54,288 nt of DNA from Pilasporangium apinafurcum (taxonomy: Eukaryota; Oomycota; Peronosporomycetes; Pythiales; Pythiaceae): assembly GCA_001600495.1 (NCBI GenBank), contig BCKE01000014.1:579151-633438 (forward strand), read 5' to 3'. Under the pieces are notes generated by a model, which saw only the letters and a list, made by a program, of their open reading frames with translations, did not search any database and was not told the DNA's origin. Shown piece after piece: positions 1-54,288 of this stretch. A program made the translations under genes and the position numbers. Position 1 is the first letter of the stretch; each line of letters begins with the position of its first letter.

Positions 1-139
1 GCATACCCATGTGGTCGAACATGACATCGTTCATATAAGGTTGAGGCATCATGCGTTGGTTCATGCCATTAGGGATGGTATTGGGCATCGCGCGGCCATT
101 AGGGCCCGGTTGGAGGCCGTATAAGTTCCTCTGATCCAT
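1..139 (-). CDS. 5' end of an unrecognised Met/Asn/Pro-rich protein (partial)
   Basis: The first 46 codons of a minus-strand gene whose remainder lies beyond the left edge. The start ATG is at 139-137, and an in-frame TAA sits directly upstream of it, so the start is fixed unless there is an upstream exon. The visible protein starts MDQRNLYGLQPGPNGR and is unusually rich in Met, Asn, Pro and Gly. That points to a disordered N-terminus such as those found on transcription or RNA-associated factors, but this is only a composition argument. No domain can be named. The reading frame stays open to the window edge. Nothing is seen immediately upstream except non-coding sequence. Confidence 0.5.
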   Translation of the reverse strand, partial: MDQRNLYGLQPGPNGRAMPNTIPNGMNQRMMPQPYMNDVMFDHMGM

Positions 140-2094
140 TTAAAGTCGTCACGCAGGCAGCAAAAAGAGGCAGATGCTCGCTGTCAGAGAAGGGGGAGAG
201 TATGCTTGTGGAGCTTCTGAGTGAGTTCGTTGTTTGGTTTGTGTGTTGAGAATTTTTGTTCCCTACCAGATTGCTGGGACGACTCGTCAATTCATTTTGT
301 GTCCCGCAATTCAAATTGATGATATAAGGGACATTCAGAGAGAAGCGACACGAAAACTGCCAAGTAGGACGGGTACCCTCGCGTTGTATTTTAATCCCTT
401 ATAAATCTATAGATTAGATACTATTTGAAAGGTTTGGATACAAGGAAAGCAAAAGCACAGGTGGACAAATTGGAGCATAATGCCTGATGCTTGATGATTC
501 AGCGGCAGAGTTCTTTCCCAATGGTGCTTAAAGCATACCACATTACTAAGCGACTTTAAGCAATATTTTTAGTGTTGACACTATATATAACGACGCTAAT
601 CCGGAACTATTATATAGTGTTCTATTGAGAGTTGCTGAAAAGAGAGTAGAAACTTGCTGATCTGTGAAAGAGCCAACTCTGCCAACAGCACCGTGTTAGC
701 AGTATCCGAAGAGCAATTTCTTTGCCAGGAAGACTGTTTTACGCCAACATAAGTGTATCGGTCAATTCTGTTCACTCTTCACTTTGTTTCTGACACTGAC
801 ACCAATTGCGCGTTGATTGCGTCCGACATTATTTTAGACAATGTATTAGTCTATAGATTTTTTACTTTCGAAAGGGACAGGGCTACCAAAGTAAACATTT
901 TTTTTACATCCCTATTGCTATGCCCTTATAAAGAGTTGAGCCTCGTAATCAGCCCATTCGCTTTTTAGTATTTTGACTCACGAAAGCATCAAATTTGCAC
1001 TTGTTTATGCATGGATGCGATCCGGATAGTGTAACCTTTTCGATTCTTCAAAAACAGTGATTGGACGAAAATATTTTTGTCGATACTTGATTGGCTGAAA
1101 TATGCGGAGCTTGAAAGGGCGTTGGTAGCGACTTGGTAGCAAAATGAAAAAGTGAATTAGATCGAAAACTCAGTTCGCTAGCGCTACCTCTAAGCTCTCT
1201 TTACGTCCATGTTCCCCTTTCACTCTAATCTGACTATTCGTATCCCCCTAATCTCTTCCTTTACAGCTACATGGTCTGTAATTGTATTTACTTTCAATGT
1301 TTTTTGTAAGGAGGGGATGCTCTTAAAAGGTTACGCTGTCTCCGCGTACGAGGAAGTATGCAATGAGCGGTTTACGATGGAGATCGCCAATTGCATAGAA
1401 GGAATATAGCAGCGCTTATTGCAGCCAGTTTCTTGATGTTGTCGTCATGCGGTCACTGAAGGCAAAATTCCGAATCGCTTGCCTTCTTTCTGGTGAAGCC
1501 GAAAAGTACGCCGCTGAAACCTTCATCATCCGCATTATTGATGCATGAGGTGGTGCTATCTCAGAAGAAATGCCGCAGATATGTGGGATTGCAACATCAG
1601 CAAAGTTATATGATGGTGGCTACCAACATTTGGACTAAACCGTGTGCCCGCGTTTGAGAGATTGCTAGGCTCACCCGTTACCCACGCATACTCCTACACT
1701 CTATCCTCCTCGTCGTAACTCTAGTGGCCTTGGAAGTATACGTAGAAGACACGTGGCAAACGTAAGAATGTCCTTTGACGCATTGACATCTTGCTCCCAG
1801 ATGGTTTCGTGCTCGCTGTTGCTGCAGCGGAGAGCCTGGTCAGAGCCCTGGCTCATCGATCTGGTGTGCGTGCTCAATGCACAATTTGTTCTTGTAAAGC
1901 GATTGACAAGGAGAATAGAGTGTAGAAAGAGTATATGTGGATAGCAGGGGAGTCTACCAATCTCTCAAACGCATCCACACAGTTAGTTCGTATGCTAGTG
2001 ATCACTAACACTGACAGCCAAGTATACGTATACTATACTTGTGATTCACACCTTTTCGTGATCAGCTCTTCTCGAAATTGAAGTTGACCACGAA
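140..2094. other. About 2 kb with no supported gene
   Basis: Intergenic sequence between the divergent genes at 139 and 2095. Only short open frames with no recognisable content occur. It contains a perfect 10-bp inverted repeat (578-587 and 611-620) in AT-rich DNA. Around 1330-1620 several frames are open for 30-50 codons in turn, which could be a decayed coding segment, but nothing is recognisable. Confidence 0.6.
578..620. repeat. 10-bp perfect inverted repeat
   Basis: ACACTATATA at 578-587 is the exact reverse complement of TATATAGTGT at 611-620, with a 23-bp spacer. A smaller nested hairpin (AGTGT/ACACT, 571-582) overlaps the left arm. It lies about 440 bp upstream of the minus-strand gene at 139. 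Function unknown; AT-rich inverted repeats of this size occur by chance. Confidence 0.5.
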
Positions 2095-5000
2095 ATGAAC
2101 CATTCGCGACTACGCAATGGACGTCTGGGGGTTGAACCACCAAAGTCTGGCTCCGTGCTTCCTCCAATCGCAGCATCATCCAGCTGCGTTCACCTCTCGC
2201 AACAACAGCAGTACGAACGCTCGGCGTTGGAGAAGAGCTTTAGGGAGCGTTTACAAACGCAGCAGCAACTGTATGATTTCCAACCATTGCATCAAGCGCT
2301 CGCCGCTGCACTCAATAGTGAGCCAAATACGGATAGCAGCAGTGCTGAAATGAAGGAAAGAGAAGAAAGGGAAGGAGATGACGACTGCTTTGCTATGCTG
2401 AAACGCAGTGCGCAACTTTTGGAGGGCAAGTTTCCATTTGCCTGTCAGTTTCTGTTGTTTTTTGTTTCGAGAATGCAAGATATGGTGCAGGAGAAATTGC
2501 GCGAGGAAGCAAACTTGGCAACTCACCACCAATTCCACCACGGATACCAATCTTCACCGAGGCGAGAGATATTAAAGGAAACTGGCGACGTAGATGACGT
2601 AGATGAGGATGACGAGTCGTCTAGTAGCGAATCTGATGAAACAACTGAAGAAGACAAGTTAAACTGCGAACCAGCGTCTTCAGTGAAATCTCCGATTAGC
2701 AAACAGCCCATACCGCGTACTACTTTCCGTAATGCACTGCGTAGTCGTTCATTCTTACCCACTCGCGTCTCTCCAAATGAGCACATCATCACAAAATGTG
2801 AATACACCCCAGTCGATCAGTATCGAAAAGTGGATATCTCATCCATTAGTATCAAAGCCAATGGTAAAGACAGTGGAATTTGGCACGTCGCGCTGTTCCC
2901 CAAAGCAAAACCAAGTCTCAGTCGTCCAGAAATCGATGCACTCATGCAGTGGGCACAATCGAAATTGGCCGCAGTGGCGCCAATTCTACCAGAAGGTTCC
3001 GAACTTAGCTTTGATGAAACCACGACACAGTTCATAAAGCAAATTGAACTGCGTGAGCTCATCTGCTATGAACTTTCGCGGCTTGTGTTTGATAAATGTC
3101 CGACAACCGCTCGTTTTTTGCACGGATTATTTGTAGAGCTCACTCGAATCGCATCGCGAACGATTGCAAGCGCCATCCATGAGGCAGAAGTCCATGATCA
3201 ACGACGAAAGAACGTGGAAATGGAACAAAATCGCCTGTCGACGAAGCTTCAGAGTTTGAAAATTTCTCTTGAGGCTTTAGAGCAAACGTTACATGTGCGA
3301 CAACGAGATGTACTCGGCGAACGAGAGCGAATCATTCGTCAACGCAAGAAGCTTAATCTGTTGCTCTGTGCGGTAAGTAGGGTTTTGAGCGGACATTAAT
3401 CCAACGGTTTAGATATAAATTAATGCGTTATGTGAATGTTTATAGGACCAAGTGCTCATTCGATCAGTCATTGGATTACTGCAGCATGGTCTAGATCTTG
3501 CAGATGATCTATTCCTCAATCTCGATGAAGCCAGAGGTATTGGAAACGTGGAAATATCCAATACGCTGCAGCAAGCAGCGCTCCAACATGGAGCAGCTTC
3601 TATAGAGCAGCCACAGTTTAACTACGTGCGTGATCTGGTGGAGCTGGTCGCCACCAAGTACGGAAACCTAAGTCCAGTTCAGCGAGTAAAAGTCACGTTA
3701 GCCGAAGTAGCGTTGCAAGAAGGAGATGAAGCAGACACTACAGAAAAGCAAGTGATTGTCGTGGATATGAGTGAGATCAAAACTGCCGCGGATGAGTTTA
3801 AAAGCACGATCCGACGACTGAGTCGGATGGTAACAAGCAAAAGTCCCGATAGCAGTGTCGGCTGGGAAGCGCAAGAACTATGGGACCAAGCGCTTTTCAT
3901 TCCGCCTCATGAAGAGATTCAAGACCTTGATCGGGATGTTCAACTACTCTGTCAGTATGTCGAACGCAGTATTTTGCACCGAGTTACCACACAAAACACT
4001 GGGAAACGTCATGTCGGCGTCCAGACAGACATCAGCGCTTGTGTGACTTCCCAGCCACGTGGCCGCTCAAATGGATTCCTTTCCGTTCGATCGTCTCATG
4101 GGATTGATCACATTACAACCGGGTTAATCTCACCCACTTCCGATAGCGTACCCCATCATGACAAAGCTGGGGGCGGAAAGGCAGACGAAGAGACCATTCG
4201 ACTCATTTCAGAAGATCATCAAGAGCTATTGAATAAATTCCTACCATTTGGTTTCCGTGCATTTATTAACGAGATTCCAGTCGACTATGTGCCGCACCAA
4301 TTCTCACTCGGCGTCGTCCATGCAATCATTTCGTTTTTATTTAATGAAATGTGGCTGCTTGTGAAAGAGGTGTATGAATACAATCCAAAGCACTTTTCTG
4401 CTTCGATGAGTGCACAATTCGTGCTGCCGATCGCCACAATCCATGAATACATCTATCGCATCTACTTGAAGCATTTCCGCGAGTCAGCGTTTGTCACCTG
4501 TCGCCTCTTGGATCTGCTTGTGAGCGCGAGTCGCCTCGACACACAGAGCTGCAAAGTTTTGCTTTTTTGCCGATTGCTGAATTTACCAGGCGTTGATCCA
4601 CTGCACCATGATGCGTTTTGGTTTGTTCTGAAGTCAATGCATGTACTTCAGCGGTGTTGCGCCAATAGTGGGAATTATTTCCTCCTTGACTCAAGTGGTG
4701 ACAACGAATATGTCCCTCAAGCGAGTGCATGGGAGGCACTAAATCTACTCTTTCATCAATCCTCTAACGACGTCTTGAAGCGCTTACGTCTACGCCTCTC
4801 GGGGCTCGCAAGTGTGTACGGGACCATTCGACTCCCGGCATACAATATCATTGAGTTTATCGTGGAAGAGTGGAAAACCAGTCAGCGCACACTGCAATTC
4901 GCGTTAAAGGAAGCGATTCTTCAGGAAACTGATCAAAATGCCCAATCAGAACATGAACGAAGATTAATTTCTCACGACCAATTTATGCGCGTCTTTGCCA

Positions 5001-5515
5001 CTTTGCACCTGACAGTTCATCGATTGGAAGCGATTCAGGCATATCGACACCTTCTTAGTATCTCTACCAAGCCGACCACCAATGATAGCACCAGCCCACG
5101 AGTTATTGACCACGAGCGCTTCCATCAAAACTGGGCCAGCTTGTTACTACGTGCGATTAACCAAGCGCAACATCAACAGTATCGTAGCCAGCAGCATTCC
5201 GTAATGCAAAGCAGCAACACGGCGAGTTCTCATGATGGATTGTACCTGGGGCCAGTGGCAGATGCTTTCACGACGGCCAATGAGCTTTGTTCGTATCGAT
5301 TTCTTAAGGCGACATGGGAGCAAATGAGAAAAGACCTTGTTCACCGTTTGAACCAGCAACTGAATGATGTTGGACTACAGGTGCGACTTGTGCAGCAAAT
5401 AGACAATGCCATCCAGAATCAAGAACTTGATGTTCAGGTCAAATGGAGGAATATTCAGCAACTTATCCAGATCGTATTCAGCACACAGCCTAAAGAAAAA
5501 TGGCATCGTGGATGA
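2095..5515 (+). CDS. Large conserved-looking protein of unknown function
   Basis: Two exons, 2095-3372 and 3446-5515. The 73-bp intron has the donor GTAAGT and the acceptor TTTATAG, and the frame closes in phase 0, giving 1115 aa. The N-terminal third is low complexity: Gln-rich, then an acidic Asp/Glu/Ser stretch near residues 160-190. Residues of about 365-425 form a charged helical stretch likely to be coiled coil, ending where the intron falls. The second exon encodes a mostly alpha-helical region of about 690 aa with no catalytic motif that I recognise. No signal peptide or membrane segment is evident. It converges on the next gene with only 44 bp between stop codons, so the two 3' UTRs must overlap or be very short. 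A cytoskeletal or flagellar scaffold is possible from the helical, coiled-coil character, but that is a guess. Confidence 0.8.
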
Positions 5516-5559
5516 CGATAGATGACTAAACTGCGGAGCTCGAACCATGCCAGTTCAAC

Positions 5560-8500
5560 TCAAGAACCTGTTTTTGCATGAGCAGGTGGTACAGGTACAA
5601 TCGGAGTCATGTAGGAGCTGCTGACCGCGCCGAATGCACCTTTACACTGCTTTGCAGCACGTTTTTCGAGGACAAAAGCCAATTGGGGAGAGAGGTCTGT
5701 GAATCTTGTTTGATAAATATGACGCTGGATGGTGGGGCTTGTCACAGTTGTGCAGTGCTTGTCTAGGATCGAGTCATACGCTGGAATTGATGAGTCAAGC
5801 GGCTTCATCACTACCCAGTTGCGTTCTTTTTGAAGCAAAGCTGGGTCTTGTTGCTGTACTAATTGGCGTCCGCCGCGTCCGTACATGCCAATGCTTGCGT
5901 CTGATGTAATCCTATACGCTTGTCGAGCAGAACGCGGTCGTATCGCTCCCTCTTTTCTTGCTGATGGAGGTTTCCGTGACGTCGTCTGCGTGATAAAGGG
6001 TTCGTATTTGCTCATGTCGTCTCCATGGCGAAACATGTTGAGAAACAGCCACTCTCGTTTTGTTTTATCCATTGTTGGGAAGTCCATACGGAAATGAGGA
6101 GGTATTTTGACTGGCATCAATCGGTGTTTGGATTCGCTCGTGTTGGGCTTCTTGATACTTTTTTGTTTGGGTACTGGTTCTTTCCGCGGTGATGATGAGT
6201 ATTTATTATGGAATGTAAAGTGTTGCGGAGATTTGGACGGACTGGGTGATCGCGGTATGCTGTTCGACTTCTGAGCGATATTGTCACTTGCTACTGGTGG
6301 ACTGTTGTCGGTGGGTTGTGCTGGATTTCTCGGCTTCTTCGGATTAATACGGGCTATTGCAGGCGAAGCAGTAGCTGGTGGTGATGGATGCTTAGGTCGT
6401 GTTTGGGGTTCGTGTGGGTGTCGAAGTTGGACAGAGGCTGGAGAATTGAAAGTTTTACTTGATCTTGAACTGTTTTTCTCATTGACAGGCCGAGCTGTTT
6501 TCGGTTGATGCGGTTGATTTTCGTATGCTGGTGGCTCTCGTAAATGAGGTGTTGAAATTGAAGTTGACATGATTGGCTCTGCTGTGTTCACGGCAGGTGT
6601 GCCAAGTTCCACATTTGACTGGTTGTTCTCATCGTCATCTACGTTTACCGACGTAGTGGACTTGGTTGGAGACTGTATGTCTTGATGATTATCCAACTCT
6701 TTTTCATTTGTAGAAGGAAGCTTTTCGGTCAAATCGTGACCTGGGCTTTGAGTCAGCGCAACCTGTATCGATTCTTTCAATGAGGTGATTGCTGATGCAC
6801 TCATATGCTCTGATCCACTACTTATGGGAAATGCGTCATTGTGATCCGCGGGATTTGCAGCCTCTGGACTACATTCAGATTTCGCACGCTCTAGTTTTTT
6901 ATTACCTTGCTGCTCTTCATGATCATCAGAATACTCACCGAGCGCGTCCTCCGCTTCGATTTCCCAATCATCTGTAAATTCTTCCACGTCCTCATCATAT
7001 GGATCTCCGTCTCGTTGATGGCCACCATCATCATTCACAATTGTGGTGTCTGTCTCAAGAGGTCGCCACGTCTGCTCGTCTTGTCTGCTCGAATTGACTA
7101 TGTTGCTAGGATGTTCATTATCTACAGTATCGTGCACTTCATCCACATCGTGATATTTCAAGACGTCTCGTCCAAATTGTTTTTGAACGAGCAGTTGCGC
7201 TTCTCGTAATAAAGATTCAGTCTCTCGACGACTTTGATCTTCGGACTCACCGTCGTCAAAATCGGCTTCGTCATCGTATTCGTCATCAATAGAAGGTTCA
7301 TTTTTTGAGAAGGGCTCCTCTATTTCATAAGCGTCATTGTAATTATCGTCCAGATCATCCTTATTTCCAGCGACTTCTTTATCGTGTGTGATGCATTTCG
7401 ACTCTCCATCGACATGCGCTAATTTAGTCTCGCTATCGTCACCGATCCCAGACGGTATTGCGAATTCTGCGCTGGTTGGTGATTCGCCAATTGCTGGAAC
7501 TATAACCTGATTGGTTGTGCTGTGAATAAGATTTCGTCCTTCCCCACCAAGTTCTGCATCATCTAACTTTTTGTCTTCGCCACTCAAGTGTCCATCGTTA
7601 TTATCGTCATCATCATCACCACCACCATCATCATCCTTAGCGTACAATTCATCTTCGTCGCCCATAGACCTAGCACGTGGCCGCATATCGATCATCTCTT
7701 TAACGCTTGATAATGATGAAATGAAAGGTGTCGATCTTGCTCTTCGCCGCTCTGGGACGACAATATGTGTTCTTTGCGAGCCATTTGGCGCTGACTTCCG
7801 TCTCACTGGAAGCTTTTGCTCGGTAGGTGCACGCTGACGAGATAAGAGGATCTCGTCAGCATTCGTCTCATCTTCATCTATGTTCGCTGGAGGCATTTCC
7901 GAGACGCTCGGTAATTTGGCGATAAACGAGCTAGGACGATGTGGACAGGAAAGAGCACGAGGTCGTGCGGGTTCATCAATGAGCTTGCTGAGATTTGTTA
8001 AATTGGCTCTGGGAATTTCAGAGACGCTACTACGTCGTGGTGTAAAAACCTGTGACGATCCGGATAAAATGAGATTTTGAGATGTCGAAACGTTATTACT
8101 TTGCGACGGAGAAATTGCAGAGTCATATGAGACAGTTGTATCGATGTTTGTTGATGTAGTTAGCCCATTATTCAAGGCTACGTTGGCGTTTGATGCAATA
8201 GAAAAATCTGCAGCTGAAACAGCGTCAATAGGAAGATTGTACCCTGACAGCTCTTCTTCTGGGGTGTGCGAGTTCGAAACAATGGAGTTGTTTGATGTGT
8301 TTTCAGTATTTGTAGCGACAAACTCGTGCTTTGTAATTGCAGAGCTGGAGTTGTTCTGTGTTACTGAAGGTGGGTGGTGCGGAGGCTCTTCGTCCTCAAA
8401 CGAAGCATCGTAAAGGTCATCGATTTCATCTTCCTCGACTTCTAATTGTTGTTGTACTGTAGCCAATAGCTGATTTTCATTATCGTCACCTTCGATCTGC

Positions 8501-8669
8501 GTGTCTTCCTCTTCGTAATCACCCTCGTACTCTACATCCGATCCGAATTCTTCAGCAGAGTTCATACCGTCCTATATCATAAGAGAAAGAGCGGAGCATA
8601 AATCTCAGTCAGCAATTACTCGCGAACATAACAGAGACCTATAGAGACAAAACGACGTACCTCTGCCAT
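5560..8669 (-). CDS. Acidic, largely disordered protein of unknown function
   Basis: The main exon is 8571-5560. A 9-nt first coding exon at 8669-8661 (Met-Ala-Glu) is separated by an 89-bp intron (donor GAG|GTACGT, acceptor ATATAG). Joined in phase 0, this gives 1006 aa beginning MAEDGMNSAEEF. If the small exon is wrong, translation would start at the ATG at 8565. Residues 1-560 are very rich in Asp, Glu, Ser and Asn with repeated acidic runs, and the middle is Pro/Ser/Lys-rich. Only the last 170 or so residues look ordered, with the stretch HFRMDFPTMDKTKREW and a Tyr/Arg-rich end. No known domain is recognised. It is convergent with the gene at 2095 and divergent from the synthetase at 9005, with 335 bp between the start codons. 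Confidence 0.75.
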
Positions 8670-9004
8670 GTCGATTGCCTCTCAATCTGCTAGCGTAACA
8701 ATGCATTCACATTATCATGCCTTGTGCAAGACAAAAATAGCTTCAGTGGTACAGTATGTAGCCATTTTTGTGTTCACAAATGGCTACAGTCACCAGCAGC
8801 TTCGGCTCGGCTCATATTTGATCTTTATTAAAACCGGATTGGATTACCAATCAGTGCTGTGTGTTCTCTATCAGTCACCTCATCTATCAAATCAACTGAG
8901 TGTATGTGTGTGGTGGTGCACGTAGAGAGTGCAGTCCGCAAAAGAAGAACAAGAGGCTGCAATCGAAGCAACTAACTGATTTATTCCCTGCGAATTAATT
9001 TCTC
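8670..9004. promoter_or_regulatory. Divergent promoter region
   Basis: A 335-bp gap between the start codons of the acidic protein (minus) and the synthetase (plus), which must hold both promoters. It contains the 32-bp palindrome described separately. No tRNA or other gene is seen in it. Confidence 0.6.
8757..8788. repeat. 32-bp palindrome in a divergent promoter
   Basis: The arms TGTAGCCATTT (8757-8767) and AAATGGCTACA (8778-8788) are perfect reverse complements. Inside them GTG and CAC can also pair around a short loop. It sits midway between two divergent start codons. It may be a dimeric transcription-factor site or a hairpin in the 5' UTR of one of the two genes. Confidence 0.7.
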
Positions 9005-12000
9005 ATGGCGGCTGAGGTGACGGCCACGTGCTTCCAGGACGATGAATTCGCTGCACTAAGACTACTCATTTTGCCACATGCTGGTGGATCCACACGCGCG
9101 TTCGCGCTTGAGTGGAGCAAGAGCTTCAAAGCCGCTGGGCTGAGCGTCGAAGTGTGGGGGGTCGACTGGCACTGGCAGCAGCCAACCACCGACAATGGTC
9201 ATACGCATCCACTACAAGCGGATGCAACGTGGCTTGTGGACGCGATCCGCGCGGCGCTGTCCGGGCGATTTTTCGACAAACCCTACGTTGTGATCGGCCA
9301 TAGCCTGGGGGCGCACGTGGCGCTGGCACTCGTACATTCACTCAAAACACATGGATTCGCATTACCACGTCATGTGTTTCTCTCTGGTGCAGCTGGACCC
9401 TCGCAATGGACGTTGTTTGATGAGAAGAACGTCTTGCAACAAGATGAACAGCTACTCAAGCTGTTGCACGAATGGAACGGCACCGACGCGGAGCTACTTG
9501 CCATTCCGGAACAAAAAGCGACAGTGCTGGCGCAGCTACGCGCGGATCTGTGCATCCACAATAGTCTCGTCCGCTGGTATGAACAAGCTACTGTCACTGT
9601 TTTGATCCCTGCGGGAGTGTCAGTGTATGGAGGCAAGGCAGACCCAGCAGTGCCAGTCGAACAATTGGAAGAATGGCAGAAAGTAATTGATAGCAACGGC
9701 AAACACACGTTCGAAGTGGAGACATTTGTTGGTGGGCATTTTTATCTGACAAACTCACCAGGTCAAGAAGCATTTCTCAGCAAATTCATCGCGAAATTGC
9801 AGGTCATAACGGTACAGAACGCATTGGAATCGCATGCACAAATTGAAAAATGGAATTCAAAACAAGCTTCCTATCCAGCAGATAAATGTTTGCATGATCT
9901 GTTTGCTGACGCGGTGAAAAGATCGCCTGACGCTATTGCTGTGTACTATGAAACTCAAACGCTGACGTTTCGTGAAGTGGACGAGCGAAGCCAACGATTG
10001 GCCGACTACCTCTACCACGTAGGCGTGCGGCCAAACCAGATCACGGGCATCTTTATGGAACACTGTATTGAGTTTGTGATCGCGTACATTGCTGCTTTAA
10101 AGGCTGGTGGCGCGTACATGCCGCTGGAGATTGTTTATCCGCCTGATTTGCTCTCTCGAGTCATGGAAGAATCCAAACCGATCATTATTCTGACTAAGAA
10201 AACTTTTCGAGGTCGACTCCCGGGGTGGCAATTAGCATTTAACTTGGACGCCAACTGGCTGGACGAACTACATGCTCAAAAAATCCCACCGATGCCAGCT
10301 GATCGAACAAAAACCCATCCAGACGACCTGGCGTATGTCGTCATGTCTTCAGGCACAACAGGTATACCCAAAGGGATCTGCTGTCCACATCGAGGCGCTG
10401 TCCACTCGTACAATTGGCGGCTTGTCAACTGTCCGTTTATTCCTAATGATCGCGTGGCGAGTCATGTGTTTTTTGTATGGGAATTGCTGCGGCCGATGCT
10501 GGGCAACACGCCGCTTTACGTCATCCCTGATGATACCATCTATGATCCTGTGAAACTTGTGGCCTACATCGCGCAGCACGCTATCACGCGGATTCTCTTC
10601 ACGCCGTCGCTGCTACAGCTGGTGCTGGACACGTGCACGTCCGACGTATTGCTTACCTCGCTGAAAACGTTGCGACTCGTGTGGCTCTGTGGTGAAGTTG
10701 TGACCATTGAACTCCGTGATCGATGGGTCAAGCTGTTCCCGGATTGTGAGCTTCAAAATCTCTACAGTGTTTCTGAATGTCATGATGCTTCAGCGGTCGA
10801 TCTTGCACACATGAGTGCCTTTGATAATTCGCTTTCAACTAAATACGCATCCTGTGGGAAAGTCATGCCCAACGTCCGCGCTTACGTGCTTGATGACAAC
10901 TATCAACCTGTGACTATTGGCGTCCCAGGTGAGTTGTACATTGGCGGTCCATGTCTCGCCATCGGCTACCTTAATCGACCGGAACAAACCGCGCAACGCT
11001 TTCTAGAGAACGTGGTTCCTGGTGAACGCGTCTACAAGACCGGTGATCGCGCGCGGTTCCTGCCGAACGGCCACCTGGAACTTATCGGTCGCTGTGACTT
11101 TATGGTCAAGATCCGCGGCTATAGCGTCGTACTGGGCGCTGTTGAGTCGGCATTGGCGCAACATCCGCTCGTGTCAACAGCAGTGGTACTGACTGAGGGT
11201 GATGAAGGGCAGGACAAACGTCTCGTGGCCTACATTGTTCCAGACAATTGGGAGAAAGTGCCAAGCATCGCCAGTCTTCGTGAGTTTTTGAAGGAAAAAT
11301 TGCCACACTACGCTATCCCATCGGTGTTTGTGCAGCTTGATGCGCTGCCGATCAACAGTGCGAGTGGAAAACTGGATCGGAAGAAAATGCCATCGGTTGA
11401 ACAGGCGAAACGTCTGCGCAGTGAATCGGTTGATCTTACTGTGGACCAAATCCATTTGCCTCAAACCAAGACAGAAGAACAGCTGGCTATGATATGGGTT
11501 GACTTACTACGACTGGAAAATGACAAATGCATCAACCGCAAAGCGAGTTTCTTTGATGTCGGTGGCCACAGTTTACTTGCTACGCGTTTGGTATCCAGCA
11601 TTCGAGACACATTTGACGTGCATTTAACGCTTGCGGACATTCTCTCTGCTCCGGAGTTGGAGGCTATCGCTGCACGTATTGATGGTGTACTTGGTCACAT
11701 GACTATTGAGGATGATAAAGCGAGTGCGAAGCTTGTTCTGCCACTTGAAGCGCTTCTTGATGCTTCCATCTATCCTGCAGCAACCAGAAAGTCTGGCTAC
11801 AGTCGGTACCGCGTAGAAATGATGGGTCGACCACCACGCAACGTGCTGTTGACTGGTGTCACGGGCTTTTTGGGTGTTCACTTGCTGTACGCGCTGCTCA
11901 AAGACACAGAATGCACAGTGTTTTGTCTCGTTCGCGCTTCTGACGAAGCCACGGGAAGCGATCGCATCCACGCGGTACTGAAATCATTTGGACTCTTTGA

Positions 12001-12949
12001 TGAATTGATGGATTACCATGTGGATGAACGTGTTGTGCCCATCGTTGGTGATCTGGCGCAGCCGCTTTTGGGACTCGATGATAGTACATTCAAGATGCTT
12101 GCAACCGAAGTGGATGCGATTGTACACAACGGCGCGGAAGTCAACCTCGTCAAGCCTTATGCTGCCCTGAAGAGTACCAATGTACTGGGTACACAGGAGG
12201 TTCTGCGTTTGGCCGTCACGAATGGACTGGCCAAGACACGCGTTAAACCCGTGCACTACATCTCCACGAACGGTGTTTTCCCTTCGACGTTCCCTGAAAC
12301 GAAGTTGCTCGAAACAGCGGATTTGACGGAGATCTCGGATGCACTGGAAAACGGCTACGCGCAAAGCAAGTGGGTAGCCGAGCAGTTGTGTCTAGAAGCG
12401 CGTCAACGGGGCCTTCCAGTGTCGGTCTTGCGGCCAGGTAATATGGCACCATCGTTCAAAACTGGTCAATGGAACGCGAGCGATTTCATCTACTTATTGC
12501 TGAAAGGCTGCTGGGCAGTTGATGCCGTTCCTGACCGTGCGGACTGGAACTTTGACATGACGCCTGTGGACTTTGCCGCCAAAGCTATCGTGCATTTCGC
12601 GGCACTGCACCCTGTGAACGCCTTGGGACAGACGCTTCACATCCAGAACCCAGCGCTACCTGTCAAAGGAGATATTTTCCTCCGTACATTTACGCAGGCA
12701 GCAAAAGAAGCAAAGGGAAAATCGTTGGAGGTGGTGAGCTATGAGAACTGGAAGCAGAAACTTGAGGCGCACAAGGCGAATAGTATCGACGTCGAGAAGC
12801 TGCTAGCTGGACTGGAGGCGTTTGAAGTGTATCTTCAGAGCGATAAAGTGTTTGACTGTAGCCTCGCAACGGAACTCCTGCAGACAACACCGATCACTTG
12901 CCCATCGGTGGATGTGGAGCTCCTCAAGACATATGTGAGCCAGTGGTGA
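9005..12949 (+). CDS. NRPS-like thioesterase-adenylation-carrier-reductase enzyme
   Basis: A single 1314-aa exon. Residues of about 18-260 are a type II thioesterase-like alpha/beta hydrolase: LPHAGGS near the start, GHSLGAH with nucleophile Ser100, and probable Asp213 and His245. Residues of about 275-810 are an adenylation domain with A3 (SSGTTGIPKG, about 446), A5 (NLYSVSE), A7 (YKTGDRARF), A8 (KIRGYSVVLGAVE) and A10 (SGKLDRKK, about 785). A phosphopantetheine carrier follows (FFDVGGHSLL, Ser856). Residues of about 935-1314 are a thioester reductase with the NADPH loop GVTGFLG (951-957) and catalytic Tyr1118/Lys1122 in YAQSK. Known chemistry of these domains predicts that an acid is adenylated, loaded on the carrier and released reductively as an aldehyde or alcohol. 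The thioesterase would edit misloaded carriers or hydrolyse the product. There is no condensation domain, so one building block is expected. It needs a phosphopantetheinyl transferase, which is not in this window. The LYS2 family shares A-T-R but not the N-terminal hydrolase. The substrate is unknown. Confidence 0.93.
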   Translation: MAAEVTATCFQDDEFAALRLLILPHAGGSTRAFALEWSKSFKAAGLSVEVWGVDWHWQQPTTDNGHTHPLQADATWLVDAIRAALSGRFFDKPYVVIGHSLGAHVALALVHSLKTHGFALPRHVFLSGAAGPSQWTLFDEKNVLQQDEQLLKLLHEWNGTDAELLAIPEQKATVLAQLRADLCIHNSLVRWYEQATVTVLIPAGVSVYGGKADPAVPVEQLEEWQKVIDSNGKHTFEVETFVGGHFYLTNSPGQEAFLSKFIAKLQVITVQNALESHAQIEKWNSKQASYPADKCLHDLFADAVKRSPDAIAVYYETQTLTFREVDERSQRLADYLYHVGVRPNQITGIFMEHCIEFVIAYIAALKAGGAYMPLEIVYPPDLLSRVMEESKPIIILTKKTFRGRLPGWQLAFNLDANWLDELHAQKIPPMPADRTKTHPDDLAYVVMSSGTTGIPKGICCPHRGAVHSYNWRLVNCPFIPNDRVASHVFFVWELLRPMLGNTPLYVIPDDTIYDPVKLVAYIAQHAITRILFTPSLLQLVLDTCTSDVLLTSLKTLRLVWLCGEVVTIELRDRWVKLFPDCELQNLYSVSECHDASAVDLAHMSAFDNSLSTKYASCGKVMPNVRAYVLDDNYQPVTIGVPGELYIGGPCLAIGYLNRPEQTAQRFLENVVPGERVYKTGDRARFLPNGHLELIGRCDFMVKIRGYSVVLGAVESALAQHPLVSTAVVLTEGDEGQDKRLVAYIVPDNWEKVPSIASLREFLKEKLPHYAIPSVFVQLDALPINSASGKLDRKKMPSVEQAKRLRSESVDLTVDQIHLPQTKTEEQLAMIWVDLLRLENDKCINRKASFFDVGGHSLLATRLVSSIRDTFDVHLTLADILSAPELEAIAARIDGVLGHMTIEDDKASAKLVLPLEALLDASIYPAATRKSGYSRYRVEMMGRPPRNVLLTGVTGFLGVHLLYALLKDTECTVFCLVRASDEATGSDRIHAVLKSFGLFDELMDYHVDERVVPIVGDLAQPLLGLDDSTFKMLATEVDAIVHNGAEVNLVKPYAALKSTNVLGTQEVLRLAVTNGLAKTRVKPVHYISTNGVFPSTFPETKLLETADLTEISDALENGYAQSKWVAEQLCLEARQRGLPVSVLRPGNMAPSFKTGQWNASDFIYLLLKGCWAVDAVPDRADWNFDMTPVDFAAKAIVHFAALHPVNALGQTLHIQNPALPVKGDIFLRTFTQAAKEAKGKSLEVVSYENWKQKLEAHKANSIDVEKLLAGLEAFEVYLQSDKVFDCSLATELLQTTPITCPSVDVELLKTYVSQW

Positions 12950-13116
12950 TTTCATGTTGGCACTACATAGATGGGTACACCCGTAGCTATATTTCATTGG
13001 ATAATATTGCGTTGTTATACTTGTGATGATTGGTTGATATTAGTTCTAATGTTGAACCCTCTCAAAATCGATTCGCGAGGCTCTCACCAGTGGAATCTGG
13101 ACGAGTGAGCACGAAC

Positions 13117-14016
13117 ATGGCGCTGGTGTTAGATGGCAAAGTGTGCGGCAAAGCGATCGAGGAAGAAGTGAAAGTGAAGATCGCTGCGCTCAGCGTCACA
13201 CCAAAGATCGCTTTGCTGCTCGTCGGCACGAATTCCGATTCAAAGACGTATGTGAAAATTAAAAAAAACGCCTGCACGCGCGTTGGCATCACCGCCGACA
13301 TTGAAGAAATTGACGCAGCAATCACGTTTGATGACCTCAAAGCGTTGATCGAGCGGCTGAACAACGACGCAAGTGTCCATGGCATTCTGCTTCAATTGCC
13401 ATTGCCGGAGCATCTGCAGCCAAAAGAGGAGGAGCTACTGGAGACCATTCGGCCACAGAAGGATATCGACGGGCTCCATTCTGAACATTTCTTCCAACTG
13501 GGCAAGAAGAAGAAAGAGACGACAGAAACAGAACAAGTGGAGCAGTCTCTTCACCTGCAGCCATGCACCCCTGCAGGCTGTCTGGAGATTTTGGTGCGCA
13601 ACAACATTGATGTAGCTGGGAAGGATGTCGTGGTGGTCGGTCGCGGCCAGCTGGTGGGGCTACCACTATCGCTAATCCTTTTGCAACAGAACGCCACCGT
13701 TACGACCTGCCACTCGCATACAAAAGACCTGGAAGACAAAGTCAAACGCGCTGACATTGTGTTTGTGGGCACGGGGCAACCAGAACTGATCAAAGGCGAA
13801 TGGATCAAAGAAGGGGCCGTGGTGGTGGACGTTGGGATCAACTACGTCGATGATGCCACTTCCAAAAAAGGTTACAAGATCTTGGGTGATGTTGAGTATG
13901 AAGCCGCAAAAGCACGCGCCTCTGCGATCACACCTGTGCCAGGCGGCATTGGCCCGATGACCGTCGCCATGCTGCTCAAAAATATTGTGGCATGTGCCAC
14001 GTTTGCTTCACAATAA
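13117..14016 (+). CDS. folD: Methylenetetrahydrofolate dehydrogenase/cyclohydrolase (FolD type)
   Basis: A single exon of 299 aa. The family interconverts 5,10-methylene-, methenyl- and 10-formyl-tetrahydrofolate using NAD(P). Seen here: substrate motif with Tyr45 and Lys49 in TYVKIK, HGILLQLPLPEHL, PQKDIDGLH, PCTPAGCLEIL, the dinucleotide loop VVVGRGQLVGLPLS, and the C-terminal ITPVPGGIGPMTVAMLL. The length matches stand-alone bifunctional FolD; the formate-THF ligase domain of animal and fungal C1-synthases is absent. The start at 13117 is the first in-frame ATG after the stop at 13027-13029. A charged insert (KKKKETTETEQVEQ) follows the DGLH segment where most family members have a short NxG loop. 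No clear mitochondrial presequence is present from this start, so it is probably cytosolic. It lies 167 bp downstream of the synthetase on the same strand, and no functional link is implied. Confidence 0.95.
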   Translation: MALVLDGKVCGKAIEEEVKVKIAALSVTPKIALLLVGTNSDSKTYVKIKKNACTRVGITADIEEIDAAITFDDLKALIERLNNDASVHGILLQLPLPEHLQPKEEELLETIRPQKDIDGLHSEHFFQLGKKKKETTETEQVEQSLHLQPCTPAGCLEILVRNNIDVAGKDVVVVGRGQLVGLPLSLILLQQNATVTTCHSHTKDLEDKVKRADIVFVGTGQPELIKGEWIKEGAVVVDVGINYVDDATSKKGYKILGDVEYEAAKARASAITPVPGGIGPMTVAMLLKNIVACATFASQ

Positions 14017-14095
14017 GCGTAAGGTGTCAACCAACACTAACATGATCGATCAAAACCAATATACACGTACTTCTGTGTTTTACAGTGTTAATTAG

Positions 14096-16797
14096 TTACA
14101 TCTGAAATGTCGACATGGAGCTTTGATCGAAACTGCTCGACCGCTGTATGGATGGCGAGGTCGTGCCGTCGTACGTGAAGCCAGCAAACGTGTATGATAA
14201 GTTCCGCAACGAATCTCGATTCCTGACACTTGCAATGCCAGCACTACCAACTATGCCACCATTTGTTGCATTGCCATTCACACCACTAGTAGCTGGAGAC
14301 GCACCAGTACCACCTCGATCCGCTTCACAGGCGACACTTAAACCATTCGAGTCGATCTGTGCTAATGGAAGTTTGGTGAATTCCTCTTCAAAGTTGGCAG
14401 CATCGATTGGATCCGTGTACTGGCAGGGCTTGTATTGAGGTTGCACCTGGCGGTTATACAGCAAATTCCAATCGATTTCGCCAAAGAACGGATGATATGT
14501 GATCTCTCGCGGGTCAATCGCACCAAGACGTTTCGCTGGATCTCTCGTGAGCAGCCCTTGGATCAAGTCCATTGCTTCTACACTCAGACCTTCGGGGAAC
14601 TCCAACTCTGCCTCGCGTAGACGCGTAAAGAGTTCCTGCCGATCCTGTGTATACCATGGCGGCCGGCCAGTGAGCATTTCGTAGAGCACCATGCCAAGAT
14701 TCCACCAGTCCACAGCCGTTCCATGGCCATCGCGATTCAAAATCTCTGGAGGTAAATATTCTGGCGTGCCACACATGGTATATGTGCCATTGAGTTCGCT
14801 GGTGATTCCTTCCTTCGCCAATCCAAAGTCTGCCAGCTTGACATGGCCATCGACGTCGAGCATGATGTTTTCAGGTTTTAAATCTCTGTACACGATACCC
14901 TGCTCGTGCAAATGGATGAGCGCCAATACGATCTCAGCCGCATAGAACATCGCCATGGGCTCCGGAAAGCAGCCACAGCGGCTGAGATGAAAAAACAAAT
15001 CGCCCCCCGGACAATAATCGAGTACGAAGAAGAGTTTGTCCTTGGTCTGAAATGCGTAGTGAAGACAAACGACAAACGGATGCGAGATTGATGCAAGTAC
15101 ACGCCGTTCCGTGCGTGTGTGTTCAACCTGTTGTTTGTGAACGATCGTCGGTTTGCTTAGAATCTTGATGGCGTAGAGCTGTGATGTATGTTTCTTGCGC
15201 ACCAACAACACTTGTCCGAACGAGCCTTTGCCGATCATACGTAGGACGTCAAAGTCTTTCAGCGACACTTTACTTCTACGTGATGATGATACAGCGCTGC
15301 CGTTTTCATCTTGATCGTCGTCCACGTCCTGAACAACGACACTGCGGCGTTGCTCTTGACCAAATGGCTCTGTGTAGACTCCACCCTGCGGTGGCTGCTG
15401 ATACAGGTTGTCTGATGTGCCCATCAAATCACTATCACGGAAGCTGGAGCTGAGTATGTCAATTTGTGACGCTGCAATCGACACACGTGTTGTTGAAGTA
15501 GGGGACATAGGCTGAGTAGAGGTAGTAGTGGCTGCTTTGGATTCAGCTGTGTTGTTATGGAGCTGAAATGATAGTCGTGATGGAGTTTGCTGGAGTTCAA
15601 CTTGTTCAAATACTGGCGGTTCATTTGCCGAGTGCGTGAGAAAGTGGCGGATGATGCGGCAACTGGCATGGAACCCGCGATTGCCGCAGCACTCGGCGGC
15701 ATTTTCCGTGTCCACTTTGCAGTTTTCCAAACTGATGAGCATCAGCACTTCACGCAGCCAGCGGTCGAGTTCCAATTGCCGTTTGCGCAGGAAATTCGTA
15801 TCTAATGACCGCATGAGTGTCTTTGTTGGCACCGTTGGAATGCGAATCGACTAAAAAAAAGAGAAAATGAGTTTCTCCATTTACTAGCATACAGAATCAA
15901 GTTCATGCTTGTTTACCTCATTCTTGAGCTGATGCGCAAGTTGTTTAAAATCGTGGAAGCGTCTGTAAATTGTCCACTGCTTCTCATTGACAATGCACTC
16001 GATTTCCAGTCGAAATACCGCGTAGAGCTTGTGCGAGACCGCATCACGCGCCAATGCAAAGCCTTTAATCCGATTCAGCCGTCCCGCCGCGCCCGCAGGA
16101 ATATATGCAGTCGTATTAGTGACTCGGGCTTCCGAGCGTTCAAAATTTTCTGCCCATAGCCGCTCGAAATACGCGCGTTCGTTTGCCGGTTGCGCTGGTC
16201 GCTGGTTCTTCGGTAGACTCGCGCGACCCCTTTCTCCATCATCTTCATGGTCATCGTTATCTTCATTGCCAGGGAGAGGGAATCCATCATCCACTGATAA
16301 AACAGAAGAGACAGAATCCATCGACAGCAATGAGAGCGACCGTGGCGGCGGTCGATGTATCGCATCAGGCGCGTGGAGGATGTGGAAAGGATCATGCATG
16401 GGCGGTACCATGGAGGCTGTCGTGTGATGCAAATCCATCCGCACTCTATCATCACATATACACATTCCATGATTAGCAAAAGCTTGTTGTCATACTTTAA
16501 AAAGTGGAACATACTTGGTGGCATGACCGTTTGTGACTTTGCCCAGCGGCACTTGCGCGTGCGCGGGAAAATCGCGCGACGGCTTTCGTTTCTTGTCTTC
16601 GCTGTCGAATCTACATACACAGCAAGTGGTGAGCCATATCTTCTCGAATACAATCACTCTCTATTGTATTGCCGCGCTTGCTCTTACATCATTCCCTTCA
16701 CGCCGCGGAGAGAAGTGCACACTGCCAGCAGCAGGACGTGGAAGAAGAAGAAAAGGATCTGGGCCAAAAACTTACGTCGTTTTTCAGCCAATATCAT
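14096..16797 (-). CDS. PX-domain AGC protein kinase (SGK-like)
   Basis: Exons 15850-14096, 16445-15917 and 16610(or later)-16515 are well supported by splice signals and phase (introns 66 and 69 bp). The extreme 5' end is uncertain. A 22-nt first exon at 16797-16776 (MILAEKR, strong donor GACGTAAGT) is the best ATG, but it joins in frame only with an acceptor near 16596. The PX domain is in the second long exon (FRLEIECIVNEKQWTIYRRF) and runs over the intron. The kinase domain has IGKGSFGQV, the ATP-binding Lys in YAIKIL, VYRDLKPEN, ADFG and the activation-loop Thr in TMCGTPEYLPPE, so it looks active. An AGC tail follows with a hydrophobic-motif-like FAGFTY near the C-terminus. By family knowledge the PX domain binds phosphoinositides on endosomes, and PDK1 and TORC2-type kinases phosphorylate the loop and tail. 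Total length is about 790 aa. It converges on folD with 79 bp between stops. Confidence 0.88.
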
Positions 16798-16803
16798 CGA
16801 TTG

Positions 16804-16886
16804 TATCAGGTATATCAATTATTACAAAATAAAAACAATATAAAAATTATCTATTAATATATTAATTTATAAAGGTATACCTGATA
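16804..16886. repeat. AT-rich segment bounded by an 11-bp inverted repeat
   Basis: TATCAGGTATA (16804-16814) and TATACCTGATA (16876-16886) are perfect reverse complements around 61 bp of almost pure AT. This resembles a tiny MITE or a cruciform-forming element. I see no clear target-site duplication. It sits just upstream of the probable kinase start codon. Confidence 0.5.
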
Positions 16887-17073
16887 TAAAAGGTTTCTTG
16901 ATTGCGTGTTGTAGTGTTGTGATTAGCTAAGACTCATATATTCAAATTAGTATAAGTAGTTGATGATGATGACGACAAATTACTGTCAATAATTTTTGAT
17001 GCTATTTTTATTTCTGAAACGAGTCCAGTTCTCAGCGATAACGCCAAGTTAATCCCTTCTTCTCCTCAGTAAA

Positions 17074-17085
17074 TTTCCCGCGAAA
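17074..17085. promoter_or_regulatory. Possible E2F-type site
   Basis: TTTCCCGCGAAA matches the general E2F/DP pattern TTTSSCGC on both strands. It lies about 280 bp upstream of the minus-strand PX-AGC kinase start. A match by motif only; it could be chance. Confidence 0.25.
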
Positions 17086-17784
17086 GGAAGTGATGACATA
17101 GCAAAGCAGGTAAAAGAAAGAAAGAAATCAGTTTTCGTCTCAGAGTTCATAGCATCCAAAGATTTCTCTTTCCTGGTAGATTCTTTCTAAAGTAATGAGC
17201 GCTGCGTATGCAGGAATGTTTACGGGGCACGACTGTCTTTCCACCATCTCCATTGTGTCTTTGTGTGGTAACTCCCTACCCCTCACCCCAACAGCGGCGG
17301 TTGATCTTGAAGTTTGTATAGCTTTAGCAAACCTACACGCACTTCGTTAGGAACGTTCGGTTGGTTATTACAAAAGAAAATCGCTTTTAGCTATAGTAGA
17401 AAAAAGTACAACCTAAAAAACCAATGGGGTTAGCTAACCTAGAAAGGAACACTCTAAAATCTTTTTGCCACAAAGGTGAGATGGATACGTTACTCACCAA
17501 GATATGCCTAACGCTATGGATACATGAGCCACAAGTGGAAAAAACATATTTGATCAAATGCGAGTCTCCATTTCTTTCTTCTTCCATCAATGCAGCGAAA
17601 GCAAAACTAGTCTAGACACTATTGACCAATGCTACTTGGATGCAAAGACAAAAGGAGCAAAGAACTAGATGAAAAAAAAAAAGCAAACTACGGATTCACT
17701 AAATGAGTAAGAAATGCAAATCAACCGATACGCTTTACAATGCTCTCAGTGGTATTACCGACTACCGAAAACAGTTCATATTTG

Positions 17785-19036
<1,252 letters not shown>

Positions 19037-19480
19037 GTCTCTTTCTGCGTTTCTTCTTCTGTTTCCTCTTGTCTTCTCTGCACCAGTGCAACCAATATTC
19101 CGAAAAAAATCCCTCTCACTTTTTTTTTTCCAAAAAATAGACTATTTACATATCATAAATTAGTGTCACAAAATATTGCTACTCTAGCATTTTCGTGGAA
19201 GGAAAGGAAATGAGTGAACATGGTCGTGTTTCAAAGAGCGAAAACGACATGTATTAGCCGATTAAAAAGATATCCAATCTCCCTTCGCATAGCCCCTAAC
19301 GTCAATGAAATGGGCGGCTTACATAATGTTAGCGGTGCAAATGCAAATAAAAGAAAAAGAAAAGTGATGGCGCCTACACAACAATTGTCACCTCTGCGCT
19401 CGCTCGACAGTGCTGATACACAAATACATTAACGATCCATCACCGCTCTAATCCTATTTGGCCTCTTCTTTTCTTTTTTT
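19037..19480. other. Spacer between the tandem PP1 genes
   Basis: 444 bp holding the promoter of copy A and the 3' end of copy B. It contains short T and A runs. No gene or clear regulatory motif is seen, and it does not resemble the region upstream of copy B. Confidence 0.5.
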
Positions 19481-20743
<1,263 letters not shown>

Positions 20744-21421
20744 TATTAGCGTTTGGTTTGGTGTAGCAATAACGGACTGACTGACTGAATGAATGGATGG
20801 GTGATTGTCTGCGCGTGCTCGTTCTTTTCTTTCGCTCCCTCCTCACTCACTTTGGTCACGTGTGATCGCTCTCTCTCTCTGGCTTCTTCCGACGCTCCAG
20901 CCCTTTTTGTCTGCTCATAAAACCTCATTGTCCCGTGTTTCAGAATCTAAATAAGGTACACTAGGGACTGCTAACACACCCTTTCTTTGACACACCTTAG
21001 AACGACACACACAAAGACTACATGGCTCTTGACGGGTAAAAATAGTCAGGAAAATCGACCAGTTCAGCGCGCTTACTACAGTAGAGGGTATAGCGGATGT
21101 GAACGAACCACGACATCGATCCGGCTGCTGCTGCTAATGCTGCTGACGATTGTCACCTTCAGCCACCCTCGTGGCTTGAAACATTCCAGGTGCATTTCTC
21201 CAGTGACACAACAGAGATAGGTCACTGATGTCAGAGTGATGATCAACTGTGTCTGATCGCGTGTTTTGTATTATCCGGATTGTCTGGATAGGCAACGTAT
21301 ACTTTGAACAGAAGTGAGTGCGGAAATCATCAGGCCACACACACTGTGTTGACTGTCACCGACGTCCATAAGTGGAAAGAAGACGCAGGTAAGTGAGAGT
21401 GGAGAGCGGAGTCGAGGGACG
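20744..21421. other. Divergent promoter region
   Basis: 678 bp between PP1 copy B (minus) and the CRAL-TRIO/PH gene (plus). It contains CT-rich and CTCTCTCT stretches near 20870. No gene is seen. Confidence 0.5.
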
Positions 21422-24400
21422 ATGGCTAACTCCATGCACTTCTTTGGCGTGGGGACGAAGGTGACGACGACCTCCGGCGTCAGCACCTTCTCTTCCGCGG
21501 CGAATGTGCTGCGCTATCGTCGAAAGAAAGACAAACAACACCCGATCGGTGAGGACAACCGGACATACAGTAATGTGCAGTTTGAATTGACTGAGCAGCG
21601 TTTGCATGGGTCTTATCTGGCACAACACGCCATGCGCGCGATAAATGGCTCGAGTGAGGACATTCAGCATCACAAGACACCCCTAGATACTGTCACCAAG
21701 GTAAACTGAACATACGACTTTCAATTTTTATTGTGGAGATGCGATTTAACTGATACATAGTCATTTGTTTTATTATAGAACGCACCGCCACATGTAGCTG
21801 TGAGGTATGGTGACACTATTCGTCTGTATGCCAAAAGCAAATACGCGAATGGTTCTACTGAGACGGGCGGCTATGTCGGCACGTTTGAAGTGGAGAAGCG
21901 ATTTCTGGCATCCAAGAATTCTCAAAAGCAAGGCGAATTGGCGTGTATACCTCCAATTTTACCCTCTGGTGCTCAGATGTATCAGCCTTCTAGCTTCCGC
22001 ATCATCTCTCTACTTGGATTGAATATCGGTACACCGGTAAGCTACGGAGACAAACTGCTCCTTGTAGATGATGATGGTCGCGTGTGGAACAACAAAATTG
22101 GGGTCGGGCCAACGACTAAAAACGGTTACTTTGGTCCACGCGACCCGAATATTCCTGGTGAAATGCACATCTCGTTCTACCAGCTGCATGATGATGATGA
22201 TTCTAGCAGCTCCGAGTCCTCTGATGACGAGGATGGCTTTGTGTTCTTTAGTAATCTCGCGAAAACTACGAAAACAATGGCTGAAACAACATTTGGGAAG
22301 CCAACACAAGCAGATCTTCAACTTGCTGCAGCAGCGATGAAATCAATGGGCAAGGTTGTGTATTATGGCGACCGCAATGTAATTATTGACATTGCTGACT
22401 CCAATCGGATTCGGTCCAAGTTTAATCGCGTTATCACACACTTTCGTAAGAATGATGAGTCAGTCGTACAGGGAGGCTACTTGAGATGCGATGGACGTGG
22501 AAAAGCCATTTTGTTTGAGATGCATGGCCCCACCCTGCCGTCGATTTCCTTCGTTGACCTCACGCAAACCATTGCCGAGGCTAATGATGTTCATGCTAAC
22601 GAGACAGCCGAGTCCATACCCAGAATACGCCTTCCATCAACAACCAAAAGTAGCATTACTTTTGGTCAACCATTCAATGTTGAAGGTATGCGTCGATCCA
22701 GTATTCTCACAGTGACGTTCTCCGACAACGGATTTGTTAAAATCCCGTGCCATCGAATCATGAACGCGGAAGGTGTTCCCATCTATCGACTTGTGCTTGA
22801 AGGAAAACGTCCGATGAGGGTTCTTGTTCAAGCACAGCGTTGCCAGCGTCAGAAACGAACCAAACGATTGCGAGAAACTCTCCGGGGAACATACAAAGAA
22901 ATCATGACACTATCTGGAATTGTAGTGGTGGCGTATTCTTGCGCTGCAATTGTATTCACTCGATATTTCGGCTCGGCGGTGCTACTTCCTGCGATCTACG
23001 TTGGTGTTGTAGCAGGTGTGTTGGTATTTTCAGTGGAGTTCTTCTGTCCAGGTACAGTAGTCGCTTCGCGCCGACTGAACACATCACTGGACTCAATCCA
23101 TGCGACCGGCGATTGGCAGGTTACCATTGTATCGTTAGAAGCATCAGCAACAGAGCGGGTTCAAGGATCTTCGATGAGTACACATCGAAGTAAGAAACCC
23201 ACAACTGAATTGCCGCTCAGTATCCCTAAGAGCTTTTTAATTGCGGAAAACGGAAACGTTGCCAAAGCTACGGAGCGATATGAAGCCACTCTCGCTTGGC
23301 GCAAAGAAGTTAATGCAGATGCTATTCTAGCAATTCCGCAGACGCATTATTACACTATCAAAACGTAAGTAGCTACTAATCTGCGTATTTGCCGAGAACT
23401 ATCGATGTTGTCAGCGTACAGTCCACTGATACAATGTTCTTGTATTTTATAGATATTACAAGCAATATCTTCACAAGCAAGACAAATTTGGGCATCCTGT
23501 TTATTTTGAAAAAATCGGAAGCATTAACATGAAGCAGCTTCAAAAAGAAGGTGCGTACATAAGTTTGCTGATGCGGATGTAGATGGTTTTTAATCAACTG
23601 TACCAATTATAGGGATATCCCAGGACGACTTGTTTCGTCATTATTTGTTTTCAATGGAATTTACCTTGAAATATGCTGCTTCAGCCATTTGCTCTTGTGA
23701 TGCATGCGCGTCAAGTGATACCCAAAAGCTCTGCATCGTGCTGGATGCTCGAGGGATTGGGATGCGAGATATGGGTGGCGAAGCATTCGAATTCATTCGT
23801 CGATGCACTGGCATTATGCAACGCCATTATCCACAACGATCGTACAAAATTTTTTTTGTGAATGTTCCTTCTTGGTTTGGCATGGTGTGGAAAGGTATCA
23901 AGCCGCTGCTGAATGAAGCGACACGGGCCAAAACAAACATTATTACCGAAAATGACACCGCAGCCGCATTGCTTGAAGTTATTGACCCAGAAAACTTGCC
24001 AGTTGAGTATGGAGGAAAATGCGCTTGTCTTGGTGGATGTGACGCCAATTCAAGTTATCAACAAATTCAGAAAGGTCTCGTCGATAGTGTACTTCAATGT
24101 AAACCGTTCGATCTCGAAGAGTTTGTGAATAATGCTGATTCAAGATCCGATCTTAGCAGCAACATCTCAATAGAAGGATTACCTTCAGTAAAGAATGGTC
24201 AGATCAGCCGCGAAGGCTCGTATGATCATACCAATGGAGACACGGATGACTTCAACAAGTTTTATCTAGATCAAGATAGTGACACCTTGGCACGATCCAT
24301 ACCGGTTGGGTCATTCCGTGGTGAGGCACTCAAGGTTGGGTTTCTGCTCAAGCGATCAATGAGGATCAAGCATTTCAATCCCATCTGGAATCGGCGTTTT

Positions 24401-24802
24401 TTCATTCTGCATCGTAAGTACATGCATTTTGGTTTAGATGTTGTGAATCAATCTACTAACTGCTCCTTGATTTTTCTAGCTGATTCTTTGCGATTTGGAA
24501 AAGATGTCGACTCTGAGATTTTTCAAATTGTATCCTTCACTAGTGATACAATTGTACGCAAAACGCAGAAGCAGAACAACAGCTTTGAGTTGATCACTCC
24601 ATTGATGGCTAGTAATGGTCACTCACTGCTTCTGTTTGCATCAACACCTCAAATGTTGAATGAATGGGTGGATGCACTCACTGATGCAATTGCAAAATTG
24701 CAACCGACTCGAGATGTGTATGTTAGAGCCCCAAGTGTATCGCCAAGAGCGAAACTCGATGTAGAGAATGGAATTACCCCCATTCTGGCAAAATCTGACT
24801 GA
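21422..24802 (+). CDS. Multidomain membrane protein with CRAL-TRIO (Sec14) and PH domains
   Basis: Five exons: 21422-21700, 21779-23364, 23453-23550, 23613-24413 and 24480-24802, all with GT..AG ends and matched phases, giving 1028 aa. Residues of about 95-330 carry three similar units built on a YGD motif (VRYGDTIRLYA, VSYGDKLLLVD, VVYYGDRNVIID), which suggests a beta-trefoil-like fold. Residues of about 468-511 hold two adjacent hydrophobic segments, likely a membrane hairpin. A CRAL-TRIO N-terminal helix region starts near 571. The lipid-binding CRAL-TRIO domain runs to about 790 (FGHPVYFEKIG, IVLDARGIGMRDM, IFFVNVPSWF). A PH domain spans about 890-1005 (GFLLKRS, WNRRFFIL) and is split by the last intron. 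By family knowledge it would bind or transfer a lipid at a membrane bearing phosphoinositides. The exact ligand and membrane are unknown. Confidence 0.88.
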
Positions 24803-24906
24803 AAGCAAAGTATAGTATAAATAGACGGGCATGATTGACCCCGAAATAGATGAAGTACGAAATAAATGGAAGCAACATTGAAACGGCTTCATGGTGTCTG
24901 TTCAGG

Positions 24907-25756
24907 ATGTCCATGCGAATGAATAAATCAAATCAGGATGCCTGGGAGCTCGAACCAGCCGAAGCCGAGAAATTGCCGATCGTTTTGGCAGAAGTATCCT
25001 GAGGTTTGACGTTTTTAAAAATGTGCTGACGATTGCAGTCAAGTTGGAAATAGAGTAACATGACAGTGTGATTGCAGAAAGAGGAGTTGAACCAGTACTG
25101 GTATTCTGCAGACACTGTCGAGGCTTTGGCGAGAGAAGTGATTGCAGAAACTCCAGATTGCGGTCGTATTGCTTTTCTGTCGACTCCAAGCGTCTATTTT
25201 GCAACGAAGCTCAAGCAAATAGGGCAACAACTGGAATGTGTATTGTTCGATGTACGTATCAAAGAGCCGTAAATTTTTCTTTGCATTCCCCGTCTAACCG
25301 ATTTTTTGTCCGCTGTAGTTCGATGCGAAGTTTGCATCCGAAGGAGATAACTTTGTGGCATTCGACTTCAACAAACCACAAGAAATCCCAACTGAACTGC
25401 ATCACACGTTCGATTTTGTCGTGATTGATCCCCCGTTCATCACAAAGGAAGTGTGGGAAAAATATGCTACTGCAACCAAATTGCTGCTTCGATCATTGCA
25501 GCACGGCAAAATATTACTTAGTACGATCGGTGAGCCCATCTGTCATTATTTCAATGTAGTGAAAAGGCAAAAATTTGACTTTCACCCTTTCCTTATGCTA
25601 GAGGAAAACGCTGGTCTTATGGAGAGTTTGCTTTCCTGTCATGCACAACAATTCAAGCCTTCCATTCCTCATCTAGTGTATCAATATGTTCTTTACGCGA
25701 ATTATGCGTCCACACAATTGTGTTCAAGTAATCCTGAGCTGGAAGACACAGAATAA
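24907..25756 (+). CDS. EFM5/EEF1AKMT1-type protein lysine methyltransferase
   Basis: Exons 24907-24993, 25078-25251 and 25319-25756 (introns 84 and 67 bp) give 232 aa, close to the 214-aa human EEF1AKMT1. The family's N-terminal NQYWYSADT motif, IAFLSTPSVYF (SAM-binding strand) and the DPPF catalytic motif (FVVIDPPFITKEVW) are all present. It was once annotated as an N6-adenine DNA methyltransferase because of the DPPF signature. In yeast and humans this family methylates an N-terminal lysine of eEF1A, so protein methylation is the better call. The start is the first ATG of a short N-terminal exon (MSMRMNKSNQDAW), and several nearby Mets make the exact start uncertain. It begins 104 bp after the preceding gene on the same strand. 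A short AT dinucleotide run begins right after its stop codon. Confidence 0.88.
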
Positions 25757-26070
25757 ATATATATATATATACTCATAATTTCACGTTTTCATAAGTAAAG
25801 TGCTGGTTGCAATACATCCTCACGAGATACGAACTCGCTGTTTTCTGTTCCATTGGGCCAAGAATAGAATGATAGAGTTGAAGTATTTCCAGCACAATGC
25901 CATCAAAAGACAAGAGGTAAGTTGCAGAGGTAAGAGTGAAATACACTCGTTCGGTCTTATATCTCTTGAGAAATAAGTGGGTGTGCTCCGTGACACCGAC
26001 GTATTACAACACCCGCTGCGTGATAGGAGTGAGCAGTCCATATTGCCTACGGAACGGGGTGGCGTAAGCC
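25757..26070. other. Short AT repeat and 5' region of the PTEN-like gene
   Basis: Begins with an (AT)n run at 25757-25771. A strong splice-donor-like sequence, AGAGGTAAGT, at about 25912-25921 suggests a 5' UTR intron for the next gene. An in-frame TAA lies two codons before the ATG at 26071, so the upstream sequence is not coding in that frame. Confidence 0.4.
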
Positions 26071-28041
26071 ATGCTTTCCCTCAACATCTTACGAAAGAAT
26101 CGAACGAATGAAACTAGCCCCGAAAAGGAGCATGCACAACAAGCATCCCAGCTAACTCCACCTTCCTCACCGAAAGGCTCCAACACATCGCCAAAAGTGA
26201 AGCCACAACCACTTGGTGATCCACCTACCAATATTCCCGAGACTGATGTGGGTGGCAAGTTTTCGTCATTCGCGTCAATCCATCCCACTTCATTTCCTTT
26301 AGAAGTTGCTCCTCCACCACCGATATCACCATCTGGATTAACCATTGACCCTTCAGCTCTACCACCAGCACCCCCAGTCGTAACGCCTCCTTCATCTCCT
26401 CGATCTCAAAGATCATCAAGTAGCCATTCCCACATGCAAAACATATCCATTGTCACTTTCCGGATCAAGCAGCTCGTATCAAAGGAGAAACGGCGATTTG
26501 CCGAAGACGGCTTCAATCTTGACCTCACCTATGTCACGAACCGACTCATTGCTTTTGGATACCCCGCTGAGAGTTTTGAAGGCGTTTACCGCAACCACTA
26601 CAAGGATGTCTACAATTTCTTCGAAATGCGCCATCCGGATCGCTATCGGATCTACAATTTGTGCTCGGAGCGAACGTATGACAAGGAGAAATTTCACAAT
26701 CGTGTTGTCGAGTTTCGCTTCGATGATCATGCGCCTCCACCCATGGGACTGTTTCTGCCGTTTTGCCAGGATGTAGATGCGTGGCTGAACGCACATCCTG
26801 AAAATGTTGCTGCGATTCATTGTAAAGCTGGTAAAGGGCGCACAGGGGTAATGATATGCGCGTATTTGCTTTATACTGGTGCATGGAAAACAGCGCATGG
26901 CGCGATGGAATACTTCGGTGCAGCACGATCCTTAAAGCGACAAGGCGTGACGATTCCAAGTCAACGACGATTCATTGCATACTTTGGAGAGATGTGTCGA
27001 GTAGCCAAACGCGCTGAACAGCAAGTTGACGAAGATACAATCGCTGATGAGGAAGCTGTTAAGCGTGAGAAAGAGCTGACGCCTGCAGAGTATAAGCAAA
27101 TATGGGAGGACGCCATCGATGGTCGAGAACTTGCTATTCGAAAGCGCATGTTCCAGATACAACCAACGCTTCCACAAAGCATATACTTGGTGATTGTTGG
27201 TATCAAGGTTAGCGGAGTGTATGGCCACAGAAGGATTGACCCACGCATTAGAGTTGAATGTGGTGGATCCCGTCGTCCTGTAGCGTACGAATCCAATGGA
27301 CTCTCCTTCAATGTTGTTGGCGGTGATACTATGGACGGAAACGATGCTGGTACTCTCACTAGACAAACACCACGTCATGGATTCTTTGGTGCAGCTTCTT
27401 TACCATCACCGAGAGCGAGCAGATCATCACCGTCTCCAGCAGCTGGATCAGCCGCGGCGAGTCATTGCATTATGATAGACTTGAAGTGCGACCGGTGGGT
27501 GGTCTGGGATGAAGTGAAAGTAGAGCTGCGTCACCGCCATGGTGGAAAAATCGGACATTTCTGGTTCCATACGGCGTTTCTTCCTGCAGCAGAGCAGCCT
27601 GAATTAGTGCTGGCAAAGTGTGAGATCGACAAAGTCATCTCCGACATCAAGAGAGGTGACAAAAAATATGCAACCAGCTTCTCCATCACCGTCCAGTTCG
27701 ATAGAGCAACTGATGTTGATATGCAAACTCTAGACGCTGTCGTTACATCAAACTCTGGATCGCCACGATCTGGTCGTTCTCATTCGACAGGCGCAGTCTT
27801 ACCTACCAGCTTTACCACCAGCAGCATCAACCCATTGTCATCAACATCTGGCGTTACAATGGAGAAGCAACGACCGCGATCAAAATCGGACCAGAACACG
27901 TGCGACATGCAAAATGCATTAACGGTAAGCAAGTACAAAGACGCGGATGGTGACGATGCTGCGGTAATGGTACCCCCTTCGCGGCTAATGGCATCACGGA
28001 AACGCATGGATCTTGTCGTCCATGTGGAGCCTGAAAAATGA
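26071..28041 (+). CDS. PTEN-like phosphatase with C2 domain
   Basis: A single exon of 656 aa. The phosphatase domain spans residues of about 125-315, with the exact PTEN P-loop HCKAGKGRTG (Cys251, Lys pair intact) and the general-acid loop DDHAPPPM with Asp219. The two P-loop lysines are characteristic of phosphatidylinositol 3-phosphatases, so PtdIns(3,4,5)P3 3-phosphatase activity is predicted at the plasma membrane. A C2-like region follows (about 355-555), interrupted near residues 425-470 by a Ser/Pro-rich insert absent from animal PTEN. Both tails are long, Ser/Pro-rich and likely disordered. The N-terminal LTPPSSP and repeated SPR/SPS motifs look like proline-directed phosphosites. The N-terminal PIP2-binding motif of human PTEN is not obvious. 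An in-frame stop just upstream fixes the start. Confidence 0.93.
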   Translation: MLSLNILRKNRTNETSPEKEHAQQASQLTPPSSPKGSNTSPKVKPQPLGDPPTNIPETDVGGKFSSFASIHPTSFPLEVAPPPPISPSGLTIDPSALPPAPPVVTPPSSPRSQRSSSSHSHMQNISIVTFRIKQLVSKEKRRFAEDGFNLDLTYVTNRLIAFGYPAESFEGVYRNHYKDVYNFFEMRHPDRYRIYNLCSERTYDKEKFHNRVVEFRFDDHAPPPMGLFLPFCQDVDAWLNAHPENVAAIHCKAGKGRTGVMICAYLLYTGAWKTAHGAMEYFGAARSLKRQGVTIPSQRRFIAYFGEMCRVAKRAEQQVDEDTIADEEAVKREKELTPAEYKQIWEDAIDGRELAIRKRMFQIQPTLPQSIYLVIVGIKVSGVYGHRRIDPRIRVECGGSRRPVAYESNGLSFNVVGGDTMDGNDAGTLTRQTPRHGFFGAASLPSPRASRSSPSPAAGSAAASHCIMIDLKCDRWVVWDEVKVELRHRHGGKIGHFWFHTAFLPAAEQPELVLAKCEIDKVISDIKRGDKKYATSFSITVQFDRATDVDMQTLDAVVTSNSGSPRSGRSHSTGAVLPTSFTTSSINPLSSTSGVTMEKQRPRSKSDQNTCDMQNALTVSKYKDADGDDAAVMVPPSRLMASRKRMDLVVHVEPEK

Positions 28042-28444
28042 ATTGGGGGGAAATGATAATCTTTCGTGGCTTTTCGCCTCTTATTAATTTTAAAAGTTGT
28101 GTATGATTTTTAAATTTTATATTTTGTTATGAATCTTGGGAGGGGAGGAGTGGGGGAGATGCGAATTTTTTCTGCCCAATCTCGGGGAAGAAAATTTGCC
28201 AAATGGATCCTCTATAGAGTACGCCATATATTTTTTTGACGGTAGGTAGAGAGAGTGTAGGGGAGGGGATGGGGTGCGTGGGTCCGCCACCCTACACCAG
28301 CTGGTGACGCAGAGGTCCAGTTTCGCCTGGTTGTGCGCCTGCAATTATCATCAGCTCAGCGTGAGCAGCTCCATCACCAACAGTCCGCACGTTTGATGCG
28401 CTTCGACTGCATAAGCGTTCTCCTCTCGACCGCGTCTTCCTACC
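28042..28444. other. G-rich 5' region of the pseudokinase gene
   Basis: 403 bp between the PTEN-like stop and the next start. The first part is AT-rich. From about 28136 the plus strand is strikingly G-rich, including the four-run G tract annotated separately. No gene is supported. Confidence 0.5.
28260..28282 (+). promoter_or_regulatory. Potential G-quadruplex tract
   Basis: Four runs of guanine (4, 4, 4 and 3 bases) with spacers of 1, 2 and 5 bases fit the G-quadruplex rule. A weaker G-rich stretch lies at about 28136-28157. It is 163 bp before the start codon of the downstream gene, on the sense strand, so it would be in the promoter or 5' UTR. Confidence 0.45.
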
Positions 28445-29882
28445 ATGGGCTTCTGTCTCTCAAAATGCCTCCCCGACAGCGACATGGCTACGGAGCTGGA
28501 AGCGGAACTTGATGAGACTAACCGCAGCTTTGTGCAACACCAGGAACTCGCCACATTTGGCACCACCTCGCTCCTGGCCGTACGTTCGATGTTGTCGTTG
28601 TCATATTTTATTCATTTCAGTCTTGATGATTGGTTTATGGATATTTTAGGCGGATGAAGTGGTCTGCTTAGATGTGATTGGCGAAGGGCCGTTCGGATCA
28701 GTGTATAAAGGTTCATATCGCGGTAGTGTTGTGGCGGTGAAAAAGATGAAAATGCAGGCCATTCCAGTCAAACAATCAGCGCGTGAGACAGTGGAAATGG
28801 AGTTGGAAGTAGAGGCTACGCGCATGGGAAGGTGTGTTGGTGGTGCTATAATATGCGAGTGGAGGAATAAGAGAGAGCTGACATTTATGAATATGTAGTC
28901 TTCGACATCCGAACACGGTATTATTCATGGGCGCATGTCTCCAGGGCGAGTATTTCTGTATCGTAAGTGAGTATTGCACACGTGGGTCGCTTTATAACGT
29001 GCTGCATTCGCCACGAATGCATTCATCATCGTCGTCAAGTCAGAACGACAAGCGACCGCCAGCGTCCGAACCATTGGGGCGCTCGGGCACGGCCAACTTT
29101 GGATCTTCTGAAGGAAAGAAGAAAATGAATCTGAAATGGAGTCTGCGATTGCGACTCGCATTGGGAGCAGCTAGAGGACTGCTATATCTGCACAGCGCAG
29201 ACCCACCACTCGTCCACGGTCAACTGAAAAGGTACATGAGCTCATATTGCTATTGAGTACCTACTTGGAAGCTAACACATCTGTATAAACACATAGTACA
29301 AACATCCTGGTGGACGATTCTTGGAACGCCAAGCTCGCAGATTTTGGTACGCGGCGCGTAGCAGATGCTGTGGGGCTGATTAGGAATAGAACAAGCAACG
29401 TCGACATCGGCACAGGGCTGCAGCGGTGGACCGCGCCGGAACTACTGAAAATCGGTGATGAGCGCATCAAGAAAGGGTCAACACAGAGTTCGAACCCTCA
29501 GGCCGTGGATGTCTATAGTTTCGGAATTGTCATGTGGGAACTGACAACGGGCGAGATCCCGTTTGCAGAGATGAAAACGAACCGCGAAATCAAGGAGTAC
29601 GTGCTTTCGGGTTGTAGACCAGTGATGAAGCCTGGCCAATGCAATATGAAATGGGCGGAGCTGATGGCGCGTTGTTGGTCGCACAACGCCATGCGACGGC
29701 CGTCAGCGGCGGAGATTGTGTCGGCACTAGAGAGTATTAGCAAACAAGACGCCATGGCCCAGTCAGCCAAGAAGGAGACACGCGTGGTGAACAGCAACCG
29801 CGCCGATTACCGGTTTGTCGCGGACAAAGGCCGGTCAAAGAATTCATCCAAGTTTAAGAGCAACGTGCGGGTGGTCACGTAA
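28445..29882 (+). CDS. Membrane-anchored TKL-family pseudokinase
   Basis: Exons 28445-28579, 28650-28831, 28899-29231 and 29297-29882 close in frame to 411 aa. The N-terminus MGFCLSKC fits N-myristoylation on Gly2 with palmitoylation on Cys4 and Cys8, so it is probably plasma-membrane bound. The kinase domain resembles TKL/RAF-like kinases: Gly loop IGEGPFGSVYKG, Lys76 in VAVKKM, ADFG with Asp232, WTAPELL and DVYSFGIVMWEL. The catalytic loop reads HGQLKSTN (212-219) where active kinases have HRDLKxxN: both the Arg and the catalytic Asp are replaced (Gly213, Gln214). ATP binding may persist but phosphotransfer should be lost or very weak. A Ser-rich insert (about 143-180) separates the hinge region from the helical lobe. 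The reading frame is otherwise intact, so it is not a pseudogene. It is likely a scaffold or allosteric regulator. Confidence 0.9.
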
Positions 29883-30030
29883 AAGAGTGGGCTGATCCCC
29901 TCATAGTAATGTAAGATAGAGATAAGCAAAGAAGAGTGGTCAATTATTTGCCGCTTGTACCCAGTTTTAAGAGACAAGAACAATTCAACAATTTGAAGGT
30001 AAATGAGTAGTCTATTAAAGCTGGAAGAGA

Positions 30031-30996
30031 TCAGCTGCGGCTGACGCCGTGCTCAGCCAGCAATGATTCCTGGAAAACATCTCGGAGCATGATGGAGATC
30101 CGACGTGTGCGCTGCACGGGCACTTCTTTCTTGAAAAGCTGGTCTCCAGGCAGAATTTCGTGCGTGTAGTGATAACGAATACGTCCGCTGGTGAATAAAA
30201 GAAAGTTAATAATCGGAATACGAAAACATTCATTTCTAGACAACACACACAGCCATACGTACGTCATCATGTACATAGATCGTCGAGGAAGAAATGCGTC
30301 GATGACCGAATTGCCGTGTTCTTCCTTGAAGCGCATGATGCATGGCGAAAGTAAATTGATACCTGCTACAACACGACCTGAAAACTAAACAGTGACCAAC
30401 TTTAGCTTGTACTCGAACCTATCATTGATACTTAGTGTCCACAGATATTAGTAACCACACATACCTTGATGGAATCAACGTGTGGTTTAATATACCCGTC
30501 TTCTGCCAAGTCAATGACATGAACTGCTGGGAAATACTCCAACTCCTGCGGCAGAATTGTCGCTTGCCGTACTCGATCGAGAATCTTTTGCATTTCTAGC
30601 AACCAATAACAGCGTAAGCTCAAGAATCACATGTCATTAGGCTTGTTTATCCATCGGCTTGGTGCTTTACTCACCTCCACTCCATCGTGATCGCTCCATC
30701 TCTTTAAACTTGACGATCACTTGATCCCAATGATCTTCTTCATAGCGCCTCCGTCTAAGGACTTTGATACACTCATCTGCCATAATCTGCTCTTCTTCTT
30801 CGGTGATAATATCCTCTAGCAGTTGTAAATCCGTTTTCTTCACCAACGGATCTACGCAATTGGATGCATCGATATTGGGAACGTCTGCCCATTGACAGAC
30901 AGATCCTGATGCTGCTGAAGCAGCTGATGATATTGACAGCGGCCGACAGAGCACACGTAGCTGCATCGTTCTCTTTAAAGGATAAATCCAATGCAT
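30031..30996 (-). CDS. ALKBH7-like 2-oxoglutarate/Fe(II) dioxygenase
   Basis: Exons 30996-30675, 30595-30465, 30384-30263 and 30187-30031 close in frame to 243 aa. The core VHVIDLAEDGYIKPHVD followed by SIKFSGRVVAGINLLSP across a splice junction is typical of ALKBH7. Iron ligands are His146 and Asp148 (HVD) with a distal His near 198-201 (RYHYTH). The 2-oxoglutarate Arg lies in RTRRISIMLRD. In mammals ALKBH7 acts in mitochondria, in necrosis control and RNA demethylation. The Arg-rich N-terminus after the second Met (MQLRVLCRPLSIS, 30966) looks like a mitochondrial presequence, so that Met is a plausible alternative start. The in vivo substrate here is not known. Confidence 0.9.
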
Positions 30997-31234
30997 GGCT
31001 GTTGAGTATTCAATTTACGTGACAAGAGAGACTATGACCACCCTCGATGCATTGACAACAAATTCGTCCATGCGTTTTGTGTTGTGCGTGTCTACATCAC
31101 ACTCAACAGGTACGAAGAATTAACACTAAATACATAACAAATTAGCCTTATATATAGCTTCAATGGCTAAAATTATGTTCAATTCTCGACGTAACTCCGC
31201 ACTCAACAATGAAACACAACAACCATAGCAATGT

Positions 31235-32227
31235 CTAAAGATTTGTACATGTTATGATGTGTACATGCATGTTCTCTGCTCGATACATTTCATCCAGTGC
31301 TCTATATGGAACTTCTTCTGCAGAAAACTGCTGCTCTTGTAAGCAATTGAAGAATGATGCACCTCGATCCCCAGCGAAACGCGCCTCATGCGCAGAAATT
31401 ATCACGGTGTTGCCATGTGACAAGTGGCGAATCGTCCAGACTAGTTGCTGCGAGATCTTGGGCTCACCATAGACTAAATCCGAGCACAGGATCACGTCGA
31501 AGGGCTTTTTAAACGCATCGGCGTCGTCTGTTTCGCCCCACATCAGCGGCAGTGCATGCACACTGCCTCGAATGTTGGATTGATTTTGCATGATGTTTTC
31601 GTTTATCCATGCCACAGCGCCAGGCTAGACACGATACAACAACAGCTACGTCAGACATACATTTGCAGCTATTCAATCGATACAACAAGTGTAGCATGTG
31701 AGTACTGACCATGTCGGTCAACACGACTTCGCCTGCACCAAGAACAGCGGCTGCAAGGCCAGGTACACCAATGCCACACCCCAATTCAATCACCCGCTTG
31801 TTCATAAAGTAGCCCTGGAACAGCCATACGCTATTTTATCAGCATACACCAATGGTTACAACCAATTGCCATGCGAGGCTCGTACCTCAGGAAAATACGC
31901 TGCATTTGTGAGAAATTTCGCGAGTACGAGCGCACAATCCCATACTTTAGCTTGCTGACCCTGCTTCTCCTGGAAAACCACTGTTTTGTTGGCTGTGAGT
32001 GCGATGTGGCCGTGCATCACGCTGTCTCGGTCGCTGCCAACAGCTTGTCGCTGACGAGCAGCCAACCCCCACTGGCGCTGTGCATACTGTTGCACATAGC
32101 GCTGTGCCTCTTGTCGCTTCTGTTGCTGCTCATGGCTTTCCTCAAAGAGGTCATCGGTCTCTAATCGACCGAAGAAGTCCGTTTCATCATCACTACTGTT
32201 GCTGTTATTCTCATGGTAGTCAGCCAT
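31235..32227 (-). CDS. METTL21-type protein lysine methyltransferase
   Basis: Exons 32227-31886, 31814-31710 and 31624-31235 (introns 71 and 85 bp) close in frame to 278 aa. The seven-beta-strand methyltransferase fold shows motif I ELGCGIGVPGLAAAVLGA, the acidic post-I VVLTDM and the family's catalytic-loop region with DVILCSDLVYGEP. The [D/E]xxY-like SDLVY motif is the mark of the METTL21/FAM86/VCPKMT group, which methylates lysines on elongation factors, Hsp70 or VCP. Which substrate this copy uses cannot be told from sequence. The N-terminal 90 residues are acidic then Gln-rich (EESHEQQQKRQEAQ) and probably a substrate-binding or disordered extension. It is divergent from the DPH7-like gene, with 139 bp between start codons. 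Confidence 0.88.
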
Positions 32228-32366
32228 GATTGACAACGTCGCTTTGGTTGGTTGATCAGATCATGCCAGAATATCATTATTACAATTATAGACGATAATA
32301 GATATATTAAATATGATAATAGACTAAAATTAATGCCATTTGGGATCATTTGGACTTGCTCATCAA

Positions 32367-33758
32367 ATGGCGGAGACACTTGCAACGTTTGACACAAAGG
32401 AGACGGCGGACTGCGTGGAAGCATGTCCTGTGGATGGATACGAATCGTCGGTCGTGGTGGCGACTTACCAATTGCACAAGGCGGGAACAGAGGCTGGTCC
32501 CAGTGTGAGCGAGTCGCCTGGAGCTTCGGCAGGTTCTAGCGAATCATGTGATCGCCGGTGTGGCACATTGCAGCACTTCCATCTTCATTATGAAAATGAG
32601 AGTGACACCAGTGGTGTAAACGTTACTAAAGCAGAAGAGTTGACGACTTCTAGCGGCATCTTCGATATTAAATGGTCGACAAAGGTACTGCATGACAAGG
32701 CTGTTTTGGCTGCAGCAACAGCCGGAGGGACGTTGGAACTGTTCCATTTGCGCAAGACAGGAGTTGACAGTTCCTTCCAGCTTCAACCTATGGATATTTC
32801 TAGCGACGAAAACCCTGAGTCGATGAGTTTATCGCTGGACTGGAACAATCGTGTCCATGAAACTCCAGAGCCTTCGATATGTGTCAGTCATTCGGACGGG
32901 TGAGCAAGTGTATGATGTCTCACCAGCGCAACTGCGTCCCTTAACGTTTTTCTTTGATGTTTCTGGTAACAGTACGCTTTCTGTCTGGAATGTCACTAAT
33001 ACTGGATTATCACAGCAGACAAAGGTTTGTCGGTGCCTTGAATCAGTCCAAATAGTGTTGATTGATAGATGGAAGTCTTCAACATTTACCTAACGTCGCA
33101 TGGGGGTGTGTATGTATGTAGTGGAAAGCGCATGATCTTTTTGGTTCGCCCATTGAAGCGTGGATTGTCGCGTTCAACGGCCACGATCCCAACGTTCTCT
33201 TCTCAGGCGCTGATGACGCCACGTTAAAGGGTTGGGACCTGCGCGTGTCGAATGGTGAAAGTTCTTTCTCACCGATCTTCAACAAGACGCGCCAGCACAC
33301 GATGGGGGTGTGTTCCATTCAATTCCATCCGCACGACGAGCATCTTGTGGCAGTGGGCAGCTACGATGAGCAAATCAGTCTCTGGGACCCACGAAACATG
33401 CAAAGACCGCTAAGTATATTTGGCACTGGTGGTGGCGTATGGAGATTGAAGTGGCATCCATTGCCGAGTCGAAAGGTGAGAAAAGAATGCATTTATCAGA
33501 AAGAATCCATTGCAAAAGCTGAGTCATCTAATTACAAAACCACCCTAGGACCTCCTGTTAGCTGCATGCATGCATAACGGTTTTCAGATTCTCCGCTTGG
33601 ACAACAGCAGCTCCTTGCAAGAGCTCAAGCACTATACTCGTCATGAGTCTCTTGCCTATGGCGTCGACTGGTGGCAGCAACCACAATCACTCGCTTCAAC
33701 TGCCCCTGTGATTGGGAGCTGCTCATTTTACGATCACATCTTCCACGTCTGGCGCTAA
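32367..33758 (+). CDS. DPH7-like WD40 diphthine methylesterase
   Basis: Exons 32367-32899, 32973-33024, 33122-33475 and 33549-33758 close in frame to 382 aa. It is a WD-repeat protein; the C-terminal half carries clear family features: FSGADDATLKGWDLR, VGSYDEQISLWDPRNM, GGGVWRLKWHP, LLLAACMHNGFQIL and the C-terminal CSFYDHIFHVWR. DPH7 hydrolyses the methyl ester of diphthine on eEF2 so that amidation can complete diphthamide, the target of diphtheria toxin in other eukaryotes. The start is the first in-frame ATG (MAETLATFD). It shares a short divergent promoter with the METTL21-like gene. Confidence 0.9.
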
Positions 33759-33936
33759 GATCTCTCGTCGATTTTTTGACGGCGGAAAAGTTCGATCTCA
33801 ATTCTATTTCTAATAATAATTTCTAACTAGCATTGAGTAATTTGTATCGTGTATTTAGAAATAGAAACATAGAAAAATTGATCCCCTGGGGTGCTAATAC
33901 CTTGCTGGCGTACCACTTGGAGCCCCTATCCCAGTG

Positions 33937-34434
33937 ATGGGTTTCCACCGTTGGAGGAAATTTGGGACATTCTCATCCAGTGAGGACAGGCACGTCCCGG
34001 CTGTGCACTTCCCAACTATAGGTAACTGATCGATCAGGAGTTGATGTGCTGAGCTTCAATGCTCTCAGCAAAATGTTAGAATTCTCTCAAATCTCTTTGC
34101 TACTTATTTGACAGATGAAAATTCAATCTTGAAAATACCACCAAGTGAACAAGATCGAGAGACAATAATTATCACATTTATTATGCGCATTGAGATGCCG
34201 CTGACGAATGCCATCGCCAATTTACCACACCGCCTCCCACAGGACTCGTTGGTGTTACTCCCTATGGTCGTCACGGCGCTTGGAATTGTCGAGTATACTC
34301 ATAAAGATGGACAGAGACGTCGCGATCTGAAACGAGAAGAATCAATCAATAACAAATGTACATCAGCATCTGATCGCACAAATATAGACAGGAAGTATCG
34401 TCGGATTGACTGCCCGTGGAAAGGAGCTCGCTAA
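33937..34434 (+). CDS. Candidate small two-exon gene of unknown function
   Basis: A model with exons 33937-34021 and 34115-34434 gives 134 aa starting MGFHRWRKFGTFSSSEDRH. The 93-bp intron has donor ATAGGTAAC and a pyrimidine-rich acceptor ending TTGACAG, and the phases match. The first exon composition looks coding. No domain is recognised, and no signal peptide or transmembrane segment is evident. The same region also has strong local folding potential: CCCA-GTGA-TGGG, a perfect stem with a GNRA loop at 33930-33941, and a TTTCC..GGAAA hairpin just after. A structured RNA is therefore a real alternative. On the minus strand the region would end at a T5 run near 33876-33880. Confidence 0.3.
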
Positions 34435-35252
34435 GAAATTCTGTTGGCCACCTGCACGGATGAATTCATCCAAAGTAATTTGGTGATAACGACTGCCCAT
34501 GTTGAAGAATCACAAGGAATAGACCAATCATAGACTGGGATGAATCTGAGTCATCACCAGATTACTGTATTTATAGTTTTTACACCCCATGTAGTCATCA
34601 ATAATACCCCCCTCTCACCTGCTCTTAACAACCATAGTGCTGACCTTTCAAATTGGTTGGAAATATGAATTGTGGAAAGAGCATTTAAACACTCTTATCA
34701 ATAGATTTTTTCCAACACATCAACAACATCAAGTTGATACGATGCAGCGCAACATGCCGAGGTGACACAGTGGTGGGTAATTTTGCTGCTTGGCGTGAGG
34801 AGATCCAAATAGAATTACAATGCCCCCGGTCTGTTGATCCCACTTTCATAATACATATCATGTTCAAAAAAGAGCCGCATGAATCCAGCACGTCCAAATT
34901 TGTTCACTTCATCAAACTTATCATAAGGAATATTTTAACCTAAATAAGTTCAGTATGTCTATGTATCATATACATTTTCAAGTAAAGAGACTCATCATAA
35001 TGCATAACCTATGGAATTACGCGGATCTGTTCGTAACACTTACGGATTGAATACTAGTGCCACTGCGTTGCTACTTTAGAGTATTTAACTTAAAAAATTA
35101 AGGCGAAGGAGTTGCTCGATAGTAGCAAAATTTGCCTTCCAGTCGTACGGGAGCGACAAAATATTTTCTTGTGGAAAAGAAGGAACCAGCGGAAACGCAA
35201 GAAAGCGAAAGAGGAAGTGGAGTGGCTGCTCATTTTCTGATTTGAGTGAACG
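34435..35252. other. No supported gene; possible coding relic on the minus strand
   Basis: About 820 bp before the bZIP gene. On the minus strand, about 34930-34822, a frame lacking any ATG reads DKFDEVNKFGRAGFMRLFFE and looks protein-like. It stops at both ends and no flanking exon can be built. It may be a decayed gene fragment. Nothing else is seen. Confidence 0.4.
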
Positions 35253-37585
35253 ATGGTGGACACCCAGGCGTCCGTGACGCGGTCAATGGCCGTGATTACT
35301 CCTACCTCCACCGCCAGTACAAGTTCTTCCCCACCACTACATGAGGATGACCACTTTCGATTCAAGACCGAGAGTGATGAGGTCATGACGGAAGATGACG
35401 ATACATTCTATGACCCATCGACACCGTCACTCGCGTCACCTTATGGGTTTTATCCGCATCACCATCAAACGGCAACCATCTTGGCGGATATAGAGACACA
35501 GCCACCTCACAATACGTTGTTGCGCACGATCGAGGACGACCAAGTGGATGACGCAAAAGAGCTCTTTGCGTCCTATCAACCTTCGCGTCCGGAAGATCTG
35601 GACGACAGTCAGATACGCCCCAATACGTGGGATTATTACTATCCACCATCGTCATCTGCTACCGGTACTTCCTCTGATTCTACAGCTGCTACTACCTCTG
35701 TTGTCAGTACCGCCGCCTGTCAGCAGCAGCAACAACAACAACAACAACAACCCATACGATTTCGTCAGCAAGCAAAGACCATTCCGCCAGTGCTGCGCTT
35801 CCCACCTGCATCAGTGACGTCAATGCAGCCGACAACCATCTCCGTCACGGTGCCTGCTGCCTCTACAACCAATTCAAACAGTCGAAATTCACAAGCTCGA
35901 CATGGGGTGAAGCGACCATTGGAAAGAACGCAAGTGGATAACAGTACCAACAAATCGCCCGTTTCCATTGCTAATTCCATGATTGCGATGCGGAATAAAC
36001 CAGAAATGGTTGATAACAAGTCGGTGGGATCCTCATCCAAATCAGGCGTTGCGAATGTCACCCCAACGAACGGGAGTGGACCAACGACTGTCAATGCAGA
36101 TCGAAAAGCGAAGAAAGAAGGAGAGAATGGTTCCGCTGTAAGTTCCTCTTCAACTCCCATTACCCCTACTACGAAAAAAACCAAAGTATCTCGTGAACGT
36201 CAATTAAAGATTAATGCTGCCTCTCGACGATGTCGCAAGAAGCAAAAGGTGAGCGCTTGTTGCTTTCTCTTCCATCGCAATTGGCTCTCTTCAGCAGAAA
36301 GCTGACAAATGGAGTTGGTATTCTGTGTTATTGTAAACAGCTGGAGCTGCAGTTCTTGCGAACACATGTTGTCGAGCTACAAAGCGCGTTGAAGGAGCAG
36401 GTGACACATTTCCGTGGATCGTTGGCGCATCAACAACGCGCTGCACGTTTGTCGCATTTTTTGGACGAAAGTATTCGTAAAGTAGAAGAAATGAGTTCCG
36501 GCGCTCGGCCCAGTGCTGCTGCAAGTACCTTAACAGCAACTACGAGTAGTAGCACCGTCACCACGAATCCATTCCATTCAGATGCAGAATTTTCCCGAGC
36601 AAAATCGTCGAGTGACGACCGCAGTGGCGAGGATACTGACGGGTTTATTCATCAAGTCAACACGATTGAAACCGATGATGCTAGTAGCATCCACGCTATT
36701 GACCCATTGGTATGTCTGATCCTACTTGATAGCATTTAATTGACTTGGATGTTGACTAATGATGACTTGTTTGCTATCTTATAGACGGGTTATTCGTTGA
36801 CCGAAGCACGAAAGAAGACGCTATTGAACATTGCCTCATTCATTCGTGTGAATATCAGTTTGGAGAGCCGCAGTTTCACACCTGAGGTCATCTCTTGCTT
36901 GCCAATCGAGATGGATGGCTGGCAATTACGATTGGCGATCACTGAGAAGAACTACACAATTCACAACTGCAAGTTCTTTCCGTGCAATCTAAATGACATG
37001 TACGATTTCTGCTGGGAAACAAACGTTGCCCAGAAGATCAGCATTAAACACGGCAAGAAGCATTACGTCGTGGTCACGCCTCTTGACACGGATGTGGCGC
37101 ATGTGTACTCGAAGACCATTGGCAAATGGTCACTCTCGGTCCATGGAGTGCCCAATGTGAGCTACAACAGCCTTGTCTGTCGGACGTACGATCCGGACCA
37201 ACGCCGCGCGATCATCTGCCAGCAAAGCGTACTGGAAGAACGCGATTTCGAGGACGCCAACACGATCCCTTGGCTGTTCAAGCGCTGGGTAGTTTTCCAG
37301 CCTCGAGTTGTTGATGGCGTCGAGGGCACTTTCGTCGAGGCATATCGCACCGCTAGTTATGCCACGGGTCGACTCATCTACAAGGAGAACAACACGTACG
37401 ACAGCTTTTGCGAACACTTGATCCGCCGCTACGCCGAGTCAAATTCGCTTCTGGAGCGAATGATGGCACGTGACAAGCGGTTCCAGCACGTCGCTCCCGT
37501 TGACATCATCGGCGGCACCGACTCGGAATTGGAGTTGGAAGAAACCACGTCTGATCGCATGGTTAAGGATCTCCTCTTGTTTTGA
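35253..37585 (+). CDS. bZIP protein with a non-canonical basic region and large C-terminal domain
   Basis: Exons 35253-36248, 36341-36709 and 36785-37585 close in frame to 721 aa. The N-terminal 310 residues are Ser/Thr/Gln-rich, with a run of 10 Gln at 35721-35750, and look like a disordered activation region. The basic region, residues of about 313-332 at the end of exon 1, reads QLKINAASRRCRKKQK. A leucine zipper follows at once in exon 2 (LELQFLRTHVVELQSAL). In canonical bZIPs the residue seven before the conserved Cys/Ser is an invariant Asn that contacts DNA; here it is Ile320. Replacement of that Asn is a known oddity of some oomycete bZIPs. Residues of about 455-721 form an ordered alpha/beta-looking domain (WQLRLAITEKNYTIHNCKF, GKWSLSVHGVPNVSYN) that resembles START-like lipid-binding folds in pattern only. 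It is probably a nuclear DNA-binding regulator that may respond to a ligand. Confidence 0.85.
35721..35750 (+). repeat. CAG/CAA repeat encoding polyglutamine
   Basis: Ten consecutive Gln codons: three CAG, then seven CAA. It lies in the disordered N-terminal part of the bZIP protein. A length-variable microsatellite is likely. Confidence 0.9.
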
Positions 37586-37880
37586 AAGCTTAGGTACGAT
37601 ATGTAGAAGAAGTAGCTGGTTGCTGTGGTGGTGGTGATTGTGGCATATATGTATGTATATGCGTCATGTTCTTCCATGTATATAAACGAAGAAAGATCGA
37701 AACAAAAACACAAACGCAGTATGTGGATGATTGAATGGAGTGAAAGTGGATGTGTCTAGTAAGTCTATTATCTATTTAAGTGAAAACAAAAGCGTCAGTG
37801 TGTTTCTTTTTGTTGTGTTGTTTTGCTTTTTGTTTCCTGAATTTTCGTTTGATTTGGTGGTTGTTGTATCCTGTTCAAAA

Positions 37881-40733
37881 CTAAACGTACAAATGTTTGT
37901 TCCACGCCGACGGTGGAGCATTGAACGTCACATCAAACGGACGGAGTACTTCAAGCAATACACGCTCTTCCTCTGTCAGCGCTTCTTCTTCCTCTATGTC
38001 TGCTGCGAAATACTCTTCTTCATCTTCATCAAAACCGTCTTTCCCTGCTCCATTTTCTTCTTCTTGTTCGTCCTCCTCTTCGTCTGGGAATTCATCATCG
38101 AGCACTTCTTCATCCATAAACTCTTCTTCAGGACTCACTTGGCTCTGCTTCTTCGCACGTTTGGCTTTGTTCAGCGCCTTGCGATACTTCTCCTTTCGCT
38201 TGGCACGTGCTGTTGCCAAATAAGCATCGTCTCCCCTTGGTGCTCGTCGGCTTTTCATGCGACGAACGTATTGATGCAACAAATCGACTGTCTGTGCTGC
38301 CTCAGTGAACGAAGCAAAGCGAAGCTCCAGTCGCCCATTAGTAATAAGCACGCCACGTGGCACACTGGCGGACACATTCATCTTGAGCCCTTCAGTGGCT
38401 AACACGGCATTGATTTGATCCAACAAATCTCCCACACGGGTACCAAATGGAATATTTTGGATGGAAATCGATGTTCGATCCTCCGCACTGGAAGAAAACA
38501 CGGGCCGATACTCCTTCCATCCAGCCATCATCACGCCAAATATCTGCAGTGCACGTTGCAACGCGCGGTCTCGAGCGTGTTCCGAGCCGAATTCCACCAG
38601 CACATGATACCCAGTCTTGCGATCCGAGGCAATGACGTTCGTTTTCTTGCGGGGTGTGCGCAGTTCTTTGATGTTGCCCGATCGTTTCTTCTTTTTCTTC
38701 TTCTTTGTACTACCATCGTCTCCAAACTCACCATCGAGATCATCAAACTCCTCGTCATCATCATCACTTGAATAGGCTGCTCCTTCTTTCTCTTCATCAT
38801 CCGGGGCGCCATTGATGGTCGTAGAGAAGAAGAAGAAGCGCTTGATGGGCCCAATGTGCTCCAACGAATCGCGCAAATGCTTCTCCGTTACACCGTGAGG
38901 TAAGTTGCGATAAAACACGCTTTGTTGCGGCTGCCACGCAGTTGAAAGCCGCTCTGTGCCTTGGTCATTCAATGCCTCTAATTGCGCACGTTCACGGAGC
39001 AACTTCTGCGCGTGACGCATCTTAACGCGACAAATCGTCAGCGTTTCCACTGACAGGTGGTGATATGTCTCTTCAAATAGCGGCATGATCGCATCTGCAC
39101 AACGAGGACCAATCGTCTTACGTGCGTCGTCCAAGAAAGTTTGCCCAAATGTTGTTCGACTCGGACGCCACGCGAGCTTGTACTTGAGAAAACGACTAAA
39201 GAACATGTGATACTGTCGGTCGTCCAGTACGGAGACAATGTTCCATGCTGTCGTGATCACTTTTTCACGTAGTTCCGGGGACAACTTTGTTGAAATGGAG
39301 TGTGCAGGGTCGACATCATCGATGTCGTGGATCAAGATATGTCCCACACGCATACGCGCCTCTAATAACGCTCTAAGAATCGCTTCATGACGTAGACGAT
39401 GATGCTGCAACGCCGTGGACGCCAACTCCGAATTGAAGTCGGCATATGTGGCATTATTGCCAGATAGAAACGGTACCAGTTTTGAGAGCACAGGCTCGTG
39501 ATATTGCTCCGGAAACGCCGTTTGGATGTTGCAGACCATCTCCTGGAATATTTTGCGATGCAGTTTCGAGGTTTTCACCGACGCAAGCATGGCGATGAGC
39601 ATCTTCGAGATGGTCTCGTTGGGTAATTCCTGCTTCATGTACTCGATCAGTTCCTGTGTCTGTGCAACCAGCATGCGAAAGTCAATGCGGTCGTTTTCTA
39701 AATTGAATTCTTCCCATTCCGCATCCACGGCATCCACGTCATACCCCATCGTTGTGGGTGGTTGTTTCTCCAGTCCCATCATCTCTGCAAAATGCGAAAA
39801 GCCTTCCATGTCGAGTACTTTGCGGAAATCATTCTTCACCTGCCAGAGACTCGATTTTGTACTGCGCTGGTGACCAGGAGACGGCCGTTGCACAAGCTTG
39901 AGGGAGTTGAGACACGCCAATCGACAGTAGCAAAATACCACTCCGATAAATTTCGGATCAGCAACCAGGTCTGGATGCAGTCCCATGATCTCTGGTACTA
40001 CCAGCTCATTTGAATGTTCGCTGCTGCTTTCAGCAACATCTTCATCCTCTTCGTCCACAGCACTAACAACCTTTCGGGATTCAAGCTCCAGTTGGTCCAT
40101 GACTTCATCTCTGCCATGCAAGAATGCTAGCAAAAACTCAAATTCCTTGGTGTGATTCGGACCAAATCGGGTTTCAAGCGACCGCAGGAACTGCTTACGT
40201 GACAGCGACGTCACACGCGGCAGCGTCGCGTACTGTGCCACGCGATGAACGACTTTGCCGATATCCAATTCCGTCATGGAGTGCCGTAGCACCGCGAGGA
40301 TGCGTTCAGCCTTGAAAATCGCGTCCTTACGCGCTTCTTCACGGATCTCAGTGTCGCCATATTGATCTTCCTGGCTATCAAACACAGGGAACCCGATGCG
40401 CTGTGCAGTGAAGTCAATATCCTGTAGCGCATGGTCGTTCTCCAGTAACTCTGAACCTTCCAAAAACGATGTAGAAGAAGATGCATTTTTAATAGCATTG
40501 TCTTCCTCGATCCAATTGCTGCCATTGACGCTCACAACGGAGTGCTTGTTGCCTACGCCGTTCAGTGGTTGGTCGTGCCAATTGGTGGTTGAATGCGCAG
40601 CATCGCTGAATGCACGCACATGTAGTCGCAGCCGCGTTTGAGCGAGTAGAGCGCGAGCAGTGGCCCGTGAGGAGCGCAGCGTCGCGAGTGACTGTCGCAG
40701 CGGCCGTCGCAGCTTCGAAGCGCCGCTGGTCAT
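37881..40733 (-). CDS. Mitochondrial-type RNA-binding protein with two RRMs
   Basis: A single exon of 950 aa. The N-terminus MTSGASKLRRPLRQSLATLR is Arg/Ser/Leu-rich and nearly free of acidic residues for 40 residues, as expected for a mitochondrial presequence. Residues of about 100-600 are mainly helical with no recognised family. An RRM-like domain starts near 603 (SVFYRNLPHGVTEKHLRD). It is interrupted by an insert of about 60 residues holding an acidic run and six Lys in a row, then resumes (GYHVLVEFGSEHARDRALQ). A second RRM-like unit starts near 754 (TSISIQNIPFGTRVGDLL). The C-terminal 70 residues are very acidic. It probably works in mitochondrial RNA processing or translation. It converges with the bZIP gene, with 295 bp between stops. 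Confidence 0.82.
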   Translation of the reverse strand: MTSGASKLRRPLRQSLATLRSSRATARALLAQTRLRLHVRAFSDAAHSTTNWHDQPLNGVGNKHSVVSVNGSNWIEEDNAIKNASSSTSFLEGSELLENDHALQDIDFTAQRIGFPVFDSQEDQYGDTEIREEARKDAIFKAERILAVLRHSMTELDIGKVVHRVAQYATLPRVTSLSRKQFLRSLETRFGPNHTKEFEFLLAFLHGRDEVMDQLELESRKVVSAVDEEDEDVAESSSEHSNELVVPEIMGLHPDLVADPKFIGVVFCYCRLACLNSLKLVQRPSPGHQRSTKSSLWQVKNDFRKVLDMEGFSHFAEMMGLEKQPPTTMGYDVDAVDAEWEEFNLENDRIDFRMLVAQTQELIEYMKQELPNETISKMLIAMLASVKTSKLHRKIFQEMVCNIQTAFPEQYHEPVLSKLVPFLSGNNATYADFNSELASTALQHHRLRHEAILRALLEARMRVGHILIHDIDDVDPAHSISTKLSPELREKVITTAWNIVSVLDDRQYHMFFSRFLKYKLAWRPSRTTFGQTFLDDARKTIGPRCADAIMPLFEETYHHLSVETLTICRVKMRHAQKLLRERAQLEALNDQGTERLSTAWQPQQSVFYRNLPHGVTEKHLRDSLEHIGPIKRFFFFSTTINGAPDDEEKEGAAYSSDDDDEEFDDLDGEFGDDGSTKKKKKKKRSGNIKELRTPRKKTNVIASDRKTGYHVLVEFGSEHARDRALQRALQIFGVMMAGWKEYRPVFSSSAEDRTSISIQNIPFGTRVGDLLDQINAVLATEGLKMNVSASVPRGVLITNGRLELRFASFTEAAQTVDLLHQYVRRMKSRRAPRGDDAYLATARAKRKEKYRKALNKAKRAKKQSQVSPEEEFMDEEVLDDEFPDEEEDEQEEENGAGKDGFDEDEEEYFAADIEEEEALTEEERVLLEVLRPFDVTFNAPPSAWNKHLYV

Positions 40734-40947
40734 CGTTGCGTGGAATCAATCGCTTCCGGCGGATAATGAATGAAGAGATCAACTCAGCCAACGAAAAAGA
40801 ATTGGTTGGCGGAACTCGATGTAGCCTTTCCAAACAAATATGCTATTATGAAGGTTCAACATGAGTTTCTATTTCTAATTCTAAAATGTCACTATTTCTA
40901 CAATAGATTGATCACGAAAGGACACATCACAAATTAGACAAATTGAG
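40734..40947. promoter_or_regulatory. Divergent promoter region
   Basis: 214 bp between the start codons of the mitochondrial RRM protein (minus) and the CH-domain protein (plus). No motif stands out. Confidence 0.5.
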
Positions 40948-43562
40948 ATGGAGAGCGACGCGAACCCACATGCAAATAAGCTCAACCGCGAGCTCCTGCG
41001 GTGGATCCAGAGTCTAGATCTTGCGTATTCCATCAAGAATGTCAAGCGGTGTGTATGGTGTACTTAAAAACTGCTCATATGATGAGCTTATGTGCTTGAG
41101 TGATATGATATGAATCGTCTTGTTCATGTAGTGACTTTTCAAATGGTTTCCTCGTGGCGGAGATTATGTCGCGGTACTATGATAAAGACATCAGCATGCA
41201 TTCGTACGATAACGGCATCGGTATCAAAGTGAAGAAGGACAATTGGGATCAGCTGAGCAAGTTCTTTAATCGGTTTCCGGACCTGGAGCAGCTCGCTGCG
41301 AAAAGTGACATTGATGCCATTATCCACTGCCAAAATGGCGCAGCAGTCGCATTTTTGACAAAGTTGTACACGTGTCTGACCAAGCGAACGATTCAGACAA
41401 CCGTAGCAGTACCTGCTCCATCGTCTTCACTCACTTCTACTACTGGTAGTAATGCTCCACCCGTTGCCAAAGCAAGAGATCCAATACAAGACATTCCTCC
41501 ATACGCAAAACCCACTGGCTCGGCCATTATTCGAGACAAAATGCGTGCACCTGATATTGCTGAAATGCGAGACGAAACCGAAGTCAACCGCAAAGTGCGT
41601 GATATCCACGCACAATACGAAGAAACGTTGCAACTGGAGCGCCTGGCGATGGATTCGCCGGATCGCTATGCGTCATCACTGCGTAGTGGCAGCAAAGCGA
41701 CGGTGCTGCGTGGCGCAACTAAACCGGTGCGAAATGATGATAATCCGATGCTGATGACACAACACGTGGTGAAGGAGGTACAGATCAAGTCTATAAACGA
41801 GAAAAATTTGGAGAAACTGCGTGTCACTCGTGAAGCCAAAGAGAACGACGCGCATGCGTCATCTGATTCATATGGCTCTCGAGGGACATTGAGTATCAAC
41901 GGTAGCACCAGCAGTATGTCTGAACATATTCAGAAACGAAAGCCGCTGGATTTGCTCAACGAAATTGTTGCGCGGAAACTGACGGCTATGGATGCAGCTT
42001 CACGTCTCGACCAACGAGCCAAGGGAAAATTTGAGAGTTTCATCGAGTCCATTCACGCAGGCCAGCCGTTTAGCGATCAGGATTACGTAGACGTGTTTAC
42101 TGAAGTGACTGACGCCGCAGCAGTGCTGGCGTCAGCGTTTCTTGATGTTCCGAAAGAATTTTGGAAGTTCACGGGTCTGCTTTTCCCATTATTGACTGAG
42201 CATGATGATGAACATCCTGTATTCCAAGCAATTCACGCTTCGCTTCTTCACCTGGGCAGTCAGACAGTCAAACGGGACGGTATGGGGGCGGCGTTACTGA
42301 TGACCGAGAATCTCCTGCCCAAAATCACGTCGAGTCTTTGCCTTTATGAAACCAAACGCACGCCGTTTCTTCAGCTCGTGTATGCGTTCGTTCCAAATCA
42401 GGTGCTGGCGCATATTCAGACCATCAAGCGATTGCGTGAGGCGCTCCCGGACGATATTCCATTGTTTATCCACGCACTCTCGACTCTGCTGTACATGGAG
42501 AAAGAGCTAGATGACACCTTGATCGATCTCTACCATTACTATTGTTGCATTGGACTTGAAACGCCCTGCGAAAAGTTGCGAGCGGCATGTTTGTCGATGC
42601 TCGTGCCGTTTCTGGCGTATGACACGTCACTCGTGGTGGATTTGTTACCACGGCTAACACAGTACTCGTCTCGTCAGTCGTGGTGGGAGGTGAAGGCGCA
42701 GCTGCTGATTGTGGCATCAGCATTTCTCGATGCTGTCGTCACGACCGAACAACAAGAAAGTGAACACGATCTGACGGAACAAATTGAATTATGTCTAACG
42801 ATCATCGAGCGTGAGTTTTATCCCTCCGCCAATCTCAACTTGCGACGTCTCGGTTTGGCTCACTTAGCAAAGAACCTCGCTGCATATCAAGAGCTTGTTC
42901 CGCTATACGTGGACGTGTTATTCAGTCTCCCACCGACTGTGCGATACGTGATGCTGCGTCGCAATACTCTAGACCATCCACACTTCCCAGAAGACGGCAA
43001 TACTCCAGAACTGGAGGTAAGGAATGAGCTGCCGATTCGAGGCACGACCGGTGTGCGGTATGAGCTGATGCAGTTGCCTCTACATTGGGATTCCGTCGCA
43101 ATCGCCAAGCAGATTTACTACGAACGAAAGACCGACGACCACGCCGATTTCGAGACTTTGAACATACTCCATAGTTGCTTTGAGCAACTTTCAGTAGATG
43201 GCCAATATGATCCACTGTGTATGCTTTACGATCAACTGGCAGGTTATCTACTCCTTGGGTTACTAGATGCGGGTGGGTGCATTCTCAGTTCCAGAATTAT
43301 CAGCTATGTCGTGATGGCTTCGCCATCATCACACGATATTTTCAAGCACGAAGCGTTCATAGATGTGCTCCAGAAGCTTGTTTCGAAGAATGTGGGCGAC
43401 ATTCGCCAGCAAACAGCAGTAAAGATACTGCGTGATGCCCATGACTCTAGTTCACAATTGGCGGCGAATGTACAGCAATGCATCTACACACTTCGATCGG
43501 CGTGTGATTCCGCGACATTCCGTGCATCTCTCTTCGCAATTGCTTTAGACGGTACTACTTGA
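40948..43562 (+). CDS. SPATA4/SPEF1-type CH-domain protein with helical-repeat C-terminus
   Basis: Exons 40948-41048 and 41132-43562 (intron 83 bp) close in frame to 843 aa. Residues of about 10-115 are a CH_2 domain of the SPATA4/SPEF1 group: LLRWIQSLDLAYSIKN, RDFSNGFLVAEI, YDKDISMHSYDNG and IHCQNGAAVAFLTKLY. In animals and flagellate protists this group binds axonemal microtubules. A linker of about 170 residues with basic and helical parts follows. From about residue 270 the protein is alpha-helical in the style of ARM/HEAT repeats, ending near 830. A role in the zoospore flagellum fits both the domain and an oomycete host. Human SPATA4 is only 305 aa and lacks the long repeat region. Confidence 0.85.
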
Positions 43563-45015
43563 TCTGTAGCCATTGCGAACGAAATTATAAGGAGCGTTCA
43601 TCAAAAATCATCCTTCCGCGGTGTTCTTCAGAATTCGTTTTTGACGTGATCGAGCATGTGATGCGAAAATGGAATGACGAATCGAACGTGTTTCGGAGCA
43701 ATCCTCCATGTCGACCAGCGGGAGTAACGCGAAGAGAAATTTCGAAATAGAACCGATGGGAGGAAGGAAGGATTTGCGTTATCTTGAATGTGGTGAGTGT
43801 TCGAATTACCACCAAAAGTCATGTTTGTCATGAGGAAGGGTGGTGATGACTTGCGATGACAAGACGACGAATGCGTCCATCCTCTCGCGTGATCTTGGCA
43901 CAGTTGACGATGATGAAGAAAGCACCACCAAATCATCGAATGATGCAAACTTCTCTCAGAATGGAGATATCTTCATGTGATCAATCATGGCAAGATATTG
44001 ACGTGTTGGTCATTTTGACGTACATTGTCACATTCGAAATCGTCAAGTGTGGGATCATTTGTCACATCTACACAAACTTCAGCATATTCATGGGATGAGA
44101 ATGCTCGATTGATTCGACCAACAAGAGATCGCTGTGAGCAAGAACTAGGCATTAAATCTCGTCAGTGCTAAACACAGCATTTCCTGTCCTCCCCAAAGCC
44201 ACAGTCAGAGCGATAGAGAGAGAGCAAGAGAGAGAGAGAGAGAGAGACGCGACAGATGAGAGACAAGCTGCCAAGTACTTCATCGCCATGCCAAGTGGAT
44301 TTTTTCATCACAGTAGCACTCATCAGCATAGCAGCTGCGCGGACCGCCACGTACTGATGCGAGCGCAGTTGCTTCCTCCCAAACTGACGTGCTACCTGCG
44401 AAAATTTATATATTTGCACTGTCTGTCTCTGTAGCCAGGACTAATCAGCATCTCTGAAAATTGATAATTTCGAATGAGCTCTTCGCAGTATACACTTTTG
44501 GTGCTGAAGAGCTACGTGGCCGGTGCTTTTGACCCATCGACAAGAGAAAAGGCGTAAGAGAAAAGAGAGCGAAACGCAGTGGCATGTGATGGGAGGGTTT
44601 ATGCTACGTACTTTATCAGTCAGGATGCGTTGGCTTCTTTACTCACTCTTTGCTTGCTTGTGGCGGTGGTTTGTTTGGCGAAATAGTGGGACGGGAATCT
44701 CTGTCTCGCATCTACACCAGACAGACAGTCGGCGACATCGGGAAGGTCTCCAGCTTGTTTTCATCGAGTGCCGGTCACCTCATTTGTTACCGAACAAGAG
44801 AGAACATGCACCTCAAAGAGTTGGAAGTGACTGCGTCCTACTGTCAGCAATCAAATATTTCTTAAGACACATCTGTAGTGAATACATTTGTCGCAAAAAT
44901 GTTGATAATGGATTAAATAGAGCGGCAACGCATACTTACAAGACGCCTACACATATTACTGCTACTAGGACGATGCAAGAACTTGAAAAAACATAAACAA
45001 CTACTCTCCCCTATC
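43563..45015. other. Gene-free stretch with a GA microsatellite
   Basis: About 1.45 kb between the CH-domain gene and the HSF-like gene. A (GA)n tract lies at 44215-44247. A 136-residue open frame from an ATG at 44589 (to 44996) starts MGGFMLRTLSVRMRWLLYSL and could mimic a signal anchor. Its composition is random-like and it has no recognisable domain, so it is not called as a gene. Confidence 0.5.
44215..44247. repeat. GA dinucleotide microsatellite
   Basis: An almost pure (AG)n tract of 33 bp, interrupted once by CA near 44225. A candidate length-polymorphic marker; no coding role. Confidence 0.9.
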
Positions 45016-45780
45016 TTACATACTCGCCATGCAAATGTAGTCGCTTGGGGGTTGCAGGGAGGCTGTAAACATATATGGGTTGTTTCGCATCAGTGGATTC
45101 ATGTGAAATTGATCTTCTGGTTTTGGATTAACTTCAAGAGATGGTAGGAAGTTGTCAATCCAGTCGAGCGACTCCATCTCACTTTCACTCGGCTGAACAA
45201 CATGGTTCATCGTGTAGTAGCGGTGAGTCGTGACATCTTGTTCCGACAGCATCATGTCCATGTCAGTTGGTGACGGAAAGGATTCACCCCCATATAGGTC
45301 ACGCTTCACTCCACGAGGCACACGAATCGCCATTTCCTCCACCTTCCAGTTTCCTTCATAAGTCATTTCATCCATCCGCTTCCCTTGCACAGGCGCATTC
45401 TTTCGAGCACTGGCGACGCTCTTGTAGCCGCCAAGTGTGACCGATTTCTTGCGTGCAATGCGCCACGCCAACTCAGGTTGGTCACGTACAAAGAACTCGT
45501 TCGAGAATGTGCAAACCACAGCCTTAGACTTGGTCCATTTCTTAAAGTTGAAATAGTTGAGTTGTCGTTGGAAGCTCGTGTACTTGCGGTGCTTGAAGTA
45601 TTTGGGCAGTACATAGTCCATCATCTGTTCCATGTCGTGGATTTCGAATGCACGGCCATTAGTGGTCCAGCGTAGGATGTCGTCGCTTTCGACGTCCAGC
45701 ATCTTGCGCAGGTTCTTGAGAAAGGGTGCGACCTCCTTTACCTTGTGTGGATCGCTCTTGTCCATGCGTGAGACTGTCAT
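45016..45780 (-). CDS. Heat-shock-factor-type DNA-binding protein, short form
   Basis: A single exon of 254 aa. Residues of about 15-110 are an HSF DNA-binding domain: VAPFLKNLRKML, ILRWTTNGRAFEI, VLPKYFKHRKYTSFQRQLN with the recognition helix, and the family's FNFKKW. After it there is no hydrophobic heptad array of the HR-A/B type that trimerises classical HSFs. The rest is Met/Ser/Glu-rich with aromatic-acidic clusters (SLDWIDNFLPSLEV, near 213) that resemble AHA activation motifs. The start is taken as the ATG at 45780 (MTVSRMDKSD); a second Met lies at 45765. The frame is open further upstream to 45915, but that extension reads like 5' UTR. Target genes are unknown. Confidence 0.88.
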   Translation of the reverse strand: MTVSRMDKSDPHKVKEVAPFLKNLRKMLDVESDDILRWTTNGRAFEIHDMEQMMDYVLPKYFKHRKYTSFQRQLNYFNFKKWTKSKAVVCTFSNEFFVRDQPELAWRIARKKSVTLGGYKSVASARKNAPVQGKRMDEMTYEGNWKVEEMAIRVPRGVKRDLYGGESFPSPTDMDMMLSEQDVTTHRYYTMNHVVQPSESEMESLDWIDNFLPSLEVNPKPEDQFHMNPLMRNNPYMFTASLQPPSDYICMASM

Positions 45781-45934
45781 AATTAGTAGATTTTTTTTTA
45801 ACAACCAAAGGACGAAGTGTGAAGCACGCTGGAAAAACGGGAATGACGTGAAAGTGAGCGCTACTTGTGTAGGGGCGTGTGGCGTCTGTGTGTGTTGGGT
45901 GCGCTCTCTTCCCAAACAGTCCCACCACGAGGAG

Positions 45935-46144
45935 ATGGAGCTGATCGCTTCTGTGGCTGTGGAGCCAGAAGCGGCAGAAGAGCCCGCCTGGCAACAGTGG
46001 GATGCGACTCACTGCAACCTCAGCGCGCTCATCTCCAACGGACTGCAGCAGCTGATACTGGATTCAACATGGAAACAACGGATCGCATGCATTGATGCAG
46101 GTTATCCAAGCTCTTCAAGGTCAGATCAATCCATCATCAGTTGA
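45935..46144 (+). CDS. Possible small protein divergent from the HSF gene
   Basis: A 69-aa open frame starting at the ATG at 45935 (MELIASVAVEPEAAEEPAWQ), 155 bp from the HSF start and on the opposite strand. The first 50 residues look coding (Ala/Glu/Trp-rich, helical). The frame ends shortly after. GT donors near 46100 and 46119 could lead to a further exon, but none is recognisable downstream. It could be a short gene, a truncated remnant or chance. Confidence 0.25.
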   Translation: MELIASVAVEPEAAEEPAWQQWDATHCNLSALISNGLQQLILDSTWKQRIACIDAGYPSSSRSDQSIIS

Positions 46145-48184
46145 AGAGGATATACGATCTGAGAGTCAATGAAGCAAGTGAATGGTATCTAAGCCCATTT
46201 ATATATTTGAGCCTGGGAAAATGATTCAAAAGGCACAGCACCTAAGTGCTTCATAGTTACAGCACGAATCGCAAGGTTTCGTGAGACTATGGATGACAAG
46301 TAGCCGTAGCGGGCTCGATATTGCCATCAGAAATCAGTTTTTTGTGTGGAACTTGGGAAATTTTCAATTCCCTGTTTGCATGAGGCATTTGCCACGTTTA
46401 CAGTACACTGGGCTGCTTCTGCTTTCCCCTTAGGTCAACGCTACTACTCTTGATTGGGTGTGACTGTATTTTGCTGCATAAAATATTGGGAGCGTCATCT
46501 GCGGCTGTCAGATTCCTATGAACGCCATGGATTCAATATAACTTTGAAGTTCTCCTCTGTGCCACTCTAGCTGGCGCGTGATATATAACACGAGTATTTC
46601 TTTGACTCTCGATTGGGGACCAAGTAAGCTTCTCTTGGTTCGCACGCCATTGTTACTCCTCCCACGCTCCAGGCGACCATTTCTTTCTCTTTCTCTCCGA
46701 CTGATTTTTAATGCACATGTACTGTATGTAAATAGTGGCAAAGGAAACTGTGCGTTGGCGTGATCGTTGAATCCCAAGATTAAATTTACAGCTGCTACAT
46801 GAGTGAATGGAATCGTCTGGTGTGTCCGGCTGCGCAAATGGATAAAGCAATACACATCATGTTATGTGGTGCACAAGTAGATGATGATTGATTTCCATGG
46901 ATAATGAATATTTTCGTTCTTCAGGGTTCTCTTGTGAATCTTTTGTTGTCGTGTTGCATTGCATGATTGCGAAAGGTCAGCAAGCAAGCAGGAGCTCCAT
47001 TCCTTTGCAGCTCCTGGCAGCCTGCACTTTTTTGGTGGCATTTTTCTTTCGTCGTCTGGATGAGTGTGCTAGTTGGGTGGATGGAGAGGAGCGCAGGAAA
47101 GCGGAGGTCGCGATGCCAAGAAGAAGGTGAGAGGATTCCTTGAGCTTTGTACAGTAGACGCAAACACTTCAAAAGTGAGAGGAGGCAGGGAGAGGAGGGC
47201 ATGAGCTGGCATCAGGATACATGACCCCTCCGGTACTGTACTGTCTGGCAGAGGAGAGGAGAAGAGAGAAGGAGGCGTTGCATCCTTGAACTGCGCAGTT
47301 TTTGAAGTTCTCGGCTGTTTTGGGGCACATGGGCGATCACAAGAACTCTCTGTGTGTGTTATCGACTCGTTGAAGACGTACAGAAAGAGTATTTTGCTTG
47401 GTGAACTTCAATGCCACGCTAATACTGGACGACAACACAGAAGCACTATTCGCTTGCTTGCTTGCAGCGGAGCTGATACGCTGTAACTGTAAAGTGGATG
47501 GATGGAAGTTATAGGTATAAAGTACGGAAGTTAGCGCGGTTCTTTTTCTCTCTACCCCATGAACCTGTGGACACATTGTTAAGCAAAACTTGCCTAGAAG
47601 ATCACCAGCAGATGGACCAACACTGTTAAACTATTAAAGTTAGGCAGCTGATATATGATTGGGATCCTCGTAGTGACCTTGTAACCGTAGCCGGATGCAC
47701 CAAGTTGCGTCATTTGTGATAAATCCAAGACGTCAACCACTCTAGCTATTTTTCTGCGCTATTTAGATTGGACGAAGGTGCTACACTTGAACATCGAGGG
47801 CTTCCCCCCCCCCCTCCATTTTTTTTTTGCAGATTTCACCTGCTTTTGTATGTAAGTTCAGGGCCCACTGCTATCGTCTCCTCGAAACTCCAGCTCGCAG
47901 CGATGGGCATTCTTAGCTGTTTATACTACGAATAATAATTTACTGTATAAGAATCGCAACTATTAACTTGACCGCAAACTCGGTCGAGCTCGTCGATGCA
48001 TGCAGTTGAAGTTCCCAGTATGTAAATGGTTCGTCAGGTTGAAGCAGCGCGCCCAAACCTTCCATTATCCACAACCCAGTGACAGTTGTACATTGTTACA
48101 AAACAACAGACCTACTTCCTACCGTACGGCACCACCAACACATTCTGGTGTTTGACACTCCTCAGAGCGATCATGTACTTCACT
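46145..48184. other. About 2 kb with no supported gene
   Basis: Between the HSF region and the 3' end of the carboxylase gene. Only short open frames without recognisable content occur. A homopolymer pair (C run 47804-47814, then a T run from 47819) is the main feature. No transposon ends or tRNA are seen. Confidence 0.6.
47804..47828. repeat. C11/T10 homopolymer pair
   Basis: Eleven C, then TCCA, then ten T. Prone to length error in sequencing and to slippage. No function suggested. Confidence 0.85.
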
Positions 48185-50451
48185 TTACTCTAACTCAATC
48201 AGCACCAGTCCGTCCGTCACGAAATCGCCCTCCGCACAGAAAACCTCGCCTATTGTGCCGTCCATTGTCGCACGAATGACGTGCTCCATCTTCATCGCCT
48301 CCATGATCACCAGAGGTTGGTCTGCGGTGATTTTGTCTCCGTTGTTCACCAAGACTTTGATGATCTTGCCTGGCATCGGCGTGACAACCTTACTGTGAGC
48401 ACTACCACTTGAACCCTCGCCAGCCTCGAACGAGGGCAGTGGGATGTTAAATTTGTATTCATATCGCTGGGTGCCATCGTCACAGAACACATGCAAGTCT
48501 TGTTGGTGAATAATAGCAGTTCCTCTGAACTTACGATTGTCGACACGAAGCTCAAAGTCACCGTTTGTCTGGATCGTTCCGGTAACTTGAACCGTCACTG
48601 CGCTCCCATCTTCATCAGTCAAAGACACTTCGTATTGATTACTGCAGAGGAGTTTCACGTTCACATCAACCGCCTGATTTTCGTGACTGAGGTTAAACTT
48701 CCGCTCCAAGATTTCCAACGAACGAAAGTGTTTTAATGAATCCTCCGACCATGGTGAATGCAACTCTCCGTTAAAATCAGCAAGTGGACGGCGTTGCAAC
48801 TGTTCCAACAGCAACAAGCTAACAGCTCCCAAGGCTTTCGCATGAGTCGGAAACTTTGGTAATGGTTCCAGGACTTCATCACCAAACTTATTAAGGAAGC
48901 TTGTATCGACTCCGCCTTTTCTGAACTCAGGATGATCCGCGGTACGTGCCACAAACTCAATGTTGGTGGGTAACCCGACGATCTGGTACTGATGAAGAGC
49001 TTTTACCATCGCATTTAGCGCTTCTTGACGATCCTTACCGTGCACGATAAGCTTTGCGATCATTGGATCGTAGAAAATGGACACTTCGTCTCCTTCAACG
49101 ATGCCGGTGTCGACCCGAACACTATCCGAGGTGGGAGGCAATCGCACATGTTGCAACTTGCCACTTCCTGGGAGAAAATTGCTATATACGAAGAAACTCA
49201 AGTGTAAGCAAAACGATTGGCCATACTAGTCTTTCCAAGAAAGCACTTACTTGTATGGATTTTCAGCGTAGATACGCGCTTCAATCGCATGGCCATGAAT
49301 TTTCAAATCCTTTTGCTCAATCGGAAGTTTTTGGCCAGCAGCAACCTTCAGCTGGAGCTCTACGAGATCTTGTTTCGTGATCAGTTCTGTCACAGGGTGC
49401 TCCACTTGTAACCGCGTGTTCATTTCCATGAAATAAAACGACTCGTCTTCATCCAAAAGAAATTCGACGGTGCCAGCGCCAACGTAACCCACAGCTTTTG
49501 CTGCAGCAACAGCAGCATCGCCCATTTTCGTGCGCAAAGCTTTCGACATATGCGGCTAAGTAAAAACAATTCGATATGTTAAGTATTTAGACTGAGTAGT
49601 ATGCATTATATTCCAAGCTAGGGGGAATAACGTACCGCAGGAGCTTCTTCCAGCACTTTTTGATGTCGACGCTGCACACTGCAATCTCGTTCAAAGAGGT
49701 GGATCACGTTACCATGTTTGTCCCCAAAAATCTGCAGTTCTACGTGACGAGGCTTGCGCAAGTACTTCTCAATCAAAACACGTGAATCGCCAAATGAGGC
49801 TTTTCCCTCACGCATGCACGCTTCGACAGCTTCTTTCAAATCCCTATCGTCATCAACGATACGCATTCCTTTACCGCCACCACCAAGAACTGCTTTGATC
49901 AACACAGGGTAACCGATCTTGCGCGCTTCTGCCTGAAGTGTCTCAAAACTCTGATCCTCTCCATGGTAGCCTGGCGTGACTGGAACGCCAGCAGCAATCA
50001 TAATATCCTTCGATGCACTCTTCGACCCCATGGCTTCAATCGCTTTGACGGGCGGACCAATAAACTCTACATTCGCCTTGGCACACGCTCGGGCAAACGC
50101 CGCATTTTCAGATAAAAAGCCATAACCTGGGTGAACGGCCTCAGCACCGGAGAGCTTGCAGATCTCCAATATTTTCTCGTAGTTCAGATAGCTTTCACTG
50201 GCGGGTGCGGGCCCAAGACGGTATGCTTCTGTCGCCTGCTTGACGTGTTGGGAGTTGACATCGGCATCACTGTACACTGCCACAGTTTCAATGTTGAGTT
50301 TTTGCGCCGACCGAATTACACGCAGCGCGATTTCTCCGCGATTTGCGATGAGGATTTTCCGAAAACTACGTGGCACCGCAGCGGTTGATTGTGTCGTCAG
50401 CGGACGGCGATGGGTCTGCGCCAGTCGGATGGTTGGACGGAGGAAACGCAT
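48185..50451 (-). CDS. MCCC1: Methylcrotonoyl-CoA carboxylase biotin-carrying (alpha) subunit, mitochondrial
   Basis: Exons 50451-49636, 49555-49251 and 49181-48185 close in frame to 705 aa, close to human MCCC1 (725). It carboxylates biotin with ATP and bicarbonate, for transfer to 3-methylcrotonyl-CoA in leucine breakdown. The biotin carboxylase domain starts [18 protein letters not shown] and has the ATP-grasp loop GGGGKGM and [15 protein letters not shown] central linker region follows. The C-terminal biotinyl domain has EAMKMEH with biotin-accepting Lys671. The His after EAMKME is typical of methylcrotonyl- rather than propionyl-CoA carboxylase alpha; that is the basis of the call, so PCCA remains an alternative. 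The N-terminus [18 protein letters not shown] is a good mitochondrial presequence and supports the ATG at 50451 as start. The partner beta subunit is not in this window. Confidence 0.92.
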
Positions 50452-50850
50452 TTCTTCTTTGTTAGTCTCTTTCTCTCTGGCGTTCAATTGCTCGTCTTCC
50501 CACTCGCGCGGTTGCTTCTCTTCTAATCAACTTGGTTTGATGAAGTTGAAGGTATATCCCTTTATAAGAACATAACTTTCTTATAAAGAGTTGAAGATAC
50601 GAATCCCCTTTCTTGGTGGACGTCGACGAACGCAAGAACACGCCATTTTGGATACAAAATAATAATTTAGTGTGTATAAAATACCTATAATAGTATATAT
50701 AATATTTTAATTACATTATTTAGGCTTAAAATATTATTAAATTACTTTAATAGACATGGAAAGCGCGTGCAGCCCCACATGAAGCAACCGAAACCGAACA
50801 TCTTGATTGTGTGGGGGCGGCGCTGAAGATATCAAAACAACTTGCGAAGG
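50452..50850. promoter_or_regulatory. Divergent promoter region with an AT-rich core
   Basis: 399 bp between the carboxylase start (minus) and the EH-domain start (plus). Positions of about 50655-50755 are extremely AT-rich. No gene is seen. Confidence 0.5.
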
Positions 50851-53800
50851 ATGACAATGGCGCGCTGGCCAGAAGTTTGCTATGAACGTCTCTTTCTTGC
50901 TGCTGATACCGAGCGGCGGAATCGTATCGAGGGTGCACAGGCAGTCGCGTTCTTTGGGCAGTCGGGACTGCCAGTTGCAACGTTGAAGCATATCTGGACA
51001 CTCGCAGACAGCAAACAGCAACTCTTCCTCACACGAGAGGAGTTTGATATAGCGCTACGACTAGTGGCTTTAGCTCAGCAAGGATACGATATCTCAGATC
51101 CGACGGTGCTCAATCGGACGGCCAACATGCAGATCCAGCTGCCCCAGTTCCGGGGTACGTTAGTCTGGTGATATTGATGACACTTAAGCTGTTGAACTCA
51201 ACCTGGTCAATTTTATGACAGAGGAAGAGGTGAACCACAAACACTTTGGAATGTCGGAAGTGGATGAAGCTCGCTACATAGCCATTTTTCAAGAGTTGGA
51301 TGCCAATGGAGACGGTGTAATCACGCTTCCAGAGGCAATGAAGCTGTTCGACAAATCGGGACTTCCCAGAAACGTATGTCATCTTACTTTTTGTATGCAT
51401 GACCAATTGCCTATTAATATGTGCACACTTGTAGGAACTGGAAGAGCTGGTGTTGTTGGTAAAAACACTTCAGCTGCTGCCGGAGCGTGCCCATATTCAT
51501 CGCAACGAGTTCTCTATCGTCATGCACCTCATTGTCTGTCGAACGAAACGGGGATTGGGAGTATTGCCATTACAGTTTCCAAAGTATTTATTCCCACAGT
51601 TGCAGAACCCGTTGTGGATGGTCGGTGCTAAGTCGTTGGGATTATCGTTCGATCTGGGTGAGGTGTTCCAGTCAAAGCTTTCCCCGCCACAGAAGTTTGT
51701 GGATGTAGTTTCGTGTATGGAGTTATTGCAACGACAGGTACGTTTTTATACTTCGAAGCGCTGCATATTTCGGTGAAGAATGACTTACTGATAACAAGTG
51801 TATCTCAACCTCAGAGTCAAAATGAACAGTGCCAGATAGAGTTGTTTGAGCGTGTTGATACTTCCTTGGACCATTCTCAGCGGCATTTAGAGCGGTATGT
51901 TCAGGAAGCGATTTGTCAATTGCAGGAGCTATCGCTGGCGATTCCAGCGTCACTTACAGGTCTAATTGGCGTGTCATCCCTGGATGAGCTGCATGGTGTT
52001 ATCAGTGACCACATTACAACCCTCAAGAGGGATATTGGTACATTGACCACAGGCACTTCTCGAGATGATCTTGACAGTGCAAATCTGTTTGCAGAAGTCA
52101 CTCAACTGATGCAGAACCTACGCGACTTGAAGCAGCAAACACGTGAGCTGGAAGCAAGAAAAACGTACCTGAAACTTCAATATACAGCGAAGCGCTCATG
52201 TGCATCTTCACAAGCTACAAAGGGTGTGTTTGACTCAAGTGCAGTCTCAACGGACAGAATGCATCTACATAATGGAAATAACGAACAAGCAGATACCTCG
52301 AGACACAATTCCGTGGTGTGCGAGGGTCTGAAGATTAATACGTTCATTCAACCTGCCGAAATTTCAGCTAGTCATGGTACAGATTTTCCGTCTCGATCTG
52401 GGTCAACTGATGGTGCTCTTCGATCTCTTCAATCTCAAGCATCATTTGATGAGTCATTTCAATCACCGCGCATGGAAGCGCCTGCACGTAGCTTGTTCTC
52501 TCCCACAGTGGACGACATTAACAAAACTACTGGTTTTAACGAACCAATCGACAGTCCAGGTTCATTGTGGTCAAGCGGAGCAAAAGCTGAGTCAACGCTT
52601 ACTTCGAGCAACAAAAATGGGGATGAAATAGGCTGGGGCGACTTTGGATCGGCAACTGATGCTACTAGCACAGAAAACAAATTTGCTGAGTTTTCACATG
52701 CAACATCCGATCCTTCCATTCCGACCACTAGCTTTGGTTCATTTGGGAATCTCGTTGAACCCGAAACACGAGTTGGAGGTCGTTTGGATTCACCATCTCT
52801 TCTTGTCTTTTCGCCGACGGAAGCACTATCTTCGCCATCAAGAAAATCAGCACAATTTTTTGATGAAAGCATCCCTCATATAACTGACTCAGACGAGAGC
52901 AAAGGTAACGATGGCATTTTACCCAGACAGTCAATATTGGATCTTTACTCCGCAAATCCTCCTCAGCAAGGCGAAGGCTCCGTTCCAGAGTTTGATGTGT
53001 TTGCTCTCGCCGAAACATCTTCTTTTAGCGCAATGGATTCGGGTAATGATATCGATGTCAGCGTTGAAGAAAATGTAGCGGATGTCACCTCATCACTGCC
53101 AGCTCAAAGTACATCCACTATGCTTAAAGAAAATGATAGTTCAACAAAGGCTCTTTCGGCACCAAAAGTGAAACTGCCTGCATCAGAGAAATTCCCAAGC
53201 ACAGCGACTCCGTCAATATCCACAGCTGTATCTCCAGCAATACCATCTGGCCCATTACCATCCATAGAACCTTCGTTTGCCACGGCTTTTAGTGCATTTG
53301 AAGAATCTGCTGGCAGGAATGGTGGATCAGAAGATTTTAACACAGATTTTAGCTTTGTACCACCAAAATTGGCCAGTGAGAATGCCTCGCTCGAAGCATT
53401 TTCCACATCATTTTCTGACGAGGATAGCGCTACCAGCTTTCCTGTGTTTGACAGCGCTGCAGAGGCTGCTGCGAATATCACAGGTCAATCTGATTTTGCT
53501 AGCTTTGGAGAAGCCGAAGCTGATAGCGGAAAAAATCTGGCGAGCAACAACTTCTCTTTTGGTGATTTCGGTGCCTTTGAGACATCGTTTGACAATCCGT
53601 CGCCATCTTCATCTGCGTTTAACGAGTTTGAAGCATCTGGTGGGTTTGCTGACGGAAATGGAGCAACGTCATTCGACAACTTTGGGGAATTTAATTCTTT
53701 TGAGCAATCAAATGCTTCAGCTAATTTCACTCAGCTCGGAAATGACGGCGAATTTGCTGCGTTTGCTCAGTTTGATACCGACACGAAGACCTCACTACAA

Positions 53801-54288
53801 GGAAAAGAAGGAACTGATCATGTATCAGAAGTTCCCACAGGAGACTCGATCAGTAACCAGAAGGTACGTTGACTTTTTGCGCATCAATTGTCATAGTAGC
53901 TCGTAATTTACTTTGATATGCTGTGTTGTATATGCTAGCCGGAAGATGCTCGATTCGAAGCATTTGGTTGGTTCGGAGATTCCCGCACCTCCTCACAAAA
54001 TTACGCTTTTCCTGCATTTAATGAAATGCCCAGTACGAAAACAAGCAGCCCAACGACGAACATTTCCTCTGAAGAGTTCGCAACCTTTGGGTTTTTCACA
54101 GAATCAAGAACTGCTTCTTCCGAGAACACTACTAACAACACCATTACGTCAAGTAGCATAAGCATTGTTGATAGTCAAAATACAGAAGCACAATCCGAGT
54201 TTGGTGCGTTTGGATCATTTGAGGGTCCTTCAGAAGCAGTGACATTTTCAGAATCGACATCGTTCAGCACTGTGGGTGAATCAAGCGT
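50851..54288 (+). CDS. EH-domain endocytic scaffold (Eps15-like), 3' end beyond the window
   Basis: Exons 50851-51154, 51222-51373, 51435-51737, 51815-53863 and 53939 to at least 54288; all phases match. More than 1050 aa are visible and the frame is open at the right edge. EH1 (about 5-95): YERLFLAADTERRNRIEG, GLPVATLKHIWTLAD. EH2 (about 105-205) carries a calcium-loop-like DANGDGVITLPE and SGLPRNELEELVLL across two splice junctions. A short coiled-coil region follows (about 255-400). The remaining 650 residues are Ser/Thr-rich and disordered, studded with Phe motifs such as FGSFGNL, FGDFGAFE, FASFGE, FGEFNSFE and FGAFGSFE. In Eps15-type proteins EH domains bind NPF peptides, and DxF/FxxF-type motifs bind AP-2. 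A clathrin-coat adaptor role at the plasma membrane is therefore likely. The C-terminus and any UIM or Ca-binding part are not visible. Confidence 0.9.

What the first reader, a model, noticed from the sequence alone, without database searches (positions are those of the whole stretch)
9005..12949. Thioesterase fused in front of an adenylation-carrier-reductase module in an oomycete-like genome
All four domains keep their key residues in one uninterrupted 1314-aa frame. A-T-R proteins are known (LYS2, carboxylic acid reductases, stand-alone NRPS-like reductases), but an N-terminal type II thioesterase on the same chain is not an arrangement I know. It would combine an editing or hydrolytic function with reductive release. 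The gene has no intron over 3.9 kb among intron-containing neighbours, which could mean acquisition from bacteria. It may make an uncharacterised aldehyde or alcohol metabolite.
Basis: partly seen in the sequence, partly recalled or inferred. Interest (0 to 1): 0.75.

Follow-up and report, generated by a model that had tools for sequence, protein, structure and literature searches.

The report
Betaine-reductase-like enzyme with fused thioesterase
This oomycete gene encodes one long enzyme that probably takes up glycine betaine (an osmolyte), or a close relative of it, and reduces it towards choline; by sequence it belongs with the fungal and animal betaine-reductase family but carries an extra proofreading-type domain at its front.

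Summary
In detail: window 9005-12949 is one 1314-aa frame, TE-A-T-R, with its catalytic residues present. It is not a one-off: 24 of the 120 listed homologues are TE-A-T-Rs at 65-75% identity (14 with oomycete names), and 7 more distant ones carry the TE too. The A domain lacks the loop with Asp235 that binds alpha-amino groups and has a short VFFVWE loop plus an acidic residue (D594), as published for zwitterion-activating A domains (fungal ATRR, glycine betaine; BurA-A, DMSP). Pocket and tree place it with ATRR-type proteins, not LYS2 or CAR. It lacks ATRR's second reductase R2, but the same genome encodes a free-standing eight-exon R2-like SDR (61% to a fungal R2). In the class of Rubrobacter, 27 of 39 genomes match an A-T-R of this family (4 only in part); an R2-like SDR lies downstream in 11 of 28 loci and a betaine-type transporter upstream in 6. 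Best reading: a glycine-betaine to betaine-aldehyde reductase with a built-in RifR-like editing thioesterase, R2 acting in trans. Substrate, TE role and partnership with the SDR are inferred. Recent acquisition from bacteria is not supported.

The parts
9005..12949 (+). TE-A-T-R gene, 1314 aa, single frame
9059..9796 (+). Type II-like thioesterase domain (aa 19-264); triad S100 (9302-9304), D213 (9641-9643), H245 (9737-9739)
   Evidence: PF00975 64 bits; RifR 3fla E 2e-20; triad
9797..9901 (+). TE-A linker (aa 265-299), holding most of the conserved NSK-x-x-YPxDKCLHDLF motif
   Evidence: alignment
9902..11371 (+). Adenylation domain (aa 300-789)
   Evidence: PF00501 and PF13193
10460..10483 (+). 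Shortened A4 loop SHVFFVWE (aa 486-493), in place of the Asp235 loop of amino-acid-activating A domains
   Evidence: hallmark as described in PMC7496086
10784..10786 (+). Acidic pocket residue D594 (GrsA position 330), proposed to face the cationic head group
   Evidence: compare D606 of BurA-A in PMC7496086 (alignment to BurA not made here)
11480..11680 (+). Thiolation (carrier) domain (aa 826-892), phosphopantetheine Ser856 (11570-11572)
   Evidence: PF00550; invariant S856
11849..12940 (+). Thioester reductase domain (aa 949-1312); Y1118 and K1122 at 12356-12370
   Evidence: PF07993, TIGR01746 297.5 bits over cut-off 213.35; invariant residues

Best explanation
The protein is a member of the ATRR-type, zwitterion-activating A-T-R family. 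Its A domain binds glycine betaine (or, less likely, another quaternary-ammonium or sulfonium acid) in a pocket without Asp235, with aromatic residues and D594 facing the cation, adenylates it with ATP and loads it on Ser856. The reductase releases it with NAD(P)H as betaine aldehyde. The N-terminal RifR-like thioesterase is an in-cis editing domain that clears wrong or stalled acyl groups from the carrier. A separate SDR of the R2 type, encoded elsewhere in the genome, would reduce betaine aldehyde to choline. Shown here: architecture, intact residues, pocket residues, family placement, presence of the SDR and of choline kinase matches. Inferred: substrate, product, pocket geometry, TE role, partnership with the SDR.
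For: (1) Pocket code --WLWCLDAK. In some searches family A domains (oomycetes, diatoms, animals, fungi, unnamed) lack positions 235/236 and keep W239, while 31 A domains of 17 bacterial-type proteins keep D235. The V331 version (107 rows) is shared by most of the oomycete rows and by animal A-T-R-R proteins including Steinernema P0206. [quoted passage not shown] BurA-A prefers DMSP. (3) Trees: the family is one side of a branch at SH-aLRT 100 against bacterial C-A-T-R proteins. (4) Bacterial context: in the class of Rubrobacter taiwanensis 27 of 39 genomes match an A-T-R of the family, 23 of them nearly full length; an SDR at 50% or more to animal R2 lies downstream on the same strand in 11 of 28 loci and a BCCT betaine/carnitine/choline transporter upstream on the same strand in 6 of 28, flanks at most about 1.5 kb; L019, another actinomycete, has both. 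(5) Own genome: an R2-like SDR, 258 aa in 8 exons with GT-AG introns, 61% to the R2 of P0239; the plasmid SDRs compared are 42-47%; with R2s at 100/99 against six plasmid SDRs. (6) TE: nearest solved relative RifR, a type II editing TE (function recalled); triad kept in 25 of 25 oomycete rows. (7) Choline kinase and PPTase matches are present.
Against: No biochemical test. The sequence of the characterised A. nidulans ATRR was not in hand: 'fungal ATRR' here means fungal A-T-R-SDR proteins of the same pocket type. The code differs from theirs at 301, 322, 330 and 331, so another cationic acid is possible. No BCCT match in this genome. The A-T-R and the stand-alone SDR have different nearest kin: the A-T-R lies with protist A-T-Rs, the SDR with fungal, Rubrobacter and five unnamed R2s, so the SDR need not be the natural partner. 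The AU test does not reject the SDR lying outside all R2s (p 0.19; 0.057 with Rubrobacter R2s added). In 13 of 28 Rubrobacter-class loci neither neighbour was seen (several are cut by contig ends). In four other eukaryotic rows the TE has lost catalytic residues, so the TE is not needed everywhere.
Confidence: 0.65

Rival explanations
1. Same family, different zwitterion: the enzyme activates DMSP, carnitine, another betaine or an N-methylated acid and makes the matching aldehyde or alcohol, perhaps a specialised metabolite.
For: D at position 330, an acidic residue D606 being described for the DMSP-using BurA-A, where the fungal rows have E; family members fused to PKS exist (L020, L021); no BCCT match in the genome.
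Against: The code matches animal A-T-R-R proteins, and the nematode MiATRR relieved betaine growth inhibition in yeast (PMC11050029; abstract, introduction, sections 2.2 and 3 read; its sequence was not compared here); an R2-like SDR and choline kinase matches are present; the two bacterial TE-A-T-PKS codes differ (--WLYNDDVK).
Confidence: 0.2
2. The TE is not an editor but a release or accessory hydrolase: it competes with the reductase to give the acid back, or cleaves a small ester or thioester substrate to feed the A domain.
For: Fused in cis, unlike typical stand-alone type II TEs (recalled); full triad kept; TE evolves faster than the rest (P0001 to P0002: 57% over aa 1-290; 81% over the A-T-R region).
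Against: Nearest solved relatives are RifR, 4xjv (medium-chain S-acyl FAS thioesterase), 3qmv and the surfactin TE subunit 2k2q, which I recall as type II TEs; the reductase already provides release.
Confidence: 0.25
3. LYS2-like aminoadipate reductase or CAR-like general carboxylic acid reductase.
For: Some database entries are named L-aminoadipate-semialdehyde dehydrogenase; TIGR03443 matches at 435.6 bits.
Against: Far under the curated cut-offs (TIGR03443 1030.1; carboxyl_red NF041592 217.2 against 1300); Asp235 loop absent.
Confidence: 0.03

Closest known systems
Fungal ATRR, NRPS-like glycine betaine reductase (Hai, Huang and Tang 2019, doi 10.1073/pnas.1903282116; paper not held; known here through PMC11050029 and PMC7496086)
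   Same: Against fungal A-T-R-SDR proteins such as P0204, P0224, P0239, P0240: A4 loop without Asp235, W239/L278/W299, acidic residue at 330, A-T-R1 order, one clade
   Different: No C-terminal R2 on the same chain; extra N-terminal TE; pocket positions 301, 322, 330 and 331 differ
Animal A-T-R-R proteins (P0105, P0150 'glycine betaine reductase ATRR-like', nematode P0206; MiATRR of PMC11050029 named only)
   Same: Pocket code of these three rows differs from P0001 by one residue (V331 for A)
   Different: A-T-R1-R2, no TE
BurA-A (DMSP-activating A domain, PMC7496086; named only, sequence not fetched) and bacterial TE-A-T-KS-AT-KR-T proteins L020 and L021
   Same: Zwitterion-type pocket; L020 has an intact TE directly before the A domain
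   Different: Chain goes on to a PKS instead of a reductase; code --WLYNDDVK in L020 and L021
Type II thioesterases (RifR 3fla)
   Same: Sequence family and catalytic triad
   Different: Fused in cis to A-T-R instead of free-standing
LYS2 and CAR
   Same: A-T-R order
   Different: Pocket, curated scores, extra TE

Membership tests
ATRR glycine betaine reductase | Shortened A4 loop without Asp235, acidic pocket residue | tested here: met
   hallmark from PMC7496086
ATRR glycine betaine reductase | Thioester reductase R1 after a carrier domain, catalytic residues present | tested here: met
ATRR glycine betaine reductase | Second reductase R2 (YdfG-like SDR) on the same chain | tested here: not met
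   The chain ends after R1; an R2-like SDR is encoded elsewhere
ATRR glycine betaine reductase | Same clade in the A-T(-R) trees as fungal and animal A-T-R-R proteins | tested here: met
   SH-aLRT 100, (quick trees; A. nidulans ATRR itself not included)
ATRR glycine betaine reductase | Reduces glycine betaine to choline | not testable with these tools
   needs enzymology
Type II (editing) thioesterase | Sequence relationship to RifR-type TEs and Ser-Asp-His triad | tested here: met
Type II (editing) thioesterase | Separate protein acting in trans | tested here: not met
   one frame with A-T-R
Type II (editing) thioesterase | Hydrolyses misloaded carrier-bound acyl groups | not testable with these tools
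   needs assay
LYS2 aminoadipate reductase (TIGR03443) | Curated score cut-off | tested here: not met
   435.6 against 1030.1 bits
Carboxylic acid reductase (NF041592) | Curated score cut-off | tested here: not met
   217.2 against 1300 bits

The most novel reading that the evidence does not exclude
TE-A-T is an old loading and proofreading module for permanently charged osmolyte acids (betaine, DMSP), shared by bacteria and protists and coupled in different lineages to a reductase (oomycetes and other protists) or to a polyketide synthase (L020, L021). The TE guards a carrier that would otherwise be blocked by ordinary acyl groups. Oomycetes use it with a free-standing R2 to turn glycine betaine into choline, and Rubrobacter and its kin run the same split reaction from a transporter-reductase operon, contrary to the published view that these reductases are exclusive to eukaryotes.
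Probability: 0.35. Interest if true: 0.75.

Novelty: new variant of a known kind. Interest (0 to 1): 0.58.

Why it matters
It gives a testable function to an enzyme found in many oomycetes (Phytophthora, Globisporangium, Peronospora, Bremia and others among the listed homologues) and carried in databases under names such as linear gramicidin synthase. If right, these organisms can convert glycine betaine, which many crops accumulate under stress (PMC11050029, discussion read), into choline for membranes. The bacterial BCCT / A-T-R / R2 gene neighbourhoods found here would extend betaine reductases beyond eukaryotes and supply simple split systems in which the two reductions can be assayed apart.

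Tried and rejected
Considered and rejected: LYS2 and CAR identity (curated scores far below cut-off); a C-terminal R2 hidden in the ORF (none); recent bacterial acquisition; a local betaine gene cluster: of 10 neighbouring ORFs scanned, 4 had Pfam matches (FolD, a protein kinase, a phosphatase/PTEN-C2-like protein, a CH-like domain) and 6 had none.

Inconclusive: TE-only relationships. TEs of distant members are about as close to RifR as to each other, so one origin of the TE-A fusion is not shown. The search with the TE region alone gave 23 hits, 20 already and 3 PKSs; it missed the distant TE-A-T-Rs and several oomycete ones, so it is not a census.

Rows dropped: 31 of the 240 protein rows have no readable A3 motif or were set aside and are not in the pocket counts. 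In the SDR trees P0206 and P0234 gave no SDR start and three own-genome SDR loci (L098, L101, L102) gave no readable frame; four own-genome SDRs and L017's upstream SDR were in the tree (two of them very long branches) and were left out; of ten Rubrobacter-type loci tried, eight gave an R2 row (L122 and L142 did not).

Literature (10 of 10 searches). 'NRPS-like/oomycete/thioester reductase' 2 papers, 'thioesterase/adenylation/thioester reductase/Phytophthora' 5, 'TE-A-T-R' 0, 'Phytophthora/glycine betaine/choline/reductase' 38 of which 15 were listed: no listed title is on this enzyme; only listings were seen for these four. Passages on dinoflagellate BurA-like transcripts in PMC9027781 were seen and not used. 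The library holds open-licence papers only, so absence from print is not shown.

Structure prediction was not run: the chain exceeds 1200 aa and the domain families are clear from sequence. Pocket side-chain geometry was therefore not modelled.
Full report
Observation. The frame 9005-12949 (+) is a single 1314-aa ORF with TE, A, T and R domains by Pfam. Catalytic residues are intact: S100-D213-H245 in the TE, and K789, S856, Y1118 and K1122, invariant in 13 diverse relatives. In the 36.5-Mb assembly the other seven matches are weak A-domain stretches (E 6e-12 or worse), so one copy was found.

Distribution. One search found 3585 homologues among 7990 scored candidates and listed 120. P0002-P0025 (24 rows, 65-75% identity, 94-100% of the query covered) carry TE, A, T and R domains; 14 have oomycete names (Globisporangium, Nothophytophthora, five Phytophthora, two Peronospora, Bremia, Plasmopara, Peronosclerospora, Lagenidium, Pythium brassicae), and I count the 10 unnamed ones as oomycete by identity. 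P0010 is a gene model merged with a biotin carboxylase. Seven more distant listed rows carry PF00975 (P0030, P0032, P0033, P0035, P0037, P0038, P0045), P0035 without the catalytic Ser. P0033 bears a GEMP01 transcript-type identifier and a complete ORF, so the fusion is seen on what looks like a transcript in that lineage. P0030 bears the prefix Nk52, which I recall as the ichthyosporean Chromosphaera perkinsii; P0045 is named Triparma laevis. Diatom, Mesostigma and other rows have A-T-R without an annotated TE. In P0034, P0035, P0044 and P0036 the TE region is degenerate or mostly gone. The TE was thus lost repeatedly or gained more than once; the tree cannot tell gain from loss.

Substrate pocket. 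Aligned to GrsA PheA, P0001 has code --WLWCLDAK: positions 235/236 are deleted and the A4 motif reads SHVFFVWE. Of 223 A domains in that alignment, 192 have this deletion and W239 (107 --WLWCLDVK, 18 the exact code of P0001; position 330 is D in 157 and E in 35), and 31 from 17 bacterial-type proteins keep D235 (recount; 31 protein rows could not be read or were set aside). A search with the R2 region of P0105 brought in fungal A-T-R-SDR proteins; the 17 with fungal names read --WLWN, then C or V, E, and I, V or T. The BurA paper (PMC7496086, passages) says of ATRR-A and BurA-A that the D235 loop is replaced by a shorter hydrophobic loop and that both have an acidic residue placed for a positively charged group. 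This describes the present pocket, with D594 at position 330. Neither the A. nidulans ATRR nor BurA was aligned here.

Phylogeny. On A-T-R1 (62 rows, quick ML tree) the family is separated from bacterial C-A-T-R at SH-aLRT 100; the TE and A-T-R rows of protist type form one group of 27 at 99, oomycetes at 100. On the A-T region with seven bacterial relatives added (69 rows) that group has 95, the five Rubrobacter-type proteins group with fungal rows at 97, and L020/L021 fall on the animal/protist side at 87. These are quick trees without bootstrap. They do not support a recent bacterial donor for the oomycete gene.

Bacterial relatives. In the class of G004 (Rubrobacter taiwanensis), 27 of 39 genomes match at E<=1e-100, 23 nearly full length and 4 in part. 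In the 28 loci from these 27 genomes, with flanks of at most about 1.5 kb and several cut by contig ends, an SDR at 50% or more to animal R2 lies downstream on the same strand in 11, a BCCT transporter upstream on the same strand in 6, both in 2, either in 15, neither in 13. The 23 readable A domains have 15 --WLWNVEVK, 3 close variants, 1 --WMMNVEVK and 4 --WQWCLEVK. PMC11050029 reports, citing Hai et al., that atrr genes are exclusive to eukaryotes (introduction read); these bacterial genes look like a split counterpart, untested biochemically.

R2 in trans. Searching the own genome with R2 (51 SDR matches) gave two stretches at 66-67% on C10. Joining eight exons with GT-AG introns gives a 258-aa SDR, 61% identical to the Trichoderma R2 P0239 and 42-47% to six plasmid SDRs. 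In the plasmid searches all 5000 counted records lie under 60% and the best listed is 47% (capped, plasmids only). It groups with R2s against the plasmid SDRs at 100/99, and within them beside five unnamed R2s at 95/84. AU tests against placing it outside all R2s give p 0.19 and 0.057, so its R2 origin is likely, not proven, and its nearest kin differ from those of the A-T-R. Choline kinase matches, betA-like exons below the curated cut-off, three PPTase-domain matches and no BCCT match complete the context.

Thioesterase. The nearest solved relative is RifR (E 2e-20; for P0030 1e-43). The triad is kept in 32 of 37 aligned rows (one of the five exceptions, L021, is cut by its contig) and in 25 of 25 oomycete rows. 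The simplest role is editing of the carrier. That a domain this variable between genera keeps its triad in all these rows argues for a working enzyme; no assay was found.

Verdict. A real, conserved enzyme: a variant of the ATRR family with an N-terminal type II TE and without the in-chain R2. Strict ATRR membership fails on R2; working like ATRR up to the aldehyde is well supported by sequence. Glycine betaine is the most likely substrate.

Noticed in passing
L121, L124, L019: Rubrobacter-class genomes and another actinomycete carry a BCCT transporter, A-T-R and R2-like SDR side by side on one strand: a possible bacterial betaine-to-choline operon.
   Followed up: partly
L020:4785-12440 and L021:3-6917: TE-A-T-KS-AT-KR-T proteins with a zwitterion-type A domain in Piscicoccus intestinalis and an Aestuariivirgaceae MAG; products unknown.
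   Followed up: partly
P0034, P0035, P0044, P0036; P0035, P0038, P0045: In the first four the TE region has lost catalytic residues or most of its length while A-T-R is kept; the last three have two carrier-type Ser motifs in a row.
   Followed up: partly
P0010 and P0029 (Phytophthora lilii, P. cactorum): Database gene models that run TE-A-T-R into a biotin carboxylase; probably merged neighbouring genes. No such neighbour among the 10 window ORFs scanned.
   Followed up: no
G000:C90:25434-27250: Exons matching choline dehydrogenase betA (328, 232 and 94 bits, each under the curated cut-off of the whole model): the organism may oxidise choline as well.
   Followed up: no
window 13120-14016 (+): The gene next to the TE-A-T-R encodes a FolD-type methylenetetrahydrofolate dehydrogenase/cyclohydrolase.
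   Followed up: no
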